Positions 1 to 48,800 of a stretch of DNA of 48,800 bases are shown here, piece after piece. The position numbers were made by a program, and so were the translations under genes. The DNA lies in the IMG/VR virus record IMGVR_UViG_3300031885_000027, positions 1 through 48,800 of that record; one strand, written 5' to 3'. Source of the DNA: a virus. A model generated the notes under the pieces. It was not told the origin of the DNA. It searched no databases and saw nothing but the letters and a program-made list of their open reading frames with translations. Each line of letters opens with the position of its first letter. The stretch's first letter is position 1.

Positions 1-1117
1 TCACGACCTCTGCTTCGGACTCCGAGAAGTCCCAGTCGATGATGTCGATGTCCTGAATCCAGGATACTGGCTTGTTGGGTAAGACGTCGAGGTTGTAGAA
101 CGGGGGCTTGAAGACGATGCTGCCGTCCACGTCCATGAAGAATTCGAACCCGATGGCGTTCTTGGCTGTGTTGGCTGCCTCAAGCTTGGTCTGATATTCT
201 GACTGCCAGAGGTTGACCTGACCCGCGTTCGTGCCCTGCGTTCGCATCGCAGTGACTTCTGGGTCAGTGGGGTCAAACGTCATCTGACCCGCGGTCTGAC
301 CACCATTCGCTACTCGAACGACCTGTGAGGCGAACGGCTTCCCCATCTCAGGCTTGGTCGTGTTGAAACGGTCGTAAAGAGTGTCCCCTCGGACAGCGGT
401 ACCCTGTGTGCCATACAGCAAGAGATTGGAGCGGATCCTGGAAAACCTCTTCTGCCAGTAGAGCATGATGTCTGACAGAGCTGCGTTGAAGGTCTCCTTC
501 TGGCCCTCCTCCTTATTCATGCTCACGAGGGAACCGGAAGCCACTACGATGTCCCCAAAGGACTGTTGTGCGAGAGTCCAGATCACGTCATAGGGGTTGG
601 ACCCGAAGAACACGTTACCAAATAAGTTACGCCCCAATTGTCCGGCAGTCTGTGTGAACGCCGGGTTGACGTTCATCTGGCAGATTTCCCACCACTTGAG
701 AATGTCCGCACAGTTGATGGAGATAGTGTGCTCCCCACCGGAGTAGTTGTCACCGACGTCTGTGATCATCCCCCAGAAGATGGGGTAATACTGAGGGATG
801 CCCTCAATGAGGTAGTACCCCTTGCAGTAGATTTCCACCTCCATCATCGGCGTGAGGAGGAGGTTCCCGTCGAAGTACAGGTCGTCTATGGTGTGTCGAG
901 GGACAGATAGGCTGATGTTCGCTGACCCTGGAGGACTGTCCACGTTGAGTTCAACGGTGACATTGGTGATGAACTTGTTGAGGTCAAACTTCCGCTTGCA
1001 CTGGGGGCACCCAATGATGTCTGACTCCCCGTTGATGTAGACCAACGCATCCGGAGCGGTCACGACCGTAGGTCTGACTCCAGGACGGTACGTGCCTTGG
1101 AAGGGGCTTCTTGCCAT
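1..1117 (-). CDS. Probable baseplate/tail hub-side protein, partial (C-terminus off the left edge)
   Basis: The frame is open from an ATG at 1117 to the window edge, giving 372 residues with no stop, so the C-terminus is missing. The ATG overlaps the TAA of the upstream gene by one base (TAATG), which supports the start. The N-terminal part has a single CPQC pair (C37, C40). A beta-rich region follows, with short segments such as YYPIFWGMITDV and HTISINCADILKWW that resemble the hub-type baseplate proteins encoded after the tape measure in myophages. The function is inferred mainly from its place as third gene after the tape measure, next to two clear baseplate-type proteins. It could equally be another baseplate component. 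Confidence 0.7.
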   Translation of the reverse strand, partial: MARSPFQGTYRPGVRPTVVTAPDALVYINGESDIIGCPQCKRKFDLNKFITNVTVELNVDSPPGSANISLSVPRHTIDDLYFDGNLLLTPMMEVEIYCKGYYLIEGIPQYYPIFWGMITDVGDNYSGGEHTISINCADILKWWEICQMNVNPAFTQTAGQLGRNLFGNVFFGSNPYDVIWTLAQQSFGDIVVASGSLVSMNKEEGQKETFNAALSDIMLYWQKRFSRIRSNLLLYGTQGTAVRGDTLYDRFNTTKPEMGKPFASQVVRVANGGQTAGQMTFDPTDPEVTAMRTQGTNAGQVNLWQSEYQTKLEAANTAKNAIGFEFFMDVDGSIVFKPPFYNLDVLPNKPVSWIQDIDIIDWDFSESEAEVV

Positions 1118-3321
1118 TAGGTTGCCAACGCCAACTGAGAGTTCAGGTCGCTCAGTGTACTGAGATAGGTGTTGCGGTCAATCGTCCCGATCCGAAAATC
1201 CTGCTCCGTAAGGCTGATCTCAGCCTGGATGCGTTGCTTCGTCAGTTTGGCGCCAGACTCGTTACCTGGCTTCTGAGGACTGGAGGCAACCAGAACATCG
1301 ATGTCACCAAGGTCAATGACATTGGGATTGACCAGTTGATCGATGTCACCAAGGTCAATGACATTGGGGGTGACCTCATCCTCAGGGGAAAGAGTAACCT
1401 GCCCACCCAAGATGTCGCCCCCACCGGCAGGCAAGAAGGCTGAGGTCGTGTTGTTGAGTGCGAAGGTATTGTTGTTCCCTGTACCTTGAACAGGGGGGTT
1501 GTCCAGAAGGAACGTGGACCTCACAGTGAACTCGAAGGAGTAGTTCAGGGTGAATGGCTTGGTGTCGTCCTCCGTGACGTTGAAGCTGTCGAAAGAGCCG
1601 ATGTACAGGGTGTTGTCGTAGTAGATGTAGACGGACCCCACCATGGACAGGTTGAGCCGCTTGTCGCTCTGGCCCATGTCGTTGAGATACAGCCCAGCGT
1701 TGTTTCGGTAGAGGAGGTACAGGGAGAGGAAGTTCTGGTACCCCAAGGAGAAGTTCCTGGCCATGCGGGTCAACCCGGGTGCGCCCACGGCCTTGGGGTC
1801 CTTGAGGCTCTTGGCCAGGGCATAGAAGCCTGCCACTGAACCTGAGCCTGAAATCTTGTCCTGTTGGTCTCCCCAGTGCTCGATGATAGGGCCGTTCCGA
1901 CCCCAGTTCCCATCCGACGTGATCTTCTCAGCGGACACCGTGAAGGACGAGGGGTTCACCAGCATGCGTAGCGGAGGGGTGTTCCGCATGTTCTCCAGAG
2001 CCTTCTGAGTGGCTAGGATCTGCGCCCTCTGGGCATCCTGGAATCTCTTGCCCAAGTCTGTAGTGACGGTGATCTGAGTTGTGGCAATCTTGCTCAGGTT
2101 CTTCCGGCTCTCCATAGCCGCCGGGCTACCATCACTCACCCAAGAGGCGTTGACTTGGGGGGTACCTGTACCAGGGGGGAGGAGATCCCCTGGGCCGTAA
2201 GGTGAGCCTGGATTAAACCTATGTATGGGGGGAAGAGGTCTGTTACCTTTGACCCCTGCCCTTGCGATGTATGCCCCTGAGCTTTCCTTGTAGGCTAGAG
2301 CATCCGGGGCATGGAGGGGGGCTGGGTCCGCAACGCCCAGACTCACTCCTTGAGTAACCATAGTATTGGCCACTCTGTTCAACAAAGTAGGGTACAGGGG
2401 CTCTGGCCCTGACTTTTGGGTGCCACGGTAGTACACATCCACGGATGCCTCGTAGTACCCTTGTTGAGCCAGACCCGTTAAAAATCCAAGTGTGTCCCCT
2501 TGCTGTGCAGCCTGTATGGTGGCGGGATTTTTAGTGAGGAAGCTCAGGTAAGCTTTTGCCCCCTCTTGAGGGCTAGCGTAACTCTTATACAAGTTGCTGT
2601 CTGGAGGAGGCTGGCGAAACGTGGTGACCCCTGCCGGAATTGTTCGTGTAGGAGGCCCGGGTCTCTTTTCGGGAGGTGTGAGGGGTGCTCCACCCCCATA
2701 ATTCCCCACGAACCCTACATTGTTATTAGGCCAACTGCCTCCAGTTTCCCGCAACGACTGTGCAACGTAGAATTGCAATTCCGTAGCAGTTGGTTCTCGG
2801 CCTGTCACTTGGACATAAGCATCCCGCATCGTCTTCCAAATTTGGGGGATGCTCATCTGTGTTTTGATGGGAGGCCCTTTATCGGGGCCTACCCCATCCG
2901 TTTGCCTAACTTGTCCTACATTGGTGGGGCCTGTACCGATTGGAATCTGGTACGGCCCCAGTGTTACTTGACTAGCGTTTGCTCCCGCGTTGTCCTGAAT
3001 CGGGAGAGGAGCTGCCTCCTCAACAACTGTCTCCGACGTTTGCGATGTGGTCGTGACCGTACCAGTCGTCCCACTGGTAGCAGACCTGTCCAACAGCCTG
3101 CCAGTGACATTCGATGAAGGGGGCAGAATCCCGATGACGAAGAGCTTGGGGTTCCGGCCCCTCCTGTCTACCGCCGAGAGCGGGGTGAACTGCGAGTCGA
3201 GGCTATCCCTCTCAAGGGAGAGGTTGGAGTAGTACGTCAACAGCCCGGCATAGACGTTCGGAGGGTAGAAGTCCGCCTTGGTCTCGATCTGCTGGAAGAT
3301 AGAAGCGTTGGTGTCGGCCAT
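1117..3321 (-). CDS. Tail-associated lysozyme-like protein fused to a baseplate domain
   Basis: This 734-residue protein has three parts. Residues about 60-150 are low-complexity and Thr/Pro-rich. Residues about 160-330 form a peptidoglycan-hydrolase-like domain: SLRETGG with a candidate catalytic Glu near 192, then NNNVG, YASPQEGAKAYL and GYYEASVDVYYRG, the pattern of lysozyme/glucosaminidase-type tail domains. Residues about 450-610 match the neighbouring gene at 3330-4004 (NPSSF, EHWGDQ, SGSGS, YIGSFDSF). The likely role is local cell-wall digestion at the baseplate during injection. GTG at 3333 is also possible, but GAGG lies six bases before the ATG at 3321. The C-terminal tail carries a 14-residue tandem repeat. 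The domain reading is by motif only. Confidence 0.75.
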   Translation of the reverse strand: MADTNASIFQQIETKADFYPPNVYAGLLTYYSNLSLERDSLDSQFTPLSAVDRRGRNPKLFVIGILPPSSNVTGRLLDRSATSGTTGTVTTTSQTSETVVEEAAPLPIQDNAGANASQVTLGPYQIPIGTGPTNVGQVRQTDGVGPDKGPPIKTQMSIPQIWKTMRDAYVQVTGREPTATELQFYVAQSLRETGGSWPNNNVGFVGNYGGGAPLTPPEKRPGPPTRTIPAGVTTFRQPPPDSNLYKSYASPQEGAKAYLSFLTKNPATIQAAQQGDTLGFLTGLAQQGYYEASVDVYYRGTQKSGPEPLYPTLLNRVANTMVTQGVSLGVADPAPLHAPDALAYKESSGAYIARAGVKGNRPLPPIHRFNPGSPYGPGDLLPPGTGTPQVNASWVSDGSPAAMESRKNLSKIATTQITVTTDLGKRFQDAQRAQILATQKALENMRNTPPLRMLVNPSSFTVSAEKITSDGNWGRNGPIIEHWGDQQDKISGSGSVAGFYALAKSLKDPKAVGAPGLTRMARNFSLGYQNFLSLYLLYRNNAGLYLNDMGQSDKRLNLSMVGSVYIYYDNTLYIGSFDSFNVTEDDTKPFTLNYSFEFTVRSTFLLDNPPVQGTGNNNTFALNNTTSAFLPAGGGDILGGQVTLSPEDEVTPNVIDLGDIDQLVNPNVIDLGDIDVLVASSPQKPGNESGAKLTKQRIQAEISLTEQDFRIGTIDRNTYLSTLSDLNSQLALAT
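1297..1368. repeat. Two perfect 30-base direct repeats, period 42
   Basis: The same 30 bases occur at 1297-1326 and 1339-1368. They lie in the coding frame of the lysozyme-baseplate protein and encode NVIDLGDID twice near its C-terminus, 14 residues apart. The perfect DNA identity points to a recent tandem duplication. Confidence 0.85.
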
Positions 3322-3329
3322 CTTATACC

Positions 3330-4004
3330 TCACGCCAGACGAGTGATGGGAGCGGTGAGGTTGACGTTCTGGCTCTGGAACTGGGGAGATCCACGGTTAA
3401 GCTGACCTAGGCTGAACTTGGTGAGCGTTTCCTCGACCTTGAAGGTCCAACTCAGATTGAACGAGAACGGGGAGGTGTCCGTCTCCTCTACCTCGAAAGT
3501 CCTGAATGACCCAATGTACGTCCCACGGTCGTACATGAGCATGATGTTCCCGTGTAGGACAATGTTCCCAAACGGGTCGTGGAGGGCGCCATTGTTCAGG
3601 AAGAGATCAAAGAGGTCTCGGTACCGGTCCCAAGCAATAGTCCGCTGACGCATCACTGACGAGAGACCATTGTAGATGTTCATGAAGGCTCCCGTGGAGC
3701 CCGAGGCTGTCAAGGTTGTTAGTTCATGCCCCCAATGCTGCTCCACGAACCCACCCCGTGTCTGGATTCTCTCGATCTTCTGGTTGAACCCCTCCTGGAA
3801 GTTGCTGGGGTTCACATGGAGGACCAGGGCATGGGGCATCAGCACCTTGTGGTTGTCAAAAGGGCTCGTGACCTGAAACGCCATGGCAATCCCGCTAGGC
3901 ACCTGTGTGGCTGCGGGGTGGGTATACCCTGGATCTGTCCCTGGGCCATGAGGCCCCGGCAGGGACCTGAATGTCTGCTCGTTGGGTGAGGGAATTCGAG
4001 GCAT
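3330..4004 (-). CDS. Baseplate/tail protein of the NPxxF...HWG type
   Basis: 224 residues. Visible motifs in order are LHVNPSNFQEGF, TRGGFVEQHWGHEL, ASGSTGAFMN, RDLFDLFLNNG, MYDRGTYIGSFRTFEV and FSFNLSWTFKVEE. The same order appears in the second half of the lysozyme-like protein encoded immediately downstream, so the two share a homologous domain. Proteins with this domain sit downstream of tape measure genes in contractile-tail phages and PBSX-like elements, where they act in the tail tip or baseplate. It begins at an ATG directly after the tape measure stop. Its end is four bases past the GTG and nine past the preferred ATG of the next gene, consistent with translational coupling. Confidence 0.75.
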   Translation of the reverse strand: MPRIPSPNEQTFRSLPGPHGPGTDPGYTHPAATQVPSGIAMAFQVTSPFDNHKVLMPHALVLHVNPSNFQEGFNQKIERIQTRGGFVEQHWGHELTTLTASGSTGAFMNIYNGLSSVMRQRTIAWDRYRDLFDLFLNNGALHDPFGNIVLHGNIMLMYDRGTYIGSFRTFEVEETDTSPFSFNLSWTFKVEETLTKFSLGQLNRGSPQFQSQNVNLTAPITRLA

Positions 4005-4005
4005 A

Positions 4006-7000
4006 TCAGTTCAGGTGCTCACGCCGCTTGTACTCATAGATGGCGTTGGTGGCCGCAACCTTGACCATGTTGGCAAGGTCAGACCCACCGATACCGTTGA
4101 CGTTCACGGTGACGCTGGTGCCCCCTCCCCCAGCTCCTCCCTTAGGGACGATGGTCTCCCCCTTTCCGATAGTCGTGGGCATCTCTCCAGCCGGAGCCTT
4201 GAGGACCTTGGCAGTGCCATCTGGGTTCTGACCAGCAACGAAGCCTCCGGCTGCATGGGGCTTAGCCGCCTCCACCTTGCCCGCCACGAAGCTCTTGGCA
4301 TCCCCTCCCTGCTTGTTGAGGGCAGAGGTGATTGCCCCGGCTGACATGTCCTTGTAGAGAGAATACTCAACCAGGGCAACTCGAATGGCATCTAGAACGG
4401 ACTTCTCGATCACTGGACCAAGTTCGTTTGCTAGGAAGCTCTTGTCGAGCTTGACGTCTCTCTTGAGGATGCCCGCAAGAACGCCAAAGCCGTCCGTGAG
4501 GGTCATCTCACTTTGGTCCCGAATGGTCTGAGTTACTTCAGCGATCCCTGTGTCCTTGGTGGCCTGGCGGACTTCGTCCATCCCTTTCCGGATCGAGTCC
4601 AGAGCTGGCCCCTGTACCTCAGTAGGGGCTGGATTTACCGCTGGGGCTGCCGAAGCTGGCTTTGGGGGTGTGGCTGCTGACTCTGCTTCTGGCTCCGGGG
4701 CGGCTGCTGACTCTGTTCCCTGTGCTGCTGGCTCATCCCCTAAGCCAAGGAAATTCTCGATAGCCCCTGTGAAAGTGGGGGCATTTACATCATCTTCCCC
4801 GCCCGCACCAACCAGATTTTTTGCCGCCGCCCAGTAACCTGGTTTTTCAGGCTCTTTCGCTGCCTCCGGCTGCTCCGGCTTCTTCTCGTCCCCAAACCCA
4901 AAGAATTTCCCGATAGCTCCCTTGAACAGCTTCTTGGATAGTTTCTGGATGATGTCTATGAGTCCGTTAATCATCTGGAGGATAGGGTTCGTAATGGCGT
5001 AGGCCAGCTTGTCCACGAACTCCCCCACCCAGTTTGTTAGACTCCCCGCAATAATACCAACCTTTGCCTCAATGCTGACGATGTCATTCCCAATCTTCTT
5101 CTGAAGGACATACTGATCCTTGATCCCCTTCGCCTCATTCTGGGTAACCTTGGACATAGTCTCCATGATGGCGTTGGAGTCCTTGGCTTGCAATTGTGAG
5201 GCTGCATCAGCATCCGTCGAATTGATATGCAGACCCTTCAGGATGCCTTGCTCCTCTTTGGTGAGTTCCGCATTCGTTTGAAGTTTGGCAACGATTTCTC
5301 CCTTGGTCTGGTCCAAACTCATGTACGTCTCCTTCGCCATGAGCACCTGCTCATCGGACAACCCCGCAGCTTGACCCGCAGCCAACAGTTGCGCCCCCTT
5401 GAGGTCTTTGATGCTCGTCCCGTGAGTTATGTTCTTGATAGCAGCATCCATGAGGTCGAAGTTAGCTTTCCAGGAGTTGTCTGCCATTGCTGAGGCGGTA
5501 TCTACAGCATCCCCACTAGCTAACTGCTGAGTACGCAGAGCTGCCCTATTGATGTCTGATCTCTGGCTCGCATTAAACTTGTTGCCCATCCTCGTAGCCA
5601 TCTTAATCTGCCACTTGGATGTCTCCTCCGGACTCTTGTGAACCGCATCCAGCATCTCCTTAGTTTCTGCTGCACTCAACTTCAAGTCCCCAGCCATCTC
5701 CGTTAGTTTGCGGTCGCTATCCTTCATACCTATGGCGGCAGCCTTTGGCGTCCCAGCCATGATGGTGAGTTTCAGTCGTTCGGAGAGATCCTTATCCTTC
5801 GTCATGCCCACAAGGGACTGAGCGAACTTCTGAACTTGCTTGGGGTCCATCGCTTTACCCAGCATCTTCAACAACCGTGTGGTGTCTTCCAGTCGGTTGT
5901 TGTACAGGGTCATGTCATCACTCATCCCCCGAAGGATGTTGAAGAACTTGTTGGAGGCCATCCCAGAATTATTGGCAGCGTTCGTAATCGCCTGGAGTTT
6001 TAGCTGGGTTTTGTCCGCATCTATTCCCATGTCCGTGGTCATGTGGGACATGAGCTGGTTAACCTCCCCGATGCTCACTCCTAGACCCCTGCTAAAAACC
6101 ACAGATGACTGCACCAATTGCTTGGACAGAGCCTCTACCGGCATGTTGGCCTTCTTGGCAGCGTCACCAATCTGCTTCAGACCCAAACCCTCAGCCGCAA
6201 GACCACTGATCGTTGATGTGTACATCTCCGGAGTGATGCCCAAGTCCATGTTGTCTAAGTCGTGGGCAGCATCTCGTACCTTCTTGATCGTGGTGTGGAC
6301 ATCCGCGAAGGCTGCGTTGACGTTTCCGGCATGGCTTGCCAGGTACGCTGAGGTGTCTGATGCCTCCAGTAGGGAAGCATTGAACTGTTTTATTCTGGAA
6401 TCCAACTTCGTGATGATGTCGAACGCCACTGATAGTTGCCCCCCAAGAGCTGTCAGCACAGGCCCCATCTTAGTGAAGCCGCTCACAATCTTTCCCATAC
6501 CCCCCTCGGCCATCTTCATGGCCTTACCTGCGCCAGCTCCAGGCACCTCAGGTTTCTCAGTTCGTTTGCGGAGAAGATGCATCCCAGCCAACATCCCCTT
6601 CCCTATAATCTTGGCAGCCGCACCGGCCGCAGCAGGAAGGTCATTGTTGAGGAGTGCCTTCAGAGGGGCGGTGAGTAATTCCCCTCCATCAGAGATGCTT
6701 TGCGCTATCCTGGCTGGCCTGGCCTCAGACTCCTGATATGCGCTCTCCTCCAGTTTTTCCTTCATGTCGGCGGCTGACTTCTCAGCCTCCTCCATTGTCC
6801 GCTTGTACTTGGAGGCTTCGCTGTCCAGTTTACCGAAAATATTCTGCTGTTCCCTCAGACCGGTGTTCAGGTTTTGGAGAATCTTTTCGTCCGCCTTACG
6901 GTCTTGAGTTATTTTGGCCTGAATGGCACGACCCATTTCCAGTGCGTCTTTGTCCTTCCGGTCAGTTTGAGTGATGACCTTCCCGATCTTGTCCTCTTGC

Positions 7001-7341
7001 TTGCGGTAGCCCCGTATCTTCCTTTCGAGATCCGCTCTCTTTTCAAGACCCCTCTTGTACTTCTCCTGTACCTTGCGTTGACTTTCCCCGATGCGAGCTA
7101 TCTCCGACCCTAGATTCTTCTGTGAGTCTATTGCGGAGCTTACTGCATCCCGGTAAGCGCCTCGCATTTCCTCACCGAGCTTCTGCCACGCTTTACCAGA
7201 CGTCTTGCTGATACGCTGTGACTCCTTATCGATACGACGAAGATGTTCCGAGATGGCCTTTTGAGCCTTGTGGAAACCCGCAATGGCATCCCGTGGATCT
7301 ACCTCAACACCAAATTTAAGGATCTCGTCTTCTCTGGCCAC
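4006..7341 (-). CDS. Tail tape measure protein
   Basis: 1111 residues starting at GTG. The length, the helical N-terminal 200 residues rich in K/E/Q heptad-like pattern, the Ala/Gly-rich middle, and the position between chaperone-like and baseplate genes identify a tape measure protein, which sets tail length and lines the tube. A hydrophobic stretch at about 761-815 could contact the host membrane during ejection. Two similar pieces (GAIGKFFGFGDE near 808 and GAIENFLGLGDE near 859) flank Pro/Ala/Glu-rich linkers. At roughly 1.5 angstrom per residue, a rule of thumb for this family, the tail would be about 165 nm long. No lysozyme or protease motif was noticed inside it. Confidence 0.92.
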   Translation of the reverse strand: MAREDEILKFGVEVDPRDAIAGFHKAQKAISEHLRRIDKESQRISKTSGKAWQKLGEEMRGAYRDAVSSAIDSQKNLGSEIARIGESQRKVQEKYKRGLEKRADLERKIRGYRKQEDKIGKVITQTDRKDKDALEMGRAIQAKITQDRKADEKILQNLNTGLREQQNIFGKLDSEASKYKRTMEEAEKSAADMKEKLEESAYQESEARPARIAQSISDGGELLTAPLKALLNNDLPAAAGAAAKIIGKGMLAGMHLLRKRTEKPEVPGAGAGKAMKMAEGGMGKIVSGFTKMGPVLTALGGQLSVAFDIITKLDSRIKQFNASLLEASDTSAYLASHAGNVNAAFADVHTTIKKVRDAAHDLDNMDLGITPEMYTSTISGLAAEGLGLKQIGDAAKKANMPVEALSKQLVQSSVVFSRGLGVSIGEVNQLMSHMTTDMGIDADKTQLKLQAITNAANNSGMASNKFFNILRGMSDDMTLYNNRLEDTTRLLKMLGKAMDPKQVQKFAQSLVGMTKDKDLSERLKLTIMAGTPKAAAIGMKDSDRKLTEMAGDLKLSAAETKEMLDAVHKSPEETSKWQIKMATRMGNKFNASQRSDINRAALRTQQLASGDAVDTASAMADNSWKANFDLMDAAIKNITHGTSIKDLKGAQLLAAGQAAGLSDEQVLMAKETYMSLDQTKGEIVAKLQTNAELTKEEQGILKGLHINSTDADAASQLQAKDSNAIMETMSKVTQNEAKGIKDQYVLQKKIGNDIVSIEAKVGIIAGSLTNWVGEFVDKLAYAITNPILQMINGLIDIIQKLSKKLFKGAIGKFFGFGDEKKPEQPEAAKEPEKPGYWAAAKNLVGAGGEDDVNAPTFTGAIENFLGLGDEPAAQGTESAAAPEPEAESAATPPKPASAAPAVNPAPTEVQGPALDSIRKGMDEVRQATKDTGIAEVTQTIRDQSEMTLTDGFGVLAGILKRDVKLDKSFLANELGPVIEKSVLDAIRVALVEYSLYKDMSAGAITSALNKQGGDAKSFVAGKVEAAKPHAAGGFVAGQNPDGTAKVLKAPAGEMPTTIGKGETIVPKGGAGGGGTSVTVNVNGIGGSDLANMVKVAATNAIYEYKRREHLN

Positions 7342-7343
7342 GG

Positions 7344-8603
7344 TTACCGACCTCTCCAGGTGGTGCTACCTGGCTTCGCTGCGGGGAGAGGAACCGCCGT
7401 GGATGGGTCACGATCCGTCTCCGTCACGGTTTCAGCTCGGGGGATATTCCACTTGTCCATGAACTCGGTGTGCCTCTCATCATAGAGTTCAGGATAAACG
7501 ATCTGCGAGGCGGCTCTCTGAGCATTGAGTTGCCGATGCCGTAGCAGTCTTGCCTGGACTTCTTGCGAGGAAAGCCCTTGGGTGAGGTCCGTTCCACCCA
7601 GCAACGGCTTACCCTCGAACTCCTCACGGTGCCTCTCGGCCACAGCCCGGAGTGCCGCTGCCTTGTCCTCGTACCCCTGCCGGACTCTCTGCTCGTGGGC
7701 CTCGATGACCTGATCGTGCCAATCCTTCTCTCCACGAAGGTCTGCCTTGAGCTGCTCCGACAACTCAGGAACCGTGTTGGCCACAGTAAGCACCTGACCC
7801 CCGACTCCATTGGACGGACCATCCATGGCCTCCCCAAGGAGTACATGTCTCAGGATCCTATCCCTCCGAGTAATCTTCTCAGTCCGATCCTTCTCTTTCC
7901 GTGACCGGTCGCTGGAGTGAATCTTGCTCATCCCCTTGCCGACAGTCGCCCCAGCAATGAACTTGGTGTTCTCCCAGTCAGCCTCGTACTGCCCTTTCAA
8001 GTCCTCAAAGTAATTCAACGCCCGCCACATGAGCTGTGCCCAGTTCATCCCTAAGACAGAAGTGCCAGGGATACCGCTGACCGCTGTGGAGGTCAGGTCC
8101 ACCTCGTGAAGCTGTGCCCATCGGAGCCTAGATACGGACTCCATGGTGTACGCTTCGGTCAGGATCACAGCCTGATAGGCCCGCCGATTGATCTCCGAAA
8201 GATACCGAATCACCTTCTGCTTGGCCGCAACAGGGAGTTCCTTGAAGAAGCTCACAAGCTCGGGCTGGAGCTTGTCCCTGTCCTTCAACATGTTCTGGCC
8301 GTCCACCATCAACACCCCAAAGGTCAGGAACAGGTCGTTGTAGTTCTTGGTTGTAGTCCCCCCTGCCATCAGCCGAATCAGCTCGAACTCGTGATGGTTG
8401 ATTGACTTGAAGACGAATAGAACGTCGTTTATCTCAGCCGACTGAGTGAGAAAACCATGGAACAGCATCGGGTCTACGTCCTTGTAGACCTCCGGATTGA
8501 CCTCAGGAAAAGCCTGAGGTGCCGAGAAGTCGGCATCCTCGCCTTCAACCTCTTTCTGAAGTGACCCCTGCTCCTCCTCGTAGGTCCGGCCCGGGTCAGC
8601 CAT
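7344..8603 (-). CDS. Conserved tail protein, second of a chaperone-like pair
   Basis: 419 residues. The middle (about 40-230) is helical and looks conserved: DPMLFHGFLTQ, FKSINHHEFELI, YLSEINRRAYQA, SRLRWAQL, MNWAQLMWRALNYFEDL. The C-terminal 150 residues are charged and helical. No enzyme motif is visible. It lies between a chaperone-like gene and the tape measure gene, the place of tail assembly chaperones. It starts three codons after the stop of the previous gene and in the same frame, so readthrough of that TGA would make a fusion. Function is assigned by context only. Confidence 0.6.
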   Translation of the reverse strand: MADPGRTYEEEQGSLQKEVEGEDADFSAPQAFPEVNPEVYKDVDPMLFHGFLTQSAEINDVLFVFKSINHHEFELIRLMAGGTTTKNYNDLFLTFGVLMVDGQNMLKDRDKLQPELVSFFKELPVAAKQKVIRYLSEINRRAYQAVILTEAYTMESVSRLRWAQLHEVDLTSTAVSGIPGTSVLGMNWAQLMWRALNYFEDLKGQYEADWENTKFIAGATVGKGMSKIHSSDRSRKEKDRTEKITRRDRILRHVLLGEAMDGPSNGVGGQVLTVANTVPELSEQLKADLRGEKDWHDQVIEAHEQRVRQGYEDKAAALRAVAERHREEFEGKPLLGGTDLTQGLSSQEVQARLLRHRQLNAQRAASQIVYPELYDERHTEFMDKWNIPRAETVTETDRDPSTAVPLPAAKPGSTTWRGR

Positions 8604-8606
8604 AGC

Positions 8607-9590
8607 TCAAGCCCGTCGTGGCGGACTGTACCTCGGATTGACTCCTGCTACGGGAGGGCGGTCCACGGGTACAGGACCACCTGAAATGGGTCGCTTCAGC
8701 TCTACAGCCTCTACAGAGGGCCTTTGAGACGTGACAGGTGCCGGAGGAGGCTCCCCCTCCAAAGAGGCTATCTGAGCGGCTCTGGAAAGGTTCTGGACAG
8801 GGGTTGCTGACTGTCGAATAGCCTCCGGGACAGGTACCTTCTGTGAGGCCGATACCTGGACCGGAGCCGAGGACTGGGCCGGAGCTGGAAGGTCCACAGA
8901 CCCTTGGTTCATAGGTGTCCGATTCCTCATCAGGTCGCTCACTGAGGAATCCTCTTGCGGAATCGGAGGCTGAGGTACTGGCTGAGCCTCTGTCTCCACC
9001 TCGGCTAGCTTGGCCGCTGCGGCATCCACCTCAGCCTGTGATACCTTTGGAGCCAACCCAGACTCCCCCAGAGTCCGGATCAGTAGCTCTCCAGGGATGC
9101 TTTCCCCAAGCTCACGAACCTCTCCAAGGAGCCGACGAAGCTTATCCTCGTCCGTCTCCTCAGCGATGTCGAACTGGATACCTTCCTTGGCCTTCTCCTC
9201 AGCCTTGATCAGAAGCTCCGCAAACTTCCGCCAGGCTACAGTGATGGCCTCACGTCCCCAGGTCTTGAGGAACGTATCCCTGACCCAAGCATGCTTCTCT
9301 AGCTTGACCGGCTTGCCATCCTCTTCCTCAATTTCAATGAGGTTCACATCCCGGAGGTCTACCCCATCGATCTCAACGATGGCTCGGCAGAGATGCCCAA
9401 TCTGAAACCCGTGAAGGTAGGCCACATCCTCCAGTTCACGAGTCTCGTCCCCAATAGCCTCGTACTCCTCGGGGGTGAGGCTCCGAAACACGAACGAGCA
9501 ACCCGCGATAATCACGGGTTGCTCGATCAGCCCTACCTTCTTCGCCTTCTCAAGGGCAGCCTTGAGCTTCTTTGCTTGTAAAACAGCCAT
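8607..9590 (-). CDS. Tail assembly chaperone-like protein
   Basis: 327 residues from the ATG at 9590. That start is preferred because AGGAG lies six bases upstream of it and directly abuts the alternative ATG at 9596. The first 190 residues are a compact helical domain with FVFRSLTPEEYEAIGDE, AIVEIDGVDL and TFLKTWGREAITVAWRKF, resembling the small proteins encoded between tail tube and tape measure that chaperone tape measure assembly. The C-terminal 140 residues are Pro/Ala/Val-rich and probably disordered. Chaperone genes of this kind are often joined by a programmed frameshift. Here the next gene instead follows an in-frame TGA. Confidence 0.6.
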   Translation of the reverse strand: MAVLQAKKLKAALEKAKKVGLIEQPVIIAGCSFVFRSLTPEEYEAIGDETRELEDVAYLHGFQIGHLCRAIVEIDGVDLRDVNLIEIEEEDGKPVKLEKHAWVRDTFLKTWGREAITVAWRKFAELLIKAEEKAKEGIQFDIAEETDEDKLRRLLGEVRELGESIPGELLIRTLGESGLAPKVSQAEVDAAAAKLAEVETEAQPVPQPPIPQEDSSVSDLMRNRTPMNQGSVDLPAPAQSSAPVQVSASQKVPVPEAIRQSATPVQNLSRAAQIASLEGEPPPAPVTSQRPSVEAVELKRPISGGPVPVDRPPVAGVNPRYSPPRRA

Positions 9591-9615
9591 CTTCATCTCC
9601 TATTCATTCGGGAGA

Positions 9616-9674
9616 CGACGATGAGCCGGAAGGCAGTATGTGATTTAAATCTGCTCTCCGGCTCAAAGCCGTCG
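9616..9674. other. Interrupted inverted repeat downstream of the tail tube gene
   Basis: GAGCCGGA at 9623-9630 pairs with TCCGGCTC at 9657-9664, and CGACG at 9616-9620 pairs with CGTCG at 9670-9674. In minus-strand RNA this folds into a two-part stem just after the tube stop codon and before the chaperone-like gene. There is no U-run after the stem, so it is not a classic intrinsic terminator. It could attenuate transcription or stabilise the abundant tube mRNA. Confidence 0.5.
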
Positions 9675-9705
9675 AGTCACAACACTATCCTAGGTCACGC
9701 TGTGA

Positions 9706-10434
9706 CTATAAGGTAGCATTCGCGTTCGCAGTGTTGCCACTGGCGAACCTGAGCGAGAAGCCGGTGCCGGACGAACCGTTGGCCGCAATCGGGGCCAAAC
9801 CGGTATCCACGAACTCACCGTACTGGTCCGTACCAGAGATGATGTCCGTCACCATCGCCTGAGAGTTCTCAGCAACGATGGCCGCATCCGACGTGTACGA
9901 GGTGCCATAGCTCGACAGCCAGCAACCCTCGAAGAAGGTCAGAAGCGCCTTCACCGTCGTGATCTTGGCTCCCTCACCACCACCGTTGGAAACCTGCTGC
10001 TGCGAGGCGTTCTTCACCGTCACGCCCTCAAGGTCGAACTTGGAGGCAATCTCGGAGAACACCAGCTCTTGCTTGATGTCGAAAGGCCAGCGGTGGTGAC
10101 GTAAGGACCGAACAAGGCCCTCAACTCCACCCTTGTACCCAAGAGCCTGGAACACGTTCACCGCGTAGAGCAGGGTCTTGTTGATCGAGAGCGTCATCGG
10201 GTCCGTCACGCTGGGGACCAACTCGGCCACCATATCACCGAAACCAACGCCACGGATCGGGTCAACCGTCCGAGACTCGTCAGTGGTGAACTCAGAGAGT
10301 ACGCCGATCTGCTGGAAGGCTTTCTTGCCTACCATGTATCCGAACACTTTGTTCTTTTGGCTTACAGCAGCACGGGTATTTGGTGCTGTGCCCATCCGGT
10401 ACAAATAGTTTGACGTGTCACTGGGCTTGGCCAT
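9706..10434 (-). CDS. Tail tube protein
   Basis: 242 residues. It has the feel of a myophage tube subunit: MVGKKAFQQIGVLSEFT, DPIRGVGFGDMVAELVPSV, PMTLSINKTLLYA, RSLRHHRWPFDIKQELV, FFEGCWLSSYGTSY. These strands and the size (200-250 residues is usual) fit the inner tube that surrounds the tape measure. It lies upstream of the chaperone-like and tape measure genes and downstream of the sheath, although an accessory block of about 9 kb separates it from the sheath. TAGGAG about eight bases before the ATG is a strong ribosome site, and a stem-loop follows the stop, both fitting high expression. Confidence 0.85.
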   Translation of the reverse strand: MAKPSDTSNYLYRMGTAPNTRAAVSQKNKVFGYMVGKKAFQQIGVLSEFTTDESRTVDPIRGVGFGDMVAELVPSVTDPMTLSINKTLLYAVNVFQALGYKGGVEGLVRSLRHHRWPFDIKQELVFSEIASKFDLEGVTVKNASQQQVSNGGGEGAKITTVKALLTFFEGCWLSSYGTSYTSDAAIVAENSQAMVTDIISGTDQYGEFVDTGLAPIAANGSSGTGFSLRFASGNTANANATL

Positions 10435-10444
10435 GGTGTTACTC

Positions 10445-10607
10445 CTACGCGGCTATAGATGGTTTCTTAGCCCCACCTAACATCACGAAAATCAGGCGAT
10501 TGTTCTTCCGAGAGTTGCAAGATCGACATTATCAACCACGTGTGTGCCACCCTTCGAAAGGGGGATCACATGGTCCATTGTAAGCTTTTGGTCAGCCAGC
10601 ACCGGAT
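10445..10607 (-). pseudogene. Remnant of an HNH endonuclease
   Basis: Just after the stop at 10608 the minus strand reads LTMDHVIPLSKGGTHVVDN, the core of an HNH nuclease with DHV at 10575-10567. The next expected element, CN followed by basic residues, is present only in another frame, as CNSRKNNRLIF, ending at TAG 10447-10445. Joining the two frames would rebuild a normal HNH end, which suggests a loss of about a dozen bases between them. The N-terminal part with the first Cys pair is absent, and the neighbour's coding region occupies that space. It is therefore a 5'-truncated, frame-broken remnant. Confidence 0.75.
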
Positions 10608-11342
10608 TCAACCGCCCTGCTTGCCCTTCGAGAAGAAGATCCCGTGGATTGCATTGGCCCGAGAGGCAAGCTTGTTCAGGTCCGCCTGAACCCACGACTG
10701 GGTGAAGTCCGCATCCCGAAGGATACCCGCCACCTTGGTGGAAACCCCATGCAGGTCTTGCTTGGCCCTGGAGGCGTTGAACTTCTTGCCAGCCTGAACC
10801 AGGGTATCAACCCGGTCGTTCGTCTCTTCGAGGCAAGCCAGGATCTCTCCGGCCACCGTCGAGTTCTCCTGGAGAACATCATAAGCCAGCTTCTGGTTCT
10901 TGGACTGGTTCGGGCTCTGGATCTTGTTGGCGGCCTTGATGAAGTCCTGCCGAACAGTCTCAATCCCGTTCGTCTGACCAGACGCGGCCTTGCGGGCAAG
11001 AACGCCAAGAATCTTCTCGGCCTGGGAAATGGATGCTTCGATAGCTAGGAGTTCATTCATGGGATTCCTCGTGGAGGTCTGCCCTAGTGAGGGTATAAAA
11101 GAACCATCGGCTAGCCGAACCCTGATGGGCTTCAGCAGGTCAAACATCTGGTCCAGGTCCACGGAAGCGGTCGTTTCCCCGTAGAGGAGGAACGAGTCAA
11201 GGGACTTCCGGAGGGGCTGACGGGTCAGGGCTCCCAGGAACCGTGCGACACTGACCGCCCCCAGGGTGAGTTTTTCCCCATTGGGCAGCTTTACCCAGTC
11301 CGTATTGCCGTCCGTTCCGACTGTCACCATCACCGTAGCCAT
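10608..11342 (-). CDS. Unrecognised phage protein, helical
   Basis: 244 residues, ATG start. The first 85 residues contain strands and a DLDQMFDLLKPIRVRLADGSF segment. The remainder is long, mostly amphipathic helices rich in K, Q, N and A. No catalytic motif, membrane segment or signal peptide is visible. It ends directly at the HNH remnant upstream of the tail tube gene and lies in the accessory block between sheath and tube. A virion or tail-assembly role is possible from position, but nothing in the sequence proves it. Confidence 0.65.
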   Translation of the reverse strand: MATVMVTVGTDGNTDWVKLPNGEKLTLGAVSVARFLGALTRQPLRKSLDSFLLYGETTASVDLDQMFDLLKPIRVRLADGSFIPSLGQTSTRNPMNELLAIEASISQAEKILGVLARKAASGQTNGIETVRQDFIKAANKIQSPNQSKNQKLAYDVLQENSTVAGEILACLEETNDRVDTLVQAGKKFNASRAKQDLHGVSTKVAGILRDADFTQSWVQADLNKLASRANAIHGIFFSKGKQGG

Positions 11343-11371
11343 TCACTAAGGGACGGCTGACAAGGGCTCTA

Positions 11372-12199
11372 TCAGACCCGGACCAGAACCTCGGTTACAT
11401 GACTCGGTAGAAGGAGCGTCCCATCCTCCGGTCCCCAGAGCCACAAGGACTCCCCGATCCACCCTGGCAGCTCTCCCATGGCCCTCTCAGCATCGTTCAG
11501 GATGCTGGCAGCCTTGGGTAGGTCCAGGGCAACAAGATGGCTCTTACGGGCTCCTAGAACGGCCCTACGCCCCTCTGGAGAGGCTGGCCCGAACAGGAGC
11601 CCCCGAAGGTGCCCCAGCCGGTAAAGCTCCGTCCAGCCCTCGACCATTGAGCCTGCGAGGCCCTCGGCCAGGATGAACCCGTTGGTGCCCACATCCAGTA
11701 CCCGAGGTGGGTTGACCTCCCCTGGCATCGAAGGCAGAGTCCCCTCCAGGACGTACTGCCGTAGCCATTCCACGACCAGCTTGATGCGGTCCCCTCGCCC
11801 ATCCTTGCCCCCAAGGAACCCCCTGGCAAACGAGATCAGCCGAGACAAGTCCCTGTCAGCATGAGCTAGCCCAGCCGGACCAAACCTCCCAAGGTCGCAC
11901 CCAAACACCACGGCAGCCATATTTGGGTGGATAACTAGTTTGCGATCCAGAAACAGGGCCAGGATGAGCACCTCATCGATGTCCTCAATCTCCCTGGCAA
12001 CTAGCTTCAGAGGTAAAGGACGCCCGAAGATCAGGTCACGATAGAACTGCTGGAGAGCCGATTCCCCAAACTTTTCGGGGTCTGACCTGTAAACGAATGT
12101 CGTTTCGGAGGGCTCGAAGTCCCCCAGGGCAATGACTGGCTCGGTCTGCCCCCTCGGCAAGGAGGCGTCAATGACGACCTGGAGCTGCAATTCTTGCAC
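11372..12199 (-). CDS. Unrecognised protein with acidic DIDEV segment
   Basis: 275 residues from a GTG start. The next gene upstream runs the other way, leaving a gap of about 56 bases that must hold both promoters if each gene has its own. Notable segments are EIEDIDEVLILALFL, IHPNMAAVVFGCDLGRFG and a helical HADRDLSRLISFARGFLGG, followed by a WLWGPEDGTLLLP tail. The acidic and His residues could form a metal site, but the spacing matches no family I recognise. Composition and codon use resemble the neighbours, so it is very likely a real gene of unknown function. Confidence 0.65.
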   Translation of the reverse strand: MQELQLQVVIDASLPRGQTEPVIALGDFEPSETTFVYRSDPEKFGESALQQFYRDLIFGRPLPLKLVAREIEDIDEVLILALFLDRKLVIHPNMAAVVFGCDLGRFGPAGLAHADRDLSRLISFARGFLGGKDGRGDRIKLVVEWLRQYVLEGTLPSMPGEVNPPRVLDVGTNGFILAEGLAGSMVEGWTELYRLGHLRGLLFGPASPEGRRAVLGARKSHLVALDLPKAASILNDAERAMGELPGWIGESLWLWGPEDGTLLLPSHVTEVLVRV

Positions 12200-12255
12200 G
12201 GGAAAAGCCTACACCAAGTTGATCCTAAAGGCCCTTGAAACGTATCCCCTTCACT

Positions 12256-12912
12256 ATGTCCCCGAAGTACCCTAGAACCCCCCATTTGCCGTACAGTCCT
12301 GGTGGCACGTCGGATGACCGCCGGATCTCTTCGGTCGAGGCATTCCTCTGCACCCCTGTCGTCCTGACCGAGAAGCTTGACGGAAGCAATGTCTGCCTGG
12401 AGAAGGAAGCCTGCTTTGCCCGGAGCCACGCAACGGCCCCGAATCACCCGAGCTTCGATGCCTTCAAGGCGTTTCATGCCTCGGTGAAGGGCCAGATCGG
12501 TGATGGTATTCAGGTCTTCGGTGAGTGGGTCTATGCCAAGCACAGCATTTCCTACTCGGACCTCTCGGCCTACTTCCTGACCTTCGGCGTCCGTGACCTC
12601 AACAAGGGCCTCTGGGCCTCCTGGGAGGAAGTGGAACTCTGGTCGGAAACCCTCGGGGTCCCCACGGTCCCGGTCCTGGCTCGTGAGCCTTGGCTCAACC
12701 GTGAGCACAAGATTCGGGATCTGGTCGAGACTCACTCCGAGATGCCCTCTCGGCTCGGTGGCGGTCCTCGTGAGGGAATCGTCCTCCGTGTGGCGGGGGA
12801 GTTCAAGGACGAGCAGTTCTCAACCTCCGTGGCTAAATGGGTACGGAAAGATCACGTCCAGTCCGAGGAGCACTGGAAGAACCAGCAGATCGTCCGGAAC
12901 GCCCTGAGGTAG
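12256..12912 (+). CDS. RNA ligase family nucleotidyltransferase (Rnl2/DNA-ligase fold)
   Basis: 218 residues from ATG 12256; a TTG at 12235 would add seven. The covalent nucleotidyltransferase motifs are present in order: motif I TEKLDGSN with the adenylated lysine near residue 40, motif III-like QVFGEWVY, motif IV REGIVLRV and motif V AKWVRKDH. The start region KYPRTPHLPYSPG is typical of small phage RNA ligases. The enzyme would seal RNA, or nicked RNA/DNA, after adenylation by ATP, for example to repair tRNAs cut by host defences. It is one of only three convincing plus-strand genes here. No kinase or phosphatase partner is in view. Confidence 0.85.
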   Translation: MSPKYPRTPHLPYSPGGTSDDRRISSVEAFLCTPVVLTEKLDGSNVCLEKEACFARSHATAPNHPSFDAFKAFHASVKGQIGDGIQVFGEWVYAKHSISYSDLSAYFLTFGVRDLNKGLWASWEEVELWSETLGVPTVPVLAREPWLNREHKIRDLVETHSEMPSRLGGGPREGIVLRVAGEFKDEQFSTSVAKWVRKDHVQSEEHWKNQQIVRNALR

Positions 12913-12988
12913 CTGCTGTCTGCACTCAAAGCCGCTGTACTCGCTCCATGTCCGTCAGGAATTGGTCTTTATTGAAGTCCATCGTCGT

Positions 12989-13747
12989 CTACTTTCGGGG
13001 GAGGTCCAGGAGAACTTCCGCTAGCTCAGCGGCAGAATATCTTCGGCCTCCACCTCCACCCCCACCCCAGCCCTTGGCCTTGACCATGATGTCGATGACC
13101 TGGCTGATGTTCCTCTTGGAGATCCGTGCCAAATCATCCCGTCCAGGGACAGTGTTCAACCCTGTGATCCTATCCAGCCCATACTCGTGCCAACCATTGT
13201 TGCTGAGCCCTCGAAGAAGTTTCTCTGCGAAACCCACTTGCTTCTCCGTGGCGTCGTTCGGGCCGGGAGTGAAGACCTTGGGTTCTGCATCCTCTTTTTC
13301 GGCCTGTGACCAATCGAGCTTCAGGGGTGGCGGGGTTGCAGGCTGCTCAACTACAGGCTCATCCCGACGAACCCTCCTTGTAGAAGCCCAATCCTCCCAG
13401 AACGTATCGTTGCTCTCATACTTCTCGATGAGGTCTTCAACTCGGTCTTGGAGTGAAGTCCTCCAGCCCTGAGTCCGCTTGACGATGGGGGCCTTCCCCT
13501 TCTCCAGTGGCCGACCGTCCTTGGAGCTGAGGAACTGAATCCGGATGGCGTCAGAACCTACTTCTGCTCCCATCCCAGATCGCACCGTGACCGAGGACCA
13601 AACTCGAATGTCCACAGCGGGACCGAGCTTGAGGTCGTAGTAGTATTCGTTACGAGAGGAGCCCTGCTTTGGGTGCAGACTACGGAAAGCCCTCTTCAGG
13701 AACTTCTCCATGTCCTCCAGTGAGACTTCGGTAAAAGTGGCGGCCAT
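12989..13747 (-). CDS. Unrecognised protein upstream-coupled to a UvrD-like helicase
   Basis: 252 residues, starting three bases after the helicase stop, so the two are probably co-translated. The N-terminal 110 residues form a mixed domain with EYYYDLKLGPAVDIRVWSSV. A Pro-rich linker follows. The last 80 residues contain ATEKQVGFAEKLLRGL, LDRITGLNTV and RISKRNISQVIDIMVKAKG, a helical pattern seen at the ends of assorted DNA-processing proteins. A Gly-rich run precedes the C-terminus. It may help the helicase bind its substrate, an inference from the operon alone. Confidence 0.65.
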   Translation of the reverse strand: MAATFTEVSLEDMEKFLKRAFRSLHPKQGSSRNEYYYDLKLGPAVDIRVWSSVTVRSGMGAEVGSDAIRIQFLSSKDGRPLEKGKAPIVKRTQGWRTSLQDRVEDLIEKYESNDTFWEDWASTRRVRRDEPVVEQPATPPPLKLDWSQAEKEDAEPKVFTPGPNDATEKQVGFAEKLLRGLSNNGWHEYGLDRITGLNTVPGRDDLARISKRNISQVIDIMVKAKGWGGGGGGGRRYSAAELAEVLLDLPRK

Positions 13748-13750
13748 GAC

Positions 13751-16700
13751 TCAGTTCACCTTCCACGCATCAGGGATGACACCCTCGTATTCGGAAGCTG
13801 TTCGCTCTAGATTACCTTGAACCTCAGGGGACAGCTCGATAGGGGGGTTCGCTCCTGGCTTCTGCACGTTCTCGCCAACCCTGAGGCCAGCCTCACTCAC
13901 GAATGGGGATATGCCTGCTGCCTTGCCGCCTACAGCCTTGGGGCAGACTATCGTGAGATTCACCGCTGCACGGGTAAGAGCAACATAGCCCAGGCGACGT
14001 TCAGATTCCATCTCCTGCTTGCGAGCCTCTGGGTCAGGTGGGGGCTGACCAGGTTTCACCGGGGGCTCGAAGGGGAATTTGCCCTTGGGCATCTGGACGT
14101 AGCAGTTAGTCCATTGAGCACCTTTGACACTGTGAACAGTTGAAATAAAGACTCCTGGTGGAGCTTTCCGCTGCTCTGGGGGTAGAGCTGCCTGTTCTTT
14201 ATCCCACTTCGTGATGTCTACCCTAAGCTCACGAGCACGGCCAGCATAGCGATCCATCTTGGCCTTGAAGCCATTTGGAGTGTTGGGGTCAGTCAAGAGA
14301 TCCCCAGGGTCAGTGGGGTCTTTTTTGGCTAGCTCATACAGGAAGCCGATGTTCCCCAGACCCTCTGTATCGTCCTCGTCATCCCCTTCGGCATCCTCCC
14401 CAACAGCATCCCGAAGGTCTGCCTTGAGGCTGTCACGGAAAGTCTGCTCAACATAAGAAGCCTTACCTGAGTAAGGATCCGTCACAGCAACCAACCCTGT
14501 CATTCCAAGGATCTCGTCAAACATGTCCTTGGTTGTGTATTCAGGGTTAGCTGAGTTTGCCTGCATCTCGGAGATGCCTCGACCGATATCCTCCAGCTTT
14601 TCAATGGCCTTGTTGAACTTGAACCCGCCCCGCTGCTTGGTCAGCTTCTCTGCCAACACTGACTGAAAGCCGGGGTCACCCAGTGCAATGAGGGGGTTGA
14701 CCGTCTTGATGTCTTGGCCATTCCTTCGAGCATAGGCCGAGATGGATTCTTGAACAGCAGCAACCCCCGCATCGGGAGCCACGAAGAACCGGTTCGGCTT
14801 GTTGATGACCTCCCCAAGGGCATTTTGCATCTTGGTATAGTCATCCCCTGTGGCAAGCTGCACATAGCTCAGGAACGCTTTCGTCTCTGGAGACCCTAGA
14901 AAGCTGGATGCACCTTTGCGGGCGTAGGGAACGCCACGAATGATACAGGCCGTCTCGTAGGAGTGCTGTTCCTTGTTGGTCCTGGTCAGAATGGCGTTAT
15001 CCGCCACATCCCCACCTGTCTCGATGTTGGACTTGATCTCCTCGACAACACCCAATGCGGCGTCAGCCTCATCCAGAGGACTGGAAATTCGGATAGAGCC
15101 TACGCCCCGAACCTTGGAAGGGGACGGGACAGCCTCCATGTTCATCCTTCCGTCATTGTGAGCGATTAGCTTGTTCGCACATTCCACGATCTCTGGCTGG
15201 CAGCGGTAATTCGTGCGGATGGTGCGGACAGTCCAGTCCTCCTTTTGAGCCCTCCCCAAAAAGATATCCGGACGTGCCCCTCTGAACTGGTAAATCGCCT
15301 GGTTCGGATCTCCAACCATCCAGACGGACTTACCTTCGGAGGCGTCTTTGATGTGCTCGGACATCATCTCTGCAATGTCATTTTGACAGGCGTTAAGATC
15401 CTGACACTCGTCGATTAGGATGTGGTCATACACCCCCTGAAGGGTCTTCCGAACCAAGGGCTCACGCTTCAAAATGTCACGGTAGATTTTGAGCATGTCG
15501 TCAAAATCCCCGAGCCTCTGGTCATTGGGTCTCCAACGTCCCATGAAGGACTCATACCCCTTGGAAGTTTTGCAAGGGGGCTTCCAGCCTGGAATCGAAC
15601 CTTTCAAGCCCTCATACATATCGTACCAATCCGCAGCATCTACCTCGTCCTCTGTACGAGCATCCGCTTTGGCCTCAGCGGGAGTGACGTTGTTCCCCGA
15701 CCACTTGCTCTTGGCCATCAAGACGTTCTTGAGCTTCGGGATCTTTCTCTCCTGAGGAGAGTTCGCTGGAAAGCATTCACCCCATACTCTCTGAACTGCC
15801 CGAGCTACAGAACCACCCCCCTGAACGAACCCTCCCTTGTCCTGTCCCAGACCCATGGCACTACGCTCAGACGGCGTACCATACTCACCAATGAACTTCC
15901 GGAAAAGGGAGTGCATTGTCCCGACAGACATCTGTTGAAGTGTTTCCCCACTCGTAGCTGAGCCAATCTTCTGCTTCAGTTCATTGGCCGCCTTCGCGTT
16001 GAACGACGTGACCAGGATCCGGCTGGGGTTAACCCGCCGCTCCTTGACCAGGTACTCAACGCGAGCGACTAGCGTGGTTGATTTTCCGGATCCGGCGCCT
16101 GCCGACACCAACACACGACCATCCGTGAGTGCCGCAGCTCTCTGCTCATCATCCAGCTTACGGAGGGAGTCCGGCACGTTCTGTGGCTTCGAGGGATCTC
16201 CCATGGCAGCGGCAGCAGCCGCTACAGCGATACCGACGGTCTCTGCCCTGGTTGGAGGTGCATCGGACTCCCCAGAGGTATCGATGGCCTTCTTGGCAGC
16301 CTTGGTAGCTTCTTGTTCTACCTGGTTCAGGACATCTACCTGGTTCGCAGAAGCCTCTTCAACTCCCTCTGCACCACTGGCCCCAGCGGACTGGATCTGT
16401 TGGTTCAGGAGAACACTCGCCTGGTCTACCGCTTCCTTGGACCCCGCATCAATAGCGTTCTTAGGGATCTCCCTCTGCACAGCCGTCTTGGCTGCCAGGT
16501 CAATCCAATCCCGCAGCCTCACGTTCTTCATCGTGATGGCGGCAAACTTGTCCAGAGCCACGTCCGCATCATCGATCATCGAGGCCGACATAGCCTCACG
16601 GATTTCCTTGAGAGCCCGGTTCGTTTGGAACACGGCCCTCTGGGTCACCGCCCCACCACGGGACAGGACCGTCCGAAGGAGTAGTGCCCGACGACCAGCA

Positions 16701-17020
16701 TTCTGTGGATTGATCGCCCGGATGACCATGGCCCGCTGGAGGAGCTTCTTGTGGGACTCCGAGGGAAGGCTCTCACTCATCGCCTTCTCGACAGCCTCCC
16801 CGATCATCGCATCCGAGAGACGAAGGAGGCGGATGCCCCGGTGGGTCACCTCGTCCTGGGGTTCGCTTCCAGTCGCTTCCTCCACGTACCTCATGTACGT
16901 ATCCAGAGCGAGCACGAACACCACGTACTCCGCGATCTGAAGGTCACCGAAGTCTTCATCGGCTGCAACCCTGCGAGTTAAAGCCTGACGAACGGCCTGA
17001 CGGACGATGGATTCTTCCAC
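13751..17020 (-). CDS. Superfamily 1A (UvrD/Rep-like) DNA helicase with long N-terminal extension
   Basis: 1089 residues from GTG 17020, with GGAAGG about nine bases upstream. The helicase motifs are complete: Q-motif LDDEQRAA near 290, Walker A AGAGSGKST (K313), motif II LIDECQD (D537 E538), motif III GDPNQAIYQFRGA at 570-582, motif IV-like TNYRCQP, motif V STVHSVKGAQW and motif VI GYVALTRA near the C-terminus. The enzyme should unwind DNA 3' to 5' using ATP in replication or repair. The first 280 residues are helical and match no nuclease motif I can see, an unusual extension for this family. It lies inside the structural gene region rather than with replication genes. Confidence 0.9.
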   Translation of the reverse strand: MEESIVRQAVRQALTRRVAADEDFGDLQIAEYVVFVLALDTYMRYVEEATGSEPQDEVTHRGIRLLRLSDAMIGEAVEKAMSESLPSESHKKLLQRAMVIRAINPQNAGRRALLLRTVLSRGGAVTQRAVFQTNRALKEIREAMSASMIDDADVALDKFAAITMKNVRLRDWIDLAAKTAVQREIPKNAIDAGSKEAVDQASVLLNQQIQSAGASGAEGVEEASANQVDVLNQVEQEATKAAKKAIDTSGESDAPPTRAETVGIAVAAAAAAMGDPSKPQNVPDSLRKLDDEQRAAALTDGRVLVSAGAGSGKSTTLVARVEYLVKERRVNPSRILVTSFNAKAANELKQKIGSATSGETLQQMSVGTMHSLFRKFIGEYGTPSERSAMGLGQDKGGFVQGGGSVARAVQRVWGECFPANSPQERKIPKLKNVLMAKSKWSGNNVTPAEAKADARTEDEVDAADWYDMYEGLKGSIPGWKPPCKTSKGYESFMGRWRPNDQRLGDFDDMLKIYRDILKREPLVRKTLQGVYDHILIDECQDLNACQNDIAEMMSEHIKDASEGKSVWMVGDPNQAIYQFRGARPDIFLGRAQKEDWTVRTIRTNYRCQPEIVECANKLIAHNDGRMNMEAVPSPSKVRGVGSIRISSPLDEADAALGVVEEIKSNIETGGDVADNAILTRTNKEQHSYETACIIRGVPYARKGASSFLGSPETKAFLSYVQLATGDDYTKMQNALGEVINKPNRFFVAPDAGVAAVQESISAYARRNGQDIKTVNPLIALGDPGFQSVLAEKLTKQRGGFKFNKAIEKLEDIGRGISEMQANSANPEYTTKDMFDEILGMTGLVAVTDPYSGKASYVEQTFRDSLKADLRDAVGEDAEGDDEDDTEGLGNIGFLYELAKKDPTDPGDLLTDPNTPNGFKAKMDRYAGRARELRVDITKWDKEQAALPPEQRKAPPGVFISTVHSVKGAQWTNCYVQMPKGKFPFEPPVKPGQPPPDPEARKQEMESERRLGYVALTRAAVNLTIVCPKAVGGKAAGISPFVSEAGLRVGENVQKPGANPPIELSPEVQGNLERTASEYEGVIPDAWKVN

Positions 17021-17049
17021 GATGTTAACCTTCCACTACACCGGGGCAT

Positions 17050-17074
17050 AAAAAACTAACCGGAGTACCCCCGG
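17050..17074 (-). terminator. Candidate intrinsic terminator on the minus strand
   Basis: The minus strand reads CCGGGG-GTA-CTCCGG (17074-17060), a six-pair stem with one G-U pair and a three-base loop. TTAG and then six T (17055-17050) follow. It stands between the J-domain gene and the helicase start and could stop antisense or upstream minus-strand transcripts before the helicase gene. Confidence 0.45.
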
Positions 17075-17136
17075 AACGGTGTATCTTTCCCACAGGTTGA
17101 TCCCTGTACGCCCTGGAGCGTAGTAAAACGAGCCGA

Positions 17137-17712
17137 ATGCACGTCCGCTGGAAGACCAGGACCCTGGCCACGAATCGGCAGACAGGGGAGCCCCTCTGCC
17201 CCCATATGAGGGTCAAGAGGCCCGTCACCCTCACCCCCGTGATGATGACCGTGGAACAGAGGAAACAGTCCTACGCCTGGCGTCTAGGCCCGGCAATCAG
17301 GCGTTGCTGCCTGGCCCACGGACTGGCCCAGGCAGCCTGGTGGTGGGAGGTGGACCAGAGATGGAAAGACCTGGCTCAGACGGAGCTAGAAGACCCTGAG
17401 CTAGCAGCAGCCCTCCTCCAGCAAAAGACCGCCATCAACCAGATCCTCGAAACCGTCGTCCCTCGGCCCTCGAAACAGGACCAGCGGGAGTATCGAGATT
17501 TCAAGAAGCTCTACCAGGTGCCCCGGAAAGTCAAGATCCGACTCCCTGCCTTCGCCAAGACCCTGGGAGTCCACTGGCCCTGTACCGAGAACGACCTGAA
17601 AGCCGTCTGGAGAAAACTCGCCCTACAGCATCACCCCGACCGAGGGGGTCGCCAGGAAGACTTCATCAAGGTCAAGGCCGCCTACGACCAAGCTTGCGAA
17701 CGGCTAGGCTGA
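17137..17712 (+). CDS. J-domain (DnaJ-like) protein
   Basis: 191 residues. The last 55 form a short J-domain: DLKAVWRKLALQHHPDRGG with the HPD tripeptide at 166-168, then a helix FIKVKAAYDQACERLG. J-domains stimulate Hsp70 ATPases through HPD. The N-terminal 130 residues are basic and Trp/Gln-rich with no recognised domain. No clear ribosome site precedes the ATG at 17137, so the start may lie further in. The stop overlaps the ATG of the next plus-strand gene. An Hsp70/actin-fold ATPase is encoded at 26124-27143, but a physical link between the two is speculation. Confidence 0.8.
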   Translation: MHVRWKTRTLATNRQTGEPLCPHMRVKRPVTLTPVMMTVEQRKQSYAWRLGPAIRRCCLAHGLAQAAWWWEVDQRWKDLAQTELEDPELAAALLQQKTAINQILETVVPRPSKQDQREYRDFKKLYQVPRKVKIRLPAFAKTLGVHWPCTENDLKAVWRKLALQHHPDRGGRQEDFIKVKAAYDQACERLG

Positions 17713-18107
17713 TGCTGATAGAGCCAACCAGTGACCCAGTCTGGACGAAAAGAGCAAAGAAGCTCCAAGCATGGCTCCGGGAAGTTGGCCCGAAGTCGAG
17801 TGCGGAGATTCACCGTGAACGCAGAAAATGGATGTTGGGCAATGCCTCCGGGGTCGTAACCAACATCCTGGCCTACGCTGACGGGGTACTGATTCAGCAC
17901 ATCAACGGCAAGTGGTTCGCCATGCCAGTCACCTCAGCCGAGATCAACAAGGCGGCGATTGGTTCTCGAACTGTTCCGTCACCTGAGGAATGTCCGGCTG
18001 AATCCGTATCTGCCGGGGTCTCGTGTCCGGAACAATCCGAAGGTCGTCCAGAGCCGGACGAGGATGGTCTTGCCGACAAGCCTCATCCACCAGACTGTTC
18101 CACATGA
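17712..18107 (+). CDS. Small protein with winged-helix-like segment
   Basis: 131 residues, starting at the ATG that overlaps the J-domain gene's stop (TGATG). Residues about 10-75 (KKLQAWLREVGPKSSAEI, NILAYADGVLIQH, NGKWFA) have the layout of a small winged-helix domain. The last 55 residues are Pro/Glu/Ser-rich and run antisense through the 3' end of the convergent minus gene for 164 bases. Function is unknown. The coupling to the J-domain gene suggests a joint accessory unit. Confidence 0.6.
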   Translation: MLIEPTSDPVWTKRAKKLQAWLREVGPKSSAEIHRERRKWMLGNASGVVTNILAYADGVLIQHINGKWFAMPVTSAEINKAAIGSRTVPSPEECPAESVSAGVSCPEQSEGRPEPDEDGLADKPHPPDCST

Positions 18108-18456
18108 TCCGAGGGATCTCTACGGTACCGTTCTCCCAAGCCTGGACCTCGGGTAAGGTAACCCCAAGAAAGGCTGCTGTGTCCGCCTGGGTCTGCTTGA
18201 TAGCCTCCCGGATGAAGGCGAAGAACTGGCTGTAGGGGATCCCCCATCGTCCCAGAGTAGTGGCCGCCCTCAAGTAGGAGGCATCCTGAGCCGCTTGGGA
18301 GAAGTCCGATGGCCCAGCAGCCGACGAGATGCCCTGGAGCTGGGCCACAAAAGAGATGCCCGTTGTCCCCACAGGCATCAGGAGGTCAGCAATCACAGGG
18401 ATCCCAGCCCTCACGGGGTAGATGACCGTCCCTGGAGGCTTGGGCATTACCGGCAT
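17944..18456 (-). CDS. Protein with XRE-type helix-turn-helix
   Basis: 170 residues from the ATG at 18456, immediately after the upstream stop. An open frame extends back to 18555 but would overlap the upstream gene. Residues about 80-125 are a Cro/C1-type HTH: FIREAIKQTQADTAAFLGVT, VQAWENGTVEIP. The first 75 residues (VIADLLMPVGTTGISFVAQLQG) look like a beta-rich structural segment, not a typical repressor end. It could be a DNA-binding regulator or a virion protein that carries an HTH. The C-terminal 54 residues are encoded opposite the convergent plus-strand gene. Confidence 0.65.
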   Translation of the reverse strand: MPVMPKPPGTVIYPVRAGIPVIADLLMPVGTTGISFVAQLQGISSAAGPSDFSQAAQDASYLRAATTLGRWGIPYSQFFAFIREAIKQTQADTAAFLGVTLPEVQAWENGTVEIPRIMWNSLVDEACRQDHPRPALDDLRIVPDTRPRQIRIQPDIPQVTEQFENQSPPC

Positions 18457-18458
18457 CG

Positions 18459-19121
18459 CTAAGCCGATTCTACAAGAAGTTCCCACACTGTTCGACTTGG
18501 GCCTGCCGCTACAGGCGGTAGTGGTGCTTCCCTCGTGACTTCGGAGGTCCACCACCCTCGAATGGTGGGGGTGGCCGGAGCAAGGGTCCGCACCACAGCG
18601 TCCAGGATGGCATCGGCTTTCGACCTGATTGACCGTTCCCCCTCGACCCCCCGCTGAATATGGACTTCATGGGTCTCAAACAGGGGACTGGGCATGATTC
18701 CAAACTCAGGGATCAAGAGTCTGGGCGAACCCCCTATGATGAGGGTAACAGCTCCCCCTATACCAGTAGTTCCGACACCGGTTCCACCAGTGATCAGTAG
18801 GCTACCCCCGAATCCCCCTGGAAGTATGTCCCCGTTCCGGTTCGGCGTCTCAGGGTTATTGGCCAAGCCTAAGATGTCGTGCCAGTCACCCTGGCTCAGC
18901 ATCGGGGGTGTAGCCCTTACAGGCGGCCAACGATCTAGCTCCTCTCGTAGTGCAGCAAAGTGCTCCCGAGTCAGGGGGACGTCGGCCGCCCAACCGTGGC
19001 GGTGAGGAGAGGCGATGGTTCCAGCATCATGTGCCCTCAGGGTCGAGAGGATCTCAGCATCCGTCTGGTCTTGGACTTGCCGAAGAAGGGTCTCTATCTG
19101 TTGCTCTAAGAGGTCCGGCAT
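18459..19121 (-). CDS. Unrecognised Gly-rich protein
   Basis: 220 residues. The N-terminal 80 residues are helical and acidic (LLEQQIETLLRQVQDQTDAEI, REHFAALREELDRW). The middle is a Gly/Thr/Ile-rich strand region (GGSLLITGGTGVGTTGIGG) followed by LIIGGSPRLLIPEFG. The end is basic, then Pro-rich. There is no membrane segment of normal hydrophobic length and no enzyme motif. It is tightly packed with its neighbours, three bases from the upstream gene's stop and three bases before the downstream ATG. Function is unknown. Confidence 0.6.
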   Translation of the reverse strand: MPDLLEQQIETLLRQVQDQTDAEILSTLRAHDAGTIASPHRHGWAADVPLTREHFAALREELDRWPPVRATPPMLSQGDWHDILGLANNPETPNRNGDILPGGFGGSLLITGGTGVGTTGIGGAVTLIIGGSPRLLIPEFGIMPSPLFETHEVHIQRGVEGERSIRSKADAILDAVVRTLAPATPTIRGWWTSEVTREAPLPPVAAGPSRTVWELLVESA

Positions 19122-19124
19122 AAC

Positions 19125-19583
19125 TCAATTGAGAGTACGTCCCTGCTTCTTGGGGACAACTTGAAGTTTGGGCTTACTGTGATGCTCCGACTCGTAAGTG
19201 GGTAACCCAAGCCAGATAGCACATTCTTCAACGTTGTCTTCCTCGTCCACTTCATCCACCTGGTGAAGTGAGACCCCACATCCCCAAGTCTTGTCCTTGT
19301 AGAGCACTAGGTCGATAGCCCAAAATCCGTTGAAGGTGTCTGAAAACCACGTCCAGGTGGTCTGCCCATCCTCCTGGGGCTCGGGAGTAGGCCCCGAAGG
19401 ATGTAGACAGAACTGCGGGAGATTGCCCCGCATGGGGTCTTGGTAAGTGAAAACCCCACTCGGTTCCCAGTCCTCACCCTCCAACTGGCGTAAGTCACCC
19501 GATGCAATGACAAGGATCAGCTTCTCAGGGTAGAGGTTGGCCTGGAAGCTGACGAACCCCTCCATCCCTAGTTCGATGAGCAT
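19125..19583 (-). CDS. Unrecognised acidic protein
   Basis: 152 residues from the ATG at 19583. The frame is open back to an ATG at 19664, but the extra 27 residues are low-complexity Ser/Gly and coincide with an inverted repeat, so I take them as leader. Neither start has a good ribosome site. The protein is acidic and Trp-rich (GEDWEPSGVFTYQDP, TTWTWFSDTFNGFWAIDL, DEVDEEDNVEE). It resembles small single-domain phage proteins of unknown role. It is the first gene after the sheath. Confidence 0.55.
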   Translation of the reverse strand: MLIELGMEGFVSFQANLYPEKLILVIASGDLRQLEGEDWEPSGVFTYQDPMRGNLPQFCLHPSGPTPEPQEDGQTTWTWFSDTFNGFWAIDLVLYKDKTWGCGVSLHQVDEVDEEDNVEECAIWLGLPTYESEHHSKPKLQVVPKKQGRTLN

Positions 19584-19602
19584 AGAGAGGGATACTACAC
19601 CT

Positions 19603-19653
19603 CGGCCGTGACCCCATGAGCCGCCTTGAGATGGCGAGCTAGAGTCACGGCCG
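19603..19653. other. Inverted repeat after the sheath gene
   Basis: CGGCCGTGA at 19603-19611 pairs perfectly with TCACGGCCG at 19645-19653. A smaller nested stem in the loop (AGCCGCC/GGCGAGCT) forms an elaborate hairpin. It lies between the sheath stop and the next coding start. No T-run is attached, so a role in attenuation or mRNA processing is more likely than intrinsic termination. Confidence 0.45.
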
Positions 19654-19697
19654 TGTGCCCACATAGAAGACAGATTACGGTCTCTTCCATGTAGCCG

Positions 19698-19727
19698 AGC
19701 CTAAGCCCGAAACTACCAACCTGTCAA
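19698..19727 (-). promoter_or_regulatory. Weak sigma70-like promoter candidate
   Basis: A perfect TTGACA (19727-19722, minus strand) stands 18 bases from TAGGCT, which matches three of six positions of the -10 consensus. It lies in the 107-base gap between the sheath and the next minus-strand gene. The evidence is only the -35 match and the intergenic position. Confidence 0.25.
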
Positions 19728-19771
19728 TCTTCTTTTGTGGGCTAGCTCTCAAGTACCCGAAATGATTGAAT

Positions 19772-22700
19772 TTAGATCCTTGCCCGAACGTTGAACGTGC
19801 AGACAATATACAAAAGTGGGAAGACAGGCTGAAAATACGCCGTGAACAGAAGGACTGTAGGGTCATCCGGGCTCACGTCCGCCGAGATACCCGTGTAGGC
19901 CGACACGATCTCAGCCTGGACGAGCTGGTTGAAGAGCGAGGTCATGGTGACCTCGACTTCATTCGTCCTGGAGGCCAGGAACTTCGTTCCGATGAAGGCA
20001 TCCAGGACGATGCGGCTCTGCTGCTGGACATAGTCAGCGATCTGAGTAACCGTCGGGAGACGGGTCAGAACGTTGCTCATGTCCGTGGTGAGGCCCTGCC
20101 GGACCCGGATGACCGGGTCCAGGTCTTCCAGGATGGTGATGCCCGCCACTGCCGTCTGGTTGGCCTCCACAGGGTCCAGGATCCGGGGGAGCCGGGTGAA
20201 GCCCTGGAGGATCCTGCGGGTGTACGGGGTGGCAACGTCCACCGCCGGGCTCGTGACAGCACCCGCCAAGGCCGCAGCCAGGAAGGTACCATCGACAAGC
20301 TGCTCGTAGCTCTCACCCAGCTCGTTGTTGAGGGTCACAACAGCCGAGTCGGGGTAAACCGCGACCATGCGGTTCGAGAGCAGGGACTTGGCAATCGTCT
20401 GCGCGTTCGACGGGGAGGTGCCAGAGGCAAACCCGATGAAGCCCATACGCTCAGCCTGGTTCCTGATGTTGCTCTGTGTCTCGACGTGCTGGAGCAGGTA
20501 GGTGTAGACCTGGGTGCTCGTGGTCAGAGGCACCATGATGTCCGGCTTGACCTGACCCGCCAGCGGGATGGCAAGCTCCTGGATGGCCTGGATGAAGGAG
20601 GCATCCGACGCCTGGTTGGTGTTCGGCACCTTGAGTACCTGCTTGATACCCACCAAGACCGCCCCGTTCAGGATGGCGAGGTAGGCAGCCAGGGACACCC
20701 TGTTCTCAGCCGCAAGAGGACCGAAGTTCGCCTCGATGGTCTTGAACTGCTGGTACAGGTGAGCCGAGAAGTCCTGCTTCATGAAGAAGTAGGTGATGTA
20801 GTAGAAGTCACCGATTGCAGGCTCCAACCCACCTGGGTTGAAGGTACGGACCGTTGCCGTATCGTTGACTCCCACGTTCACCGTATCCGTCACGATGGTC
20901 TCGATACCAGGGACAGACAGGTACGGGATGGCTGGATTCACGTTCCAGGTCGTGGACACAGCCATCGTGAAGAAGCCTGCCGCCGTGTAGCTCCCCGTGG
21001 TGGCCGGGAGGATCGTGAACCGTAGACCCGTCCGAGCATCCGTGTAGGTCTGGCCCGGGGTACCCTCCCCATCGGAACCTGCCGTGGGGTTAGACGAGGA
21101 AACCGTGTAGTAGTCACGGGCATCCTCTCCATTGTCCCCGGAGGTACCCACCACAATCCCAGTTCCAGTGGTGCTGTTGAAGGCATCGGCCGAGCCAGTG
21201 GCGAAGGCCACAGACGAGGTTGCGGCACCCGTGGTGAGAGACTCGATGGTGACGTAGGTGGCTCCACTGATGGTCGAGGCGTAGGCAATTCCTGCTGCTT
21301 GGGCGCCTCCACCGAGACCCGTTGAAGTCAGGAACGTTGCCGTTGCATTCAGGGCATTGACCACTTCCTGAGCCGACACATTCGTAGCCCCTACCGAGTC
21401 ACCCTCGTTGAATCCGAGGATAGCAAGGGAGTTCGAGGCCAGGATGGTGATGCTGGAACCAGGGTTCGTGGTCTGGCTGGTGAGCCGAACCTTGTTCACG
21501 TTCGCCAGAGTCCCGACAGACGCCACTGTACTGAGCACAACAGCGTTGATGTCAGTGACGATCTGAGCTGCTGTCCGTGCCGCTCCAGCGGTCAGAGGGA
21601 TGACGTAGTCAATCCCGTCAATCCTGAGGTTGAGTTCGTCTGTGACCCCGAGGTCAATGGCGAAAGGACCAACCTCCGAACCCAGGATCGTCGCAGCCTT
21701 GTTGAGAGCGTTGGGGCTGCCCGAGGCCGACTGGAACGTGGAGAAGCCCAGAGTGCTTTCCACTGTGCCCTGACGGATCGATACTGCCGAGATGTGGTCA
21801 AATCCACCTGGCAGGGCACCTGGGGTAGAGTAGCTTCGGAGGACGAAAAACGCATCGCCACCAGCTCCACCAACCTGGACAAAGTTGGCCAGGTTGTTCG
21901 GAGCCGTTCCTAAGAACGTGGCATTGGCGTCGATGGCTGTGTTTATCGCCGCTGCGATGAACGTCAGGGTTTGTGCCCCGGCCGTGAGTGTGACGGTGAT
22001 GTCCACACCATCGATGGTCAGCTCCAAAACGTTATTTGGAGAGGCAGGGATCGTGATGCTCGACACCGCACAGGGCACGGGATCGCTGACCAAATGTCCT
22101 CGACGAGCCGTGTTGAGATTCGTCGTGACGGTGGCGCCGTTGAGGATAGTCCTCCACTGGTCAGAGTACGTCGTGTAGAACGAGTACGGCTGGGCTCCAC
22201 TGTTCGTGAATGCAGCGTTCTTGGCCGTGGCCGTTCCGAACGTGACCGTAACCGTCTCGTCCACCGGAGCCCCAGCACCCGTGTGGAACGCATCCGTGAT
22301 CTGCTCCACACCACGGGGCCACTGGACGATCTGGGAAAAACCCGTCTTCGCCCCGAACCGGATCTGCCGGAGGTTGGTCTGAGTCGAGGTGGCGAACACC
22401 TCGAACTGACCTGTACCCACCGCACCGGCAACCTTGTTGGTCAGGATGAAGGTGTCGTCCGAGATACGGCTGTACCAGAACGTGCAGTAGGCGTTGTAGT
22501 CCGGAGGAACAGGGTTCTTCAGCGTGACGGTCCGGGTCGAGGAATCCACCTCGATGACCTCCACCGCTGAACGGCCGAGTGCATCCCTGAGGGTTCTGCC
22601 CGTGAAGACCGTCACGAGATCCGGACGATTGGTGTTCAGACCAATCCGCTGGTTCGTGATGGCCAGGTACGTGGACTGCCCGAGGGGCGTGTCACGGCCG

Positions 22701-24067
22701 TTACCCGTCGTGGGTACTTCGGGAAGGATGAACTTGGTCGTAGAGACAACGGCAGGAACCACCGTCGTATCCACGTACCGAGGAGAGGCTGTGAGGAAAA
22801 TCTTGTCGTCTACCAGGGTCGGTAGAATCTGGGTGTCGTCGAACACCTCAGCTCCCGGCGACCGGAGAGTAGAGGCCACCGACACACTGGTTCCCCAGTG
22901 AACGATGGAGACATCCGGGCTCGGATTCGAGATCACGAAGTCCTGGTCCTGGATGTAGTCCGACCGGCCCGGGGAGAACCCGCACCGGACAACCGACGTG
23001 ACCTGCGTGTTGGGCAGGTAATCGAACGTGTCTTGCCAGGTGTTGAAGTAATACTGAATCGTGACAAGCGAACCCGGGGCCGGAGCCGTGGGCAGGGTCA
23101 CAATCCCGTTCGTACCGTCAACAGCCGTCGGGATGACCTGGAGGCCATTGACCTTGGCCACTACCTTGGAGGGATCCGTCGTGGTGATACCACCATCAGA
23201 GCCGTCCACGATGGGCCGCTGGAACACCCTGAAAGCCAGGTTGCGGTTCGTCGCAGTGTTGGGAGCAAAGCCGAGTGCCCCGTTTGCATTGCCGGTCCCC
23301 ATGTTGAGGGACGAGGCCGCAAAGAACCGGACATGCTTCAAGCCAGCGTTGTCCGTGAACACCTGAGTCGAGAGACCCGTGATCAAGGAAGCGTCGATGA
23401 TAGCCTTCAGGGCCGTGGCCGTGTAACCCGTGCTGGGGGGCAACGTAACCGTGGTCGTCACACCATCCACCGTGATGGTGAAGGTATCGGTCGTTCCAAC
23501 CGTGATGATGAAGTTCTCGGCCGCCGGAGTCGTGAGGATGGCCTGAGTGGTTGTAACCTGCTCGGAAACGTCATCCGTGATGATCGTGTCGGAACGGTGG
23601 AAGTAGTAGGTGCAACGGACGTCATCCCCGACCTGGGCAGGCACCTGAAGGATGACATAGCCATCCGAACCCTGGACCCCGCCAACGGCCACTGGAACGC
23701 CATTGATCGTGCAGGAAACAGCCCTGGAATCGTTGGTCACACGGCCGAAGCCCTGGCCGTCAACGATGGGATAGTTGCGGACACGGAACTTGGTCAGAAG
23801 ACCGTTCGCTGAGCCGAGAATCGGGTTGGCCGGATTCGTGTCATCCACTACGAACCGCTGGCTGTCATCCTCACGGACGATCTGCTGGTCCAGGTTCGAA
23901 CTTGAGCCACGAACCATCTCCAGGTCGAACTGCTCTAGCTGCTCTTGACCGACCCCGATTACGAACGGGATGCGGAGACCAGCGACCAGGTTGGCCGCAT
24001 TTGCCTCAGTCAGAGAGCGAGTGTAAACGCCCGGAGGCACGTATGTTACGAAAGGCCCTAAACTCAT
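19772..24067 (-). CDS. Tail sheath protein, oversized and decorated
   Basis: 1431 residues, more than twice the usual 400-700 for contractile sheaths. The N-terminus (FVTYVPPGVYTRSL) and the last 330 residues (PDIMVPLTTSTQVYTYLLQH, RMGFIGFASGTSPSNAQT, ILEDLDPVIRVRQGLTTDMSN, FIGTKFLASRTN) are clear sheath core. Between them lie added beta domains. Three or four copies resemble the flagellin/hook IN motif (about 185-267, 672-776, 800-887, half copy 888-960), with TITVDGVTTTVTL, LELTIDGVDITVTL and LNLRIDGIDYVIPL. Copies of a VxGxxGxVxL...YYF strand module lie at about 99-168, 285-352 and 502-543. GAGGA lies six bases before the ATG. The insertions probably decorate the tail surface. Confidence 0.93.
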   Translation of the reverse strand: MSLGPFVTYVPPGVYTRSLTEANAANLVAGLRIPFVIGVGQEQLEQFDLEMVRGSSSNLDQQIVREDDSQRFVVDDTNPANPILGSANGLLTKFRVRNYPIVDGQGFGRVTNDSRAVSCTINGVPVAVGGVQGSDGYVILQVPAQVGDDVRCTYYFHRSDTIITDDVSEQVTTTQAILTTPAAENFIITVGTTDTFTITVDGVTTTVTLPPSTGYTATALKAIIDASLITGLSTQVFTDNAGLKHVRFFAASSLNMGTGNANGALGFAPNTATNRNLAFRVFQRPIVDGSDGGITTTDPSKVVAKVNGLQVIPTAVDGTNGIVTLPTAPAPGSLVTIQYYFNTWQDTFDYLPNTQVTSVVRCGFSPGRSDYIQDQDFVISNPSPDVSIVHWGTSVSVASTLRSPGAEVFDDTQILPTLVDDKIFLTASPRYVDTTVVPAVVSTTKFILPEVPTTGNGRDTPLGQSTYLAITNQRIGLNTNRPDLVTVFTGRTLRDALGRSAVEVIEVDSSTRTVTLKNPVPPDYNAYCTFWYSRISDDTFILTNKVAGAVGTGQFEVFATSTQTNLRQIRFGAKTGFSQIVQWPRGVEQITDAFHTGAGAPVDETVTVTFGTATAKNAAFTNSGAQPYSFYTTYSDQWRTILNGATVTTNLNTARRGHLVSDPVPCAVSSITIPASPNNVLELTIDGVDITVTLTAGAQTLTFIAAAINTAIDANATFLGTAPNNLANFVQVGGAGGDAFFVLRSYSTPGALPGGFDHISAVSIRQGTVESTLGFSTFQSASGSPNALNKAATILGSEVGPFAIDLGVTDELNLRIDGIDYVIPLTAGAARTAAQIVTDINAVVLSTVASVGTLANVNKVRLTSQTTNPGSSITILASNSLAILGFNEGDSVGATNVSAQEVVNALNATATFLTSTGLGGGAQAAGIAYASTISGATYVTIESLTTGAATSSVAFATGSADAFNSTTGTGIVVGTSGDNGEDARDYYTVSSSNPTAGSDGEGTPGQTYTDARTGLRFTILPATTGSYTAAGFFTMAVSTTWNVNPAIPYLSVPGIETIVTDTVNVGVNDTATVRTFNPGGLEPAIGDFYYITYFFMKQDFSAHLYQQFKTIEANFGPLAAENRVSLAAYLAILNGAVLVGIKQVLKVPNTNQASDASFIQAIQELAIPLAGQVKPDIMVPLTTSTQVYTYLLQHVETQSNIRNQAERMGFIGFASGTSPSNAQTIAKSLLSNRMVAVYPDSAVVTLNNELGESYEQLVDGTFLAAALAGAVTSPAVDVATPYTRRILQGFTRLPRILDPVEANQTAVAGITILEDLDPVIRVRQGLTTDMSNVLTRLPTVTQIADYVQQQSRIVLDAFIGTKFLASRTNEVEVTMTSLFNQLVQAEIVSAYTGISADVSPDDPTVLLFTAYFQPVFPLLYIVCTFNVRARI
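21407..22054 (-). repeat. Tandem flagellin-hook-IN-like domains inside the sheath
   Basis: Two adjacent copies of about 90-105 residues (sheath residues 672-776 and 800-887). Each begins with a hydrophobic strand, the core (L)xLxIDGxDxxxxLTAGA, a helix with INxA, and ends in LGF. A third copy lies at 23267-23515 (residues 185-267). They are similar at protein level, not identical in DNA. Confidence 0.6.
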
Positions 24068-24329
24068 GGTATTCCTCGACTTTTCAGTGGTCTGTCTTTT
24101 GAATCTTCATCTAGGGGCGTTCATCTGGGATCTGGGTCTGGTTCTACATATCGGGGGTTACAAGTGGAATCGTGCGAAAAGCGTATCCGTACTGCTTGGA
24201 ATACCGCTTAGCCGACAATGGGCGACGTACACTGTTGTAGAGCGACCGCTAATCACCTCGGCCATCTTCTACCAACGACCAGGCCAAAGACGGATTATTG
24301 ATCCCCGTCAGACACAGCCTCCTCGACCC
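24068..24329 (-). other. 262-base gap upstream of the sheath, with protein-like remnants
   Basis: No confident gene is present. Continuing past the TGA of the upstream zinc-ribbon gene in the same frame gives two short protein-like pieces separated by TAG. The second contains RRPLSAKRYSKQYGYAF and ends with TAG near 24146. Another frame has a 35-codon ATG reading. The sheath ribosome site is at the low-coordinate end of the gap. I see no convincing promoter or tRNA. The gap could be a sheath leader, or the decayed end of a formerly longer gene. Confidence 0.4.
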
Positions 24330-24809
24330 TCAAACGGTCTTGATTCGCCTGCTTTCCGGCACTAGATTGGGAAATGGGGCCACGCGGAGCTGATGAGCCT
24401 GGTCTGCCTCCTCAGTCAGGCGGATTCTCGCCTCTTTCCGCTCAGGGGTCATCGCCTCGTACTCAACATACGTGTTGTCAGGGGCATGCTTGCGGATCAG
24501 GCCGTTGGTCTTGCCTCCCTGCCGGACCTTACGCTTGACCTGCTCACGATCTTGGATCTCTTGCCAACGGGCCTCGGCACTCATCCCTACTGCTACGTCC
24601 GCCGTAGGATAGTCGTGCTTGGTCACCCCCGAGTTCGCCTGGGCGGTACCAGGGGTAGTCGCAAAGTCGAACCCGAACCCCTGGCCATCCCAAAGTCTCG
24701 GGGCTTGGCCCTTGCAAGAAGGACAGGTGTGAGTTGAGTGCTCACCCATCTTCAGGTTTCGCTCGAAACGGACCTGGCACTCGATACAACTGAAGGTGAA
24801 CTTCGGCAT
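24330..24809 (-). CDS. FmdB-like zinc-ribbon protein
   Basis: 159 residues from the ATG that overlaps the upstream TGA (TGATG, 24811-24807). The N-terminus is a zinc ribbon of the FmdB type: C8-x2-C11 and C29-x2-C32 in MPKFTFSCIECQVRFE and HTCPSC. The rest is charged and helical (ARWQEIQDREQVKRKVRQGG) without motifs. A paralog with the same Cys spacing style is encoded at 45177-45596. The role is unknown. Small zinc-ribbon proteins near tail genes may be virion-assembly factors or late transcription factors. Confidence 0.75.
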   Translation of the reverse strand: MPKFTFSCIECQVRFERNLKMGEHSTHTCPSCKGQAPRLWDGQGFGFDFATTPGTAQANSGVTKHDYPTADVAVGMSAEARWQEIQDREQVKRKVRQGGKTNGLIRKHAPDNTYVEYEAMTPERKEARIRLTEEADQAHQLRVAPFPNLVPESRRIKTV

Positions 24810-26008
24810 CAACCGATCCGCTCAAAGAGATCATTCCGACCCACTATGGCGGGCCTGGTAGCAAAGAACAGGGAACCTACAGCCAAAGCCTCCTCCGGCT
24901 TGACCTGGGTGACCTTGCTGATTGTGAGCGGGAGCGGGATGTGAATCTCCCAGTCAGCACGTAACTGAATCGCCATCGAGGCCGTGTAGAAATACAAATC
25001 CCCCGTCTCGTCTGCCATTTCCTCGGCTTCCCCGCCCATCGAGATGTCCACAATCTCGATGCCCTCGAACTCCAAGAGGGGCTTCTTCTCACCCCACAGA
25101 TACATCACACAGAGGTCGGCTATCTCCTCCATCTGTGTGGTGTCCCGAGAGATCACGTCGAAGTCGAAGCTGACCTCGAATTTCCCACCATAGGCATTGG
25201 CCGTGTCCACACGGTCTTGGTAGACCACGACTGCAACCTTGTCTCCCGCTGCGGCCCTTTTCCCGAAAGCCAAAACCACCCCGGGTAAGGTCTTGAAGTC
25301 AGCCTGGTTCCACCTGAACGCTACAGGACCGATGGAAGGAACTGCATACCTGTAGTCCGCTGTGATCTTCGTACCGGAGGGGAACCGCACATTGAAGAGA
25401 ATTTCCCCCGTCTGATAGTTCACGGTGAAGTCTGTTCCCTCATTCAGGAGGAAATTACGGCCCTGCCAGATCCTCACGGTCTGACGGACAGGGATCTGCT
25501 GGAGCTGAGCTGTCGTCTCAAGGCCCGTGGTGATCTGTAAGAGGGGCTCGTCTATCTGTGTCAGGAGGGGGTCAATGACGAACGCCCCATCATCCTGGGC
25601 GTTCTCCGGAGCCTTCAGGATCTCCAGGTAGTAGACCCCAGGTAAGGTAGGGAACACGTCGTTGTTCGCCCTGACTGAATCCAGGTCTTCCTTCACCCAT
25701 TCCAGTGGGTACTTCGGCTCCCCCACGTAGGCCAGCATCACATGGCTCTGAACCGTCCCGATGAAGTTGTCCGCAGCTAGCTGGACCTTGTTGGCACTAG
25801 ACCCCTTGACCACAATTCCGTACTGGGGACGCTCCTCGAAGGCAAATTTATTCTGAATGTAAGGGACGATCTTGGCGTACAGGGGATGACGAGAGAAGCT
25901 GTCCTGGAGTTCCAAGATCAGTCGTCGCTTGAGAGCGCCTGTGAGGTAGTAGTAGATAGCGAGCCTCCTCTCTAATGACTCGCCGCTTTCAGCGTCAAGT
26001 AAACCCAA
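24809..26008 (-). CDS. Virion structural protein, neck/tail-completion-like
   Basis: 399 residues starting at TTG 26008. An in-frame TAG lies two codons upstream, so no longer start exists. The N-terminal region is helical (RRLAIYYYLTGALKRRLILELQDSF). The middle contains a beta module, DFTVNYQTGEILFNVRFPSGTKI...DYRY, like the strand modules in the sheath. A later segment contains VSFDFDVISRDTTQMEEIADL and LWGEKKPLLEF. It overlaps a small HTH gene by 37 bases. By gene order it lies between the neck-like genes and the sheath, which suggests a tail or neck component. Confidence 0.65.
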   Translation of the reverse strand: MGLLDAESGESLERRLAIYYYLTGALKRRLILELQDSFSRHPLYAKIVPYIQNKFAFEERPQYGIVVKGSSANKVQLAADNFIGTVQSHVMLAYVGEPKYPLEWVKEDLDSVRANNDVFPTLPGVYYLEILKAPENAQDDGAFVIDPLLTQIDEPLLQITTGLETTAQLQQIPVRQTVRIWQGRNFLLNEGTDFTVNYQTGEILFNVRFPSGTKITADYRYAVPSIGPVAFRWNQADFKTLPGVVLAFGKRAAAGDKVAVVVYQDRVDTANAYGGKFEVSFDFDVISRDTTQMEEIADLCVMYLWGEKKPLLEFEGIEIVDISMGGEAEEMADETGDLYFYTASMAIQLRADWEIHIPLPLTISKVTQVKPEEALAVGSLFFATRPAIVGRNDLFERIG

Positions 26009-26124
26009 GACCTAGACAGCCCTAATTTCTTACCGATTTTCCCAAAACTACTCCCCTGATTCCGCAAGGACTGCATTTCCACCAACATGGCGTCGGTGAC
26101 CTTGAACCGGCCATCCCCTGACAT
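25972..26124 (-). CDS. Small helix-turn-helix protein, 50 residues
   Basis: The gene starts at an ATG that overlaps the TGA of the actin-like gene (TGATG, 26126-26122) and ends at TAG 25974-25972. The product is basic. Residues about 25-45 (FGKIGKKLGLSRSWVY) are a textbook HTH of the resolvase/MarR-like small type. It overlaps the next gene's TTG start by 37 bases. The perfect coupling and motif make it more than a chance frame. It may be a small DNA-binding regulator or a fragment of a mobile element. Confidence 0.65.
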   Translation of the reverse strand: MSGDGRFKVTDAMLVEMQSLRNQGSSFGKIGKKLGLSRSWVYLTLKAASH

Positions 26125-27143
26125 CAGTATTCCTGCTCAGCCAGGACGAGCATACCCTCAGCCACAGCCGTCATCGGGTCACGAGCTGCACGGATCTCAC
26201 TGATCTCGATAGGGAAGCCCCGCTTGGAGACCGCTAGGAACTCCTCTTGGAATACTGACAGGAACCCCGTGGCCAGCGAAGTACCCCCGGAAACCACGAA
26301 GGGAATCGGTCCAGGAAGAGTGATCGAATTCTGGGCCTTCTTGAACTGGGCTGCGATGTTCTCCAGGCAGTACCGGATCAGAGCCCTGATGTACAGGACG
26401 ATGGCTTCCTGCTCACGCCCCTGGGGCTTCGTCAGGTCAACCCCACGCTCCTTGAGCGCACACATCTGTGAAGCCGTCTTTCCCGTGGCCTTGGCAGCGT
26501 GGGTGTCGATCCAATCCCCACCTCGGGCCACAGCGAACTCCATGCCCTTGATGCCTTGGACGGCCAGGGCAATGTTGCACATACCTGCACCAAAGCTCAC
26601 GGCAAGGCCCGAGAAGTTCTCGGCCACGCACTGAGAGTAGATGATAGCCATCGCCTCGTTCATGGGATGCGGCGTGTACCCCAGCTCGGAGAGGATCTTC
26701 CTGAAAACCTCCGTATGGTAAACGATGTCCTGATCTGGGTCATCAATCGGAGCGGCGGGGACGCTGTAGTAGCAATGCTCCCCATCACCCTCCGTGATCT
26801 CACCCCCATTACTAAGGAGACTGTGGAGAAGTCGCTTCAGTACCGCTTGAGCATCTAGCTCACCCGCTGCGATGACACCCCGGGAGAGCGGCCTACGAAC
26901 CTCCCGCTTGAACAGGTTGGCCATCGTAAGGGCTGAGTCCCCGACGATGAGGAAGCTGTCCTCGAACTCGATGTAGTCCGCCTTGGAGAGCTTCAGGCTC
27001 CTCTCAGCGTCCTTCTCGACGTCCAGGAAGGCGTCACGAACTCTACGGGTTACGACCTTGCCGTTCTCCCCGTGACGGGCGGCGACAAGATTCATGGTCC
27101 CGAGATCCACACCAAGACCGAATCGTTGCTCATTCTTTTTCAT
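26124..27143 (-). CDS. Actin/Hsp70-fold ATPase (MreB/ParM/DnaK-like)
   Basis: 339 residues with the full set of actin-superfamily nucleotide motifs: phosphate-1 GLGVDLGTMNLV (D13), connect-1 region YYSVPAAP, NEAMAIIYS near 162, phosphate-2 AVSFGAGMCNIAL at 181-193, RGGDWID at 207-213 and adenosine motif VVSGGTSLATGF at 283-294. The length equals a bare actin-like or MreB core; no Hsp70 substrate-binding domain follows. Such proteins form filaments or act as molecular switches. In phages they can position DNA or particles. It lies among virion genes, overlapping a small HTH gene downstream and a decayed endonuclease upstream. MreB-like and Hsp70-like origins cannot be separated by eye. Confidence 0.85.
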   Translation of the reverse strand: MKKNEQRFGLGVDLGTMNLVAARHGENGKVVTRRVRDAFLDVEKDAERSLKLSKADYIEFEDSFLIVGDSALTMANLFKREVRRPLSRGVIAAGELDAQAVLKRLLHSLLSNGGEITEGDGEHCYYSVPAAPIDDPDQDIVYHTEVFRKILSELGYTPHPMNEAMAIIYSQCVAENFSGLAVSFGAGMCNIALAVQGIKGMEFAVARGGDWIDTHAAKATGKTASQMCALKERGVDLTKPQGREQEAIVLYIRALIRYCLENIAAQFKKAQNSITLPGPIPFVVSGGTSLATGFLSVFQEEFLAVSKRGFPIEISEIRAARDPMTAVAEGMLVLAEQEY

Positions 27144-27496
27144 ATGCCTCTTTGATTTGGGAAATACAATCCCCCAACTTTTGGGTCAGATCCGCTTCCC
27201 ATAGGCGGATCACTTTGTAGCCTCGATTTACCAGGTACGAGTACAGGAGGCATCTAAACGTCGTTGCTGCTTTTGCCGAGGCGCTATAGGACGCCCGACA
27301 TCCTCGTACAGTCTGGGGTCAGCATGCCAATATCCCCCATCCGCCTGGATGACAATGCGTTGCTTTGGAAGGAGAAAGTCCACCGTGTAGTACCCAATAG
27401 GAGCTTGCGCTTCGTACTCTACACCGAGATCAGTGAGAATCCCTCGAACCGTAAATTCAGGGAGTGTCTCCTTCCGCTCAAACTTCTACCGGCCAT
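27130..27496 (-). pseudogene. Decayed DUF559/Vsr-like endonuclease
   Basis: Conserved pieces of this nuclease family appear in order but in three frames. The ATG at 27496 starts MAGR. After one missing base come FERKETLPEFTVRGIL, PIGYYTVDFLLPKQR, VIQADGGYWHADP and RQKQQRRLDAS. A second missing base (TGTAC where TGnTAC is expected) leads to YSYLVNRGYKVIRLWEADL, ending at TGA 27132-27130. Two single-base lesions, one right after the start codon, make it unlikely to be translated. Both flanking genes overlap its ends. The original enzyme was probably a small homing-type nuclease. Confidence 0.8.
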
Positions 27497-28175
27497 AACT
27501 GTAGGGAGATACGTCGTTCCTCTGTTTCAAGAGGTAAACGAACTCCTCGTGCTTGTCCGCAATGTCTTGCAGGAGATTCTCGGTACCATCACTCAGAATA
27601 CCGGCCGAACCTAGCACCTTGAGAACCACCTTGATGGCCCCCAGGACATGGGCCTCCATGTGCAAACTGACGGCCACCAGACCATTCGGGCCTTCCTCAA
27701 CCGGGGTTCCCTGGTAACATTGCTGGACACACCAGGCCAGGTGCTTAGCCTGAGTGACGGGGTCTACCAAGGACGGGCTGCCAAGGCCAACGGTCCTTTC
27801 GGCAATGGAGTCGATTCCAGGGATCGTGTCGTTGTAGAGCCGCTCGAAGAGGAGGTGGTCCCCATAGAAGCTCTGCCCTCGGGTCTGCCAGTGGTGGGTC
27901 TGGTGGACCATGGCCGCTGCCCGGAGGCAGGTCAGGAGGACGGACATGTACCCCAGGTCGCCGCCGTAGTCCTTGGCCAGGAGGTGGACGGACTGCTCCG
28001 TATCCCCATGGGCCTGCTTGACCCATCCTTGGACCTGAGCCTTCTGAGTTGCTGCCAGCTTCACAGCGGGCCTCCCAGGTGGCAGGAAAGGGGGTGCATG
28101 GCGTAGAGGGTCAAACTGGGTGGGATCCACCCAGACGGCCTGGATCTGGTCGGAGAGGTCAGTCGGCTCGGGCAT
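27486..28175 (-). CDS. Dps/ferritin-like protein
   Basis: 229 residues from the ATG in TGATG with the upstream stop. Residues about 75-215 form a four-helix ferritin-like domain: AAAMVHQTHHWQTRGQSFYG, DHLLFERLYNDTIPGIDSIAE, RTVGLGSP, SLHMEAHVLGAIKVVLKVL and LLQDIADKHEEFVYLL. The HxxHW and D/E residues in the first helices match the Dps-like ferroxidase region. Dps proteins bind DNA and detoxify iron and peroxide. The N-terminal 70 residues are Pro-rich. Here it lies among virion genes, so it could be packaged with DNA, help protect it in the cell, or be a repurposed virion protein. Confidence 0.8.
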   Translation of the reverse strand: MPEPTDLSDQIQAVWVDPTQFDPLRHAPPFLPPGRPAVKLAATQKAQVQGWVKQAHGDTEQSVHLLAKDYGGDLGYMSVLLTCLRAAAMVHQTHHWQTRGQSFYGDHLLFERLYNDTIPGIDSIAERTVGLGSPSLVDPVTQAKHLAWCVQQCYQGTPVEEGPNGLVAVSLHMEAHVLGAIKVVLKVLGSAGILSDGTENLLQDIADKHEEFVYLLKQRNDVSPYSYGR

Positions 28176-28507
28176 CACTTACGTTGACCGCAAAATACAC
28201 ATTTCCCGTGCTCATAGATGTGAGGAGCCCCAGGTGACGAATCCCGACTCGGGCAAGCTTCCTCCGGGTTGTAGCGAGCAGTCTTGGCTTCCTCGCGAAG
28301 GGCCTTGCCGACATCTCCCAGAGACTCTCTCTCGGGCTTGGTCGTGAAGGTCTTGCCCGTGAAAGGGCTTCTGATCGTGACCACCTTCTCTTGCAGGTAG
28401 AACGTCTTGCCTGAATCGGGGCATACGTACTTCCAGAGGACGGTTGCGGCCAGCTTGGCGCTCAGGTCATTGGCCTGGCGAAGTAGGGTCTGCTGAGATG
28501 GGTGCAT
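28175..28507 (-). CDS. Small protein with C-terminal zinc-ribbon-like motif
   Basis: 110 residues, ATG start. The N-terminus is a helix (TLLRQANDLSAKLAATVLW). The segment YVCPDSGKTFYLQEK with SPFTGKTFTTKPE looks like a duplicated beta hairpin. The C-terminus has H96, H100, C103 and C106 (HIYEHGKCVFCG), a likely zinc site. Its stop overlaps the Dps-like gene's ATG. The role is unknown; it is the fourth Cys-rich small protein in this window. Confidence 0.65.
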   Translation of the reverse strand: MHPSQQTLLRQANDLSAKLAATVLWKYVCPDSGKTFYLQEKVVTIRSPFTGKTFTTKPERESLGDVGKALREEAKTARYNPEEACPSRDSSPGAPHIYEHGKCVFCGQRK

Positions 28508-28542
28508 GGGGGTCTCCTAGAGAGCGGGAGCAATCAAAAGAA

Positions 28543-29124
28543 TCACCCTGACTGTTGCTTCCGTAGCTCACGGAGCTTCTTGGCCGCCTCCCCGAGGCCC
28601 GCCTGACCCTCCCCCGTGGTCATCTGGATGCGGGCATCTGTCCCGATAGGGGTATGGTCAGGGATAAACATGGGAACTTCCCCACCCACCACATCGGATT
28701 GCGTCGAGGTTTGCCCCTTCACTGTCCCCTGAACCACCACCGTCTGAGAGGCCGGGATCCCCTTGATAGCAGCGAGGATGGCTGAAAGTTGCCCGTCTTG
28801 AGCGGCTAACCGTTGGGCCATCGAGGCTTCCAGCTCATTCCTGGCTTTCTCTGAGGCAGCCAGGGTGCTCTGAAGGGACTCAATCTTCCTCTCCAGCCCT
28901 TGGACATTCACCTGGGAGGGTGGCATCGGGCTAGGGATGCTCGACTGAGCCACCACCTTGACCAAGTTCTGCTGGACCGCTCGGTTCAGATCCTTGGACG
29001 AGAGAAAGTCATTCTCCGTGATGGGCATGGGAGTACGGTACGGCACCCGGAGCCTCAAGTCCTCGATGTAGTGCTCACCTGTGATCAGCCCCATGACCAC
29101 GTAACTGTAGACCTTTTCACTCAT
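28543..29124 (-). CDS. Coiled-coil virion-associated protein
   Basis: 193 residues. A short beta N-terminus (YSYVVMGLITGEHYIEDL, RVPYRTPMPIT) is followed by a predicted coiled coil at about 75-120 (LERKIESLQSTLAASEKARNEL). The remainder is Gly/Thr/Val-rich, with a final basic helix AAKKLRELRKQQSG. Its ATG overlaps the stop of the upstream tail-completion-like gene by four bases. No enzyme motif is present. A structural or scaffold-like role is inferred from composition and position. Confidence 0.6.
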   Translation of the reverse strand: MSEKVYSYVVMGLITGEHYIEDLRLRVPYRTPMPITENDFLSSKDLNRAVQQNLVKVVAQSSIPSPMPPSQVNVQGLERKIESLQSTLAASEKARNELEASMAQRLAAQDGQLSAILAAIKGIPASQTVVVQGTVKGQTSTQSDVVGGEVPMFIPDHTPIGTDARIQMTTGEGQAGLGEAAKKLRELRKQQSG

Positions 29125-29621
29125 CGGGCTGCTTCTCTCATGGATGCTCGAAGTTGCTTTCGTAGCTCGGTACCAAGCCGCTTCTTCACTGCTTCCCTGG
29201 CTTCCTTCCTGGCCCGCTCAATCACAGTCGTAGGCTGCCTGCCAGGGTGTACCCATTTTCCGTCCTGCATCGACTTCGGTGTGGCGGACCTGAAGATGAG
29301 TTCCCCGTCGTCGGTCACGATAGGGATGGGTGCCTGGGCCTTCGTCAACCACTTCATCTGACCCTTGCGTTGGCCCTGGAGGAGCGGGATGAACGCTGGG
29401 TGGGTCGCCATGACCGTGATGCTGTTCGGCCCGAGCTTGACTTTCATCCCCTCGGAAAGAGCCCTCTTGGCCCTGGACGAGAACGTCTCTTGAAGAAGCT
29501 TCCCTCTAATTACCTTCAGGATTTGACGCCCAAGGGACTTCAGTACCTTCTCGGAATCGAACTTCAAGCCACGCGGGATGAGAGGCTTGAGTTTGGCTGA
29601 GGTGACTCTGATAGGTACCAT
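29121..29621 (-). CDS. Tail-completion/HK97 gp10-like protein
   Basis: 166 residues, basic. The helical N-terminus (KVLKSLGRQILKVIRGKLL), central strands with PAFIPLLQGQRKG, the motif GKWVHPGRQP and a final amphipathic helix rich in A/R/K resemble HK97 gp10-like or virion-morphogenesis proteins that cap the tail or neck. It overlaps the next gene (ATGA), and its ATG overlaps the stop of the previous one (TAATG), placing it inside a tight neck operon. The assignment is by pattern only. Confidence 0.6.
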   Translation of the reverse strand: MVPIRVTSAKLKPLIPRGLKFDSEKVLKSLGRQILKVIRGKLLQETFSSRAKRALSEGMKVKLGPNSITVMATHPAFIPLLQGQRKGQMKWLTKAQAPIPIVTDDGELIFRSATPKSMQDGKWVHPGRQPTTVIERARKEAREAVKKRLGTELRKQLRASMREAAR

Positions 29622-30982
29622 TAAAATACGATGTTCTCCCAGACTACGTTACGTCCTCGGAGTTCCCTCTCGTCAGGGATGCCAGGCTTGTTCGTGATGC
29701 CAGCGGGTGGAGACGAGGTGCCCATCACAGGGTCATCCGGTAGCATGGCAGGAAGCTGCCTGGCTGTGTAGCGGTCTACATTCCCATCGATGGGCACTGA
29801 GTATCGAATGTCCTTGCTATCGATGTACCCTATGTTGAAATGCTGCTGGAGAATCATCCCTCGGTTGGTGGGGAAACGGACTCCACTGATGGAGTACCTC
29901 TCCCCATTGATCTTCACCAGGAAATCCCTCTGGGCCAAAAGAGGTGTCGGCCCAGTCCAGACCTCGTAAGTATGCTCCAGGAACCGGCCTGTCGCCCCTT
30001 GAGTGATCTTTTTCTCAGCGTCATCCGGAGCAAGGAGGGCGTCGTAAGGTCCGTCATACCCGCCCATGGATCCTGTCCCATAGCAGATCGGGCAGTCGTT
30101 GAGAGGCTGCTTATACTGAGGGTTCTGGGTACAAGAGCAAGGTACCCCGTTGGCCCTCTGGAGGAACAGCTTCACACGCTCCCCACCTTGAGTCAGGATC
30201 CACCGGTTACGGCGAACAGCCTCACGCCAGATCCAATCGATCTTCTCGATCTCGTAGGAGCTGGTTGCCGCTGCCCTCTCCAGGGGTGTCTCAATCAGGT
30301 CACCCCCACCTGCTGGAGTGGCTACCGTGGTCACTCGGTAGAACACCCGCTGTGCAAGATTCGTCTGGAGAAGACTGCGATTGTACCGGTAGCTGCACGT
30401 CACAACACTGCTTGGGCCTGGGAGGACGGGGACTAGCCGTGTCTGTGTCCCCACCTCTGGGTGCTGCTGATTGTCCAGCTCTACCTCACCTGACCATCCC
30501 TGGACCGATAAGACCCCCGCCTGCTTACCATCCACGAACACCAGCACATCCTCTGCACTATTGGCATGGGTACGCTGTGAGCCAGCCTTCACAATGGGAC
30601 AATGGAGGGTACGGAACACGAACCGGCCATTGTACAGCTCCCCCGCATCGTGACCCGTACCTCCCAGGATGAAGCTGTTGGAGACATCCTCATCCACGAC
30701 CATGACGTTGTCGGTCTGGTCCCTCCAGAACATGGACCCCACCGGCAAGGTCGTGATCCTCTCGAATGGACCATATTCCGAGTCGAACGCACGGTAGATG
30801 TTGACCCCCACGATGTTGAAACTGGAGTTCAGGCTCAACATTGCGGGGTCATCCCACTGAAGATCAAACACCCCCGCGTTCACCCCGCCAACCAAGAACA
30901 GGTTGAGCGGGGGAACTGGCCATGGAGTTTTCTCTAACTCCAGGTTAGGAGGAAGACGGTCTCGTTGAGAAGCGTATGGCAT
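29621..30982 (-). CDS. Virion (neck-region) protein with fibronectin-like domain and Cys cluster
   Basis: 453 residues. Residues about 25-95 look like a fibronectin type III domain (NIVGVNIYRAFDSEYGPFERI). Residues about 145-205 hold a beta module (VLSVQGWSGEVELDN, VVTCSYRYNR) similar to those in the sheath. A Cys cluster at C282, C284, C297 and C300 (CSC then DCPICYGTG) is a likely zinc knuckle. The C-terminal 150 residues contain YEVWTGPTPLLAQRDFLV and YSISGVRFPTNRG. Proteins with this CPxCxGTG cluster occur in the neck region of large phages. Function is inferred from architecture and gene order. Confidence 0.6.
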   Translation of the reverse strand: MPYASQRDRLPPNLELEKTPWPVPPLNLFLVGGVNAGVFDLQWDDPAMLSLNSSFNIVGVNIYRAFDSEYGPFERITTLPVGSMFWRDQTDNVMVVDEDVSNSFILGGTGHDAGELYNGRFVFRTLHCPIVKAGSQRTHANSAEDVLVFVDGKQAGVLSVQGWSGEVELDNQQHPEVGTQTRLVPVLPGPSSVVTCSYRYNRSLLQTNLAQRVFYRVTTVATPAGGGDLIETPLERAAATSSYEIEKIDWIWREAVRRNRWILTQGGERVKLFLQRANGVPCSCTQNPQYKQPLNDCPICYGTGSMGGYDGPYDALLAPDDAEKKITQGATGRFLEHTYEVWTGPTPLLAQRDFLVKINGERYSISGVRFPTNRGMILQQHFNIGYIDSKDIRYSVPIDGNVDRYTARQLPAMLPDDPVMGTSSPPAGITNKPGIPDERELRGRNVVWENIVF

Positions 30983-31005
30983 GTGGGTGTCTACCCACTA
31001 CCTCT

Positions 31006-31326
31006 TCAGGAGGATAGTGGTTGAGCTGGTGCGGCTGGCTCCTGAGAGATGAGAACCTTCAGGTTGCCAGTGGAGGCATCGATCTCCACTGTCGCATCTG
31101 GAGGAAGGCCACGCTCCACGAGGAGTCCTTCGAAGACCCTCTGCTTCTCCTCGTCAATCCGACGTGCCGCCGCCAAGAGCTTGACCTTCTCTTGCTCCAA
31201 GGTCAAGAACCGGTCGGACACGTCCAACCGGGACTCCTGTAAGAGCCGGAGCCGGTTCAGTTGCTCCATCGAAACAGGGTCTTCCGGGGTTAACCGACGC
31301 TGGCCATTGCTCTGATCTTCGCTCAT
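31006..31326 (-). CDS. Small coiled-coil protein
   Basis: 106 residues from the ATG at 31326; the frame extends to a GTG at 31353 that overlaps the endonuclease gene. The protein is nearly all helix, with a coiled coil at about 18-75 (LNRLRLLQESRLDVSDRFL, LEQEKVKLLAAARRIDEEK), then VEIDASTGNLKVLI and a Pro/Ala tail. It is the size of the small coiled-coil proteins often found near phage neck genes. No further function is visible. Confidence 0.6.
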   Translation of the reverse strand: MSEDQSNGQRRLTPEDPVSMEQLNRLRLLQESRLDVSDRFLTLEQEKVKLLAAARRIDEEKQRVFEGLLVERGLPPDATVEIDASTGNLKVLISQEPAAPAQPLSS

Positions 31327-31339
31327 TTTTATCTCACTT

Positions 31340-31840
31340 TCAAGCGGTCCCACAAGTGAGAAACCGCTGCACCATCGACCCTACACCAGCGGGGTCATCG
31401 TTGAAAGCGGATTCCCACACGATAAGGCAGTCCATGCCAGCCTCCTTGTAAGCCGCTACCAGCTCGGACTCATGGTCGAAGTTAGCCTTGCCTGTGAACA
31501 TACGGGAATGCCAGTAGTCTCCGAACACCTCCACCACCTTGATCACACCCCTCTTAGGATGCTTCGGATCTGGGCCGGGAAGGATGAAGTCAGGGTTCTT
31601 GTGGTGCCCCAGAAGATTGAGCCACCTCCAGAACGTACCGTTCCCCGTGTAGAGGAGTGCGGGATGGGCTGAAGCAAAACGGCGTTCAAGGAGGTTGGGG
31701 CCTGGTAGGCCCATCTTTTCCAGGTGAGCCTTGGCGTACTCCCGGTTCATCATGGGATGGGGGAATCCGTACTTAGCGATTACCGAGGTTAGTCTGTCGA
31801 GACTGCTCAGGCTAAGATCAAAGCCAAGAGTTCCACCCAA
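31340..31840 (-). CDS. Vsr-like (EDxHD-type) endonuclease
   Basis: 166 residues from TTG 31840; an in-frame stop lies four codons upstream, so the N-terminus may be truncated. The C-terminal 90 residues are a Vsr-fold nuclease: NPDFILPGP (D84), VIKVVEVFGDYWHS (E104, D108, H111), ESELVAAYKEAGMDCLIVWES. This matches the EDxHD homing-nuclease group, of which some members sit in genes split by inteins. It lies directly downstream of the C-terminal half of a fractured intein-bearing gene, only 24 bases away. It probably is, or was, a homing endonuclease; the very short N-terminus leaves little DNA-recognition domain. Confidence 0.75.
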   Translation of the reverse strand: MGGTLGFDLSLSSLDRLTSVIAKYGFPHPMMNREYAKAHLEKMGLPGPNLLERRFASAHPALLYTGNGTFWRWLNLLGHHKNPDFILPGPDPKHPKRGVIKVVEVFGDYWHSRMFTGKANFDHESELVAAYKEAGMDCLIVWESAFNDDPAGVGSMVQRFLTCGTA

Positions 31841-31864
31841 TTCCGCTAGTTATGACGCACCGCG

Positions 31865-32761
31865 TCAAAATCCTATGAATTTGGCAGGCGTGAGCACGCC
31901 CGCACCCGTATAGGGGCCGAAGCTGGACCGGATCCCGATCCCGTACCTGGGCTGCTGCAAACCAGAGATAATCTTGACCGTCTGCTTGGCTCGTTCCAAC
32001 TGGGACTCCCAGGAGTCCTTGATGGCCGAGTAGGCACTCTCGTACTTGGAGGACTTCTCGATGGTCAGGCTCACGCCACCGATGGAATAGTCAAACTCGT
32101 CAGAGATCCAGTTCAGCATCACAGCGAACAAGGCATGCATCATCGCCCCGTTCAGGAGTAAGGTCCGCCACTCGGGCCGGGTCTGAACAAACTGATCCAG
32201 GTTTTGGAACGGAGTCCTCGGGGGTGCTGCCGTGACTTGGTCCATCGCCCGCTGAAGGTACTCGTCCAGCTCCGCGTCCTCCCAGATGAACCCGAAGACC
32301 TTGTTGAACTGTGTGACGGTCTCCTCGTGAGCAGGGGGCCTGAAATGGTAGTTCCTGTCGGGGGAATTTGAGACAACGACCTTCGAGCGATGCAATACAA
32401 AGTTGTGCCACTTGTCTGCGGTAAGGTCGTACATGTACTTCCTAGGTCCCACTTCCTGTATCCTGAGCACCTGTGGTGTACCTATGGATTCTCCGAGCAC
32501 CCCCAATACATGAGAGGTGAATCGAAGGGACTCCATCTCGACCTTGTGGGTGGGGCTGACGAAGACTCGGTGCCCACCAGTCAAAGTGAACACCCCAAAC
32601 TCAGTGGAGCCCTCCCAAATGTTCTCTGGTCCAACTTCTGCACGAGAGACATCCCGGATAGGCTGCCATTCCACTGCTCCCTCAGGGGATACGGATCGCA
32701 CCCGAAGTTGACCGAGAATGAAGGCATCTGTGATTCTGGATTGTTGTTCAGAGGACAACAT
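31865..32761 (-). CDS. C-terminal half of a fractured virion gene: intein C-part plus C-extein
   Basis: 298 residues from the ATG at 32761, which overlaps the end of the inserted endonuclease gene; AAGGA lies 11 bases upstream. Residues 1-132 are an intein C-part: block B TLTGGHRVFV, block F YMYDLTADKWHNFVL, block G VVVSN. The C-extein begins with Ser (SPDRNYHFRPP) and runs 166 residues through FGFIWEDAELDEYLQRAM and FVQTRPEWRTLLLNGAMM. Splicing to the product of 33649-34149 would make a 296-residue virion protein joined at LRDN/SPDRN. The penultimate intein residue is Ser rather than the usual His. Confidence 0.85.
   Translation of the reverse strand: MLSSEQQSRITDAFILGQLRVRSVSPEGAVEWQPIRDVSRAEVGPENIWEGSTEFGVFTLTGGHRVFVSPTHKVEMESLRFTSHVLGVLGESIGTPQVLRIQEVGPRKYMYDLTADKWHNFVLHRSKVVVSNSPDRNYHFRPPAHEETVTQFNKVFGFIWEDAELDEYLQRAMDQVTAAPPRTPFQNLDQFVQTRPEWRTLLLNGAMMHALFAVMLNWISDEFDYSIGGVSLTIEKSSKYESAYSAIKDSWESQLERAKQTVKIISGLQQPRYGIGIRSSFGPYTGAGVLTPAKFIGF
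32366..32761 (-). other. Split intein, C-terminal fragment (132 residues)
   Basis: The fragment runs from Met 32761 to the terminal Asn codon 32368-32366; the +1 residue is Ser at 32365-32363. It contains blocks B, F and G, so nearly the whole Hint fold resides here and only block A is supplied in trans. Confidence 0.85.
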
Positions 32762-33671
32762 GGGCCAACCGATCCTTTTCTGTCCAAATCTCGAAATCCC
32801 ACCCCTGAGCCAAGGCAAATTGACGGCTGCGTTCCAGTCGAGTCTGGTTCTTGTCGTTCGGAGGCAGCCGGAGTACCCAAGATGCTTTGACCTCGACCAA
32901 ACATACTCGGCCAGAGGAATACCGAATGATGATGTCGGGCAAGAAATAACCCACGGAGTCTCGTAATAGAGATTCTACGTCGTAGCTGACAACCTCTGGG
33001 TTGGTATCAAGAATGGTCATCGCTGCTCGCTCATAGGAGCTACGAGTCCAAACCTTTGAACGGGAGCACTTGATCCCATGATGCCAAGCACAGCGACCCC
33101 GCGAGGACTTACCAGGATGCTTGGCTATGTACTTGGTTGTACGCTTAGACCTTCTACGTCGCTCTTGGGGAGAACGGTGAAAAGCTAGAAGAAACTCCCT
33201 ATACTCGGGAGTCTCCCACAGTTTCTTGTGTGTGGCGGACATCCCCGAGCGCACTTCTGGCGTAAGGGCTGCTCTCTGTCGTTCGATCTCCCCCTGTGTA
33301 CGGACTCGCCCCTTAAAGAAGTCGTATTTTCCTTCTTGCCACCCCTGACGAAGCTGTGTGGACAGCCAAGGCTTCACTTCACCTTTCCTAGATGCCCCAA
33401 CCCTAGCCGCACTCTCCTGGCGATTCCTCTTGGAAGCTTCGTTCCACATAGCACGGGTGCCCCGCTGAATAGCCCCCAGCGATAGGCCCGTCACAAGGGT
33501 CATCTCAGTCCAAGATGTTCCTGCAAGATGCAACTCTGTGATTACATCTCTCCGTTTTTCGCTGACCCACTGAAGACCTTGTGGGAGCCGCCCTTTCTTG
33601 GCAAATAGTTCCCAGGAAAGGTCATGCTTCTCAAGCAATGGTACTAGCTCAGGATGTGGGCTTCTGAACAT
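32748..33671 (-). CDS. PD-(D/E)XK (TnsA-like) homing-type endonuclease inserted in a split intein
   Basis: 307 residues in a third frame between the two intein genes, overlapping the N-part gene by 23 bases and the C-part start by 14. The N-terminal region has an HTH (HLAGTSWTEMTLVTGLSLGAI). The middle is basic with a NUMOD-like flavour (MSATHKKLWETPEYREF) and a possible zinc knuckle CAWHHGIKC at 194-202. The C-terminal 100 residues are the nuclease: E214 in SSYERAAM, P245-D246 in FLPDIII, E260-V-K262 in CLVEVKASW, then FALAQGWDFEIWTEKD. This is the TnsA/PD-(D/E)XK arrangement. It should cut intein-less alleles and spread the split intein. Confidence 0.85.
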   Translation of the reverse strand: MFRSPHPELVPLLEKHDLSWELFAKKGRLPQGLQWVSEKRRDVITELHLAGTSWTEMTLVTGLSLGAIQRGTRAMWNEASKRNRQESAARVGASRKGEVKPWLSTQLRQGWQEGKYDFFKGRVRTQGEIERQRAALTPEVRSGMSATHKKLWETPEYREFLLAFHRSPQERRRRSKRTTKYIAKHPGKSSRGRCAWHHGIKCSRSKVWTRSSYERAAMTILDTNPEVVSYDVESLLRDSVGYFLPDIIIRYSSGRVCLVEVKASWVLRLPPNDKNQTRLERSRQFALAQGWDFEIWTEKDRLAHVVL

Positions 33672-34149
33672 CCCTCAGAGTCTCCCACAGGTCATCCATA
33701 CGGACAACCATATTTTCACCAGCAACGTCTAACTCCACCGTTTCTTCACCTCCCACACAGTTGTCCCTCAGAAGGATCCTCAACCGACGAACCAAGTCAG
33801 CCTCCACGTCTGTGAGGTTTGAAGAGAGGATGGTCGCCTTGTCGATGCAGTCGAATTCCTGGACCACCTGCTGGATAGGTCCACCCACTGTCTCTCGAAA
33901 GGTCCACCTCACTCGATAGGATCCTATGTTGGCATCCAGGGGGATGATGACCGAAGCGAAGTACTCCCCTACCGAGGGGTTCACCGGGATCCTCGTAGGC
34001 GAGCCTAAGAGCACCTCCATGCCTGTCGTGTTGTCGTACAGGGCATAGGTGATCTCAGCCGCATTGGTCGGCGTGTTGTTGGTGTTCTCCAGGAAGATGT
34101 TCAGGTCTTCCCGGCCCAACTGTTGACCTCGGTAGTAACTTACGGGCAT
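33649..34149 (-). CDS. N-terminal half of a fractured virion gene: N-extein plus intein N-part
   Basis: 166 residues. Residues 1-130 are the extein: a beta-sandwich segment (GEYFASVIIPLDANIGSYRV, RWTFRETVGGPIQQV), then a helix VEADLVRRLRILLRDN. At C131 an intein starts: CVGGEETVELDVAGE and VRMDDLWETLRD are block A and its following helix, ending at S166. The 36-residue intein piece lacks block B, which is found in the gene at 31865-32761. The beta-sandwich resembles those in the proteins encoded at 34511-35476 and 40629-41018. The spliced protein is probably a neck or tail component. Confidence 0.85.
   Translation of the reverse strand: MPVSYYRGQQLGREDLNIFLENTNNTPTNAAEITYALYDNTTGMEVLLGSPTRIPVNPSVGEYFASVIIPLDANIGSYRVRWTFRETVGGPIQQVVQEFDCIDKATILSSNLTDVEADLVRRLRILLRDNCVGGEETVELDVAGENMVVRMDDLWETLRDVQKPTS
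33652..33759 (-). other. Split intein, N-terminal fragment (36 residues, block A only)
   Basis: It begins with the nucleophilic Cys codon at 33759-33757, directly after the Asn that ends LRDN, and stops at TGA 33651-33649. A break this early is atypical; known natural split inteins usually break after block B. Short N-parts of 16-25 residues are known for the VidaL and AceL-TerL type. Confidence 0.85.
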
Positions 34150-34180
34150 GGGTATATCCGCAGAAGGCTGGCACAGAAGT

Positions 34181-34507
34181 TCATTCGATTACGTCATCCG
34201 GGTCTGCGACAACCCTTATGAGGGCAGACGGTATTAGGCTCAATTCAAGGATTCGTCTGGCTGACCTCAGCGTTTCCAGTTCTTCTTGAGAGAATTTCCG
34301 TCCTGCCTCGAACGTGCTGTACTTACCGAAGTGGTCCAGCAACGAATTGAGGCCCTTCTCGACTGGAAGTGCAGCAGCCACGAAGTGCCTGTGGTCAGCA
34401 GCCTGCATCGGTGTGAGTTCGTAGTCGCGAGTTTTCAACCACTGTAAGTAGGTTTGCTCCGTTGCCGAAACAACCTGAGCACCCACACGGTCGTAGCTGT
34501 AGGTCAT
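34181..34507 (-). CDS. Small helical neck-region protein
   Basis: 108 residues from ATG. It is almost entirely helical: TEQTYLQWLKTRDYELTP, QAADHRHFVAAALPVEKGLN, SLLDHFGKYSTFEAG and EELETLRSARRILELSLIP. No motif or membrane segment is present. It is packed between the repeat-bearing protein upstream (three bases) and the intein-bearing gene downstream. Composition fits a small virion or assembly protein; no family is recognised. Confidence 0.65.
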   Translation of the reverse strand: MTYSYDRVGAQVVSATEQTYLQWLKTRDYELTPMQAADHRHFVAAALPVEKGLNSLLDHFGKYSTFEAGRKFSQEELETLRSARRILELSLIPSALIRVVADPDDVIE

Positions 34508-34510
34508 GCT

Positions 34511-35476
34511 TCAATCCCATCCGTACTTCAAGATCCTGACGGTCGTGTCTCTTGGATCGGCTGCCGCTACGGCATCCTGGACGCTGAATCGAGACTCCAC
34601 CTCTTGGATGGGTGAAAAGAAGTTCTGCTGATAGGTCCAGCGTACCAGCCAATCGCCTGGCTGTCCAAACTCTCCGACCCTCCCGGTAACGTAGAACTGC
34701 CCCACATTTGGGCCTCGTGCGGGGACACGGTTCGCTGGCCCAGCCTGGAAGGGGATGCCGTTCCTGAGCCAGTAGAGCGTGAAACTGACCGATGCGGGCA
34801 TCACAGCCCCAGCCGAGTTGCGGAGGAACAGTTGAAGTCCTCCCGTCCCAGAGGGGAAAAACTCGTTCCACCTATATGGCCCTCCCCCTGAACAGGGGCA
34901 AGGGGCAGAGGTCTGTTGGACCAGAAGGGTGCCACCACAGGAACACCTAGTCTGGGTGACCGGCTGGGGAGTCCGGCAAGCACAGACCGGCTCCGGCATC
35001 TGCTCCTGCCAGAGGTACCCGACCATCAGGGACGTACCGATGAGAGGGTCCGGGAAGTGCCCGCCTAACGTCCCTACGCCCTGTATGAGCCCTCGGAGGA
35101 GAAGAACAAGGGTAGCATCCCCCGTGACAGTAGCGGTCCCCGCAGTGGTCCCTGAGAGCAACAGGACGGGGATAGACAGAATCCCCGTCCCATAGACCGC
35201 ACCCGAGCAGAGCAGAGTTGTGTAGGTGGTCTTGACCAGCGGGCTCGGGATGACCGCCCCGCTGGGAATCCCCACAGGCCCAGGAAGGAAAGCCTGGGTT
35301 GGGGTGCCGAACGCCACCCCGGTGGGGATCCCTGTCGGCTGAATCAGCGTGACGCTGCTGAACGTGACAATCGGAGTGCCAAACGCCTCGGCCGACAGGA
35401 TACTCGAAGCCCCAATGGTCTGGGTGAGCTTCGGGGTTCCGAACGCTTCTGCTGAGGGGATCCAAGTAGTTGGCAC
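34511..35476 (-). CDS. Virion protein with AFGTP repeats, CxC clusters and a beta-sandwich end
   Basis: 321 residues from GTG 35476, with AGAGAG upstream. It is modular. Residues 5-80 hold three clear copies and one degenerate copy of a motif around SAEAFGTP. A Gly/Thr/Leu-rich strand region follows at 80-150. Three CxC pairs lie within 31 residues (C165/167, C178/180, C193/195), a probable zinc or disulfide site. The C-terminal 110 residues are a beta-sandwich with PGDWLVRWTYQQN, like that of the intein-bearing virion protein. It is probably a fibre or decoration component. The repeat continues from the end of the preceding gene. Confidence 0.65.
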   Translation of the reverse strand: MPTTWIPSAEAFGTPKLTQTIGASSILSAEAFGTPIVTFSSVTLIQPTGIPTGVAFGTPTQAFLPGPVGIPSGAVIPSPLVKTTYTTLLCSGAVYGTGILSIPVLLLSGTTAGTATVTGDATLVLLLRGLIQGVGTLGGHFPDPLIGTSLMVGYLWQEQMPEPVCACRTPQPVTQTRCSCGGTLLVQQTSAPCPCSGGGPYRWNEFFPSGTGGLQLFLRNSAGAVMPASVSFTLYWLRNGIPFQAGPANRVPARGPNVGQFYVTGRVGEFGQPGDWLVRWTYQQNFFSPIQEVESRFSVQDAVAAADPRDTTVRILKYGWD

Positions 35477-35836
35477 GAGGGTTCTCTCTTAGTGTGTCAA
35501 AAAGAGACTCTGCGATGGGGTGCCAAAAGCCTCCCCAGACGGGATTCCGGACGGTTTGAACACGACCGGGATGTATACGACCTGGACGGATCCGAACGCC
35601 CCCACAGATGAGATGCCTAGGAATGCCACGACGTGCCTGTATTCCGTTAGGTCAAACGCCTGAGTGGGCGTCCCGAACGCCTCGGCCGACAGGATGCCCG
35701 GAGGTTGAATGATACTCGAAGAGAGGAGGAATTCCTGAGTAGGTAGGCCGAACGCCTCAGCCGAGAAGACTCCTGTAGGCCGAGGGATGAACTCTTGGAT
35801 GGATGTTCCAAATGCCTCACCTGACAGGATCCCTAC
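35236..35836 (-). repeat. AFGTP motif repeats straddling two genes
   Basis: About nine copies at intervals of roughly 20-26 residues: five at the C-terminus of the gene ending at 35489 (GILSGEAFGTS, GVFSAEAFGLP, GILSAEAFGTP, GISSVGAFGSV, GIPSGEAFGTP) and three to four at the N-terminus of the gene starting at 35476. The array is cut only by a stop, 12 bases and a new GTG. Confidence 0.75.
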
Positions 35837-37486
35837 AGGGAAGAGATTTTTGACGATGGACGCATCCAGGACCATCGTAGGTAACGTGAACAGCGTCGTA
35901 CTGGCAGGGATGTCCAGTGACCCCTGTACAGTCCACCCCGTGATGGTGCTCAGAGATGCATTGCCGACCATGTCGGCCTGATTTGTTAAAGTCTGACCAG
36001 CAATCGCCGGAAGGTTTGTGCTGGCCTGTGCAGTGAGAATCTCTGAGGCCGTGTATCCCGGATAAGCGGGGAGAACCACAGCAACGGGGATGGTGACACT
36101 GACGGACCCTGTGAACCCTGCCGTCGAAGTCAGGGTCAACGCCGAGTCTGCTACGGACACAACGGTTCCCACCAATGTCACGATGGTGGTGACCGCAAAC
36201 GTAACCGTACCATTCATTTCGATTACGTTACCGGTATACCAGACAGCCGTCGTGTTGAACGAGTTGAGGAGATTGTAGGTGGCGGTTTCCCCCTCGACAG
36301 CATCCGGATGAGAGGCAAATGCACTGGCAGCCGCAGCATCTAGATTGTTTGAAGAAGCCCAAGTCGAGGTTTGACTGAAAGCCGTGGAGGAGAAGTAGTC
36401 GATGGCCCTGTCGGACGTAAATCCAGCAGTTGTGGTCAGCGTTTCAGAAGCCAGGGCAGTGAGATCGTTGGACGGCTGGAAGACAGGTGTGACAGCTAGG
36501 ATCAGATTCCCAGCGGCGTCCAATGTTTCGGTGACTACGAACCCCGCTCCGGTAGTCGCTATCGTCTGAGAAACAGGGATGTCCACTGAACTTGTCAGGA
36601 CAAAAGCACCTGTTTGTGCGAGCGTTTGGGAAGCTACAGCAGTGAGGTCGTTGGTTGGGGCAAATACACCCGTCTGTGCGAGCGTCTGGGATGCCAGGGC
36701 AGTGAGATCGTTGGCCGTAGACCAACTTGTTGTGGTCGGGAGCGTTGTGCTCAGGAAGAAGCTGATTGTGCTAGAAGCGGTGAACCCCGCCGTAGTCGAT
36801 ATGGTTCCTAGAGAAGCCGGGATGTCTAGGGTTCCGACTAGAACTAAGGCAGCGGTCTGAGTGAGCGTCTGGGATGCAACAGCAGTGAGGTCGTTGGTCT
36901 GAGTGAGTGCTGCTGTTTGAGTGAGCGTCTGGGATGCAACAGCATCCAGAGTCTCGGTGGTTGTGAAGCTAGTAGTTGCGGGCAGCGTTAGAGTTACCCC
37001 AACACCCAACTGGGAATCAGTCGAGAAGCCTCCCGTCTGTGAGGTGGCCAGTGAAGCCGGGATGTCCAGGTTCCCCACCTCACTGAACGCGGCTGTCTGA
37101 GCAAACGTCTGAGAAGCCAGGGCAGTGAGATCGTTGGTCGGGGTGAACCCAGCCGTTACGGGGAGTGTCTCGGATGCTACTGCATCCAGATTGGTGGTTG
37201 TGGTGAACCCCGCCGTTACAGGAAGGGTCTGGTTTCCTGCTGCATCAAGCGTCTGGTCTGTAGTGAACCCCGCTGCTGTTTGACTTAGTGTTTGAGTTTG
37301 TTCCCACAGAACAGTCCCCGATTGGATAGACCCAAGGATAACATCGTTCGCCCCATATGGAGGGGTTGTGCTGAACAGAATGATGCTCAGAGCCCTGGCC
37401 GGAGCCGTGCCTGATGGAACGTAGAGTCGGATGTCGTTCGGCCCATCCAACCCCGTCGGTTGCAGGGTGATGTCGGCCAACGCCAT
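35489..37486 (-). CDS. Repeat-rich fibre/adhesin-like virion protein
   Basis: 665 residues. After an N-terminal beta segment (LQPTGLDGPNDIRLYVPSG), residues about 60-395 are some 16 tandem copies of a 20-residue Thr/Ala/Ser-rich unit of the type NDLTALASQTLAQTAAF. Looser copies continue to about 525. Residues 550-660 hold five AFGTP-type repeats. There are almost no charged residues or Cys. The regular period suggests a beta-solenoid or fibrous shaft exposed on the virion, possibly binding carbohydrate. It lies among appendage-like genes. Confidence 0.7.
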   Translation of the reverse strand: MALADITLQPTGLDGPNDIRLYVPSGTAPARALSIILFSTTPPYGANDVILGSIQSGTVLWEQTQTLSQTAAGFTTDQTLDAAGNQTLPVTAGFTTTTNLDAVASETLPVTAGFTPTNDLTALASQTFAQTAAFSEVGNLDIPASLATSQTGGFSTDSQLGVGVTLTLPATTSFTTTETLDAVASQTLTQTAALTQTNDLTAVASQTLTQTAALVLVGTLDIPASLGTISTTAGFTASSTISFFLSTTLPTTTSWSTANDLTALASQTLAQTGVFAPTNDLTAVASQTLAQTGAFVLTSSVDIPVSQTIATTGAGFVVTETLDAAGNLILAVTPVFQPSNDLTALASETLTTTAGFTSDRAIDYFSSTAFSQTSTWASSNNLDAAAASAFASHPDAVEGETATYNLLNSFNTTAVWYTGNVIEMNGTVTFAVTTIVTLVGTVVSVADSALTLTSTAGFTGSVSVTIPVAVVLPAYPGYTASEILTAQASTNLPAIAGQTLTNQADMVGNASLSTITGWTVQGSLDIPASTTLFTLPTMVLDASIVKNLFPVGILSGEAFGTSIQEFIPRPTGVFSAEAFGLPTQEFLLSSSIIQPPGILSAEAFGTPTQAFDLTEYRHVVAFLGISSVGAFGSVQVVYIPVVFKPSGIPSGEAFGTPSQSLFLTH
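36304..37309 (-). repeat. Degenerate 60-base (20-residue) tandem repeat array
   Basis: About 16 units. The period is plain in DNA: the same 27 bases occur at 36858-36884 and 36918-36944, exactly 60 apart. Units alternate between NDLTA(L/V)ASQTL and (T/N)LD(A/I) forms, suggesting expansion from larger multi-unit blocks. Confidence 0.8.
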
Positions 37487-37489
37487 GGG

Positions 37490-37978
37490 TTACACCGGAA
37501 TCAGAGTGTTTACGGTTGTTCCGGCCACATCGGGTCCACCCGGCTTGTAGGCAACGAGGTAGTGAGCAGTCGTGTACTGGCAGGGGAACTCGAAGTACCC
37601 AGCCGTGTCCGAGGTCATCTGACCTTCAAAAGCTTCATCACTTGAACGGAAGCCCAGCACCATACAGCTACCCAGCACGGCACCTGTGTTATCCCTGGTC
37701 GTTCCTGTGAGTTTCAGCCGTTGCTGCCCTCCAGCAGAGTCATTGCCACGCTCTACACCCCACCGACCCGTAGAGTTGCTATCCAGGCCGATAAGACTGC
37801 TCGTCCCATCCATGCCAGACATCTTGCTATAGGGCCACAGGATAGCATCCCTCCAGGGCTCCAACGGCTGGGCATTCCAACCGTACCACTGGTAGTAAGG
37901 AAGGTATCCCTGCTCCGAAGATGCCTGTAGCATCGTCGTGGGCTGGGGGCCTGTACCAGCTCCGAGTAGACCGCTCAT
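37490..37978 (-). CDS. Virion protein with carboxypeptidase-regulatory-like beta domain
   Basis: 162 residues. The N-terminal 85 residues are Trp/Tyr/Gly-rich (YLPYYQWYGWNAQPLEPWRD). Residues about 88-155 have the transthyretin-like pattern of CarboxypepD_reg domains: LTGTTRDNTGAVLGSCMVLG, TSDTAGYFEFPC, YLVAYKPGGPDVAGTT. Such domains are common decorations on phage fibres and capsids. It starts with an ATG that overlaps the stop of the upstream small gene by four bases. Confidence 0.65.
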   Translation of the reverse strand: MSGLLGAGTGPQPTTMLQASSEQGYLPYYQWYGWNAQPLEPWRDAILWPYSKMSGMDGTSSLIGLDSNSTGRWGVERGNDSAGGQQRLKLTGTTRDNTGAVLGSCMVLGFRSSDEAFEGQMTSDTAGYFEFPCQYTTAHYLVAYKPGGPDVAGTTVNTLIPV

Positions 37979-38205
37979 GCGGTCACCTTGTTCAACGGCT
38001 GCTCGATAGAAACGTCGTAGCTGGGGATCACAAGATGATCACGGTGTGAACGGTGGTTGCGGACCGCGTCCTTGGCGTTCTCCAGGATGGCTAGGCAGAA
38101 GGCCGTGTCCTCGACCGGCCCTTCGACGGACATAGCTCCGTCTGACCAGAGCTTGATCGTCACTACTCCAGTTACCTGTCGGCCATCTCCACCATCCAGC
38201 TTCAT
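37975..38205 (-). CDS. Small unrecognised protein
   Basis: 76 residues. It has a strand-rich start (TGVVTIKLWSDGAMSVEGP), then a helix (FCLAILENAKDAVRNHR) and a short basic/polar end. Four-base overlap with the following gene (ATGA) and close packing support it as a real gene. No motif is recognised. Confidence 0.6.
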   Translation of the reverse strand: MKLDGGDGRQVTGVVTIKLWSDGAMSVEGPVEDTAFCLAILENAKDAVRNHRSHRDHLVIPSYDVSIEQPLNKVTA

Positions 38206-38216
38206 TGGTTATACCC

Positions 38217-38648
38217 TCACTCGTCGATAACAGCCCACACATCGCAGACCGGAGCGATGGCGATGATCCAGATGATCACACTATTGCTGACTGCGAGGTC
38301 CACGCCACGGGGGAAGGTCCAGATGACCCCGGCTCCAATTGTAGCGGGACACGCGATACGTCGGTTGAAGTTGGTCGGAACGGTCGGACCTGTACCCCAA
38401 GCAACCGCTGCCGTTGAGAGCGAGGTCGGAGCAGCCGCATCGTTCTCAGCTACGAAGTTCTGAGGTGAGGTCGGTGTGATGCCAATGGCGGCGGGACGAC
38501 CGAAGCCGAAGACACCGGCTGTAGCTGCGACCTGAGAGATCCCGACCTCCATGACACGAGGCTTGTTCGTAGCTGCGGAACGAACCTCCCATGATGCTGA
38601 GGCGGCTGCCGTGGCAGTTGTACGCTGGGAAAGACCATAAAGTGACAT
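38217..38648 (-). CDS. Small virion protein, tandem paralog A
   Basis: 143 residues, predominantly strands and Ala/Thr-rich. The C-terminus ends VIIWIIAIAPVCDVWAVIDE. It aligns without gaps over its full length with the next gene upstream (38657-39088), with more than half of positions the same by eye (QRTTATA, SWE-RSA-TNKP, GRP-AIG-TPT, PVCDVWAV-DE). This is a tandem duplication. It is probably a surface decoration or fibre-tip protein expressed with its twin; function is not otherwise visible. Confidence 0.7.
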   Translation of the reverse strand: MSLYGLSQRTTATAAASASWEVRSAATNKPRVMEVGISQVAATAGVFGFGRPAAIGITPTSPQNFVAENDAAAPTSLSTAAVAWGTGPTVPTNFNRRIACPATIGAGVIWTFPRGVDLAVSNSVIIWIIAIAPVCDVWAVIDE

Positions 38649-38656
38649 GCTTTTCC

Positions 38657-39088
38657 TTACTCGTCCACGACGGCCCAGACGTCACAGACGGGGGCAGTTG
38701 AAATAATCCAGATGATTACAGAGCTGCTGATTGGGATATCGAACCCACGGGGCCACGTCCAAATGATCGCTTGGCCAACGACGGCATTCAAAGTGGCTTT
38801 GCGGTCAAAGAACGTGGGCTGCGTTGGGGCTGTACCCCAAGCCAAAGCTCCAGTTGTCAGAGCAGCGGGGGCTCCAGCAGCATCCTCAGTCACGAACGTC
38901 TGAGGGGTGGTGGGGGTCACCCCGATGGCACCAGGACGACCTATCCCATACATCCCTGCTATGGCCGAAGCCTGAACCAAACCCATCTCGATGATCTTGG
39001 GCTTGTTCGTGGACGCACTACGGATCTCCCACGACGGCGTGTTGGTCGCCGTGGCCGTTGTGCGTTGGGCTAAGGAGTAGAAGGCCAT
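38657..39088 (-). CDS. Small virion protein, tandem paralog B
   Basis: 143 residues, same length and layout as the adjacent gene at 38217-38648. Conserved blocks include QRTTATA, GRPGAIGVTPTTPQ, ALAWGTAPTQPT, IIWTWPRG and APVCDVWAVVDE. Two diverged but gap-free copies suggest that both are kept for function, perhaps forming hetero-oligomers or offering alternative binding surfaces. It lies one base after a very small Cys/His-rich gene. Confidence 0.7.
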   Translation of the reverse strand: MAFYSLAQRTTATATNTPSWEIRSASTNKPKIIEMGLVQASAIAGMYGIGRPGAIGVTPTTPQTFVTEDAAGAPAALTTGALAWGTAPTQPTFFDRKATLNAVVGQAIIWTWPRGFDIPISSSVIIWIISTAPVCDVWAVVDE

Positions 39089-39089
39089 C

Positions 39090-39233
39090 TTACTGTGAGA
39101 CTACGAGTTGGAGCCGCTTGTGTGGGCAGTAGCCGTACCGGCCGAGGGAGAAGTTGCAGTTCATGCCGTGCTGACTGCGGTCATAGATGTACGGCTCTTG
39201 AGGACCGTGGTGCTTGCAAATATACGGTTTCAT
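39090..39233 (-). CDS. Tiny Cys/His-rich protein, 47 residues
   Basis: An ATG at 39233, seven bases before the upstream gene's end, runs to TAA 39092-39090, one base before the next ATG, filling the gap exactly. The product has C6, H8, H9 near the start, H22, C26, then Y-C-P-H (C36, H38), so it could hold a zinc ion. No strong ribosome site is visible, so coupling is likely. I recognise no family. Confidence 0.55.
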   Translation of the reverse strand: MKPYICKHHGPQEPYIYDRSQHGMNCNFSLGRYGYCPHKRLQLVVSQ

Positions 39234-39239
39234 TCAGGT

Positions 39240-39812
39240 TTATGACTGGGTAGCGGTCACCGTAACATTTAAAGTGTCCCCAGACTGAACCAGGCGGTCA
39301 CCAGCCGTGAAGTTACCCTCGCCTAAGAGAGTCCCTGTGGTACCACCTTTGGTAGAGTTGTCCACCATGAAGCAACCTGCGACTGTCGCTGTACCGTTGA
39401 TGTTGAAGATGGCCTTGGAAGCCGAGTTGTCCACGGATCCTGCTGCGATGGTTCCGGGGGTCCATGCAGGACGAGTACCGTTCGAGTAGGTGGTGTTCTC
39501 AGTCCACCCAGCGTGAGAGGACATAATGTCCCCAGCAACATAGGTGTTACCGGCACCGGGACCGGTGATGAGCCCAACGAACCAGGTCGGGGTAGTGAGC
39601 CCGGTCTTCAGGGTCGCATCCAGATACTTGTTGAGGCCAGCCGTCGTCACGAGGTTGTGGTAGGTGTCCTCCCACTTGAGCTGCCCATCGGGGCCGTAGC
39701 ATTCAACGTGGTAGATGTGGCTGATCCTCTGTCCGAGATGCTCAGCACTGTTGGCTTCGATATGAGCGTCTTGGCCGAGGTCTACGGTCGTCTTGATTTG
39801 ATCTCCGGACAT
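39240..39812 (-). CDS. Virion/fibre-associated protein with HNLVTTAGLN motif
   Basis: 190 residues from the ATG at 39812, with GAGG nine bases upstream; the frame runs further back but would overlap the upstream gene. Characteristic segments are IYHVECYGPDGQLKWEDTYH, NLVTTAGLNKYLD, PTWFVGLI, DIMSSHAGWTENT, SKAIFNINGTATVAGCFMV, STKGGTTGTLLGEGNF and GDTLNVTVTA. This pattern recurs in small proteins near phage tail-fibre and capsid genes. It probably forms a beta-rich surface or fibre-base component. Confidence 0.7.
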   Translation of the reverse strand: MSGDQIKTTVDLGQDAHIEANSAEHLGQRISHIYHVECYGPDGQLKWEDTYHNLVTTAGLNKYLDATLKTGLTTPTWFVGLITGPGAGNTYVAGDIMSSHAGWTENTTYSNGTRPAWTPGTIAAGSVDNSASKAIFNINGTATVAGCFMVDNSTKGGTTGTLLGEGNFTAGDRLVQSGDTLNVTVTATQS

Positions 39813-39825
39813 TGATGACTTCCTC

Positions 39826-40233
39826 TCAGAGCTTGAAGATTTTGTTAGCCCCATTATCGAACTGTATGGCCACATTTCCGCCTGACGGGAGGAACGGAAG
39901 ACCTGTGGCCGTATCGATGTAGGCGATCAGTCTAGAGGTGGCATCAACCCCTGTGTACTTGTAAAGTACGATGGCCTCGACAGTGGCTCCCGTGACAGCC
40001 GTGAAGCTCACGTCATCGGCATCGGCCACACCGGCCGTAGCTGTCTTGGTGGTCAAGGATCCGCTGAGCGAGATCCTGGCACCACCAGGGATGGCCGTGA
40101 GGAACTGGTCCGTGGCTAAGTTGGGCGTGTAGAGCCCAGTATCTACCAGGATACAGCGAACATCATCCGATAGCCAGTTGAGGCCACCGTTCAAATAGCC
40201 TTCTCGGCCGTAGTCAAATAAAGCGTTGGCCAT
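39826..40233 (-). CDS. Conserved phage virion protein (ANALFDYGREGYLNG type)
   Basis: 135 residues. The recognisable start MANALFDYGREGYLNGGLNW leads into LSDDVRCILVDTGLY, AVTGATVEAIVLYKYTGV, LIAYIDTATGLP and an IQFDNGANKIFKL end. This pattern recurs in small beta-rich proteins in phage structural clusters, usually beside fibre-related genes as here. No catalytic residues are evident. The stop lies 13 bases before the next ATG. Confidence 0.7.
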   Translation of the reverse strand: MANALFDYGREGYLNGGLNWLSDDVRCILVDTGLYTPNLATDQFLTAIPGGARISLSGSLTTKTATAGVADADDVSFTAVTGATVEAIVLYKYTGVDATSRLIAYIDTATGLPFLPSGGNVAIQFDNGANKIFKL

Positions 40234-40236
40234 GGC

Positions 40237-40620
40237 TCAATCCTCGGTCACTTGCAATTGGCCCACAGAAAACTTGACCAGGTCATTGATCAAGACGTTC
40301 CTGGGAGCATTGAGGTTGGCGTAGTAGAGCATATTGCCAGCTACCACAGCATCGAAGAGAGCGAAGGAGGTAACCACCCCCCAGTTGGCCGTGGCCACCG
40401 GGAAGATGATATCCGCCGTGTTGTTCGTGGAGCCTCCTGCCGGGGCTGTCCAAAGGGCTTGCTGCCGAGTGTAGCTGCCCCCCGAGACCTCAACACCGCC
40501 GCCCGCCTCACCAGGAGCCGTGGTGAACAGGGCCACCCAGATGGACACCGGGACAGGGTAGGCAATGCCACGCAGGACGTGATTGATGAGGTTCGCCTCT
40601 AGGTAGTCTGTCTTGGACAT
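40237..40620 (-). CDS. Phage tail-fibre-like protein, paralog A
   Basis: 127 residues. It has the pattern of small tail-fibre/appendage proteins: DYLEANLINHVL, VSIWVALFTTAPGEAGGGVE, VSGGSYTRQQALW, then IIFPVATANWGVVTSFALFD and NMLYYANL. A second protein of the same build is encoded at 41031-41420 with one unrelated gene between. A glycan- or receptor-facing role is plausible but unproven. Confidence 0.7.
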   Translation of the reverse strand: MSKTDYLEANLINHVLRGIAYPVPVSIWVALFTTAPGEAGGGVEVSGGSYTRQQALWTAPAGGSTNNTADIIFPVATANWGVVTSFALFDAVVAGNMLYYANLNAPRNVLINDLVKFSVGQLQVTED

Positions 40621-40628
40621 GCTCTACC

Positions 40629-41018
40629 TTACAGGGGTACAAATGAAGACTTGAGACCCGAGGCCACCAAGGGGGGCTCCTGGACCACATCGTAGCCGAA
40701 AGCCAGGGCTCTAGGCCCAGCGGCGTATCCCAAGCAGAGCCTCCAGAAGCCCACAGCGTTCGGCCTGAACCGCACGCTGTAGAACCCTGGCTGGCCCGTG
40801 ATCTCGTTGAAGTAGACCGATCCTGCCGCCACCTGGGCGTCCATGACGGTCGCTCCTGAGGTGAATGTCCAGGGCTGAGCCGCGTTGTTGTAGAACAGCG
40901 TGGCCGTGAGGTCCGCTACGGTCAGGCCCGTGACCCGAGTGAAATCGTCCGGGGCGAAGATGTCCGCCTGGTCCAAGACCACTCGATTGATTGGGATGAG
41001 ACGACCGTAGACAATCAC
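40629..41018 (-). CDS. Beta-sandwich virion protein
   Basis: 129 residues. Segments VLDQADIFAPDDFTRVTGLT, ATLFYNNAAQPWTFTSGATV, YFNEITGQPGFYSVRFRPNA and VGFWRLCLGYAAG suggest an immunoglobulin-like sandwich of the same style as the N-extein at 33760-34149. It stands between two paralogous tail-fibre-like genes. Function is unknown beyond a likely structural role. Confidence 0.6.
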   Translation of the reverse strand: MIVYGRLIPINRVVLDQADIFAPDDFTRVTGLTVADLTATLFYNNAAQPWTFTSGATVMDAQVAAGSVYFNEITGQPGFYSVRFRPNAVGFWRLCLGYAAGPRALAFGYDVVQEPPLVASGLKSSFVPL

Positions 41019-41030
41019 AATTACTCCACT

Positions 41031-41420
41031 TCAGGTCTCAGAGACGGTGAGGGCTCCGTTGGCGTATGAAACAGTATCCCCGATGTCTACTGTCTTGTTG
41101 GTTGCCAAGGATCCCTTGTAGAGCATGTTGCCCACGGTAGCTGCGTCGAGAATAGCGGCGTAGGTCACAGTGCCCCACAAGGCTGAGGCTGTCGGGAAGG
41201 ACACAACACCTGTGTTTGCACAAGTACCTCCCGAAGGTGCCCCGAAGGTCACTGCCACACGGGCATAAGAGCCCCCACTAACCTCATTGGCCTGGGAACC
41301 AGCCACCCCTGGATCCGCCGTGAAAAGGCCCGCATAGACTGTCCCAGGAGGTGTGTAGGGGATGTTCCTGAGGACACCATTGAGCAGAGCGTTTTCTAGG
41401 TAGGTGGTTTTTGCGTCCAT
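41031..41420 (-). CDS. Phage tail-fibre-like protein, paralog B
   Basis: 129 residues. It matches the gene at 40237-40620 along its length: TYLENALLNGVLRN, GTVYAGLFTADPGVAG, NEVSGGSYARVAV, VVSFPTASALWGTVTYAAILD, GNMLYKGSL. Both share the EVSGGSY(T/A)R core. The duplication with an unrelated gene between the copies suggests block duplication or insertion. Confidence 0.7.
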   Translation of the reverse strand: MDAKTTYLENALLNGVLRNIPYTPPGTVYAGLFTADPGVAGSQANEVSGGSYARVAVTFGAPSGGTCANTGVVSFPTASALWGTVTYAAILDAATVGNMLYKGSLATNKTVDIGDTVSYANGALTVSET

Positions 41421-41511
41421 CCGGGCTTCGTTGTCTCTACTTCAACGGGGTATCAGAGGAAAACTGAGCCTGCCAACACTCCAGATAGACCACTCTTTCC
41501 GCAACACTTCT

Positions 41512-41757
41512 TTACATGTGGCACACAGATTTCAATGTTTTTATGGCGTTAGCGTATGGGAGAGCCGGTACTTTCCCACTCTGATTGAACCAAGCCCCCT
41601 TCAGCTCCTCAATATTGGCAATGCTCATATCGAAGATGAAGGACACCTTACCGGTGCCGTTCCTCTCAGTCCGGAGCATCTGTACTCCCGCAACCTGAAG
41701 GTAGCCAGCGAAGTACAGATCAGACGTCCGAAACTCGTTCGCATTTGGGGTATTCAT
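41512..41757 (-). CDS. DUF5659-like small protein
   Basis: 81 residues, with GGAG before the ATG. The pattern FRTSDLYFAGYLQVAGVQM, GKVSFIFDM and LPYANAIKTLKSVCHM matches the small DUF5659-type proteins common in phage structural clusters. The role is unknown. A strong hairpin stands in its leader. Between this gene's stop and the next ATG (41421-41511) I see no gene, hairpin or clear promoter. Confidence 0.75.
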   Translation of the reverse strand: MNTPNANEFRTSDLYFAGYLQVAGVQMLRTERNGTGKVSFIFDMSIANIEELKGAWFNQSGKVPALPYANAIKTLKSVCHM

Positions 41758-41772
41758 ATGTCATCTCCATCT

Positions 41773-41803
41773 CGATTCCTACCCCATTCGGGGGTAGGAA
41801 TCG
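41773..41803. other. Perfect 13-bp hairpin between two virion genes
   Basis: CGATTCCTACCCC at 41773-41785 pairs with GGGGTAGGAATCG at 41791-41803 around a five-base loop. There is no T-run on either side. It lies between the stop of the gene at 41827 and the ATG at 41757. It may act as a transcription attenuator or mRNA stability/processing element. Confidence 0.7.
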
Positions 41804-41826
41804 TAAGTCCCAAACAGGGACCCGTA

Positions 41827-42957
41827 TCAGGTCAGGGCAGTGATGCCCGAGACACGCTGCCTTACCTTGACCTGAGCCGAGGTTGTGGTGAGCGTGGCAC
41901 CGGGGATCAGAGCTGCCGGAATAACCACCGCAGTGGCCGACACACTACCGCCACCCGCTTCAATGAACTTCTGGAGCAATGTCTTGCTGTACCCAGTGGT
42001 GGCATTGGTCAGGTGAATGACCGTCTCTTGCCGCTCCAGGGTGCCAAGGCCGGTGCCCGAGATGGTTAGGTCGCCCGCACCGGGGGTGTTGAGGTCGGCC
42101 GTTGTGATGACCGGGAGCGTGGCTGCGAACGCTGTGCTTCCGTCATCCTGAACTACCGTGATGGCCGCACCGCTGGTGAGAGCAGGAACCCTGCGGGGGT
42201 CTGGGTTGAAGGCGGCGTTCAGCAGTTCGGCCATGTCCCCGACCAGGAAGCTGTCGATAGCCGTGGTGCTCTCGTAGATGTGCGGGGCAATGGCGTTTGC
42301 CACAGCAGCCGTGGTTCCACGAGCCGTGGGGATGAGGTTCAGGGCCGAGGAAGCTGTTGTCGCACCAGACCCAGTGATGGTGCCCGTGGACACGTCCAGT
42401 GGACCACCCACTGGGAGACAGTTGGTGATCAGCGTTGCCGCTGGAACCATCGTCCGGATAGCGCCGTTGGCAAGACCCAGGGCAGTGTTACCCACCGACC
42501 CGTTGGCCACGGTGTCATTCTCGATGAAGGAGGTAACCCCCTTCGTGAGAGACTCCAAGGCGATCCCGTTCCCAGCCACGTTCGTCCGGGCCAAGATCCC
42601 TAGACCCTGAACCGCTCCGTTCACGGCTGCTACCAGGGTGGTCAGCGAGGCATAGACTGCCTGTGGAACGAGGACAACCGTGAAGGCCGTGGGGGTTGCA
42701 CTCGTCCGGAGCCGGAGGTCATCGTTGGCTCCCGTGATGGCCAGGGGGAACGACCCTGAGATGTTGCTGCCGTTCAGGACAGCACCAGCTCCGGTTGTAG
42801 CGTTAGACAGAACTCCCTCAACCTCAGCTACCGTCGGGCGGCTGATGTAAAGTTCCTGCCCACGAGGTTCAGTCGGGGGATTGAACTTGGACACGGGCTC
42901 AAGGTCCGAAAGAAGAACCGGACCTGGCATATCTCCACGAATGACGCCTACTCGCAT
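41827..42957 (-). CDS. Virion protein with flagellin-IN-like and TIG-like domains
   Basis: 376 residues. Residues about 60-165 resemble the modules in the sheath: DDLRLRTSATPTAFTVVLVP, LTTLVAAVNGAV, IALESLTKG, ALGLANG. Residues about 275-376 form a TIG/Ig-like domain (ITTADLNTPGAGDLTISGTG, ending VKVRQRVSGITALT) that matches the end of the protein at 43357-43947. The protein is poor in Cys and charge. It is probably a decoration or spike component that interacts with the tail. Confidence 0.65.
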   Translation of the reverse strand: MRVGVIRGDMPGPVLLSDLEPVSKFNPPTEPRGQELYISRPTVAEVEGVLSNATTGAGAVLNGSNISGSFPLAITGANDDLRLRTSATPTAFTVVLVPQAVYASLTTLVAAVNGAVQGLGILARTNVAGNGIALESLTKGVTSFIENDTVANGSVGNTALGLANGAIRTMVPAATLITNCLPVGGPLDVSTGTITGSGATTASSALNLIPTARGTTAAVANAIAPHIYESTTAIDSFLVGDMAELLNAAFNPDPRRVPALTSGAAITVVQDDGSTAFAATLPVITTADLNTPGAGDLTISGTGLGTLERQETVIHLTNATTGYSKTLLQKFIEAGGGSVSATAVVIPAALIPGATLTTTSAQVKVRQRVSGITALT

Positions 42958-42959
42958 GA

Positions 42960-43346
42960 CTAAACTCCCTGTGATTTCAAAGTTTGAGGCTTCTCGAACC
43001 GGCCCCGTTGTTGCTCTAGTTTGAGGTACCTGAGGAGGATCCCATAGCCCGAGTAGAAATCCCCGAGCTGGCTGAGAAGCTCCAAGTCGTCTGACCTCCA
43101 GGCGAAGTGAGCCTTCCTGAGTTGAAGACGCATCGCTCGGAGGATCTTGAAATACCTGTCGGCATACATGAGCGTGAGAATCTCCGGCTCGGCCAACGAG
43201 AGCCTCTCGAACTTCGCTTGGGCATCCTTGAGCATGTTCCGGCGGTAAGGCTCCGGAATGAGGCCCTTGGGCTTCCAGCGATAGGTGATCCTGTAGAAAG
43301 AATCACCTTCTTGCTCGATGAGCTGTGGGAGTAGGAGATACTGCAC
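42960..43346 (-). CDS. Small helical protein
   Basis: 128 residues from GTG. It is basic and helical: YRWKPKGLIPEPYRRNMLKD, AEPEILTLMYADRYFKILRA, MRLQLRKAHFAWRSDDL, YSGYGILLRYLKLEQQRGRF. No motif is recognised. It is encoded between two TIG-domain virion proteins, two bases before the next ATG. It may be an assembly or connector protein. Confidence 0.6.
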   Translation of the reverse strand: MQYLLLPQLIEQEGDSFYRITYRWKPKGLIPEPYRRNMLKDAQAKFERLSLAEPEILTLMYADRYFKILRAMRLQLRKAHFAWRSDDLELLSQLGDFYSGYGILLRYLKLEQQRGRFEKPQTLKSQGV

Positions 43347-43356
43347 GTCACGGGGT

Positions 43357-43947
43357 TCAGGTCAGCGCAACCGCTGGGGTTGAGGTGGCACCGTCTGCTC
43401 GTACCTTTGCCAACGAGGCCGTCAACACCACGCCTGGAACGTTCGCTGCCAGGATGACGATGGTGGTGGCGTTGATGGAGTTGAACAGAGACGCCGGGAT
43501 GGTCTGTGCCCCTGTACCCGTAATGATCACCGAGGTGACATCCGGGCTCAAGGACAAGAATCCAGTTCCCGTAATGGTCAGGTCACCTACCCCGGGGGTA
43601 CCAAGGTCGGCCGTAGCTACCGTGGGGGTAGCCAGGTCACTCGGCACGAAGGACACCACCGAGATGAGACCAGCCCGCTGTAGGCCAGCAATCTTGCCGC
43701 CGCCAACCGAACGGATCACCCGATCCGTCTCCTTTAGGTCGATGTACCCAGGGATGGTCGGCTCTGTGGCCTTGACCCGTGGGATGTACGACGGCTGCTT
43801 CGGCTCGTTGGCATACCCATCCCGCTTGTAGGCTTTGGGGTCTGCCGTTGAGCCCATCCGGTGGACTTCCTTGTTTGGAAGGCCATCATCGATGTCATCG
43901 ACGGAAAGGGCTCCCAAGCCAACTTGTGAGTGAATGAGTCGGAACAT
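43357..43947 (-). CDS. Virion protein with C-terminal TIG-like domain
   Basis: 196 residues, with GGAGAG before the ATG. The N-terminal 85 residues are basic/polar and possibly extended (DDGLPNKEVHRMGS, KQPSYIPRVKATEPTIPGYI). The C-terminal 90 residues carry the domain shared with the gene at 41827-42957: VATADLGTPGVGDLTITGTG, DVTSVIITGTG, AKVRADGATSTPAVALT. The shared ADL(N/G)TPG(A/V)GDLTI block shows recent common ancestry. A structural role is likely. Confidence 0.65.
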   Translation of the reverse strand: MFRLIHSQVGLGALSVDDIDDGLPNKEVHRMGSTADPKAYKRDGYANEPKQPSYIPRVKATEPTIPGYIDLKETDRVIRSVGGGKIAGLQRAGLISVVSFVPSDLATPTVATADLGTPGVGDLTITGTGFLSLSPDVTSVIITGTGAQTIPASLFNSINATTIVILAANVPGVVLTASLAKVRADGATSTPAVALT

Positions 43948-44144
43948 CCTGGTCTCTCCTGAGAGTCTTTCGAAGGGTAAATCTTGTCCCTACGCCTTGC
44001 AGGGGGCATAAAAGGAACTTGCAGGCTATCCTTGGGGGCCTGCCTGGAGGCCACTTTGGCCTCATTAGGGTCCATGGCCAAACGGATGGGTACTTGGAAG
44101 TCAGGCAAAGGCCGTCTATCAAAGTTCCGAGGAACAAGAATCAC
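43734..44144 (-). CDS. Doubtful overlapping reading frame
   Basis: It starts at GTG overlapping the HNH gene's stop (GTGA) and runs 136 codons, but the last 71 overlap the next gene in another frame. The first 66 residues look protein-like and basic (ILVPRNFDRRPLPDFQVPIR, MPPARRRDKIYPSKDSQERP). The stretch 43948-44140 has no other gene. It could be a short real gene, an earlier longer form of the next gene lost by frameshift, or chance. Confidence 0.35.
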   Translation of the reverse strand: MILVPRNFDRRPLPDFQVPIRLAMDPNEAKVASRQAPKDSLQVPFMPPARRRDKIYPSKDSQERPGCSDSFTHKLAWEPFPSMTSMMAFQTRKSTGWAQRQTPKPTSGMGMPTSRSSRRTSHGSRPQSRPSLGTST

Positions 44145-44530
44145 TTAACCGCCAAAGCGGATGAACGAGCTTCCTTCTCGACTTGTTGGCGATCCTTCGG
44201 GTTCAGCCGTAACCGTTGTAAATGCTCTTCCAGACGAGCGTTGAACAACTTCCAAAAAGTCCCATGGCCAATCTCAAGGTGGCATTCCCGGATGGTCATG
44301 CAGAGGGTCACCAAATTGGTCCCCTCCAGTTCCAGCTCAGGGAACAGGTGGAAGGGCTGCCGGTGGTGAACCTGTAGCTTGCTCTTGGCTCCACAAGCCT
44401 CGCAGACAGGGTGCTTCTTGAGATACCGGTCCCGCACCCCTGCCCACTTCGGGGATCGCTCCTTAGCCTTCTTACGTTCCCGTAAGTTGGCCTGGATGAC
44501 CCTGTAGGCATGGGTGAGGGGGTTCTTCAT
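44141..44530 (-). CDS. HNH endonuclease
   Basis: 129 residues. The HNH/zinc pattern is complete: C43-x2-C46 (VCEACG), LQVHHRQPF with H55-H56, a central N72 (GTNLVTLC), C77, and ECH (C83, H84) with H89. Basic helices flank it on both sides. Enzymes of this form cut DNA and act either with terminase in packaging or as free-standing homing endonucleases. It overlaps the upstream virion gene by four bases. It is the only apparently intact HNH gene in the window. Confidence 0.85.
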   Translation of the reverse strand: MKNPLTHAYRVIQANLRERKKAKERSPKWAGVRDRYLKKHPVCEACGAKSKLQVHHRQPFHLFPELELEGTNLVTLCMTIRECHLEIGHGTFWKLFNARLEEHLQRLRLNPKDRQQVEKEARSSALAVK

Positions 44531-45180
44531 ATCGGGTAGGCCGCGACAAAGTGTGCCGAGAAAACTGCCGTAGCCCCGCCACCTCGAACAAGAAGCTGCT
44601 CCACCACGCCGTCATAGGTTGTGAACTCGGGCAATGCATCAGGACTCAGATCCGTTTCCGTGCCCCCGACAGTCGTCGCCACGAACAGATGTGTCGCCGA
44701 TTCCTGATTCTGCACCACCAAGTTGGCACACCCAAACGGTAGGTAAATGTGCAAGCTGTTGGCCACGGCAGCCCCATTGGGTGCCGTTCCCTTGAGGATG
44801 ATTCTGCTTCTGGAATGCCGTTCACTCTCAGGAAGCACCAGGACCGGAGGACTGGTAGCCACCGTTGCCCCAGCCGCGTTCAGTTGCTTCAACCGCAGCC
44901 AGAATTGACCTGTATCGGTGATGCTGAAGGTAGCGGGGTTGAACACGAACCTGTGGTTCTGCCCAGGCATCGAATCCAGGACGGCTCGGTTGATCCCCGT
45001 CGTGGGGTCATCATCCAAGAAACCCTGCTGGTTTGTGATGATGGCCGCGAAGATGCCATCAAAATTAGTGGCTGTCTCGATGGTGTACGCCGCAATCCCC
45101 GCACCTGTACGGTTCGGAGTGATCATGTCCACCAAGCCAGCCCGACGCCGACGGATGGAGAATTCTCTTTGGACGCTCAT
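44527..45180 (-). CDS. Beta-rich virion protein
   Basis: 217 residues. It starts with a basic segment (VQREFSIRRRRAG) and continues with strands: GIAAYTIETATNFDGIFAAI, RFVFNPATFSITDTGQFWLR, PPVLVLPESERHSRSRI, NSLHIYLPFGCANLVVQNQE and VVEQLLVRGGGATAVFS. No enzyme motif is present. It overlaps both neighbours by four bases. A capsid decoration or head-tail protein is the simplest reading, given its place beside a zinc-ribbon protein and the protease gene. Confidence 0.6.
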   Translation of the reverse strand: MSVQREFSIRRRRAGLVDMITPNRTGAGIAAYTIETATNFDGIFAAIITNQQGFLDDDPTTGINRAVLDSMPGQNHRFVFNPATFSITDTGQFWLRLKQLNAAGATVATSPPVLVLPESERHSRSRIILKGTAPNGAAVANSLHIYLPFGCANLVVQNQESATHLFVATTVGGTETDLSPDALPEFTTYDGVVEQLLVRGGGATAVFSAHFVAAYPI

Positions 45181-45596
45181 GACGCTCTCTTTTCTTTGGC
45201 TACAAGAGGAATGTAAGTGGACGCTGCCAGCTCGCCCTTCTTGGACCTGACCTCATCTTGGACATCCTTCCAGGAGTGGGCCTCGGCACCCCCAAGATTG
45301 GGGATCAGCTTGTTCTTGAACACGTGGTCCTTCTCCCTCCGAATCATGTCCGTCTTGCGCTTGCCCCTGTACTTGCTCTCCTTGTTGGCCTTGGAGATCC
45401 AGCCCCCCGAGACCCCATCCCTCAGCACAAAACCAACGTCACCTGGGGCGAAAACGAACTCCAGCATCCCTCCCTTGTCGCAGTTCGTGCAAGGCAGGAT
45501 TTCATCTCCAGCCTTCACGGAGTCATACTGTGAGAAGGTGAGCCGCCGGGTGCATTGGTTCTCACAAGCTGGGCATTTCAATTGGTACATAGGCAT
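45177..45596 (-). CDS. FmdB-like zinc-ribbon protein, second copy
   Basis: 139 residues from the ATG at 45596, with GAGG eight bases upstream; an open frame extends to 45674 but overlaps the protease gene. The N-terminus has C8-x2-C11 (LKCPACENQC) and C36-x2-C39 (LPCTNCDKGG), the same build as the protein at 24330-24809 but with a longer loop. The rest is charged. Two copies in one structural region suggest a shared job, such as binding a partner during virion assembly or transcription. Confidence 0.75.
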   Translation of the reverse strand: MPMYQLKCPACENQCTRRLTFSQYDSVKAGDEILPCTNCDKGGMLEFVFAPGDVGFVLRDGVSGGWISKANKESKYRGKRKTDMIRREKDHVFKNKLIPNLGGAEAHSWKDVQDEVRSKKGELAASTYIPLVAKEKRAS

Positions 45597-45598
45597 CT

Positions 45599-47683
45599 TT
45601 ATTTCCTCTTCATTTTGCCCGACGGGAGTGTCCAGTTGCGGGTCATGCTTAAAATTGAAGCTACGTGCTTGCACACCTTGTGGACCCTCTTGGGATCTCG
45701 GATGTTGGGAGCACTAGCTGTCCCCTGTAAGGGCGTGTTCGGATCCTGGTAATCCTGCTGCTTGGCATGGTACTCAGGCCCCTGCCATCTCCAGGCTGGG
45801 CAAGAACAAGCAAGCTGGAGGTCCAGCTTGGAGAACTGTACCACGTTACCAGACCGGTTAGCCTTGAGGCGTACCACCTTGGGGCCATTCCCGCAGTTCA
45901 CAGCGAAGATCCAACGGAGGTTCTTCAGGTCAGCACGCTTGAGGGAAGCTCGACACTGCTTACCCTTGTCCTCAATCTCAGGGCTGAGCCTGTTCTCAAT
46001 CTCAGGTAGGGCCGCCGCAATCCGAGACTCCGGCGGTAAGACCATCTCCGGAGCCGAGGCCACCAGATAGAGCCCCACCACGATCTCGGCTTCCTCAGCC
46101 ACCTTGAGGCGAGGGACAGCCCTGCTAAAAGCGTCCCTGACTATCTCCGGTACCTTTCCGGGTCCGTCCACCAGAAGGTATCCTAGAGTCTCGGCAAACA
46201 ACTCAGCCGCATCCTTGCCAGAGTAGGCACTGACTGGGTAGAGGAATACCTTGATCTCGCCAGCCTTGGCCTTGAGCTGATCATACCCGGAGATAGCCCC
46301 CTTCTTAGGGGAGCCCGTCACGTTATCGATGTTCTCTTGGATGCCCGCCTTTTCAGCGATCAGGTTGAGCCACATCACCGCATCGTCTTCACCCTTGGAC
46401 TTCAGGTGACTGATGAAGTACCCCAGCCAGTCTCCGTATTTCTCAGCCTCCCAACCTCCAGAGGCTTTCCAGGCATCCCACTTCTTAAAGAGGGCGTCCA
46501 GATCGGGAGGTTGGACATTGGCCCCGAAGAACTCCTCCCAGGCACCACGTCCCTTGGAACCCAAGGTCTTGAAGTAGACCCTGTGGCCAAGCTCATGCAC
46601 GACTGAGTGGACAGTCTCCTTGAAACTCCCACCGATGGCGATTTTCACTGAATCTGAAGGCCAATGGTAGCTGGCCTGTGCTCCAGCCGATCCGCGAGCT
46701 GCCCCTGAGAGCTGCGTTGCCGTCCACGCAAAGACCCGCCCACCAGTGGATGCCCCTAGACCAGCCTTGCCGAGAAGAGCGTTGGTCTTCTCCAAGACCG
46801 ACCTAAGCTTTTCCACCTCACCCTTCGACCATTCTGATTTCCCCGCTTCCACCAGAGTGACCGTATAATCCTCGATGGAAATGGTCGCCGCGATAGTAGA
46901 ATCGAAGTACCTCAGTACTGCGATGGCCTCCCGAGCGTACTCATTAAATTTCGCGGAGGCGTACCCGGGTGCCCGCTTCTTGAGGGCTTGCTGTGCTTCC
47001 TCCCAAGTCTGTATCCCGGCAAAGTCCTTGACGATCTTGCGGAAGTTCTTGAACCGCCGCATGTGGGTGGTCTTCTCTTGAAGCTTACCCCGTGCCTCAT
47101 CCTCGAAGATGAACACCGCCTCGTCATAGAGCTTCTGTGCCGCTTTCCCAAGCTCCTTGACTAGGACTTCCCGTTGAGCATCATCCTTGGGAGCCTGCCA
47201 GCCGTCGATTCGACGTAATGGATCCTTCACGCCCTGGATGAGAGCCTCAAGCCGCTGGACATTCTTGGTGTCCGCTTGAAACTGCCTGGCTACACGCAAA
47301 GCCATTGCATTGTGCGTGTTGGGCTTGTCGTCCCGGTAAGGATATTTCGTGAGGCTGTTGTCCTGCGGCCCGGGGGCCTGATACCTTGGCTTTAGGTTCT
47401 GCCTGTTCCGATTGTCGCCTCCTGGGGGAGACTGAGGTTTGGCAAGGTCGTCTGGCCCATCTTTTCGGTAGATCGAGCCCTCATCCGCCTTGTCAAACTC
47501 ACGGATACTATCCTCAGGCTTGTTGAAGGTCGAGGTACCAGGGATGTCCTTGTCCAACGAGAGGCCCCTATCCGAGGGGCCTCCTGAGGGCAGCTCGGCT
47601 ACAGCCCTCCTCTCATCGAACGTAGCTATGGGGAGGGCGGCATGCCCCTCTCCATAGCCAGGTCGTGAAGTGAGTGGTTGCAT
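45599..47683 (-). CDS. Zinc metalloprotease fused to a SWIM-type zinc finger
   Basis: 694 residues. Residues 1-125 are extended, Pro/Asp/Lys-rich. Residues about 125-330 are helical. A zincin motif VVHELGH lies at 361-367, with a downstream acidic helix DAAELFAETLGYLL near 491-504 that could give the third ligand. The end carries a SWIM-like finger: LACSCPAW (C626, C628) and VCKH (C671, H673), spaced longer than usual. A metalloprotease joined to a DNA- or protein-binding finger could process head proteins or host factors. It is encoded beside head-side genes. Activity and substrate are unknown. Confidence 0.8.
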   Translation of the reverse strand: MQPLTSRPGYGEGHAALPIATFDERRAVAELPSGGPSDRGLSLDKDIPGTSTFNKPEDSIREFDKADEGSIYRKDGPDDLAKPQSPPGGDNRNRQNLKPRYQAPGPQDNSLTKYPYRDDKPNTHNAMALRVARQFQADTKNVQRLEALIQGVKDPLRRIDGWQAPKDDAQREVLVKELGKAAQKLYDEAVFIFEDEARGKLQEKTTHMRRFKNFRKIVKDFAGIQTWEEAQQALKKRAPGYASAKFNEYAREAIAVLRYFDSTIAATISIEDYTVTLVEAGKSEWSKGEVEKLRSVLEKTNALLGKAGLGASTGGRVFAWTATQLSGAARGSAGAQASYHWPSDSVKIAIGGSFKETVHSVVHELGHRVYFKTLGSKGRGAWEEFFGANVQPPDLDALFKKWDAWKASGGWEAEKYGDWLGYFISHLKSKGEDDAVMWLNLIAEKAGIQENIDNVTGSPKKGAISGYDQLKAKAGEIKVFLYPVSAYSGKDAAELFAETLGYLLVDGPGKVPEIVRDAFSRAVPRLKVAEEAEIVVGLYLVASAPEMVLPPESRIAAALPEIENRLSPEIEDKGKQCRASLKRADLKNLRWIFAVNCGNGPKVVRLKANRSGNVVQFSKLDLQLACSCPAWRWQGPEYHAKQQDYQDPNTPLQGTASAPNIRDPKRVHKVCKHVASILSMTRNWTLPSGKMKRK

Positions 47684-47687
47684 CCGT

Positions 47688-48800
47688 TCACATCTTGCCG
47701 ACGGCGATATCTCCTACAACGAGGTCCGGATGATCAGCGTACTTCTTGTTGACAATCCCGTACCTCGCCCCGCCGATGTTGACGATGTAGTAGGCAGGGG
47801 CAACCGGGGGATCACCCAAAGAGAACTCGTACTTGATCTTGCGCTTCTTCAACTCCGAGCCGATGCTCATCAACGAACTCGCTTCGGTGATGACCTCACG
47901 GAGGATGTCGAGGGGAGCAGCCGCTCCGACCTTCCAAGAAGCCGACTTGAGGTGTGGATTGTTGTTGTCCATGAGCCAACGATCCACGTCTGAGGGTAAA
48001 GTCTCTTGGTCCTTGACCTTTTGGAGGGACTCTTTCACGTTGGATGGTAAGGCATCATAGTCCATCACTGCCCTGGACCCAGCCGAATCCAGATATTGCT
48101 TGAGGATCTTCTCCTGGCGGCTCTGGAGCTTGGCCGTGACCTTCCACGAGGCTTCCTTGTCGGACGCTTCTTTCTTGAAGTCATCCTTGTGCTTCAAGGT
48201 GTTCAGCTTCCACTCCTTGGCATCCTCTGGACTCATATCCTTCGTGGGATCCGCAGGCTTGCCTTCCTCATGACGGGAGAGATGCTCGTCCTCGTCGGAG
48301 GCTGTAAGACCCATCTCCTCCAGGTCAGACGGACGCAACCCACGACGAACCTTGACGATCTCCCGATTCAGGATGGTTGCCTTCCCCATCCCATCGGTCC
48401 CCCCACCCAGCTCGTTCAGGAGGGCTCCGATGGCCTCTACGACTCCCGTCAGCATCATGAGAGACATGCGCCAGTTGCCTGAAACCCCCTTGCGGTAGGC
48501 GATCAGGCTGTCCGTCTTGATCAGCTCCATCCGAGGCATCGGGCCTGGGTCAAGGGCAGCCGACTTGAACTTGTCACCGTACTGCTCTGTGTTCTTCTTC
48601 CACTCGGCCGCATCCTCTGGGCTCATGTCCTCGGTGGGATCCGCAGGCTTTCCTTCCTCGTGACGAGCCATGGGGTTGTCCAGCATCCCAGCGAACTTCA
48701 GCTTCTTCTTGAGGGCTTGCCCAATGAACTCCACACCATCGATCCCCGGACCCATGGCATGGTCGAGGTTGTAGAGGGTCTTTTCTACCCGACGGATATC
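47688..48800 (-). CDS. Head-side protein with duplicated acidic-basic motif, partial (N-terminus off the right edge)
   Basis: 371 residues are visible. An ATG exists at 48755, but the frame stays open for 15 more codons to the edge and reads naturally (RRVEKTLYNLDHAMG), so the true start is probably outside. The motif RHEEGKPADPT(E/K)DMSPEDA occurs twice, 130 residues apart. Two blocks containing SWKV and the C-terminus (YYIVNIGGARYGIVNKKYAD) look like a small beta domain. Helical, charged linkers dominate. It may be a scaffold, decoration or portal-associated protein; I do not recognise the family. Confidence 0.65.
   Translation of the reverse strand, partial: DIRRVEKTLYNLDHAMGPGIDGVEFIGQALKKKLKFAGMLDNPMARHEEGKPADPTEDMSPEDAAEWKKNTEQYGDKFKSAALDPGPMPRMELIKTDSLIAYRKGVSGNWRMSLMMLTGVVEAIGALLNELGGGTDGMGKATILNREIVKVRRGLRPSDLEEMGLTASDEDEHLSRHEEGKPADPTKDMSPEDAKEWKLNTLKHKDDFKKEASDKEASWKVTAKLQSRQEKILKQYLDSAGSRAVMDYDALPSNVKESLQKVKDQETLPSDVDRWLMDNNNPHLKSASWKVGAAAPLDILREVITEASSLMSIGSELKKRKIKYEFSLGDPPVAPAYYIVNIGGARYGIVNKKYADHPDLVVGDIAVGKM
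48165..48665 (-). repeat. Two diverged copies of a 37-residue motif
   Basis: Copies span 48555-48665 and 48165-48275. Both encode RHEEGKPADPT, then MSPEDA, then EWK and a D-[FK]-K end. The DNA is also similar, including CCTGCGGATCCCAC-type stretches on the minus strand, so duplication was within the gene and not ancient. Confidence 0.75.

What the first reader, a model, noticed from the sequence alone, without database searches (positions are those of the whole stretch)
31865..34149. Fractured virion gene: split intein in two genes with an endonuclease gene wedged between
Three genes in three different frames make one unit. The first ends with an intein start (Cys at 33759). The last begins with the rest of an intein and ends VVVSN before Ser. 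The middle is a PD-(D/E)XK endonuclease overlapping both by 14-23 bases. Joining the exteins gives LRDN-SPDRNYHFRPP, a natural-looking continuous helix-loop. This matches the fractured-gene arrangement described for phage split inteins, but with a TnsA-like nuclease in place of the EDxHD type first described for it.
Basis: partly seen in the sequence, partly recalled or inferred. Interest (0 to 1): 0.95.

Follow-up and report, generated by a model that had tools for sequence, protein, structure and literature searches.

The report
Phage neck gene broken by intein
In a family of very large phages, a gene for a probable head-tail connector protein is cut into two genes by a mobile element made of two half-inteins (self-splicing protein pieces, predicted to glue the protein back together) with a DNA-cutting homing enzyme gene between them, and relatives preserve most stages of that element's life cycle.

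Summary
Observation confirmed to the base. N-gene 34149-33649 ends in a 36-aa N-intein; nuclease gene 33671-32748 overlaps it by 23 b; C-gene 32761-31865 (overlap 14 b) carries a 132-aa C-intein plus C-extein. Relatives settle the interpretation. 76 distinct uninterrupted homologues read across LRDN^(N)PDRNYHF. Twenty distinct phages have the same split at the same point; two have a one-piece mini-intein there. The splicing nucleophile at +1 (Ser/Cys) is present in 18/18 interrupted but 1/76 empty genes (p=2e-18). Intein-profile hits in PDB are overwhelmingly inteins; the nuclease model matches TnsA best, with invariant E...PD...EVK. Homing signatures: >=11 gains/losses on the extein tree; a near-isogenic pair diverging in a tract around the site; near-identical elements in exteins saturated at synonymous sites. 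The nuclease is exchangeable (HNH in one phage, degraded or absent in others). A second split intein with Vsr-like nuclease occupies another site in the same gene; four phages encode the protein in three pieces. New variant of the known fractured-gene/split-intein kind: TnsA-type nuclease, split near residue 35 from the N-terminus. Splicing and cleavage remain undemonstrated; the AlphaFold test of the Hint fold was inconclusive.

The parts
33760..34149 (-). N-extein (130 aa): Ig-like beta-sandwich domain plus first helix of a probable head-tail connector/adaptor protein, up to ...LRILLRDN
   Evidence: ORF and translation; uninterrupted homologue L003; beta-sandwich in the model of orthologue L020
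33649..33759 (-). N-intein, 36 aa CVGGEETVELDV...KPTS (Cys1 codon 33757-33759) and stop codon; split point near residue 35 of the intein
   Evidence: Cys1 and E5 E6 D11 G14 invariant in 12 joined inteins; N-intein 30-36 aa in the split loci listed
32748..33671 (-). Putative homing endonuclease gene, 307 aa, overlaps the N-gene by 23 b and the C-gene by 14 b
   Evidence: Pfam TnsA-like N; orthologues at the same place in 13 other phages
32772..33065 (-). TnsA-like PD-(D/E)XK catalytic domain (residues ~203-300; E214, P245-D246, E260-V-K262 invariant)
   Evidence: Foldseek top three hits TnsA 1t0f/1f1z, E 6e-5 to 2e-4, probability 1.0, rmsd 2.2-4.0
33102..33671 (-). N-terminal helical region of the nuclease (residues 1-190), predicted DNA-binding/target-recognition part
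   Evidence: AlphaFold secondary structure; DNA-binding role is inference
32366..32761 (-). C-intein, 132 aa: block-B TGGHRVF (His codon 32570-32572), YDLTADKWHNFVL (His-Asn 32402-32407), terminal Asn codon 32366-32368
   Evidence: T97, G99, H100, D148, T150, H155, N156, N168 invariant; profile hits inteins in PDB
31865..32365 (-). C-extein, 166 aa, begins with Ser+1 (32363-32365), plus stop codon
   Evidence: +1 Ser/Cys in 18/18 interrupted versus 1/76 empty genes

Best explanation
A homing element of the fractured-gene type. The phage makes three proteins: N-extein+IntN, a TnsA-like homing endonuclease, and IntC+C-extein. The two intein halves associate, fold as one Hint domain and trans-splice: Cys1 attacks the upstream peptide bond, Ser+1 takes over the N-extein, the terminal Asn cyclises, and a continuous 296-aa virion protein (probable head-tail connector/adaptor) results. 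The nuclease cuts the intein-free allele of the same conserved site in a co-infecting relative, and break repair copies intein halves, nuclease gene and short flanks into it. After spreading, the nuclease decays or is deleted, some elements re-fuse into a one-piece mini-intein, and the element may finally be lost. Shown by sequence: the architecture, homology, site-specificity, insertion states, conserved catalytic residues, horizontal transfer and a co-conversion footprint. Inferred: the chemistry of splicing, DNA cleavage, and the direction of the decay series.
For: Uninterrupted orthologues across the junction (76 distinct). Same unit in LR745208.1 and 18 other distinct phages. One-piece mini-inteins at the identical site whose sequence runs through the split point (L020, L027). 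Cys1, terminal Asn and +1 Ser/Cys in 18/18 interrupted, +1 Ser in 1/76 empty, Fisher p=2e-18. Intein profile: PDB hits overwhelmingly inteins/Hint, best E 6e-9; Pfam Intein_splicing in 11/12 members. Nuclease: TnsA fold, catalytic residues invariant, pN/pS about 0.3-0.4. Mobility: at least 11 state changes forced by supported branches; L037/L156 are 95-100% identical away from the site but 86% in the last 100 b upstream and 78-86% in the first 400 b downstream; L033/L186 intein dS 0.05-0.10 and nuclease dS 0.13 against extein pS 0.78-0.89. Intein and nuclease distances correlate beyond extein distance, partial rho 0.60, p 0.001. Decay: 771-b in-frame nuclease deletion in L002, remnants in L012/L046, none in L013/L281.
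Against: No splicing or cleavage assay. AlphaFold gave low confidence for most of the C-intein in the cis orthologue, so the Hint fold rests on sequence profiles. The window intein alone scores below Pfam's cutoff (20.1 vs 35.8 bits). The residue before the terminal Asn is Ser in most members, not the usual His. The nuclease target site is inferred, not measured. Near-isogenic evidence comes from few pairs of metagenomic assemblies.
Confidence: 0.93

Rival explanations
1. Genes-in-pieces: a nuclease gene broke the extein gene and the two halves now work as separate subunits, without splicing, as reported for nrdA of phage Aeh1 (described in PMC3653736).
For: The same kind of physical layout exists elsewhere without an intein.
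Against: Both halves carry intein sequence with conserved catalytic residues and Ser/Cys at +1 only when interrupted, and one-piece inteins occupy the same site.
Confidence: 0.04
2. Dead or frameshifted relic: a former one-piece intein with nested endonuclease broken by frameshifts or assembly error.
For: Some relatives have degraded nucleases (L002, L012, L046).
Against: The same split point, overlaps and open frames recur in phages only 43-51% identical and in separate metagenomes; the nuclease is under purifying selection (pN/pS 0.31-0.42) with catalytic residues invariant in 12; splicing residues invariant.
Confidence: 0.02
3. Self-splicing intron with an intron-encoded nuclease, the flanking peptide tails being chance reading into intron.
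For: Phage genes are known intron targets (literature); a nuclease-bearing insert lies between exon-like halves.
Against: No Rfam family match anywhere in the window; the tails are conserved protein, match inteins and are translated through in the one-piece versions.
Confidence: 0.01

Closest known systems
Fractured genes of Dassa et al. 2009 (NAR 37:2560, doi 10.1093/nar/gkp095; paper itself not held, known from citations and memory)
   Same: Two genes each with an extein half and an intein half, with a homing endonuclease gene between them, in phage-like DNA
   Different: Nuclease is TnsA-like PD-(D/E)XK (HNH in one relative), not EDxHD; split near intein residue 35 instead of the canonical site about 35 residues from the C-terminus; extein is a virion connector-type protein (comparison with the 2009 loci is from memory)
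Natural atypically split inteins GOS-TerL (37+115), AceL-TerL (25+104), Cat-TerL (30+104), lengths from PMC11766414
   Same: Short N-intein and long C-intein; similar split position
   Different: Different gene and insertion site; whether a nuclease gene lies between their halves was not examined here
TnsA of Tn7 (1t0f/1f1z)
   Same: Catalytic-domain fold (Foldseek probability 1.0) and E...PD...E-x-K residues
   Different: Preceded by a helical putative DNA-binding region and located inside a split intein; no transposon context was seen in the unit
Contiguous inteins with nested homing endonuclease (e.g. PI-PfuI, PI-PkoII)
   Same: Hint-type intein plus homing endonuclease at one conserved site
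   Different: Nuclease is a separate gene at the N-terminal split, close to the symmetry-related N35 site that Beyer et al. 2019 (PMC6801210) argue cannot take a nested nuclease
T4 gp4-like head-closure proteins (phrog_218)
   Same: Related catalytic domain (E 6e-11)
   Different: Freestanding genes among tail genes, without the N-terminal region and without intein halves

Membership tests
Intein (class 1 type) | Cys/Ser at position 1 | tested here: met
   Cys1 in the window and in 18/18 interrupted loci
Intein (class 1 type) | Block B Thr-x-x-His | tested here: met
   T97, G99, H100 invariant in 12 joined inteins
Intein (class 1 type) | C-terminal Asn followed by Cys/Ser/Thr (+1) | tested here: met
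   18/18 terminal Asn and Ser/Cys +1; penultimate residue mostly Ser rather than His
Intein (class 1 type) | Hint fold | tested here: inconclusive
   Profile matches solved inteins; AlphaFold model low confidence in residues 224-320 of L020
Intein (class 1 type) | Protein splicing activity | not testable with these tools
   Needs an assay
Fractured gene / split intein | Extein halves on two genes, each with the matching intein half, and an uninterrupted homologue | tested here: met
Fractured gene / split intein | Homing endonuclease gene between the halves | tested here: met
   homing signatures; cleavage not testable
EDxHD/Vsr-like endonuclease family (middle gene) | Vsr/EDxHD-type catalytic domain | tested here: not met
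   Middle gene matches TnsA-like by Pfam and fold; Vsr-like models match only the second-site nucleases of relatives
TnsA-like PD-(D/E)XK nuclease | TnsA catalytic-domain fold with E, PD, ExK | tested here: met
Homing endonuclease | Site-specific cleavage of the empty allele | not testable with these tools
   Indirect only: empty alleles, co-conversion tract, horizontal transfer
Group I/II intron | Match to an Rfam intron family | tested here: not met
   No Rfam hit in the window

The most novel reading that the evidence does not exclude
Splitting the intein lets a nuclease gene sit near the N35 position, which Beyer et al. argue on steric grounds cannot take a nested endonuclease, and makes the nuclease freely exchangeable (TnsA-like or HNH at site 1, Vsr-like at site 2). 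In some phages two different split inteins, each with its own nuclease class, act on one virion gene, so the protein must be assembled from three polypeptides by two orthogonal trans-splicing reactions. One-piece mini-inteins here arise from split ones by nuclease loss (in L186 the second-site fusion keeps an internal Met-Met at the point where the C-gene of L281 starts), the reverse of the usual assumption that split inteins come from contiguous ones.
Probability: 0.5. Interest if true: 0.82.

Novelty: new variant of a known kind. Interest (0 to 1): 0.72.

Why it matters
It adds what appears to be a new nuclease class to intein homing. It also supplies a natural series at one codon-precise site (empty, split with intact nuclease, split with decayed or no nuclease, one-piece, possible loss scar), with near-isogenic pairs and a co-conversion tract, so the homing cycle can be tested for split inteins. 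Short 30-36 aa N-inteins, and pairs of different split inteins in one gene, are also candidate tools for protein ligation.

Tried and rejected
Foldseek of that model was dominated by the Ig-like extein domain. Single-sequence searches of PDB and PHROGs with the window proteins gave nothing useful for the intein or extein, and phmmer of the nuclease in PDB gave no relevant hit. Bacterial genome contigs hold no relative of the C-gene detectable with these patterns. The intein-profile scan found the family only in this gene, and full-length nuclease relatives only at this site. A link between the downstream EDxHD-like gene and intein presence was tested and is weak (6/18 vs 9/71, p 0.07). Intron explanation rejected. 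Dassa et al. 2009 could not be read; no held paper was found that combines split inteins with a TnsA-like homing nuclease (keyword searches only).

Full report
WHAT IS THERE. The record is a 48.8-kb virus contig. On its minus strand three overlapping ORFs in three frames form a unit. The first, 34149-33649, encodes 130 extein residues followed by CVGGEETVELDVAGENMVVRMDDLWETLRDVQKPTS. The second, 33671-32748, encodes a 307-aa protein. The third, read from ATG 32761, encodes 132 residues ending ...YDLTADKWHNFVLHRSKVVVSN and then SPDRNYHFRPP..., 166 extein residues. The overlaps are 23 and 14 bases.

THE SPLIT GENE IS ONE GENE ELSEWHERE. Viral contig L003 carries a 300-aa uninterrupted homologue reading LRIMLRDN-NPDRNYHFRPP. 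A survey of homologous loci gave 76 distinct uninterrupted versions and 18 distinct interrupted ones; later scans added L185, L186 and L281, and L002 is a close relative of the window counted apart. Tunturiibacter phage Tunturi_5 gp319 (annotated head-tail connector) and, more distantly, Bacillus phage G gp165 are uninterrupted relatives. The model of an orthologue has an N-terminal beta-sandwich, and its best PDB match is the adaptor of a siphophage portal-adaptor complex, at a weak E of 1.7e-3. A head-tail connector/adaptor role is therefore likely but not proven.

THE INSERT IS AN INTEIN. Each split locus has an N-intein of 30-36 aa and a C-intein starting from an ATG shortly before a conserved G-x-L-(R/K)-V-x-S strand. 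Twelve joined inteins align with invariant Cys1, TxGH, D-x-T, HN and terminal Asn. A profile of them finds almost only solved inteins or Hint domains in PDB, led by the M. jannaschii MJ0781 (KlbA) intein at 6e-9, and 11 of 12 members match Pfam Intein_splicing, although the window member alone scores below Pfam's own cutoff. Two phages, L020 and L027, have the same intein in one piece in one ORF, running through the split point. The decisive functional signature is the +1 residue: all 18 interrupted genes have Ser (14) or Cys (4); empty genes have mostly Asn, five Lys, one Ala and one Ser (Fisher p=2e-18). A splicing intein needs that residue; a spacer would not.

THE MIDDLE GENE IS A TnsA-LIKE NUCLEASE. 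Pfam PF08722, a Foldseek match to TnsA as the top three PDB hits and invariant E214, P245-D246 and E260-V-K262 in 12 orthologues agree. Pairwise pN/pS of 0.31-0.42 shows purifying selection. The helical N-terminal ~190 residues are presumed to bind the target (inference). Full-length relatives were found only at this insertion site; the catalytic domain alone resembles T4 gp4-like head-closure proteins.

THE ELEMENT MOVES. On the extein tree (with the +1 residue removed) occupancy changes at least 11 times on well-supported branches. L037 (occupied) and L156 (empty at this site) are about 95-100% identical away from the site, but 86% in the last 100 bases upstream and 78-86% in the first 400 bases downstream, the footprint expected of co-conversion during double-strand-break repair. 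L033 and L186 carry near-identical elements (intein dS 0.05-0.10, nuclease dS 0.13) in exteins whose synonymous sites are saturated (pS 0.78-0.89). Intein and nuclease divergence correlate after controlling for extein divergence (partial rho 0.60, permutation p 0.001), so they travel together.

LIFE CYCLE STATES at site 1 among 22 distinct occupied loci: 14 split with an intact TnsA-like nuclease (window, L004, L008, L010, L011, L015, L026, L030, L033, L036, L037, L073, L185, L186); one split with an HNH nuclease instead (L014, Pfam HNH 1.6e-9); three split with degraded nuclease (L002 with an in-frame 771-base deletion but otherwise 99-100% identical to the window here, L012, L046); two split with none (L013, L281); two one-piece (L020, L027). 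L029, empty but with Ser at +1, may be a loss scar (inference).

A SECOND SITE. In relatives, the same gene is also interrupted at ...DEF^(D)YSIGG by a second intein, with Ser1 and Ser+1. It is split in L036, L046, L073, L097, L156 and L281, with a Vsr/DUF559-like nuclease between the halves where tested (L036, L156 by Pfam; L073, L097, L281 by eye from the same sequence motif; none found in L046), and one-piece in L037 and L186 (the latter scores 81.6 bits for Pfam Intein_splicing). In L036, L046, L073 and L281 both sites are split, so the protein is encoded in three pieces. In L186 the second-site fusion contains Met-Met-Asp-Asn at the place where the separate C-gene of L281 begins, suggesting split-to-fused conversion. 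The window's second site is empty.

WHAT IT RESEMBLES. It is a fractured gene in the sense of Dassa et al. 2009, which I know only from citations and memory. It differs in nuclease class and split position. Natural atypically split TerL inteins have similar short N-halves (25-37 aa; PMC11766414). Beyer et al. [quoted passage not shown] here the nuclease gene lies at about residue 30-36 from the N-terminus. The structural equivalence to N35 is inferred from length and from near-equal offsets in the profile match to the CDC21 intein, not shown in a model.

LIMITS. No splicing or cleavage data; the Hint fold was not confirmed by structure prediction; metagenomic contigs; keyword searches of an open-access library cannot prove absence of prior description.

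Noticed in passing
window 31340-31840 (-): 166-aa ORF just downstream of the C-gene resembles the C-terminal part of 474-477-aa DUF7487 plus EDxHD-like proteins found at the same place in L004 and L185 (33% and 29% identity); absent in the close relative L002. Looks like the remnant of a separate freestanding nuclease gene.
   Followed up: partly
L036 6698-7669, L156 5758-6723, L097 5782-6837, L281 5966-6913: Second split intein in the same gene (DEF^SYSIGG) with a Vsr/DUF559-like nuclease gene between its halves; four phages have both sites split (three-piece gene).
   Followed up: yes
L014 5175-6011: HNH endonuclease gene in place of the TnsA-like gene between the same split-intein halves.
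   Followed up: partly
L002 311-420 versus window 33640/32868: In-frame 771-base deletion of the nuclease; the intein and most extein sequence is 100% identical to the window while other genes of that contig are 80-100% identical.
   Followed up: partly
L029 516-1403: Empty gene with Ser at the +1 position (LRDN-SPDRNYHF), possible scar of intein loss.
   Followed up: no
window 34511-35476 (-): Upstream gene ends in a stretch resembling the N-extein Ig-like domain; tblastn with the N-extein finds 21-29% similarity to an upstream gene in related loci. Probably a paralogous virion protein.
   Followed up: no
window 35489-37486 (-): 665-aa protein made of many near-repeats of the type LTA-ASQTL-QTA-F; no PHROG match.
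   Followed up: no
window 13751-17020 (-): 1089-aa DNA helicase (phrog_1967, E 4e-84) on the same strand as the structural genes.
   Followed up: no

What the first reader, a model, noticed from the sequence alone, without database searches (positions are those of the whole stretch)
33652..33759. Very early, atypical split point in the intein (36-residue N-part)
The N fragment holds only block A. Block B (TGGH) is in the C fragment. Most natural split inteins break after block B. The small N-part resembles the rare AceL-TerL and VidaL class, in layout and in the helix DDLWETL. The penultimate intein residue is Ser (VSN) instead of His, which may alter cleavage chemistry.
Basis: partly seen in the sequence, partly recalled or inferred. 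Interest (0 to 1): 0.85.

Follow-up and report, generated by a model that had tools for sequence, protein, structure and literature searches.

The report
Early-split intein in phage connector gene
A phage head-tail connector protein is encoded as two separate genes, each carrying part of a self-excising protein element (an intein) that has been cut unusually early; relatives in 12 other phage lineages show the cut is real, is where gene-jumping nucleases lodge, and in some phages leaves one protein encoded in three pieces.

Summary
On the minus strand, 33759-33652 encodes a 36-residue intein N-fragment (Cys1) ending in a stop. A nuclease gene follows, then a 132-residue intein C-fragment (32761-32366) with block B (TGGH), F and G, followed by Ser+1. 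The split lies just after the first helix. This is the "S2" position of AceL-TerL and GOS-TerL, not the earlier S1 position of VidaL. Twelve other distinct lineages carry the same split at the same site of the same gene (head-tail connector), with 29-36 aa N-fragments. About 70 distinct intein-free alleles give the empty site. AlphaFold gives the C-fragment a confident intein fold that lacks only the start. Profile alignment to the AceL/GOS consensus (Cat, PDB 6DSL) puts the split at the same point. Penultimate Ser is conserved in 11 of 13 alleles; two have His. The nuclease in the gap is TnsA-like PD-(D/E)XK in most and HNH in one; two other alleles have lost it yet remain split. A second intein at another site of the gene is split at the same early point by Vsr-like nucleases. 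Three phages carry both, giving natural three-piece genes. Trans-splicing itself is inferred, not assayed.

The parts
33760..34149 (-). N-extein: residues 1-130 of the phage head-tail connector protein
   Evidence: 66% identical to intein-free homologues; connector annotation
33652..33759 (-). IntN, 36 aa: block A (Cys1) and the N2-type helix MDDLWETL; stop at 33649-33651
32748..33671 (-). Free-standing putative homing endonuclease, 307 aa, TnsA-like PD-(D/E)XK fold; overlaps the IntN end and the IntC start
   Evidence: Pfam PF08722 26.6 bits vs cutoff 26.5; LPD...LVEVKA motif conserved in relatives; 771 bp of it deleted in L002
32773..32779 (-). AAAAGGA, putative ribosome-binding site of IntC inside the 3' end of the nuclease gene
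   Evidence: similar GAGAAGGA-type sequence before IntC in most relatives, and kept in the deletion allele L002
32366..32761 (-). IntC, 132 aa: helix alpha2, block B (TGGH), block F (YDLTADKWHNF), block G (VVVSN)
32570..32581 (-). Block B core T-G-G-H
31865..32365 (-). C-extein: Ser+1 then PDRNYHFRPP..., rest of the head-tail connector protein

Best explanation
This is a naturally split class-1-type intein of the atypical S2 layout, inserted at the most conserved motif (LRDN|PDRNYH) of a phage head-tail connector protein. A free-standing nuclease gene (TnsA-like PD-(D/E)XK, presumably a homing endonuclease) sits in the intein's alpha1-alpha2 loop and breaks the host gene in two. The two products, ExteinN-IntN(36 aa) and IntC(132 aa)-ExteinC, are translated separately; IntC has its own putative ribosome site in the tail of the nuclease gene. 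IntN, a small acidic peptide (net charge -6), docks into the nearly complete HINT fold of IntC. Cys1 forms the thioester, Ser+1 attacks, Asn cyclises, and the connector is joined. Shown: the anatomy, predicted fold, site, conservation, empty sites, and presence/absence polymorphism with a diverged tract around the insertion. Inferred: splicing activity, nuclease cutting, and any kinetic effect of the penultimate Ser.
For: Thirteen lineages with the same split. Intein-free alleles with DN|N directly joined are the common state. IntC profile hits the Mja KlbA intein, 2jmz, E 4.5e-4. AlphaFold IntC has pLDDT 92.5 and matches inteins (3ifj_A Z 15.1, rmsd 2.4, 115 aligned, beginning at intein residue 21). 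The contiguous relative (L005 second site) has pLDDT 95.9, matches inteins from residue 1 (2cw7 Z 21.4, rmsd 2.9, 154 aligned), and its alpha1 (21-29) and alpha2 (35-41) bracket the split. Profile alignment to Cat scores 32.7 against a best of 16.1 in 30 shuffles, with the breaks coinciding. L120 has the halves of the second-site intein in permuted order, so only trans-splicing could join them. L005 and L011 are about 98% identical in DNA except around the insertion, where identity drops to 73-85%.
Against: No splicing, cleavage or homing assay exists. Pfam Intein_splicing scores only 17.5 against a cutoff of 35.8 for the C part. Penultimate His is replaced by Ser. The IntN:IntC complex could not be modelled, because fused chains are not accepted by the structure tool.
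Confidence: 0.88

Rival explanations
1. The halves no longer splice: IntN and IntC remain only as docking domains that hold two connector subunits together, or IntC only cleaves itself off.
For: Penultimate Ser replaces His in this clade; inteins altered at conserved positions can favour cleavage.
Against: Cys1, block B TxxH (GH in all 13), block F His-Asn, terminal Asn and a Ser/Cys at +1 are kept across all 13 lineages. The +1 residue is Ser or Cys in every occupied allele but usually Asn in empty ones, which fits selection for a splicing nucleophile.
Confidence: 0.08
2. Degenerate element or sequencing/assembly artefact: a contiguous intein broken by an error or by a recent nuclease insertion, with the connector gene dead.
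For: The window is a 48.8-kb virus record from a metagenome collection; some alleles show decayed nucleases (L105, L103).
Against: Same break in 13 lineages; codon-position bias; intact ORFs with conserved catalytic residues; L002 lost 771 bp of nuclease in frame while both halves stayed at 99.4-100% nucleotide identity.
Confidence: 0.02
3. The halves are joined at translation (frameshift, bypass or readthrough) and the intein then acts in cis.
For: In L103 the frame of the C part is open for 70 bases across the end of IntN.
Against: In the window an 887-bp gap holding another gene separates the halves; in L002 the C frame opens only after the IntN stop; in L120 the C half precedes the N half.
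Confidence: 0.02

Closest known systems
AceL-TerL and GOS-TerL atypically split inteins, and their consensus Cat (PDB 6DSL)
   Same: Short IntN (25, 37 and 30 aa; PMC13014065, PMC11766414), split right after helix alpha1; the window profile aligns end to end with the breaks coinciding.
   Different: Host is a head-tail connector, not the terminase. IntC begins with an extra helix alpha2 (residues 4-15). Penultimate Ser. Nucleophiles are Cys1/Ser+1 (Cat and AceL: Cys/Cys; GOS: Ser/Cys).
VidaL and PolB16 OarG split inteins (S1)
   Same: Short IntN, same HINT fold (6vgv Z 12.2 with rmsd 2.8 over 112 residues for IntC).
   Different: Split earlier, after beta2, leaving 16 and 15 aa; helix alpha1 lies in their C part.
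Fractured genes with split inteins and free-standing homing endonucleases (Dassa et al. 2009, cited in PMC7090010)
   Same: Host gene, intein and free-standing nuclease arranged in the same way.
   Different: Early split site; the nuclease at this site is TnsA-like PD-(D/E)XK or HNH. Vsr-like nucleases occur only at the gene's second site. The Dassa paper itself was not read; what it reports beyond its title rests on memory.
MIJ3 jumbo-phage PolB split intein with HNH nuclease (PMC6892783)
   Same: Jumbo phage, split intein, nuclease gene in the gap.
   Different: Split after block N4 (blocks A, N2, B and N4 all in the N part), in DNA polymerase.

Membership tests
Atypically (S2) split inteins of AceL/GOS-TerL layout | IntN of about 15-37 aa encoded by its own gene | tested here: met
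   36 aa in the window, 29-36 aa in 13 lineages
Atypically (S2) split inteins of AceL/GOS-TerL layout | Split directly after helix alpha1 | tested here: met
   Alignment with 6DSL; alpha1/alpha2 positions in the contiguous relative's model
Atypically (S2) split inteins of AceL/GOS-TerL layout | IntC alone forms the rest of the HINT fold | tested here: met
   Predicted model pLDDT 92.5, intein matches starting near residue 20; prediction only
Atypically (S2) split inteins of AceL/GOS-TerL layout | Splices in trans | not testable with these tools
   Needs purified halves
Class 1 inteins | Cys/Ser1, block B T-x-x-H, terminal Asn, C/S/T at +1 | tested here: met
   (the T of TxxH is invariant in column 61, H in 64)
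Class 1 inteins | Penultimate His (common, not required; PMC7664689) | tested here: not met
   Ser in 11 of 13 alleles, His in L128 and L136
Class 1 inteins | Pfam Intein_splicing above curated cutoff | tested here: inconclusive
   17.5 bits vs 35.8; only the C part could match
VidaL-type (S1) split inteins | Split directly after strand beta2, about 16-aa IntN | tested here: not met
   Split is after alpha1, 36 aa (definition)
Homing endonuclease, TnsA-like PD-(D/E)XK | PD...ExK catalytic motif and TnsA-like domain | tested here: met
   PF08722 at cutoff, 39 bits in L136; the PD...ExK motif kept in most relatives, variant spacing or flanks in L128/L136
Homing endonuclease, TnsA-like PD-(D/E)XK | Cuts the intein-free allele at the insertion site | not testable with these tools
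   Only indirect: presence/absence polymorphism and diverged flanks L005 vs L011

The most novel reading that the evidence does not exclude
The alpha1-alpha2 loop (S2) is a recurrent landing site for free-standing nucleases of at least three families (TnsA-like, HNH, Vsr-like), so that it, and not only the classical position, is a natural place where inteins become split. Once split, they stay split after nuclease loss, can be shuffled in gene order, and can coexist in one gene, giving natural proteins assembled from three pieces by two split inteins of different type (L018, L119, L105).
Probability: 0.7. Interest if true: 0.78.

Novelty: new variant of a known kind. Interest (0 to 1): 0.62.

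Why it matters
Natural short-IntN split inteins are few (AceL-TerL, GOS-TerL, VidaL and PolB16 are the ones named in the papers read) and are valued because the N peptide can be synthesised chemically. This is a family of more than a dozen in a new host protein, with Cys1/Ser+1 chemistry and conserved penultimate Ser. It also gives unusually direct evidence on how atypical splits arise: across the two insertion sites the same gene shows empty, contiguous, nuclease-bearing split, nuclease-deleted split, permuted and doubly split states. The three-piece genes are natural counterparts of the recently engineered three-segment splicing (PMC12707363).

Tried and rejected
Pfam and PHROGs gave nothing for the N gene. 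PHROG 'head closure' for the nuclease was rejected as a function: it matches the nuclease fold shared with phage head-completion proteins. P0004 (31340-31840) was considered as part of the system and set aside, because L002 lacks it while keeping both intein halves. One genome-contig scan gave only two loci. The paper on GOS-TerL (PMC4661395) is not held and the one on fractured genes was not read, so whether AceL/GOS-TerL have a nuclease in their gap is not known here. Direction of the split/contiguous change between L011 and L005 at the second site was not resolved: they are sisters with near-zero branches, but the wider tree is unresolved. The AceL sequences used as queries came from memory; the comparison uses the Cat sequence printed by the PDB search instead, with the first two residues masked and the C-terminal Asn, which the printed match does not include, added from knowledge.

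Full report
WHAT IS THERE. The region is on the minus strand of a 48.8-kb virus record. Gene 33671-32748 encodes a 307-aa nuclease. A third ORF encodes, from ATG 32761, MLSSEQQ...VVVSN (132 aa, down to 32366) followed by SPDRNYHFRPP... to the stop at 31865. It holds block B (LTGGHRVF), block F (YMYDLTADKWHNF) and block G (VVVSN|S).

THE HOST GENE AND THE EMPTY SITE. A search of IMG/VR for the N protein and then for the host protein gave 259 relatives; of the 80 best kept, most are uninterrupted. Eleven intein-free proteins align along their whole length and read ...LRDNNPDRNYHF... with no gap where the window has the intein. The site lies in the most conserved stretch (RDNNPxRNYH). Among distinct unoccupied alleles the residue that would be +1 is mostly Asn (63 of about 74), while occupied alleles always have Ser or Cys, so the element probably arrived with its own nucleophile. 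The host is a head-tail connector protein: a relative in Tunturiibacter phage Tunturi_5 is so annotated, and 7 of 11 homologues match PHROG 17327 'head-tail connector' (best E 8.6e-4).

THE SPLIT IS REAL. Searches with the C-fragment and the nuclease gave twelve further distinct lineages with the same insertion (near-identical copies such as L002 and L109 not counted). In all of them the N part ends 29-36 residues into the intein, at or shortly after the motif L-(W/F/Y)-x-x-(hydrophobic), and the C part is 124-134 aa. Pairwise codon-position differences (0.30/0.22/0.62 for IntN; 0.41/0.32/0.65 for IntC) show constraint on the protein in both fragments. The relative L120 carries, at the second site described below, the C half (4995-5618) in front of the N half (5663-6430) on the same strand, with no nuclease; nothing but trans-splicing could join those. 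That case rests on one contig.

WHERE IN THE FOLD. AlphaFold2 with 13 natural sequences gives the window IntC a confident model (pLDDT 92.5, pTM 0.82). It matches solved inteins (3ifj_A Z 15.1, rmsd 2.4, 115 aligned), starting at about intein residue 21. A natural contiguous relative, the second-site intein of L005, gives pLDDT 95.9 and matches inteins from residue 1 (2cw7 Z 21.4, rmsd 2.9, 154 aligned). In it, beta1-beta2-alpha1 (21-29) correspond to IntN and alpha2 (35-41) begins IntC, so the split is in the alpha1-alpha2 loop. The site-1 profile aligned to Cat, the AceL/GOS-TerL consensus of PDB 6DSL (chains found), scores 32.7 against a maximum of 16.1 for 30 shuffles, and the two breaks coincide...MDDLWETL.. 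| M.. and ...MEDLYQRLA | MF... Published nomenclature places AceL and GOS-TerL at S2, after alpha1, and VidaL and PolB16 at S1, after beta2 (PMC13014065). This is therefore an S2 intein. GOS-TerL's IntN is 37 aa (PMC11766414), almost the same length.

PENULTIMATE SERINE. Eleven of 13 alleles end in SN|; L128 ends SHN|S and L136 GHN|C, and these two pair together in the tree (98/87). Ser is thus a conserved feature of the window's clade rather than damage. Loss of this His is compatible with splicing in other inteins (PMC7664689). Whether it changes C-cleavage here is untested.

THE NUCLEASES. The gap at this site usually holds a TnsA-like PD-(D/E)XK nuclease (PF08722; motif). In L104 it holds an HNH nuclease (PF01844, E 1.6e-9). 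In L105 the nuclease is truncated and its ORF remnant runs into the IntC frame, and in L103 it is gone (119-nt gap). L002 is almost identical to the window but lacks 771 bp inside the nuclease, in frame, while both halves are kept at 99.4-100% nucleotide identity. The kept 3' end of the nuclease gene contains the putative ribosome site of IntC (AAAAGGA in the window; GAGAAGGA-like in many relatives), which suggests why remnants persist. L005 and L011 have 98% identical N-exteins and 100% identical C-ends but differ in having the site-1 intein; identity falls to 73-85% only around it, the pattern expected of homing with co-conversion. L012 lacks both inteins.

A SECOND INTEIN IN THE SAME GENE. 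At DEF|SYSIGG, about 15 relatives carry a different intein (Ser1, AHN|S or T) split at the same early point, mostly with a Vsr-like/DUF559 nuclease in the gap. L005, L123 and L127 carry contiguous forms. L101 has the nuclease fused in frame to IntC. L018, L119 and L105 have both split inteins, so the connector is encoded in three pieces, the middle one being IntC1-extein-IntN2. The two inteins form separate clades (100/100) and differ in nucleophile (Cys1 against Ser1) and block G (SN against AHN), which would help prevent mis-joining; orthogonality is inferred.

MECHANISM. Inferred from class 1 chemistry and from published work on atypical split inteins: IntN (net charge -5 to -8 in all 13) docks onto the pre-folded IntC, completing the HINT fold; N-S acyl shift at Cys1, transesterification to Ser+1, Asn132 cyclisation, and O-N shift yield LRDN-SPDRNYH. 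Relative to empty alleles the joined host protein usually has Ser in place of Asn at the junction. The nuclease presumably spreads the cassette.

VERDICT. The reading is right on AceL-TerL and wrong on VidaL. The element is a new variant of a known kind; the family around it (same early split under three nuclease families, splits that outlive the nuclease, three-piece genes) is more interesting than the single locus. No held paper describing this family or natural three-piece genes of this sort was found in nine searches, but most subscription literature is not held, so priority is not established.

Noticed in passing
L018 4511-8177; L119 1903-5627; L105 3953-6500: One connector gene encoded in three pieces by two different atypically split inteins; in L105 both nucleases are lost or decayed.
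   Followed up: partly
L120 4995-6430: The C half of the second-site split intein gene lies in front of the N half on the same strand, with no nuclease: permuted order that would require trans-splicing. Seen on one contig only.
   Followed up: partly
L002 1-450 vs window 33639-32869: Clean 771-bp in-frame deletion inside the nuclease in an otherwise near-identical allele; the intein remains split.
   Followed up: yes
L005, L011, L012 (connector gene): Closely related phages differ in intein content at two sites, with a diverged tract just around the site-1 insertion, as expected of homing with co-conversion.
   Followed up: partly
L005 7046-7522 vs L011 5685-7102: Sister alleles at the second site, one contiguous and one split by a Vsr-like nuclease, about 90% identical: a recent split or re-fusion, direction not resolved.
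   Followed up: partly
window 31340-31840 (-): 166-aa ORF straight after the C-extein with a Vsr-like look (VVEVFGDYWHSRMF) and a weak homing-endonuclease PHROG match; absent from L002, so probably a second mobile nuclease.
   Followed up: partly
L128 2348-3736: A third, contiguous intein in the same gene near its C-terminus (FGPF|S...SHN|SGRGVLSPR).
   Followed up: no
L107 5001: IntC has no ATG at the usual start (ATT after GGAGAAGG), and +1 is Cys instead of Ser.
   Followed up: no
L101 4652-5828: In a contig binned to an Altiarchaeales MAG, a Vsr-like nuclease is fused in frame to the second-site IntC.
   Followed up: no
window 35489-37486 (-): 665-aa ORF whose DNA shows recurring similar segments; probably a repetitive structural protein.
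   Followed up: no
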